Shown one piece after another: positions 1 through 22,557 of a stretch of DNA of 22,557 nucleotides. Under the pieces are notes generated by a model that was given only the letters and a program-made list of their open reading frames with translations, ran no database searches and had not been told where the DNA came from. The position numbers and the translations under genes were made by a program. Each line of letters begins with the position of its first letter. Position 1 is the first letter of the stretch. Source of the DNA: Myxococcales bacterium (GTDB taxonomy: Bacteria > Myxococcota > Polyangia > HGW-17 > SLPX01). The DNA lies in contig SLPX01000259.1 in assembly GCA_007131745.1 (NCBI GenBank), forward strand, positions 1 to 22,557, given 5' to 3'.

Positions 1-22
1 CAACCCATGCTAATCAATTTAG

Positions 23-61
23 CCCAAAAACCTTCCCGCTTCAATGTTAAGGTTTTCCGGG
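23..61 (-). terminator. possible hairpin downstream of the HD-GYP gene
   Basis: Inverted repeat: AAAACCTT at 27-34 pairs with AAGGTTTT at 49-56, with CCC/GGG just outside. It lies about 40 nt past the stop codon of the HD-GYP gene. The only T-run is inside the stem, so an intrinsic terminator is possible but not clear. No other feature is visible in bases 1-100. Confidence 0.3.
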
Positions 62-100
62 AGTGTGTCTTCTTTAGACCGATGAACTTTTTTCTTTTTT

Positions 101-1696
101 TTATATCTTCTCAAAGATGCGCGCACCGAGAAAGATGGCAAAGAGATCCGCATCCAGCTTCTTTGCTTCCACATCGTACCTGAGGATATCCAGGGCTTTT
201 TCCAGCGGCAATGCAGGCTTGTAGGGTCGATCCGACGCGGTAAGCGCGTCGAAAATATCGGCAATCGTCATCATGCGCGCCTGTGGAGGAATTTCCGATG
301 CGGAAAGTTTGGACGGGTAACCGGTTCCGTCGAGCTTTTCATGGTGATCCCTGGCGATTTCCGGAATCCTGCGAAAGCCTCTTCCCCATGGAATCTTGCA
401 GAGAAAGTTGAAACTGTGCACCACGTGCGACTCGATCTGCAAACGCTCGTCCGCGTTCAGACTCCCCCGCCTGACTTTCAGGCATTCGATTTCGCTTTCG
501 TTAAGGTAGGGGAGCATTTCTCCCCGGGGGTTGCGATACCGACGCTCGGCCAGAGCTTCCAGAAACCTGCCGGTGTCTTCTTCCAGCACGCTCGGCTTGT
601 TCGCCCGTAGAATCATCCGGACGCACTGATCCACGAAATGCTCTTCATCGCGAAACCGTGATGCAAGCTCTTCGGATTCAGAGCGGAGTAATTGGCGATC
701 TCCGGATCGAATCAGCCGCAATTCTTGTTCCAGCTTTTCAGCGCGCAACCACTGTCTGATGTAATCAAAGCGGGAAATAATGAGTTCCTTGTCCCACGGA
801 TAAAGCTTTTCCGCCTTTACAAGCACTTGCTCGGGCACGCCGACTTTTCCGAAGTCGTGTAAAAGCCCGGCGTATTCGATCTCTTTCAATTCATCAGCGC
901 TGAAGTGCAAATCCTTGTATGGGCCGTCCGTTGTCCGATCCGCAGCCTTGGCCAGCCCGACGGTGAGGTTGGCAACCCGCCTCGAGTGACCGCTGGTGGT
1001 GGGATCTCGAGCTTCAATGGCCAGCACTGAAGCTTCCACGAAACCTTCGAAGACCTGTTTCAACTCGTCGAGCAAGAGAGCGTTGTCCAGAGCAATTCCG
1101 GCCTGATAGGCGAGAGTTTTTGCCAGGTCTTCAGAACGACGATCAAACGGGACCACCATTTCATTGAAATCAGGTGGTTGTTCGAGACAGCCTTCCGGTT
1201 GCGTTTTGCAATTGATGAGTTGTATCACTCCGATGACTTCATCTCGCGCGTTGATCATGGGAACCGCGAGTACGCTGCGGGTCTGGTAGCCCGTGGCATC
1301 GTCGAAACTGTTGTCGTGTATGAGGCCGGGCGCTTCCTCCGCCAGATTCCGCATATCCGCTATGTTGATTGTCATCCGCCGGATAGCAGCCGAACCCACG
1401 ATTGAACTGGGGCTGATGGGAATTACCTGGGACGCGAAATCAATTTCCAGCGAATCGTTTTGTGCAACCTCGAACCTTAGGTGAGAGACCTTTTCCCCTG
1501 TAAGTTTCTTTACGTTTTCCACCACGTAGACGCTTCCCGCATCCGCGGAGGTCAGTTTTCTGCTTTGCTCCAGGATGAGTTCGAGCAGCCGCCGGATATC
1601 CTTTTCCGCGTTCAATGCAGCAGCGACCGAAATCAGAGCGTCCAGGTCATGGGCTTTGCGGGAAAGATTTGCATCATTTTCAACTCGATCGTCCAA
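101..1696 (-). CDS. GAF and HD-GYP domain cyclic-di-GMP phosphodiesterase-like protein
   Basis: Probable cytoplasmic signalling enzyme that hydrolyses cyclic-di-GMP; 531 aa, no signal peptide or membrane segment seen. A GAF sensor domain spans about residues 18-205. The HD-GYP part starts near 215 with GHSRRV (H237), then the metal-binding HDFGK (H280/D281), then HHEKLDGTGYP (H451/H452, GYP 459-461) and ADIFDALTASDRPYK, all expected catalytic motifs. The stretch between HD and HHE is about 170 residues, roughly 100 more than in compact HD-GYP domains; it is charged and helical-looking (about 295-400). The start is TTG at 1694-1696, chosen because GGAGGT lies 5 nt upstream and no ATG lies near. 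It is divergent from the SMP-30 gene across about 150 bp. The ligand of the GAF domain cannot be read from sequence. Activity is inferred from intact motifs. Confidence 0.93.
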   Translation of the reverse strand: MDDRVENDANLSRKAHDLDALISVAAALNAEKDIRRLLELILEQSRKLTSADAGSVYVVENVKKLTGEKVSHLRFEVAQNDSLEIDFASQVIPISPSSIVGSAAIRRMTINIADMRNLAEEAPGLIHDNSFDDATGYQTRSVLAVPMINARDEVIGVIQLINCKTQPEGCLEQPPDFNEMVVPFDRRSEDLAKTLAYQAGIALDNALLLDELKQVFEGFVEASVLAIEARDPTTSGHSRRVANLTVGLAKAADRTTDGPYKDLHFSADELKEIEYAGLLHDFGKVGVPEQVLVKAEKLYPWDKELIISRFDYIRQWLRAEKLEQELRLIRSGDRQLLRSESEELASRFRDEEHFVDQCVRMILRANKPSVLEEDTGRFLEALAERRYRNPRGEMLPYLNESEIECLKVRRGSLNADERLQIESHVVHSFNFLCKIPWGRGFRRIPEIARDHHEKLDGTGYPSKLSASEIPPQARMMTIADIFDALTASDRPYKPALPLEKALDILRYDVEAKKLDADLFAIFLGARIFEKI

Positions 1697-1701
1697 TCAA
1701 C

Positions 1702-1707
1702 ACCTCC
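1702..1707 (-). promoter_or_regulatory. Shine-Dalgarno that fixes a TTG start
   Basis: GGAGGT on the minus strand, 5 nt before TTG at 1694-1696. It decides the start of the GAF/HD-GYP gene, which has no nearby ATG in frame. Confidence 0.75.
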
Positions 1708-1845
1708 GGTAGTCCATCACGACTGTTGGGCCGTATGAATAGTCGCAACGGTATATAGCGAAAAGAAAAATCAAAAGAGTGTTTCTTTTTTTTACCTCCT
1801 TTTGTCGGCTTGGCAACCGGATTTGTAGCTGCTATGTTGCGCGAC

Positions 1846-2751
1846 ATGAAGATGAAAGCTGAACTGATCTTGGATTCCAAGAGCATCTTGGGCGAAGGAG
1901 CGTTTTGGAACTCCGAAACCGGGTCTCTTCACTGGGTGGACATTGAAGGAAAAAAGCTTCACGAATACGACCCAACCACAGGCTTGAACAAAACGCTGGA
2001 ACTTGACGGCCGGCCGGGAACAGTGGTCCCTTGCCGGACATCCGGTGTGGTCGCCGCGGTGGAACGGTCGATCATGAAGTTTCCCGGAAAGAGCGACCGG
2101 ACCGAGATAGACGCGGCCGCGGCCGTCGACCCTGTGGAAATTTGTTTCTTCAATGAAGAGCCCCAATCCAACCGGCTCAATGACGGCAAGTGCGATCCGG
2201 CCGGCCGGCTATGGGTTGGGACCATAAGCGAAGATCGCTCGCCCACTGCAACGCTCTACCGTGTGGAACCCGATGGTTCCTTCAAGGCGATGTTGAAAAG
2301 CGTGACCGTGTCAAACGGCATCGTGTGGACGGCCGACGAACGAACAATGTACTACATTGATACCCCGACCGGCTGCGTACAGGCATTCGACTATCACAAG
2401 GACAGCGGTGAAATCTCCAGGCCGCGGATCGCGTTCAGGATCCCTGAAGATTTCGGACATCCGGATGGCATGACCATTGATTCGGAGTCCATGCTCTGGA
2501 TCGCTCTTTTCCGGGGCTGCGCGGTCCGCCGGTTTGATCCCGGAAATGGCGCTCTCCTTGCAACGGTAGAACTCCCGGTATCAAACGTCACATCGTGCGC
2601 TCTGGGAGGTCCGGACCTGCAGGATCTTTACATCACGACCGCGCGCTCGGGCCTGAACCAGGACGCTGCCGCCCGCCAGCCCGCCGCAGGCGGATTGTTT
2701 CACGCCAGGGTGGAGGTCTGCGGCATCCCGCAACCCCTGTTCGCCGACTGA
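1846..2751 (+). CDS. SMP-30/gluconolactonase/LRE family protein
   Basis: Six-bladed beta-propeller metal-dependent lactonase of the regucalcin family, 301 aa, a normal length for the family. The metal-site residues line up: E17 in LGEGAFW, N112 in LNDGKCDPAGRLWVGT, N157 in SNGIVW and D207 in PDGMTID, matching the Glu/Asn/Asp set of regucalcin. Likely cytoplasmic, hydrolysing a sugar lactone such as gluconolactone; the substrate is not readable from sequence. No strong Shine-Dalgarno sequence is visible. The ATG at 1846 is chosen because family members begin a few residues before the first strand; 1834 or 1852 (ATG) and 1810 (TTG) are alternatives in the same frame. It is divergent from the HD-GYP gene and its stop lies only 13 nt from the end of the convergent lipoprotein gene. 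Confidence 0.92.
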   Translation: MKMKAELILDSKSILGEGAFWNSETGSLHWVDIEGKKLHEYDPTTGLNKTLELDGRPGTVVPCRTSGVVAAVERSIMKFPGKSDRTEIDAAAAVDPVEICFFNEEPQSNRLNDGKCDPAGRLWVGTISEDRSPTATLYRVEPDGSFKAMLKSVTVSNGIVWTADERTMYYIDTPTGCVQAFDYHKDSGEISRPRIAFRIPEDFGHPDGMTIDSESMLWIALFRGCAVRRFDPGNGALLATVELPVSNVTSCALGGPDLQDLYITTARSGLNQDAAARQPAAGGLFHARVEVCGIPQPLFAD

Positions 2752-2764
2752 ACCGGTCGCCGTT

Positions 2765-3580
2765 TTAGTCGCTGGAACGGAGCAAATAGCCCCTTGTAGA
2801 AATGAATCGGACACCATCGTCGAAGTCTCCAAAAAATTGGTGACTCAACACGAGGTCGGGCCGGCCGTCTCGTGTCATGGGAAAACCGTGTTTAAGGTAT
2901 TGAAATTCAGGGGTTGCAAGTGTTTTTTTGTTTTGCCCGACCTGGTCTGCTTGGCAAATAAGGTATCCACCGGTTGGCACATCGGTTTTGGGGCGTGGGC
3001 CGCGAAATTCAACAGGGGAGTCGTCTAAACTTGCTTGCCTGCAATTCATGACAAGAGCCGGCACAACGTTCACGCATCCGGGCAGCTCGTGTCCATACAA
3101 ATGCTTTTGTTTACATCCTTTTCCAACCGGTTCCAGGTGGAGTTTCATGTGTGCACCCAGGAATTGGGTCCGGCCTTTCCACTCATAAACTCTCTTCCAG
3201 CGTCTAACACTCGTTTCGATCATTTGGCCGGGGGGCTGATCCGTTCCGGTGCTGCTCTCGATGTATTTCAGATCCATGGTTAACCGGCTCTCTCCTGAAG
3301 CGCTCATTTCGAGTTTCGCCGCCCCCCGGGCGCCCACTGAAATAAGGACCCTGCTGCATCCACCCTGCCAACCCAGGTCCAGCCCCAGTTTGTATTCACC
3401 AGCAGTTGAAAGGTCTCCGGAATCCCCGGCAGATTCGGCGGAACTCCATTGTTGGTGATCGCCGTTGGTTTGGACCGTTTTTTCAACGGTGCCGGGAGAT
3501 GTCTTCGTACTCGCGGTAGAACATGCTGTCAGGCAGCAGGCAACAATGACATGGGCAATCAAACTCACCGGCTTTAACAT
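2765..3580 (-). CDS. lipoprotein of unknown function
   Basis: Predicted exported lipoprotein of 271 aa. The signal peptide ends in the lipobox LTAC with lipidated C20, followed by a Ser/Thr-rich linker (about 21-55). The mature part has several scattered cysteines (in GGCSRVL, GKGCKQKH, LPGCVNV, NCRQ, ICQAD), so disulfides are likely, and reads as mostly beta. I do not recognise the family. The start ATG at 3578-3580 has GGAGGA 7 nt upstream. An in-frame TTG at 3595 would overlap that Shine-Dalgarno sequence and is rejected. It converges with the SMP-30 gene and lies 199 nt downstream of the protease gene on the same strand; there is no clear functional link. Confidence 0.8.
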   Translation of the reverse strand: MLKPVSLIAHVIVACCLTACSTASTKTSPGTVEKTVQTNGDHQQWSSAESAGDSGDLSTAGEYKLGLDLGWQGGCSRVLISVGARGAAKLEMSASGESRLTMDLKYIESSTGTDQPPGQMIETSVRRWKRVYEWKGRTQFLGAHMKLHLEPVGKGCKQKHLYGHELPGCVNVVPALVMNCRQASLDDSPVEFRGPRPKTDVPTGGYLICQADQVGQNKKTLATPEFQYLKHGFPMTRDGRPDLVLSHQFFGDFDDGVRFISTRGYLLRSSD

Positions 3581-3779
3581 GGAACTCTCCTCCAAATTGG
3601 ACCTGTTTCAATAAATCAATGGATAAGCCGTTTTACGAACTTCTTTTCTGAATCTTCCTTCCTTTTTACTACCATTTACTCCTCCGTGTGCAAAAAGCGA
3701 AGGGGGACAATGACTGAATGTGCGCGATGACGGGAAAGTCGAGGTGATCCGGATTAGATGGATAGGGGGAAAAGCTTGA

Positions 3780-6056
3780 TCAGCGGGTCCGTTTTCTGCG
3801 GATGACCAGTCCGAGAAGGGTCAGGAGGATGAGGGCTGCGGGAAGTTCTTTCGATGTGCCGTTCGGTAGCACCCGGCACGAGCAGCCTCGTTTTCCGGAA
3901 CCTGCTGTGTCGTCTCCCGCGTCCTGTTCTACGAAAGCGTCGTGTTCCACAGCGGCGTCGGGTTCTTCCGGCGGGATGTAATCCTCGACCGAGAGTTTAA
4001 CAGTGGCCTGGGTGGTTGGGCAGCTTCTGTTGCCGAACGTTATGTAGTATTCCGTGTTCGGGAGCAACTCAGGCTGTGATTCCGGGCTGATGATGATCCT
4101 GGCGTCCTTTTCGGTGATATCCTCGGTTTCATAGTCAAATGTCTCGGGGATGGATATGTTCATCATTCCCATGAATGCTTCCAGCCTGAAATGCACCATT
4201 TCATCCCTTCGGATTTGGATCCTGTAGAGAAAGTCATCTCCCAAGGTAATGTTGGTCTGTTCAAGATCTACGACGTACTGAAGCCCCTCGACCGATTCGG
4301 GTGTGGTGAAACGGAACTGGAACGGGCCGGGGAAATAGTAGGGCATGAAACCCCTGATCTGTTCGCATGACACACCCATTTGGGCCGCCATCATGTCGAA
4401 ACCGATGTTGGTGAACCTGGGGTGATAGTCTTCGCTGAAATCCAGGTATCTGCCGCACCTGATCATTCCTCGGCTCTCAAGCATGGCCGAGACGTCGTCG
4501 GCTTGCTGCTGGGTCATCACGTCGTCGGTCACCAGTGTCTGGGAGGTCAGAATCATTCCTTCGGCAACGTCTTTGAACGTGCCGTTCGGGGTCAGCAAGG
4601 CCAGGGCTCCGAAAATCAATTGATCCGCGATTTCCTCGCCTACAAGGGTCCTTGTTTCCCAGAAAGCGCCTCCCGCAACCTCGCCGTCCTGGTGAGGCAT
4701 TCCTATCATGTTGTCGGGACAGATAAGGTTGTTGTCCATGTTTCGAGCGTGTGACCCGAGAGCGTATTCGCCCACGACCGGGTCGCCCATCAAGGTGGAT
4801 GACCAGTAATCCGCATAACCTTCGTGTAGAGCGCCCGGCATCTGGGACCGGCCCCATTCATCGAAATATTCGTCGATATACTTGAGTTCTGCCACCGTAT
4901 CCACGACGAAATGTCCGAATTCGTGAAGGATGACGTCTCCATCGTATCCATAATCAAGTTGCGCCCCCTGGCCAAGCGCTATTACCGCTTCGCCCAGTGA
5001 TACCGGCGTGAAAAAAGCGTTTTCGTATGGCTGCCCTTGTTCGTGGTACTTTGCGAACGCGTAAAGACGCCGGGGGAATTCCAGATCGTGAACGTCCAGG
5101 AAATATTCCATTGCGTTGTTCGCGTGATAGTAGAGGTTAACTTCGGTGAAAGGTTCGGTGTATACCGGATGAATGTCGGTTGCATCGTACAAGAAGTTTC
5201 CGTCTTCATCGCCCAGCGCGAGATGCTCGTAATCCACGTCCGGCCACTGTTGAACGCTGCCTCCGGTGTGTGTGTAGGCTTCCAGATGACCTTCCCAGCC
5301 TTTCAAGACGTTTCCCGGCGCGGTCACATCGTCCAGGTTGGTCAAGGTTGCATCGATGGTATCCGGTGTCGTTATTGGGTTGGCTTCAAAGACTCGCCCC
5401 AAAGCATCGAATACCGTTGAAATCGTGGAGAGCATCCCCCCGGTTTCCGCGTTTACATAGTGCATGTACCCCCGAAGTCCCACCGGCGCCAAAACCCGGT
5501 AGGTCAGAACCGGTCGTCCGGACCACATCCTGAAACCGAGTTCAGCCTTGGCCCTTCCCAGAAAAACATTTCCACCCCGGCGCCGCCAAAAATCTTCAAC
5601 AGTTTCGAGTGCTTCCCTTTCTGTTATGGCCGGTGAATGTGTGCGCGGTTTCCACCTTTCAGGAACGTCGATCACCCCGAATCTTATTGATCCATCCGGG
5701 TTTACCATGATCTTTATTTCGTGGCCGAACAGGGGAATGGATTCATCTTCCACCTGGACCCTTACGACTCTATACTGTCTCCAATTTACAGTGGCAAAAG
5801 CACGGAAATTCCAGTTATCGATCCCCAGGCGTTGTGCATTGGCTTCCAGGTAGTGAGTTGCAGCTTCTTCAGGCGTGGATCCGTAGATGCGACCGTCCCT
5901 TTCCACTTGCCATCGTGGAACTCCCTCGGCAGAGGCTGTCAAAAAAGCAGAAATCAAAACAAATAATAGAAGAACTCTTCTCCCCGGACCCAGGATCCGT
6001 GTTTTCGAATACCTTCCATTCGCCCACTCACTGTGTTTTTTCGGCTGCACCGGCAT
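3780..6056 (-). CDS. secreted M4/M36-type zinc metalloprotease with MYXO-CTERM-like anchor
   Basis: Predicted secreted endopeptidase of 758 aa. A signal peptide (hydrophobic VLLLFVLISAFLTASA near residues 32-48) is followed by a propeptide with FTP- and PepSY-like parts (about 50-190). The catalytic domain carries HEFGH (H378, E379, H382) and a third zinc ligand in HEGYADYW (E412), a gluzincin layout. A later PHQDGEVAGGAFW resembles the region that supplies the transition-state His. After beta domains and an acidic Ala/Asp/Glu linker comes GCSC, a hydrophobic helix (PAALILLTLLGLVI) and RRKRTR, the pattern of a MYXO-CTERM sorting tail, so the enzyme is probably cell-surface anchored or released on sorting. 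The start at 6054-6056 is chosen to give a normal signal peptide; its Shine-Dalgarno (AAGGA, about 12 nt away) is loosely spaced and the frame stays open to 6203. It is divergent from trxB. Confidence 0.92.
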   Translation of the reverse strand: MPVQPKKHSEWANGRYSKTRILGPGRRVLLLFVLISAFLTASAEGVPRWQVERDGRIYGSTPEEAATHYLEANAQRLGIDNWNFRAFATVNWRQYRVVRVQVEDESIPLFGHEIKIMVNPDGSIRFGVIDVPERWKPRTHSPAITEREALETVEDFWRRRGGNVFLGRAKAELGFRMWSGRPVLTYRVLAPVGLRGYMHYVNAETGGMLSTISTVFDALGRVFEANPITTPDTIDATLTNLDDVTAPGNVLKGWEGHLEAYTHTGGSVQQWPDVDYEHLALGDEDGNFLYDATDIHPVYTEPFTEVNLYYHANNAMEYFLDVHDLEFPRRLYAFAKYHEQGQPYENAFFTPVSLGEAVIALGQGAQLDYGYDGDVILHEFGHFVVDTVAELKYIDEYFDEWGRSQMPGALHEGYADYWSSTLMGDPVVGEYALGSHARNMDNNLICPDNMIGMPHQDGEVAGGAFWETRTLVGEEIADQLIFGALALLTPNGTFKDVAEGMILTSQTLVTDDVMTQQQADDVSAMLESRGMIRCGRYLDFSEDYHPRFTNIGFDMMAAQMGVSCEQIRGFMPYYFPGPFQFRFTTPESVEGLQYVVDLEQTNITLGDDFLYRIQIRRDEMVHFRLEAFMGMMNISIPETFDYETEDITEKDARIIISPESQPELLPNTEYYITFGNRSCPTTQATVKLSVEDYIPPEEPDAAVEHDAFVEQDAGDDTAGSGKRGCSCRVLPNGTSKELPAALILLTLLGLVIRRKRTR

Positions 6057-6296
6057 GAGATCTTCACTTCCTTTCTTTTCAGATTTTCCAAAATGTTCGT
6101 TTTCTCTAAGTTTATTTGTTTTTTCCTTAACTCCTTGTTTCCTTTTGTGCTCTTTTCCCGTATTTTCCTCGACCGTAACGTTCAAATTAAAGCGAAGCCA
6201 CACTTGGGCCGAAGGTAGACTAGCTCGCTTTTACTTGCAGGGCAACCTGTTTTTCGGTCCGCGCGGCGGGATTTTGACAAAAAGCAAAGGTGAAAA

Positions 6297-7253
6297 ATGG
6301 CTGAAAAAGGTTCAAATCATTACAAGGTGTTGATATTGGGTTCGGGCCCGGCGGGGCTTACCGCGGCTATATATTGTGCCAGGGGCCAGTTGGCGCCGGG
6401 TGTTGTGGAGGGCTTGGAGCCGGGCGGCCAGCTTACGATCACAACGATCGTTGAAAATTTTCCGGGTTTTCCGGAAGGCATCTCGGGTCCGGAACTCATG
6501 GGCAGAATAAGGGAGCAGGCTGCAAGGTTTGGAACTGAATTCATACCCGGGGTTGTGGAAGATGCAGATCTCTCCGCCAGGCCGCTCAGGTTGTCTGTGG
6601 GGGGTTTTGAACTTACCTGCGACGCATTGATCATCGCAACCGGTGCGTCGGCCCGCTATCTCGAGTTGGAGAGGGAAAAAGAATTTCACGGAAAGGGAGT
6701 CAGCGCTTGTGCCACCTGCGACGGGTTTTTCTACAAGGACAGGGATGTCGTTGTGGTGGGAGGAGGGGATACCGCCATGGAAGAGGCCATTTTCCTTACC
6801 CGGTTTGCTTCAAAGGTCACCGTGGTTCACCGCAGGGATGAACTCCGCGCATCGAAATACATGCAGCGCGTGGCCATGAAAACCGACAAGGTTGAATTCG
6901 CATGGAACAAGGTTGTTGTGGAACTCCTGGGGGACCCCGACTCCACCGGGATAACCGGCGTGAAAGTCCAAGACACCAAGACGGGGGAAACAAGCGATCT
7001 TTCCTGCCACGGAGTATTCTACGCTATCGGACATACCCCGAACACCGCTGTTTTCAAGGGGCAAATCCCCATGGACGAAGCCGGTTACATCCAAAACATA
7101 AGAGGTTGCACCCGCACGGGTGTGGATGGTGTGTTCGTAGCCGGGGACGTGGCTGATTCAGTTTATCGGCAGGCGGTCAGCGCGTGCGGCACCGGTTGCA
7201 TGGCGGCTATCGAGGCCGAGCGTTACCTGAGCGCCCGGGATAGCGAAGGCTGA
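6297..7253 (+). CDS. trxB: thioredoxin reductase (NADPH)
   Basis: FAD-dependent cytoplasmic enzyme that passes electrons from NADPH to thioredoxin; 318 aa, the usual length. FAD-binding GSGPAG lies near residue 18, GGQLTITT and the PGFP region follow, the redox pair is CATC (C138/C141), NADPH is bound by GGGDTAMEEA and HRRDELRASK, and the C-terminal FAD motif GVFVAGDVAD is followed by YRQAVSACGTGCMAA. All key residues are present. ATG at 6297 with AAAGGTGA just upstream. It stands alone on the plus strand, divergent from the metalloprotease and convergent with relic and beta-propeller sequence downstream. No thioredoxin gene is adjacent. Confidence 0.97.
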   Translation: MAEKGSNHYKVLILGSGPAGLTAAIYCARGQLAPGVVEGLEPGGQLTITTIVENFPGFPEGISGPELMGRIREQAARFGTEFIPGVVEDADLSARPLRLSVGGFELTCDALIIATGASARYLELEREKEFHGKGVSACATCDGFFYKDRDVVVVGGGDTAMEEAIFLTRFASKVTVVHRRDELRASKYMQRVAMKTDKVEFAWNKVVVELLGDPDSTGITGVKVQDTKTGETSDLSCHGVFYAIGHTPNTAVFKGQIPMDEAGYIQNIRGCTRTGVDGVFVAGDVADSVYRQAVSACGTGCMAAIEAERYLSARDSEG

Positions 7254-7377
7254 GGGCTGAATTCTTCAAGGTTTTGGTTGGGTGCGCGTTTTTTTGCTAT
7301 TGGTTCCATCCATTTAACTACCAGTAGATCCATGAAACGCCCATTCCTAAGTCAGTCCTCATCTCCGGACTTTCAGT

Positions 7378-7551
7378 CCCAGGCGATTCCATCGCAGCTT
7401 GTTGAGAGGCGAAATCATCAAGGGACAGATACTTTCTCCCGGACAACCTCGAATCATTGCGAAGCATTGTAGTCTTGCCGACTTGCCGCATTCCGGTCAA
7501 TACGACTACGGGCATGTTGTCCAGCGCTCCAAGCAATTGTCGGGAAAGCTG
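7378..7551 (-). pseudogene. N-terminal fragment of an AAA ATPase (AAA_14/DUF4143-like)
   Basis: The translated minus strand reads LLGALDNMPVVVLTGMRQVG followed by KTTMLRNDSRLSGRKYLSLDD, the beginning of the widespread ATP-binding AAA_14/DUF4143 proteins with the Walker A GMRQVGKTT. A TGA stop lies five codons before this homology with no start, and after about residue 53 (ESPG) the frame runs into unrelated sequence until a stop at 7318. Walker B, the sensor motifs and the DUF4143 half are missing. This is a broken remnant of a gene about 400 codons long. It lies between trxB and the first beta-propeller gene; the rest of 7254-7638 shows nothing else. Confidence 0.6.
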
Positions 7552-7638
7552 TCAAGATTCACCACGTCGATTTATAATTATGACATTGTTGTGTGGTTAA
7601 TTCTGACAGTTCCAAACGTTAACCGTGGCAAGACATGC

Positions 7639-9012
7639 TCAGGGTTCGATGACGCACAGTTTATCGCCGCAATTCGCGTAGAGTGCTCCGTCGGCTCCGA
7701 TGGCCAACTTGGACGAATGATCAAGATCCATGATTTCCTTGACGCCTGTTTCCCACTTGAGACTTCCGTCGCTGCGAATGGCTTTTATGAAACCTGACGA
7801 TGCCATATTGAAGGTACCCGGTGATACAACGTAGACGGTACCCTCACCGTCTACCACTGGGCCGCCATAAAAAACATCAGATACATAGTTCCACGTTCGT
7901 TCACCATCAGATGAAAAAGCGAAAACCTGATTTTCCAGTGCTCTTACAACCATTCCGTCAGAACCCAAAGACAGGGAATCTGAAGCGTAGCCTTCGCCCA
8001 TGGGTCGGGACCACAGGATCTTGCCGTCCATTGAAAGAGCGTAAACTGAATCCACCATATCCACTGAAGCGGAGACATATATGATGCCGTTGTCCCCAAA
8101 GCTCATAGCTGATGTCAGAAAATCAAAGAACTCTATTTGCCACAAGAAATCGCCTTCAGTGTTCAAGGAGAAAACAATGTCTCTGCCGCCTCCAAAAATC
8201 CGGTTTTGCCCGTAAAGCAGTGGAATCGGGTATCCGAAAACAACGTCTACATAGGTCGACCAGCGCTCAATGCCGTCGGGCGCCACGGAAAACAAATTGT
8301 TTTCATCAAGGAAATAAATGTTTCCGTCAGGATCCACTGTTATGTTACTCGGCCTCGACCCTACAGGAATGTTCCAGATCTCGTTTCCATCGTAATCGAT
8401 TGCCATAACAGCATCCGGCTTTCTTTCTTCATGTCCCAAACCGCAATTTTTACTGAGCGCGAAGTAGATGCGGTCTACTGCAAGGGTGATGCCGGTCGGA
8501 AGATCGTCGGAACCCGGGTCGAAATAAATGTTGTCATTGAAATGAGTCAGCGATTCAAAAACCCATTTCTCTGTGCCGTCCGGGTTGAAAGCATGGAGCC
8601 TGCGAACACAGTATTCAGGACCGAACATGCTGCTTCCATCAAAGTATGCATAAAAAGATCCTATGTAGACGGTTCCGTCCGCTCCGATAACAGGATCAAG
8701 GCCCATGAAATCGATTTCGTCCCTTTCGATATACCTGATGGTATCCGGTGTGTCCGGACCCACAGCAGCGGAGCGGCTTCTTCGCTCGGGGCAACCCAGG
8801 TACATCGGCCAAGCCGCGCCCGGCTGCAAGCCTGCGTTTTCACTGCACGGCTTGTGCGTAATCGCATCGCCCGTGCCTGCATCATCAGCCGGGTCCAACC
8901 CTGGCCGGGTGCCGCATGCCGGGTAAACTGCGAAGATCAATACTATAGCGAATCCAACTCCGTCTGGATTGAACCCGAGCCTATATTGTTTTCTTTTCTT
9001 CATGCCGCTCAA
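7639..9012 (-). CDS. PQQ-like beta-propeller lipoprotein (copy 1)
   Basis: Predicted exported lipoprotein, 457 aa. The signal peptide ends at AVYPAC (C33), then a short Asp/Ala/Gly linker and the WPMYLGCPERRSRSA entry motif typical of PQQ-like/BamB-like propellers. About seven blades follow, seen as repeats such as VDPDGNIYFLD, GDNGIIYVS, GEGTVYVVS and IGADGALYANCG, each with a nearby W and a small-residue turn. The function is unknown; this fold is used for protein binding at the envelope. The chosen start is TTG at 9010-9012, with GAGGT 5 nt upstream; the ATG three codons later has poor spacing. The second copy at 14112-15452 has the same TTG/Shine-Dalgarno layout, which supports the choice. 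The two proteins are roughly two-thirds identical by eye. The 3' end faces trxB. Confidence 0.88.
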   Translation of the reverse strand: MSGMKKRKQYRLGFNPDGVGFAIVLIFAVYPACGTRPGLDPADDAGTGDAITHKPCSENAGLQPGAAWPMYLGCPERRSRSAAVGPDTPDTIRYIERDEIDFMGLDPVIGADGTVYIGSFYAYFDGSSMFGPEYCVRRLHAFNPDGTEKWVFESLTHFNDNIYFDPGSDDLPTGITLAVDRIYFALSKNCGLGHEERKPDAVMAIDYDGNEIWNIPVGSRPSNITVDPDGNIYFLDENNLFSVAPDGIERWSTYVDVVFGYPIPLLYGQNRIFGGGRDIVFSLNTEGDFLWQIEFFDFLTSAMSFGDNGIIYVSASVDMVDSVYALSMDGKILWSRPMGEGYASDSLSLGSDGMVVRALENQVFAFSSDGERTWNYVSDVFYGGPVVDGEGTVYVVSPGTFNMASSGFIKAIRSDGSLKWETGVKEIMDLDHSSKLAIGADGALYANCGDKLCVIEP

Positions 9013-9017
9013 AATAC

Positions 9018-9022
9018 ACCTC
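9018..9022 (-). promoter_or_regulatory. Shine-Dalgarno for TTG start of beta-propeller copy 1
   Basis: GAGGT on the minus strand, 5 nt before TTG 9010-9012. It is conserved as CACGAGGTG in the second copy. Confidence 0.6.
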
Positions 9023-9118
9023 GTGAAACTTGTCGTCCACATACACTAAAAAAAATTATTTCAAACTATATCGAGCATAGTGTAAACTGTTTTCGAGAGC
9101 TGTTTCCAGCACAATTAA

Positions 9119-9376
9119 AAGAGCCATTTCCACTCGTTACGTCGAGGAGCCGAAGATCCTTGGATCCAAAACAACGAGTCATTGAGAAGCCTTGGGTTGG
9201 ACACCATCGAGACGGTGGGTCAAAACTTGAGAATCTACAATAATCGTTCCCTGACCGACCTGGCTGGACTGGAAGACATTGCATTCATCGGTGGCAACCT
9301 CGTAGTTTTCGGAAATGAATCATTATTAAACCTTCAATGGTCCCCCATTGACAACCGGGAACCTGCATGACGATTC
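9119..9376 (+). pseudogene. relic of a receptor L domain / leucine-rich protein
   Basis: From about 9155 the plus strand reads WIQNNESLRSLGLDTIETVG, then NLRIYNNRSLTDLAGLEDIA and FIGGNLVVFGNESLLNL, a clear pair of receptor-L-domain type repeats (network of N-x-x-L and GGNL turns). The open frame begins only after a stop at 9116, has no start codon with a Shine-Dalgarno sequence, and loses the pattern after NLQW. Downstream, other frames contain short coding-like stretches (to about 9500), as expected for a frameshifted remnant. The remainder of the 9013-9568 gap holds no intact gene; promoters for the two divergent lipoprotein genes must lie in it. Confidence 0.6.
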
Positions 9377-9568
9377 CAACAAGGGGGAAGCGCGGATCAG
9401 TGTTCTTTTGCCTTTACTTGGGTAAATGGTGGGGATACTTTTACTTTTTATGACGAGCCTCGTGCTGAAATGCGCGTGCCTATCATGATGTGATAAGCAT
9501 TGGTTTTTCATGACATGATGGGTACCCTGCCAACGTAACACGAGTCTCAAAATTTGCTGGAGGATATT

Positions 9569-10960
9569 ATGCATAAAGTAAAACGACTCTACTTGTTGCT
9601 CGTAATCATCGGGTCTGCCTTTGTATTCGTTGCCTGCGGAGGGAGCAAAAACGGCGATGACGACTACGATGCCGCTGTTGATATGGATGCCGATGTAGAC
9701 ACTGACGCTGACGTGGACGCTGATGGGGACATTGACGTGGATGGAGCCGTGGACGCTGGTGAAGATGTTGATGGCGAAGTTGACGTCTGTGACACCATTG
9801 CCGATGTCCGTGCAGCTGCGACGGGGGCGTCAAACCTGGACGTTGACTTCAAGCTCTGCGACGTGGTGGTGACCTATGTGGCGGAGCGAATCTTTTTCGT
9901 ACAGGAAAGCTCGACGGGGCCTGCCATCCAGGTCTACGAGCAGGCCGACTGGGAACCGGACGTATCTGTGGGCGACGTGATCAGCATGCAGGTTAACCGG
10001 GTCGACGAACATCAAGGCAACCAGCAGATCACGGCCCGCAGCGCGCTCACGGTCAGCTCTACAGGCTTCGACGTCGCCTCGTGGGTACAGGATCTGTCAA
10101 CGGGCATAGAGCCCTCGGAGTCGCTCGAGGCAGAGCTGGTCAGGATCAGCGGCGCAACCGTCACAACCGTTTCAGGGCGCAACTTGACGGTGAGCTATGG
10201 TACGGCCTCGGACGTGGTGATTCGTGTGCCCGACGGATCGCCTTTTTGCGTAGGCGCGGTCTTTGATATCACCGCGCCCGTGACGGAGTGGTCGCCCGAC
10301 AGCATCCACAGGGTGGAGAGCTACCTGCCCGGCGACATCACTGGTTTGGACGTGGCGCCGTGCTGGGAAGATAACTGTGACACCATCGCCGATGTCCGTG
10401 CAGCCGCGACGGGGGCGTCAAACCTGGACGTGAACTTCAAGCTCTGCGACGTGGTGGTGACCTATGTGGCGGAGCGACGTTTCTTCCTCCAGGAAGGCCC
10501 GACGGGACCCGCCATCCAGGTCTACGAGCAGGCCGGATGGGTGCCTGACGTAACCGTGGGCGACGTGATCAGTTTGCAGGTTAACCGGGTCAACGAATAT
10601 CAGGGCAATCAGGAGATTTCGGGACGCAGCGCGCTCACGGTCGTTTCTACAGGCTTCGACGTCCCCTCGTGGGTACAGGACTTATCAGCCGGCATAGAGC
10701 CTTCGGAGTCGCTCGAGGCAGAGCTGGTCAGGATCAGCGGCGCAACGGTCACGGACATTTCAGGACTAAACTTGACGGTGAGCTATGGTACGGCTTTGGA
10801 CGTGGTGATTCGTGTGCTCGACGCCGCACCCTTTTGCGTGGGCGCGGTCTTCGATATCACCGCGCCCGTAACGGAGTGGTTGCCCGCCAGCCTCCATAGA
10901 GTGCAGAGCTACCTGCCCGACGACATCACCAACTTAGACGACTCCGGCTGCGGCCCCTGA
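9569..10960 (+). CDS. lipoprotein with two tandem OB-fold-like domains
   Basis: Predicted exported lipoprotein of 463 aa. The signal peptide ends in FVAC (C23), followed by an Asp-rich low-complexity linker (about 30-70) in alternating Asp/Val/Ala order that could bind Ca2+. Two copies of one domain follow: residues 74-269 and 270-463, each starting CDTIADVRAAATGASNLDV. The order of strands (C-D-V-V-V-T-Y-V, F-F-x-Q-E, A-I-Q-V-Y-E-Q, V-G-D-V-I, Q-V-N-R-V with N-Q-x-I) resembles the OB-fold domains found before lamin-tail or nuclease domains in secreted bacterial proteins; no catalytic residues are seen. The start ATG at 9569 has GGAGG 5 nt upstream; a TTG at 9554 is rejected because it precedes this Shine-Dalgarno. 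Function unknown; nucleic-acid or glycan binding is a guess. Confidence 0.85.
   Translation: MHKVKRLYLLLVIIGSAFVFVACGGSKNGDDDYDAAVDMDADVDTDADVDADGDIDVDGAVDAGEDVDGEVDVCDTIADVRAAATGASNLDVDFKLCDVVVTYVAERIFFVQESSTGPAIQVYEQADWEPDVSVGDVISMQVNRVDEHQGNQQITARSALTVSSTGFDVASWVQDLSTGIEPSESLEAELVRISGATVTTVSGRNLTVSYGTASDVVIRVPDGSPFCVGAVFDITAPVTEWSPDSIHRVESYLPGDITGLDVAPCWEDNCDTIADVRAAATGASNLDVNFKLCDVVVTYVAERRFFLQEGPTGPAIQVYEQAGWVPDVTVGDVISLQVNRVNEYQGNQEISGRSALTVVSTGFDVPSWVQDLSAGIEPSESLEAELVRISGATVTDISGLNLTVSYGTALDVVIRVLDAAPFCVGAVFDITAPVTEWLPASLHRVQSYLPDDITNLDDSGCGP
9788..10960 (+). repeat. 588-nt tandem duplication inside the OB-fold lipoprotein gene
   Basis: Unit 1 is 9788-10375 and unit 2 is 10376-10960. 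Both begin TGTGACACCAT and the first 100 nt differ at only a few positions, while the end of each unit is more diverged. The period of 588 nt keeps the frame (196 codons). Confidence 0.9.
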
Positions 10961-11412
10961 TTACCTGCCGGGTCACAACTCGTCTGTCTCCTGATCCATC
11001 CCCATCCACCTCTGCTCGTCTTTGTTCAGCGGTCCCATGACCCGACTATGCACCGATTCTCAACCGCGTCGTTTCACTCCGGACCGCCCGGCAAGGGCTT
11101 TTTTCATGACGCAATCGACTTTATGCCCACCGGCAAAGTATGGGGAACTCCTGTTTTACTTTGGTTTTCGTGCCCGATTTTTGTTGAAGAGCGCCTTTGT
11201 TTTTTTATACCTTTTATAACTCGGAGATTCGGTACTGGAGACTATCTTGTTGCGTACACACCTCGGAACTCTGGAAGTGATTTGGACGGAAGCAACGAAT
11301 AAAGGCGCTGAAATGATCAAAAATGTAATAACATCTGGTTTTTTGTGAAATAGTCTGCAAGTTGTCTGCCTAGTCAAAAGAGACAGATCCAGGATGGAGG
11401 CAAAAATATCAA
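10961..11412. other. intergenic region with terminator-like element
   Basis: No gene is visible in these 452 bases. A terminator-like hairpin lies at 11086-11104. A possible promoter for the LRR gene is TTGAAG (11184-11189) and TATACC (11206-11211), 16 nt apart, with TATAAC close by at 11215-11220; this is weak evidence. GGATGGAGG just before the LRR gene is its ribosome binding site. Confidence 0.4.
11086..11104 (+). terminator. intrinsic terminator-like hairpin, copy A
   Basis: GCCC, five-base loop, GGGC, then six T (GCCCGGCAAGGGCTTTTTT). It lies about 125 nt after the OB-fold lipoprotein gene. The stem is short but all G:C. About 30 bp including this hairpin and the following CATGACG recur at 13865. 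Confidence 0.45.
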
Positions 11413-13824
11413 ATGAAGAAACAACAGGTTCAAATAAATCTTTTTTTTGCAGACGCTAAGTCCATTGGGAGATCAACGATCTTTCCGGCGAAACTTTTGA
11501 TTTTCCGGGGTTGCCGGCTTGCGCTTTCAGTGACATTTCTGTTTGGCTTTCTATTATTTGGATGGGGATGTAAAAAGCCGTCCACGACCGCCGTCACCCT
11601 TGAGGATAAAGACGGAATTGAAGATACGAGCCCGGTATCTCCCAGTGTTTTGGAAGACTCAGCCGAAGAAGAAAAGGATTCAAAGCATTCCAGACGAGTT
11701 GTTCGCGAGAGATTGAAATCGCTTGACAGTGCAGCCATTGAAGAGCTTGACCTTCGCTTGGCAGACGGGGATGATTTATATTTGGATCTGTCTGAATATG
11801 ATGGGGCTGAGGATGACCTGGCCCTGCTCAAGCAACTTGAATCCAAGTTGATTCGTTTAAGATTATTTAGAGCGAAGATCGGCGACAGGGGACTGAAGCA
11901 TCTCTCGGGGCTTAAAAACCTCAGAGAGCTTAATTTAAGGGCGGATTTTCTGACTGAAACACCAATAATCGGAGATGCGGGCCTGAAGCATCTCTCCGGG
12001 CTTAAAAACCTCAGAAAGCTGGATTTGGGAGAAACACAAGTCGGAGACAGGGGACTGAAGCATCTCTCCGGGCTTAAAAACCTCAGAAAGCTGAATTTGA
12101 TACGTACACAAGTAGGAGATTCCGGCCTGAAGCATCTCTCCGGGCTTAAAAACCTCAGAAAGCTGTATTTGGTAGGTACACAAATCGGAGATGGGGGACT
12201 GAAGCATCTCTCCGGGCTTAAAAACCTCAGAGAGCTGGATTTGGAAGAAACACAAGTCGGAGATGGGGGACTGAAGCATCTCTTCGGGCTCAAAAACCTC
12301 AGAAAGCTGAATGTGTTCAGGACATATGTAACAGATCATCAACTCAAATTGCTTGCTTACAACATGCGGTTTGGAGGGTGGCGAAGCAAAAAGCCTCAAA
12401 CGCTAAAACGAAAAACCCGTCGAAAACAAGAACTCGAAAAAGCAGAAGCTGACGTTCAAAAAAAATCGCGGTCGAAATTTTGTGCAACTATCGCCAAAGA
12501 GCATGCAGAAAACCTACGCAATAATGATCACATAAATACATTTATGTCTCAGTATCACATTTTGACCAAGAGTACCTGCCTGCAAACACAAGACGGAGGG
12601 TTCTGGGGATTCTGGATGAGCGATTCTGAGGACGACTACGGCCACCGAGCTCAATGGACTCTGGCATTCCAGGCCAAGTCCAACACACCCCCAGTCAAGG
12701 TATTCCAAGAAAAATTCGTGTATGATGAGCACGCGGAGAAGGTTTTTTCCCTTTCACTGTTTGACTTCGACGGGGATGGCCGCGAGGAAGCCATCCTCCG
12801 TATAAAAGACTGGGAGCATCACGGAAGTATGCCTCCTCGTGTTGTCATTTTTACAAGTTCAAAAAAAGGATCGGGAGAATATCCCGCAACAAAGGATTTG
12901 AAAATTCAAGACATCACTGATTTTGACGGTGACGGACGACCGGATCTCATCCTTTTAAGTCCTTATTCTTACGATTATCCATTCGGTCATGGAATGACGT
13001 ACTATGGACCACCACTTTTCGCCCGCTCGATGGAAGACGGGACCTTCTCCACTACTCACCCGGCAGCCGAAGAAGCATTCAAAGAACAATGCATTTTACC
13101 TGCAATAGAACCAGCAAAAATAACCAATACGTTTGAGCATCTATTTATGGTTATGGATCTTTTTTGGCGGCGTGTCGCCTGCTTCCGCCACCAAGGAGGT
13201 AGTCGTCAAGAGGCTTTTCACATCTTTCTCGAAGATCTCTTCAAAGTGAAGAGCAGAAATTTCCAAATCCCGGATGTAGGATCCATATCCCCCCACCAAA
13301 TTGACATCTTAAGACTTGTTTTGAATCGGCAAAACCAAGATCCTAAAAAAGAGTCCTTCCAAGACTGGGCTCCCGCTGTTTTGGGAAAGCCCATTCCCGT
13401 TTCAAAAATTACAATCAAAAATGAAACAGGAAAACAATCCTCTGCCACCGTTAAGCCGGACAATTCCATTGAAATTCCCTACTCTGCAGACGCCCATATC
13501 CGACTGCACTTCTCAAAACCGATCTCTATCTTTTTACTTGTCATCACCGCAAATCCGGCCTTGGGAGATTTGAATATCCCCAACTCCTCGAAAATCCGTT
13601 TTTCCGACGGAAGCACCCAACTTCTTGCTCCGGGATTTTCAACCAACCCCCGTTTTTCTGCTGATGAATGCTCAAACAGCCCGGTTTGTATGTACGCCTT
13701 TCGGGATATCTCCACAACCTACCTGGACATAAAAATCAAAGGCTTCAAGCCGGCAAACAAAAAAAACAATCGCATCCGCATCTCTTTGTATCCTCCCTTA
13801 AAACCCCCGAAAAGTTCCCGATGA
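11413..13824 (+). CDS. leucine-rich repeat lipoprotein with FG-GAP-like calcium loops
   Basis: Predicted exported protein of 803 aa. A long N-region precedes a hydrophobic segment (about 36-52) ending at C53 in FGWGCKK, a weak lipobox. Residues 156-305 hold six leucine-rich repeats of the form GDxGLKHLSGLKNLRxLxL; the first is 30 residues and the next five are exactly 24. A basic linker (about 330-355) follows, then a domain with two DFDGDGR loops (D451, D503) as in FG-GAP/VCBS repeats, probably Ca2+ binding. The C-terminal part (about 655-795) is beta-rich and faintly resembles discoidin/glycan-binding domains; this is only a guess. ATG at 11413 has GGAGG 12 nt upstream. The gene is more AT-rich than trxB or the SMP-30 gene. 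Likely a surface binding protein; ligand unknown. Confidence 0.87.
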   Translation: MKKQQVQINLFFADAKSIGRSTIFPAKLLIFRGCRLALSVTFLFGFLLFGWGCKKPSTTAVTLEDKDGIEDTSPVSPSVLEDSAEEEKDSKHSRRVVRERLKSLDSAAIEELDLRLADGDDLYLDLSEYDGAEDDLALLKQLESKLIRLRLFRAKIGDRGLKHLSGLKNLRELNLRADFLTETPIIGDAGLKHLSGLKNLRKLDLGETQVGDRGLKHLSGLKNLRKLNLIRTQVGDSGLKHLSGLKNLRKLYLVGTQIGDGGLKHLSGLKNLRELDLEETQVGDGGLKHLFGLKNLRKLNVFRTYVTDHQLKLLAYNMRFGGWRSKKPQTLKRKTRRKQELEKAEADVQKKSRSKFCATIAKEHAENLRNNDHINTFMSQYHILTKSTCLQTQDGGFWGFWMSDSEDDYGHRAQWTLAFQAKSNTPPVKVFQEKFVYDEHAEKVFSLSLFDFDGDGREEAILRIKDWEHHGSMPPRVVIFTSSKKGSGEYPATKDLKIQDITDFDGDGRPDLILLSPYSYDYPFGHGMTYYGPPLFARSMEDGTFSTTHPAAEEAFKEQCILPAIEPAKITNTFEHLFMVMDLFWRRVACFRHQGGSRQEAFHIFLEDLFKVKSRNFQIPDVGSISPHQIDILRLVLNRQNQDPKKESFQDWAPAVLGKPIPVSKITIKNETGKQSSATVKPDNSIEIPYSADAHIRLHFSKPISIFLLVITANPALGDLNIPNSSKIRFSDGSTQLLAPGFSTNPRFSADECSNSPVCMYAFRDISTTYLDIKIKGFKPANKKNNRIRISLYPPLKPPKSSR
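11878..12327 (+). repeat. leucine-rich repeat array, 72-nt units
   Basis: One 90-nt unit (11878-11967) is followed by five units of exactly 72 nt beginning at 11968, 12040, 12112, 12184 and 12256. The block CATCTCTCCGGGCTTAAAAA is identical in most units, while the bases after CTCAGAAAGCTG vary. It encodes the LRRs and is not a CRISPR array. Confidence 0.93.
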
Positions 13825-13864
13825 ATTACGACAACCAACAACCAGGGGCTTGATTGTACGGACC

Positions 13865-13882
13865 GCCCGCAAGGGCTTTTTT
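13865..13882 (+). terminator. intrinsic terminator-like hairpin, copy B
   Basis: GCCC, GCAA tetraloop of GNRA type, GGGC, then six T, 40 nt after the LRR gene stop. Flanks CGGACC upstream and CATGACG downstream are shared with copy A at 11086. Confidence 0.55.
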
Positions 13883-13926
13883 CATGACGAAACGGGCTGC
13901 ACGAAAGTAATTGTGGCTGAGCAGTA

Positions 13927-14100
13927 TTATAGTTTAACGAGGCCGCGGCGGGCGCGGAGCCACAAGACAAAGGTGAGCGCGGCCGCGACCGCGGCGACTC
14001 CCATGTCTGTTGCTGATCATTGGAAAGGTTGTGGCATTGGCCGGCGCGTGTTTCATGAACCGGTCGCCGAATTCAAGGAGAAAGGGTGTTTGCAGGAAAC
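13927..14100 (-). pseudogene. relic of a membrane protein C-terminus
   Basis: The minus strand encodes MGVAAVAAALTFVLWL followed by RARRGLVKL and a stop at 13927-13929: one membrane helix ending in an Arg cluster. Upstream in a different frame it reads FLLEFGDRFMKHAPANATTF. Stops separate the two parts and no start is present, so this looks like the frameshifted tail of a lost gene, perhaps an ABC-2 type permease or another one-helix-tail protein. Identity is uncertain. Confidence 0.3.
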
Positions 14101-14111
14101 GCGGTTCGCTC

Positions 14112-15452
14112 TCAGGGTTCGATGATGCACAGTTTATTGCCGCAATTCGCGTAGAGGGCTCCGTCGGCGCCGATGGCCAACATGGAAGTAGGATTAATGT
14201 TCATGATTTCCTTACCGCCCTTCTCCCACTTGAGAGTTCCGTCGTGGCGTATCGCGTTGAGACGACTGTTATTAATGGCATATATCGTACCTTCTCCGTC
14301 TATCACTGGACTCTTGCGATACCTTGCCGATTCCTCTTCATAGGTCCACAGTAGTTCACCATCCGACGAAAAAGCGTAAACACTATTTGCTATTGAACCT
14401 ACAATTATTCCGTCAGGACCCACAGCGAGGGATGATGTAGTCGAATCTTCGCCGATGGTTTGGGACCACAGAATCTCTCCTTCCGTTGAAAGGGCGTAGA
14501 GTGTATCCACCTTGTCCACTGAAGCGGTGAGATATATGATGTTGTTGTCTCCCAGGCTCATGGCTGATGTCAATGAATCACCGATCTCCATTTGCCACAA
14601 AAGATCGCCATCAGTGTTCAATGAGAAAACAGTGTTTATGCGCCCGCCGAAAATCCGGTTTTGCGCGTATAGCAGCGGAAACTGGTATCCGCTACCAACG
14701 GCTATATTAGTCGACCAGCGCTCGATGCCGTCGGGCGCCAAGGAAACCAAAAAGTTTTTATCAAGGAAATAAATGTTTCCGTCCTGATCCATTGTTATGC
14801 TGGTAGGATTGGAATCGTGGCTTACAGAAAAGCTCCAGATCTCATTTCCCTCGTAATCGATTGCCATGACAGCAGCGGGTAAGCCTATCTCATGTCCAAT
14901 ACCGCAATCTCTGCTGATTACGAAGTAGATGCGGTCTATCCCAAGGGTGATAGCGGTCGGAGGATTTCCTGAACCCGGGTCGTAATAATTGTCTTCTTCA
15001 AAATCAATCAGTGATTCAAAGACCCACTTCTCTGTGCCGTCCTGGTTGAACGCATGGAGCCGCCGGATACAGTATTCAGGACCGAACATGCTGTTTCCTT
15101 CAAAGTATGCATAAAAAGATCCTATGTAAACGGTTCCGCCCGCTCCTATGACGGGATTTATTCCCATCCAATTGATGTCGTCTCTTTCAATGTACCTGAT
15201 TTTGTCCGGTGTGGCCGGACCCACAGCAGCGGAGCGGCTCCTTCGCTCGGGGCAACCCATGTACATGGGCCAAGCCGCGCCAGGCTGCAAGGCTGCGGTT
15301 TCACCGCAAGGCATGGGTGTAATCGCATCGGCCGTGCCGGCATCTTCAGTCGGGTCCAATCCGGGCCGGGAGCCGCAGGCCGGGAAAACTGCGAAGAACA
15401 CTACTATTGCCGATCCTAAATAGGTTGGTTTTCTTTTATTCATGCTTGTCAA
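14112..15452 (-). CDS. PQQ-like beta-propeller lipoprotein (copy 2)
   Basis: Predicted exported lipoprotein, 446 aa, paralogue of the protein at 7639-9012; both end in DKLCVIEP or NKLCIIEP. The signal peptide ends in AVFPAC (C26), then the same linker, AWPMYMGCPERRSRSA and about seven propeller blades (DQDGNIYFLD, GDNNIIYLT, GEGTIYAIN, IGADGALYANCG). Copy 2 lacks a small insertion near the N-terminus and one near the last blade. The start is TTG at 15450-15452, with GAGGT 6 nt upstream, as in copy 1. The M14 carboxypeptidase gene ends 47 nt upstream on the same strand, so the two may be co-transcribed. The 3' end converges with the LRR gene. Function unknown; probably periplasmic or surface. 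Confidence 0.88.
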   Translation of the reverse strand: MTSMNKRKPTYLGSAIVVFFAVFPACGSRPGLDPTEDAGTADAITPMPCGETAALQPGAAWPMYMGCPERRSRSAAVGPATPDKIRYIERDDINWMGINPVIGAGGTVYIGSFYAYFEGNSMFGPEYCIRRLHAFNQDGTEKWVFESLIDFEEDNYYDPGSGNPPTAITLGIDRIYFVISRDCGIGHEIGLPAAVMAIDYEGNEIWSFSVSHDSNPTSITMDQDGNIYFLDKNFLVSLAPDGIERWSTNIAVGSGYQFPLLYAQNRIFGGRINTVFSLNTDGDLLWQMEIGDSLTSAMSLGDNNIIYLTASVDKVDTLYALSTEGEILWSQTIGEDSTTSSLAVGPDGIIVGSIANSVYAFSSDGELLWTYEEESARYRKSPVIDGEGTIYAINNSRLNAIRHDGTLKWEKGGKEIMNINPTSMLAIGADGALYANCGNKLCIIEP

Positions 15453-15458
15453 GATAAC

Positions 15459-15463
15459 ACCTC
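15459..15463 (-). promoter_or_regulatory. Shine-Dalgarno for TTG start of beta-propeller copy 2
   Basis: GAGGT on the minus strand, 6 nt before TTG 15450-15452, inside the 47-nt gap after the carboxypeptidase gene. CACGAGGTG is identical at copy 1. Confidence 0.6.
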
Positions 15464-15499
15464 GTGAGCCTTTTTATCCAGGAGCATTATACTTAATAC

Positions 15500-17830
15500 T
15501 TAATCGTTAACCTTCCAGCCTACGAACACCACGTCACTGACAATAAACGGGTCGCAATTTCCTTCGTCGCTTGTTACCTCGAAGATGACGGTGACATCCT
15601 CCTCGCCGTCGAAATCCATGGCATCCACAACTTCGGTGTTGAAGAAGCTGAACGACGAATTGTTGAATACTCCACGACCAGTACGTGGATGCCGGCGTAC
15701 GATTCGCTGCTTTGTCCTGCTCTGGATCCGCACCTGGACGATTTTGCAACCTTTCGAGCTCTGAAGAAAACTGTAAAACAGGCGAGCGTCACGCATCGTC
15801 TTCAGGCTGACTCTTTTTCTGGCGATATAGGATCCGACGCCGCCGTCAATGACCCATCCGCAGAAGGGAAAGTTTCTGAATGTGAACCCTTTGCCTTCAG
15901 GGAACAACCCGGTGGTGCAGAGGTTTACCTGATTGTGACCGTCGTCGAGGACGATGGTTTTACAACCTTCCTGGCGGGAGCAGATAGTCGCTTCCGGGGG
16001 GAAGATATAAGGTTTGTCCGGCACCCACTGGTAGAGATTGTAGGTGTGCCCTTTTACATCGTCGTTTGAAGTGCCCAAGTAACCGTCCGGCGGAAAGATC
16101 TTCACATTGGTCAGGCCTTTCAAGGCCGCGGCGTAAAGCGCCGGTTGGTTATTGTTCCAGCATTCTCCTGTGACCTGGTAATCATTGTCGTATTGGCCAT
16201 AGCAGCGGCGCTCTATTGCAGGTATGCTGTAATGACCTACTTGTGAGGCAGCGTATGAACCATTTTTGATGTCCGGGAGTAACTCGAGCAGGTAGTGGAC
16301 GAGTTCGATCTGGTTCGCCGCGAGGTCGTCGACGTAAGTCTTCGGGAAATCCTCTGCAAGGAATGGTGAATATTCATATGGATTCCACCAAGAAAGTTCG
16401 AGAGTGACGGAGATCGGTTTTGTCATCCCATCAGGAAATTCGCCCATCATGAGTTCACCCTTCAGGCCGCCGCCGACCGGATAAATGATGCGATCGCCTA
16501 TTCCAATCGGCCATCGTTCGTCCCACTCAGGATCCAGGAAAGGATCGATCCCATTGGGCGTCTTCGACTTGATGGATGACTCAGGGTCTTCGCTGCCGAA
16601 AATGGACCTGAGCAATCCGAAATCCGGGGTGAGGCAATTGTCCCCGACTTCACACTCCTCAGGATCATGACCGCTTGTCCCCGTCCCGGGATGGAAGAGA
16701 ACCATGTTGCCCCATGTATGCACGTCGAGAGCAACCACGGGTTCATATGAGCCATGCGGGCCATATTGCAGCTCCAAATCGTTTATTACCAGGTTCTTCA
16801 ACGCCTGGGACTCTGATTCGGAGAAAGCTTCGGAGCCCCTATATATCAATGAGCTGCAATTGCCCGATCCGAACCCTTGTCCGAATCCAACTTCATAATT
16901 CCTATTCAGGTCTACACCGGGTGTGAGTTCGCAATGTTGCTTGGTGCGGCTTTTTCTCCAGCTACGGGTTACATCATGAGAATGCTGGTATCCATCAGGA
17001 TTTGCCACCGGAACTACAACCAAGGTTCGGTCTTTCAAAAGAGAAGCGATATCGCCGCCCGGATTGTCGCTGAGTTCCTCAGCGAAATATCGAATTATCC
17101 GCATGGCGGCTTCCGCGGCCATCCACTCTTGAGCATGCTGGGTGGCGATGTAATAAAGAGCGGGCGACGCGTCATCGTTTTCTTCGGTGATTCGCCCGAT
17201 TCTTACGGCGTAAATGGGCCGTTCATGTTCGGCTGTTTCCCCAATGATCACCTTTTGAACGTTATTCGGCCCATAGGTGGATTCGATTTTTTTTATTTCT
17301 CTTTCGATGGATTCTTTGCACCTGTCGGCTGTCTCGTTTTCGTCGTACGGACAGAAGATATCACCGGCGGCTTTGAATCTCCTACCGCTCACAATGTTGA
17401 AACCGAGTTCAATCGGTTCGTCCGGATGTGATTCCGCCCTTATCTTCTCGAGAAATGTGATGGTGCAATTCGGATCGGATGTTGCTTCCTCCCAGTATTC
17501 ATCGGTGAAGGATCTCCGTGTCGGCAACTCGACGTCCACGCCCTGGACTTGGAGTTGTTCGACCTGGCCCTCCATGAGCCTTACGAGATAGCGATCTTGA
17601 ACCTCCGGGCGAACGTCCCGCCGAGCCATGCTCGAAGGCAACAGGAATCCCTGTATTTCGAGATCCATGTACATTTTTCGCGTGGGAACCGATATTGAAT
17701 ACACTATCAGTTGAGGTTTTTGTTCGGTACGTTCGGAGTAGGTTTCATCGGTGTCTTGAACAGGCGCTACCGTGCAGTAAGCTATGAACAAAACTACTGC
17801 AGGGAGGGCAATGAGGGCCGGCCACTTCAT
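15500..17830 (-). CDS. M14 zinc carboxypeptidase lipoprotein
   Basis: Predicted exported metallocarboxypeptidase of 776 aa. The short signal peptide MKWPALIALPAVVLFIAYC places the lipid-modified Cys at 19. A propeptide-like region (about 45-115) precedes the catalytic domain: zinc ligands H232 and E235 in TQHAQEW, substrate-binding DLNRN (R310), third zinc ligand in LDVHTWG (H371) and catalytic E478 in LELSWW. The usual Arg in HAREW is Gln here. A region of about 230 residues with several Cys follows and ends in a beta domain. ATG at 17828-17830 gives an ideal lipoprotein signal but has no close Shine-Dalgarno. The frame stays open upstream through a pentanucleotide repeat to GTG at 17891-17893, so a longer N-terminus rich in Lys/Arg/Glu is possible. 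Divergent from the mosaic lipoprotein; possibly in one operon with beta-propeller copy 2. Confidence 0.9.
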   Translation of the reverse strand: MKWPALIALPAVVLFIAYCTVAPVQDTDETYSERTEQKPQLIVYSISVPTRKMYMDLEIQGFLLPSSMARRDVRPEVQDRYLVRLMEGQVEQLQVQGVDVELPTRRSFTDEYWEEATSDPNCTITFLEKIRAESHPDEPIELGFNIVSGRRFKAAGDIFCPYDENETADRCKESIEREIKKIESTYGPNNVQKVIIGETAEHERPIYAVRIGRITEENDDASPALYYIATQHAQEWMAAEAAMRIIRYFAEELSDNPGGDIASLLKDRTLVVVPVANPDGYQHSHDVTRSWRKSRTKQHCELTPGVDLNRNYEVGFGQGFGSGNCSSLIYRGSEAFSESESQALKNLVINDLELQYGPHGSYEPVVALDVHTWGNMVLFHPGTGTSGHDPEECEVGDNCLTPDFGLLRSIFGSEDPESSIKSKTPNGIDPFLDPEWDERWPIGIGDRIIYPVGGGLKGELMMGEFPDGMTKPISVTLELSWWNPYEYSPFLAEDFPKTYVDDLAANQIELVHYLLELLPDIKNGSYAASQVGHYSIPAIERRCYGQYDNDYQVTGECWNNNQPALYAAALKGLTNVKIFPPDGYLGTSNDDVKGHTYNLYQWVPDKPYIFPPEATICSRQEGCKTIVLDDGHNQVNLCTTGLFPEGKGFTFRNFPFCGWVIDGGVGSYIARKRVSLKTMRDARLFYSFLQSSKGCKIVQVRIQSRTKQRIVRRHPRTGRGVFNNSSFSFFNTEVVDAMDFDGEEDVTVIFEVTSDEGNCDPFIVSDVVFVGWKVND

Positions 17831-17846
17831 CAAACGGTGTTTACGG

Positions 17847-17881
17847 CTCTTCTCTTCTCTTCTCTTCTCTTCTCTTCTCTT
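17847..17881. repeat. pentanucleotide microsatellite (CTCTT)x7 at the 5' end of the carboxypeptidase gene
   Basis: Seven perfect copies of CTCTT (AAGAG on the coding strand), ending 16 nt before the ATG at 17830. An ATG at 17883-17885 just upstream reads through the tract in another frame and stops after 14 codons. With 5 or 8 copies that ATG would be in frame with the carboxypeptidase. Confidence 0.97.
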
Positions 17882-17893
17882 GCATGATTCCAC

Positions 17894-18468
17894 CCGCTTT
17901 CTTGGAAAGATCTACCAATGAGTAACAAAGTAGATCAAAGTGTTTATAGATGTCAATGATATTTTTTGATAAGGGTAGTTTTTCTTTTATAAATGTTATT
18001 CGTGTAATGTAAGAGACGATAAAAAGGGTGGTGAATGTTTGGGCGGGTCTGAACTGTGAGCGGATGGAGCTGATCGTAGCGGAACTTTGCCTGATCTCTC
18101 CCTGCGGTATTGAAGGCTGAGATCCGCCGCCGCCGATGTTTTTCAAATGGTTGCACGGGGTGATCGCAAAGTCGTATTTTCGATAATTTCAGATTTGTCT
18201 GAGAACTCGGAACTCAATTAAAGCAATCAAAAGCTTAACTGTTCTCTGAGTATCAGCGCAAAAAAGCACTTTGCGATTGCCCTGATTATAGTTCGCGTTA
18301 TCCTTGTTAATTCCTTTTTTTTTTGCTAACCAATCGTAGTTCGGCACTCAACTGGTCCTTGAATGTATGCGGACCTCGAGGTGTTTGGTTTCGATTAAAA
18401 GAAGAATACAGGATCTGGTTGGAATTTTGAAAACAATGGAAGAACTAGGACTTAAGGAGGAAATAATC
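17894..18468. other. divergent intergenic region
   Basis: No gene is supported in these 575 bases. The stretch 17930-18010 is AT-rich and probably holds the carboxypeptidase promoter. The palindromic element copy 1 lies at 18159-18281. A poly-T run lies near 18316-18324. AAGGAGG (18454-18460) is the ribosome binding site of the next gene. Confidence 0.5.
18159..18281. repeat. palindromic element of about 125 bp, copy 1
   Basis: Left end GGTGATCGCAAAGTC, right end (reverse complement) GGCAATCGCAAAGTG: imperfect inverted repeats, 12 of 15 matching. After the left end comes GTATTTTCGA; before the right end comes CAAAAAAG. An internal stem is GAGAAC (18201-18206) with GTTCTC (18241-18246). Both ends match copy 2 at 22169-22293, in the same orientation. 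No coding potential. Confidence 0.75.
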
Positions 18469-21400
18469 ATGAAACGCCGACTTTACCCCTTTTTCGCCGC
18501 GGCTTTGATTTGCGGCTTGATGTTTGCCGCGTGCGGTGGCAGTGGTGACGACAAAGCTGTTTGTGGAGACGGAATAATCGATGAGGGAGAGGAATGTGAC
18601 GGAGACAATCTCGGCGGGATGACTTGTGGTGACCTCGGCTACGGCGGAGGCACACTTGCTTGCACCGATGATTGCACTTTTGACACAACCGGCTGCTATG
18701 CGGCCGCGGAGTGCGGAAACGGAATCATAGAAGTCGGCGAAGAGTGCGACTCGGGCTACCTGGGCGGCGCCACCTGCGAAAGCGAGGGCTACGACGGCGG
18801 CGATTTGGCTTGCAACGATGACACTTGCAGGTTCGATGTTTCCGGGTGTTGCAACCATGAGTGTTCCGTCGAAGGCGAGACCCGTTGCAACGGCAACGTG
18901 ATTCAGTCTTGCGAAATGGGCCAAGAAGGCTGCCGGGTGTGGGCGGACGTGGAAGATTGCGAAGACAACAATCAGTTCTGCGTTCACGAAGATGGGGACA
19001 CGTATTGTGCGGACACTTGTGTAGACGAATGCTCCGAGGCAGGGATTTACCAGTGTGACGTTAACGTAGTCCAGGTCTGCGAAGAGGGCACAAACGGCTG
19101 CCTCGTGTGGGCCGATGTCGAAGATTGTGAACTCAACGGACAAGAGTGCGTAGAGGACGGAGACGACGCGTATTGCGTGTTCACCTGCGTGAGCGAGTGC
19201 ACGGATTCCGGCGATCTCCGCTGCAATGGAATGATCCTGGAAGTATGTGAAGAGGCGGCTGATGGATGCTTTTACTGGGAAACAAGCGTAGATTGTACCG
19301 ATACGGACCAGGTATGCGATGACTATAACGTGACGCCCGCCTGTGTGGACCAGTCAAGCGGAGAGGCTTGCGATGACGCAGCGATCGTTGCAATGGGCGT
19401 GAACGCGTTCACCGGGACTTTTGATGATGACCCGATTGACGCGTTCTCCTGCAAGGACGACATGTACAATGCCATCTGGGTTCGTTTCACGGCGCCCCAG
19501 GACGATGATTACACTATCTTGGCACAGAACAACACTACGACGTGGGCGTATTCCCGCATGGTTATTTTGGACGGCACGGATTGTTCTCCCTATGGAAGCG
19601 AGTTGCTGTGCGACGATCAAGACGCCCGCACAATGGAGAGGGAGATCACTTTGACAGAGGGACAGACAGTGTTGATCGTGTTTTCAGCGGACGGGCAGAA
19701 CTTCACGATGGTCAACCCGGTGATCACCATAAGCAGGGAATGCGATCCCGACACCGAGTTTACATGCAATGACGGAACCTGCATTCCCGCGGCCGGGCGC
19801 TGTGACGGAACCGAACACTGCCCGGACGGTTCGGACGAGTGGGCATGCATTGGCGACGAATGCACCAACGCGGCTGAGGTTTTTATGGGTGAAAACGCTT
19901 TTACCGGGATTTTCCATGATGACCCGATTGATGTTTTCTCCTGCGCGGACGATATGTACAATGCAATCTGGCTGGAGTTCACGGCTCCCGAGGACGGCGT
20001 GTATGAGATCCATGCACAGAACAACACCACGACATGGCCGAATTCCCGCATGGTTATTTTGGACGGCACGGATTGTTCACCATATGGAAGCGAGTTGCTG
20101 TGCAGTGACTCAAATGCGAGATCTATGACGGAAGAAGTCGCATTGACCGCCGGACAGACCGTACTGATCGTGTTTTCCACCAATCTTGATTCCAACACGA
20201 TGGTGAACCCGGTGATCACGATAACGAGACTTTGCGACCCGGACACCGAGTTCACCTGCAATGACGGAACCTGCATTCCATTGGAACAGGTCTGCGACGG
20301 AGTAGAACAATGCCCGGACGGTGAGGACGAATGGGGATGCATCGGCGACGAATGCACGAACCCGGCCGAAGTGTTCGTGGGCGAAAATGTCATGATGGGA
20401 ACTTATACCGACCATCCGAGCCCTGGTTTTAGTTGCAACGATGATCCGCCGAACACGATTTGGTTGGTGTTCACCGCTCCTGAAGACGGTGACTACACAA
20501 TCTCCGTCACGAACAACGGTGGGGGTTTTCCGGGAATGGCTGTTTTGGACGGTGATGATTGTGCTCCATACGGTGATGAGTTGCTTTGTGTACCCCCTCC
20601 CGATTGGAGTTATACAAACACTGGACAAGTCGTATTGACGGACAACCAGACCGTATTGATAGCGATTTTTACCGACGGGACGGAATGGACAATGGTCGAC
20701 CCGGTGGTTACGATAACATTTGTGGAACCGTGTGTTGATGATATTTACTCGCCCAACCATACGATTGAGACCGCGGCTCCGCTCCTGCCCGGGTATTATC
20801 AGGATCTGGTTCTGTGCGGCGACGATGATGACTACTTCTCGTTTGAAGTTTGCCCGGGCGGTGTCTTGGACATAGCGGTTCTTTTCACCCACGCCCAGGG
20901 TGATATCGACGCGTACATCCGGAACGCCGACGGGACGCCATTGGCCTCTGGTGTTAGTATGGACGACAACGAGTACTTATCATACAGGAACAACACCGAT
21001 GAGACGGTGACTCTGTACCTGCATGTGACATTGTTCAGTGGAAACGAGAACGATTACGAGGTGTTGGCCGGCATAGACGAATGCTGCAGAGGGGGCGTGG
21101 TGATCAGCCAGGTGTACGGCGGCGGCGGCAATTCAGGAGCGGAATATAGAAACGATTTCGTTGAGTTGCACAACACCGGGAGCACTTCAGTATCGTTGGC
21201 CGGATGGTCGATTCAGTATACTTCGGCGGGGGGGAATAATTGGGGCAACCAGTTGACCGAACTCTCAGGGGTCATCCAGCCGGGAGGATTTTACCTGGTT
21301 CAATTAGCGGCCGGAACCGGTGGAACCATGGATCTTCCGACTCCTGATGCAACAGGGGACATACCGATGTCTGCAACGAACGGAAAGGTAGCGCTTGTTG

Positions 21401-22056
21401 CGAGCACGGATCCGCTGGATGAAGTAACGTGTCCGGACGGGTTCGTGGACATGGTGAGTTATGGAACCGGCACGCCGTGCGTGGGCGAAGCGACGCCTGC
21501 TTTGAGCAATGAGACAGCGGCGATACGTGGGGATCTTGGTTGCAGGAATTTGCGCGATAATTTCCAGGATTTCCATGTAGGCGCGCCGATTCCGCGCAAT
21601 TCACTATCAGAAGTTTCGCTTTGCAGCGAGGACTGTTATGTGAACGAGACAGGACTGGATGTCGAGGCGGATTACTGCGTGATCCAGTGGCCCCATGAGA
21701 TTCCCGATGACGACCCCGGGCCTGCCGTTTACGGGCGGATCTGGGAAGACGGCGTGACGCCGGACGAGTTCGCACCGATAGTCGCTCAGCTCGGTTGGGG
21801 CCCGGAGGACGTGAATCCTCAGACGCAATCGGGGTTCAGGTATGTCTACGCCGGGTTTAACTTGATTGACGGCAATGACAACGAGTATGTCGGCATGCTT
21901 CCGTTGGCGGACATGTTGCCCGGGGATTACAGGTATGTATACCGGTTCAGTTTGGACGGGGGGCACACCTGGACCTATTGCGACACGGTGGGATCGGGAT
22001 CGAATGAAGGGTTGTTTTTTGATCCTGAATTCATGGGGACGCTCAACGTGCAGTGA
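18469..22056 (+). CDS. mosaic surface lipoprotein: Cys-rich repeats, PPC-like and LDLa modules, lamin-tail domain
   Basis: Predicted exported lipoprotein of 1195 aa. Lipobox FAAC (C22). Residues 32-76 and 82-127 are two GEECD-type disulfide repeats. Residues 128-300 hold three Cys-rich repeats (ECSxxGxxxC, WADVEDCE). Then come two 164-residue modules (301-464, 465-628), each a PPC-like beta domain ending in an LDL-receptor class A domain (C425-C460, C589-C624, with CDG and DGSDEW or DGEDEW), a third beta domain without LDLa (629-755), a PPC domain (about 756-871), a lamin-tail domain (about 874-1050, ISQVYGGGGNSGAEYRNDFV then ELHNTG) and a C-terminal beta domain (1057-1195, RYVYRFSLDGGHTWTYCD). 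No enzyme motif is seen; a Ca2+-dependent adhesin or binding protein is the inference. ATG at 18469 has AAGGAGG 8 nt upstream; the frame upstream to 18367 is not used. Confidence 0.93.
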   Translation: MKRRLYPFFAAALICGLMFAACGGSGDDKAVCGDGIIDEGEECDGDNLGGMTCGDLGYGGGTLACTDDCTFDTTGCYAAAECGNGIIEVGEECDSGYLGGATCESEGYDGGDLACNDDTCRFDVSGCCNHECSVEGETRCNGNVIQSCEMGQEGCRVWADVEDCEDNNQFCVHEDGDTYCADTCVDECSEAGIYQCDVNVVQVCEEGTNGCLVWADVEDCELNGQECVEDGDDAYCVFTCVSECTDSGDLRCNGMILEVCEEAADGCFYWETSVDCTDTDQVCDDYNVTPACVDQSSGEACDDAAIVAMGVNAFTGTFDDDPIDAFSCKDDMYNAIWVRFTAPQDDDYTILAQNNTTTWAYSRMVILDGTDCSPYGSELLCDDQDARTMEREITLTEGQTVLIVFSADGQNFTMVNPVITISRECDPDTEFTCNDGTCIPAAGRCDGTEHCPDGSDEWACIGDECTNAAEVFMGENAFTGIFHDDPIDVFSCADDMYNAIWLEFTAPEDGVYEIHAQNNTTTWPNSRMVILDGTDCSPYGSELLCSDSNARSMTEEVALTAGQTVLIVFSTNLDSNTMVNPVITITRLCDPDTEFTCNDGTCIPLEQVCDGVEQCPDGEDEWGCIGDECTNPAEVFVGENVMMGTYTDHPSPGFSCNDDPPNTIWLVFTAPEDGDYTISVTNNGGGFPGMAVLDGDDCAPYGDELLCVPPPDWSYTNTGQVVLTDNQTVLIAIFTDGTEWTMVDPVVTITFVEPCVDDIYSPNHTIETAAPLLPGYYQDLVLCGDDDDYFSFEVCPGGVLDIAVLFTHAQGDIDAYIRNADGTPLASGVSMDDNEYLSYRNNTDETVTLYLHVTLFSGNENDYEVLAGIDECCRGGVVISQVYGGGGNSGAEYRNDFVELHNTGSTSVSLAGWSIQYTSAGGNNWGNQLTELSGVIQPGGFYLVQLAAGTGGTMDLPTPDATGDIPMSATNGKVALVASTDPLDEVTCPDGFVDMVSYGTGTPCVGEATPALSNETAAIRGDLGCRNLRDNFQDFHVGAPIPRNSLSEVSLCSEDCYVNETGLDVEADYCVIQWPHEIPDDDPGPAVYGRIWEDGVTPDEFAPIVAQLGWGPEDVNPQTQSGFRYVYAGFNLIDGNDNEYVGMLPLADMLPGDYRYVYRFSLDGGHTWTYCDTVGSGSNEGLFFDPEFMGTLNVQ
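19369..20352 (+). repeat. 492-nt tandem modules (PPC-like plus LDLa)
   Basis: Units 19369-19860 and 19861-20352 are both exactly 492 nt (164 codons). Long identical stretches occur, for example GTTATTTTGGACGGCACGGA at 19561 and 20053. A third, more diverged unit lacking the LDLa part follows from 20353. Confidence 0.9.
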
Positions 22057-22168
22057 CCCGGCAGTGAATCCGGTATAGACCTTGGGTTTACCGCTCAATC
22101 CTCTTTGGTACGGCTGATCCTTCATAGTTTTTCTACTTCCTGTTTCCCGCTGGTTTTCCAATTACTAG

Positions 22169-22293
22169 GGTAATCACAAAGTCGTATTTTCGACGGTTTC
22201 AAATCTATCGCGAAAGCGGAATTGCACGAAATCAGTGGAGATAGAGCATCCTGCTTTATGATAAGCCGCCCAAAAAAGGACTTTGTGATCGCC
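22169..22293. repeat. palindromic element of about 125 bp, copy 2
   Basis: Left end GGTAATCACAAAGTC, right end (reverse complement) GGCGATCACAAAGTC: 13 of 15 matching. It shares CAAAGTCGTATTTTCGA and CAAAAAAG with copy 1. The internal stem differs from copy 1: TCTATC (22204-22209) with GATAGA (22240-22245), enclosing CGC-GAAA-GCG (22209-22218), a GNRA-type hairpin. No coding potential. Confidence 0.75.
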
Positions 22294-22511
22294 TTGCAGA
22301 GTGGGGAGTGCAGATCTTTTAGCCCGAAGCAGATGCAAGTAAAACCGGATGGTTGCAAAACCACAAAAGTGAAGAATGGCCGCCAAGGACACAATTAGCT
22401 TTTTCGTCCACCGAAGCAGCGCTTTGTCCGCCGAGCCCGAAAGTTGAAGCAGGTTCGGAAAAAGCCGGCGTCAGAAGACCGCTGCCCGAAGGGCTGAAGG
22501 GATTTGGCCGA

Positions 22512-22553
22512 GTCGCCGACGATGCTCCCCGAAGGGGAGCTTCAAACGGCGAC
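22512..22553. other. nested GC-rich hairpin at window edge
   Basis: Outer arms GTCGCCG (22512-22518) and CGGCGAC (22547-22553) enclose a perfect inner stem GCTCCCC (22524-22530) and GGGGAGC (22534-22540) with a GAA loop. There is no T-run. A smaller GCCC-GAA-GGGC hairpin lies at 22484-22494. It could be a dispersed palindromic repeat or part of a structured RNA cut by the window end. Confidence 0.6.
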
Positions 22554-22557
22554 GTCC

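Follow-up and report, generated by a model that had tools for sequence, protein, structure and literature searches.

The window, a 22,557-nucleotide stretch of DNA from a Myxococcales bacterium, carries seven perfect copies of the pentanucleotide AAGAG at the 5' end of an open reading frame (ORF) for an M14 zinc carboxypeptidase. We propose that this tract is a slippage-prone microsatellite in a translated leader, where it acts as a translational phase-variation (contingency) switch, a good but unproven candidate to which we give an even chance of being correct. Of nine start codons scored, the sole one with a good Shine-Dalgarno (SD) sequence, ATG 17885, lies upstream of the tract, and this is a stronger reason to suspect a switch than those put forward in the original prediction. 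The features of the locus, with start codons named by the position of their first base on the gene strand, are as follows.

17891..17899, minus strand: SD-like sequence AAGCGGGTG, 5 nt before ATG 17885; -9.4 kcal/mol
17891..17893, minus strand: GTG 17893, a weak ribosome site; -0.7 kcal/mol in the SD zone, -4.5 over 20 nt
17883..17885, minus strand: ATG 17885, the only one of nine scored starts with a good ribosome site
17841..17885, minus strand: 14-codon upstream ORF at 7 copies, reading MQEKRREEKRREEP and a stop (by translation); ends 10 nt before ATG 17830
17847..17881, minus strand: (AAGAG)7, a perfect pentanucleotide tract (seven copies of CTCTT on the plus strand); Tandem Repeats Finder, 100% match, 7.0 copies
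17828..17830, minus strand: ATG 17830, the called start, downstream of the tract and without a ribosome site of its own
15500..17830, minus strand: M14 zinc carboxypeptidase ORF, 776 aa, with hydrophobic leader MKWPALIALPAVVLFIAYC (PF00246, hydropathy)

The AAGAG tract is perfect and rare

The AAGAG tract of the window is real and rare. The original prediction had assigned it the range 17847 to 17893; the tract and its position at the 5' end of the M14 ORF (gene strand, 17881 to 17847) are confirmed, but the perfect repeat takes up 17847 to 17881 only, and the rest of that range covers start codons. Other period-5 runs within the window reach 2.4 copies at most, and in 200 windows simulated with a second-order Markov model the period-5 maximum was 3.0 copies (mean, 2.4), so a run of seven is not due to chance. 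The array is a perfect tandem repeat of a unit that is not a multiple of 3, and its 7 copies, counted in one assembled sequence, compare with the minimum of about 5 pentanucleotide copies looked for in a repeat locus. In a Neisseria survey with PhasomeIt, phase-variable pentanucleotides are those of 5 or more units (PMC5953494), a cut-off that (AAGAG)7 exceeds.

Perfect pentanucleotide tracts of at least 4 copies, whatever the unit, were absent from 559,075 bases of 91 other loci (L001-L091). A sample of 377 genomes was taken from the phylum to which G002, a record with the title Myxococcales, belongs; 4 of them have (AAGAG)5 or more and 7 have (AAGAG)4 or more. A control with the pattern written backwards matched 3 and 6 of the 377 genomes at these respective thresholds; as AAGAG reversed is a rotation of AAGAG, this control is not independent and is uninformative. 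One of the seven genomes, with its copies at contig ends, was set aside, and comparison of the six remaining contexts revealed no common design. At L092:1501-1525, (AAGAG)5 directly precedes, in SD position, the ATG of a gene for an RNA-binding, glycine-rich protein, presumably of the RRM type. A second site lies 5 nt before an ATG having only 35 codons, a third is within low-complexity DNA, and the other three are inside or beside open frames. No pentanucleotide tract of at least 3 copies was found in 11 distant M14 loci (L081-L091), three of which were also inspected at the 5' end, and the tract is therefore no long-standing trait of this family of enzymes. As to the statement that such tracts are rarely described in myxobacteria-like groups, a literature search on simple sequence repeats and phase variation in Myxococcus-type bacteria matched one paper, a Helicobacter study, and one on phase variation in Myxococcus xanthus matched 86, with no title on repeats among the 10 listed.

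A gene on the CTCTT strand was considered and rejected, the mini-ORF at 17811-17921 (plus strand), MRAGHFIKRCLRLFSSLLFSSLLLHDSTRFLGKIYQ, being only 36 aa long and taken as a mirror coincidence. Its stretch LFSSLLFSSLL resembles a Neisseria Opa leader, and this look, antisense across the tract, is probably a coincidence of complementary codons.

Longer repeats are also present in the window. A 72-bp tandem repeat (11969-12309, plus strand; 4.7 copies, 87% matches) lies inside a leucine-rich-repeat ORF (11413-13824), where a gain or loss of copies would lengthen or shorten the protein without a frameshift, since 72 is a multiple of 3. About two copies of a 492-bp repeat (19393-20517, plus strand) lie in ORF 18469-22056 (plus strand); the protein carries LDL-receptor class A, LTD, and PPC domains as well as a lipoprotein-like leader, and the SD of the gene is strong.

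The gene encodes an M14 carboxypeptidase that is probably exported

The Peptidase_M14 family (PF00246) matches the ORF at E 4.5e-38, with 131.9 bits versus a cut-off of 21.6, and carboxypeptidases A and T in the PDB are matched at about 2e-19. Residues H232, E235, and H371, an HxxE motif plus a later His, align with carboxypeptidase A and are invariant in seven aligned sequences; we take them to be the zinc ligands. Judged from the hydrophobic core at its N terminus, the carboxypeptidase is probably exported. In lipoproteins a small residue precedes the cysteine, and lipidation of the M14 product is doubtful, since the cysteine after FIAY lacks such a residue.

P0001, the closest protein in the database, is identical except for 3 of 776 residues (Q/R234, T/I615, and K/D693), so that there appears to be another allele or assembly. 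P0001 begins at ATG 17830, which counts against a switch, as does the complete hydrophobic leader encoded from ATG 17830 alone. Residue 234, inside the HxxE zinc motif, is Gln in the window and in P0002 and Arg in P0001 and carboxypeptidase A. P0002, the next relative (68% identical), has no leader, its first residue corresponding to residue 41; such a start would fit an out-of-frame leader, a weak hint only, as a miscall is as likely.

Scans of genome contigs for the peptidase and of viral contigs with P0002 returned 5 stretches matching a pattern and 10 stretches, respectively, none encoding a relative, and none of 20 plasmid records covered 80% of the query. Two matches at E 1e-10 came from seven genomes reached through loci. 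In the G002 phylum, 7 of 377 genomes had a match at E 1e-20 or better (best, E 1.4e-50 with 33% identity). The 282 genomes of the G001 phylum gave three, all previously found under G002, which indicates that G001 and G002 belong to the same phylum. At E 1e-25 there was no match in 47 genomes of the G006 phylum or 40 of the G004 phylum, where an empty answer carries no weight.

Among other genes of the window, a neighboring thioredoxin reductase gene has five closest relatives, among the matches listed, that are 73-78% identical; a further scan of genome contigs listed matches from mixed phyla. Two similar-looking PQQ/BamB-like ORFs with lipoprotein-like leaders (7639-9042 and 14112-15452, both minus strand) are probably paralogues.

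The only good SD site lies across the tract from the gene body

Nine candidate starts were scored as duplexes with the anti-SD sequence of the 16S tail, with the 756 ATG contexts of the window serving as reference. For ATG 17885, upstream of the tract, an equally good SD is found in 22 of 756 ATG contexts in the usual spacing zone and in 38 of 756 over 20 nt. ATG 17830 scores 0.5 kcal/mol in the SD zone, a value equaled or bettered by 740 of the 756 contexts, and -2.1 kcal/mol over 20 nt (610/756). GTG 17893, eight bases ahead of ATG 17885, opens an ORF of 797 aa, and TTG 17833, TTG 17918, and TTG 17928 reach -2.1, -4.7 (235/756 as good), and -5.3 kcal/mol (173/756), respectively.

In nine other ORFs of the window the scores range from -8.3 to -13.4 kcal/mol, taking for each its best-scoring start, a choice that flatters the comparison genes; two of them (15452 and 9012) have nearby alternatives, ATGs 15443 and 9003, that reach only -6.1 and -5.9 kcal/mol in that zone and that were taken as starts in the leader comparison below. 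Even so, SD starts appear to be in use in this genome, and the only good SD site of the M14 gene, among the nine starts scored, sits across the tract from the gene body. Scanning the gene strand revealed no sigma-70-type promoter, which counts against the switch.

Copy number sets the frame of the leader

Each slip shifts the reading frame, since units of 5 nt do not make up whole codons. The original prediction held that ATG 17885 (17885-17883) reads MQEKRREEKRREEP at 7 copies and then stops, and translation bears this out. It further held that 5, 8, or 11 copies would fuse this ATG in frame to the signal peptide and that GTG 17893 (17893-17891) is in frame at 7, and both statements agree with a frame table computed for 3 to 12 copies. 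With 5, 8, or 11 units ATG 17885 is fused in frame to the peptidase, and the assembled state, at 7, is not fused. With 4, 7, or 10 units the upstream ORF from ATG 17885 stops 10 nt before ATG 17830, and with 3, 6, 9, or 12 it ends in TGATG, a one-base overlap with ATG 17830. GTG 17893 reads into the peptidase at 4, 7, and 10 units. ATG 17830 (17830-17828) is also in frame at 7 copies and, being downstream of the tract, is unaffected by its length. A change in copy number thus moves the gene in or out of frame with a start, and the tract lies between start and gene body if ATG 17885 (SD, -9.4 versus 0.5 kcal/mol for ATG 17830) or GTG 17893 is used.

Between the tract and ATG 17830 the frame contains no stop and reads SRKHRL. 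Net charge before the hydrophobic core would be +6 in the fused form at 8 copies, compared with +1 when ATG 17830 is the start and +1 to +4 in five other leaders of the window. The suggestion that tract length might alter translation through the leader receives no support from predicted RNA structure, as the openness of the two start regions stays almost the same between 4 and 9 copies (0.41-0.45 and 0.58-0.59). A copy-number effect through RNA structure was rejected, there being no clear copy dependence of the predicted openness at the starts.

A model for the proposed switch and its alternatives

The frames together with the SD placement give the leader the anatomy of an opa/licA-type translational phase-variation locus, perhaps with three output levels. 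Ribosomes would bind at AAGCGGGTG and initiate at ATG 17885, and the number of AAGAG units modulo 3 would set what they do next. At 5, 8, or 11 units they would read through into the signal peptide, giving an N-extended product and full output. At 4, 7, or 10 units, the assembled state included, they would make a short peptide and stop 10 nt before ATG 17830, with low or restart-dependent output. At 3, 6, or 9 units the stop in the TGATG overlap with ATG 17830 would allow coupled restart and possibly intermediate output. We infer that ATG 17885 is used as a start, that the tract slips at a useful rate, and that output differs between the states.

As regards the switch that had been predicted, the frame arithmetic is right and the SD scoring adds independent support, but the strict on/off reading has to be softened, since GTG 17893 and ATG 17830 are both in frame at 7 copies. 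Restart at ATG 17830 is possible, given that both non-fusing frames stop the upstream ORF at or just before it. That these frames end 10 nt before a second, SD-less start or in a 1-nt overlap with it (TGATG) could make for a three-level translational rheostat, in which slippage, instead of merely turning the exported peptidase on or off, would move it among three kinds of output (fused, coupled-restart, and weak-restart); we put this forward tentatively and consider it unlikely.

The tract could also be a neutral microsatellite that slips in a non-coding leader, with ATG 17830 as the start and copy number having no effect, an account that we regard as possible if somewhat doubtful. P0001 starts at ATG 17830, the 11 distant M14 loci lack the tract, and the (AAGAG)4+ sites of six other genomes share no common design, all in keeping with neutrality; moreover, frame-changing repeats would be expected to survive mainly outside coding sequence, which would favor positions near gene ends. 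Such neutrality fits poorly, however, with an ATG 17830 devoid of a ribosome site when, immediately beyond the tract, there is an ATG that has a good one.

Two further readings give the tract a constant role or one independent of frame. If translation starts at GTG 17893, the tract would encode a charged leader of a 797-aa protein and slips would be rare deleterious mutations. The GTG is indeed in frame at 7 copies and the frame through the tract is open, but its SD pairing amounts to -0.7 kcal/mol in the zone and -4.5 over 20 nt, compared with -9.4 at ATG 17885, and we find such a non-switching N-terminal extension quite improbable. We likewise give little credence to the idea that the AAGAG array serves ATG 17830 as an extended site for ribosome binding or standby, its copy number tuning initiation through leader length or purine content without frame effects. 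Such arrays can occupy a ribosome site, as (AAGAG)5 abuts the ATG of the RNA-binding-protein gene in L092; here, however, the nearest AAGAG unit ends 16 nt before ATG 17830, which is too far for normal SD spacing, and the predicted openness of both start regions stays about constant over 4 to 9 copies.

Comparison with known phase-variable systems

A 2025 review sees a gap in the knowledge of phase variation where bacteria from habitats such as ocean and soil are concerned (PMC11868660). Repeat-driven phase variation is known mostly from pathogens. If confirmed, the translational switch proposed here would affect an exported enzyme that degrades protein, in a lineage with no named relatives, and could suggest bet-hedging in the secretion of an enzyme that is a public good rather than immune escape.

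In the Neisseria opa genes, CTCTT is on the coding strand. These repeats lie in the signal-sequence region at the 5' end of the gene, and copy number sets the frame (PMC13183285). The M14 locus shares with opa a cyclically equal unit (CTCTT/AAGAG), placed in both where an exported-protein gene has its 5' end. Whereas opa repeats encode signal sequence, AAGAG on the coding strand would encode a charged stretch before the signal peptide, and the product is an M14 peptidase rather than Opa. Moreover, Opa variation is established and that of the present locus is a candidate. With CTCTT on the non-coding strand and a PF00246 product, the locus was rejected as a member of the opa family.

The licA gene (lic1 locus) of Haemophilus has start codons alpha, beta, and gamma immediately upstream of a frame-changing repeat, the tetranucleotide CAAT, present in 5-45 copies in 74 H. 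influenzae strains (PMC2992063). The likeness is in having more than one start codon right upstream of such a repeat; the difference is that here there are one strong ATG and one weak GTG, plus a further in-frame ATG downstream of the tract. A short pentanucleotide tract in coding sequence is also found in H. influenzae hsdM, whose (GACGA)4 is reported to be phase variable at a high rate, with rates estimated (PMC2651432); hsdM is a restriction-modification gene, and no signal peptide is involved. The yellow/tan phase variation of M. xanthus, which concerns colony color and swarming, is phase variation in the group that the original prediction had in mind, but its main text contains neither the word "repeat" nor "slipped" (PMC3986340).

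We consider the AAGAG/M14 locus a credible candidate of an already known kind, namely, opa/licA-type translational phase variation, with graded output through restart at ATG 17830 as an added possibility beyond a switch of that type.
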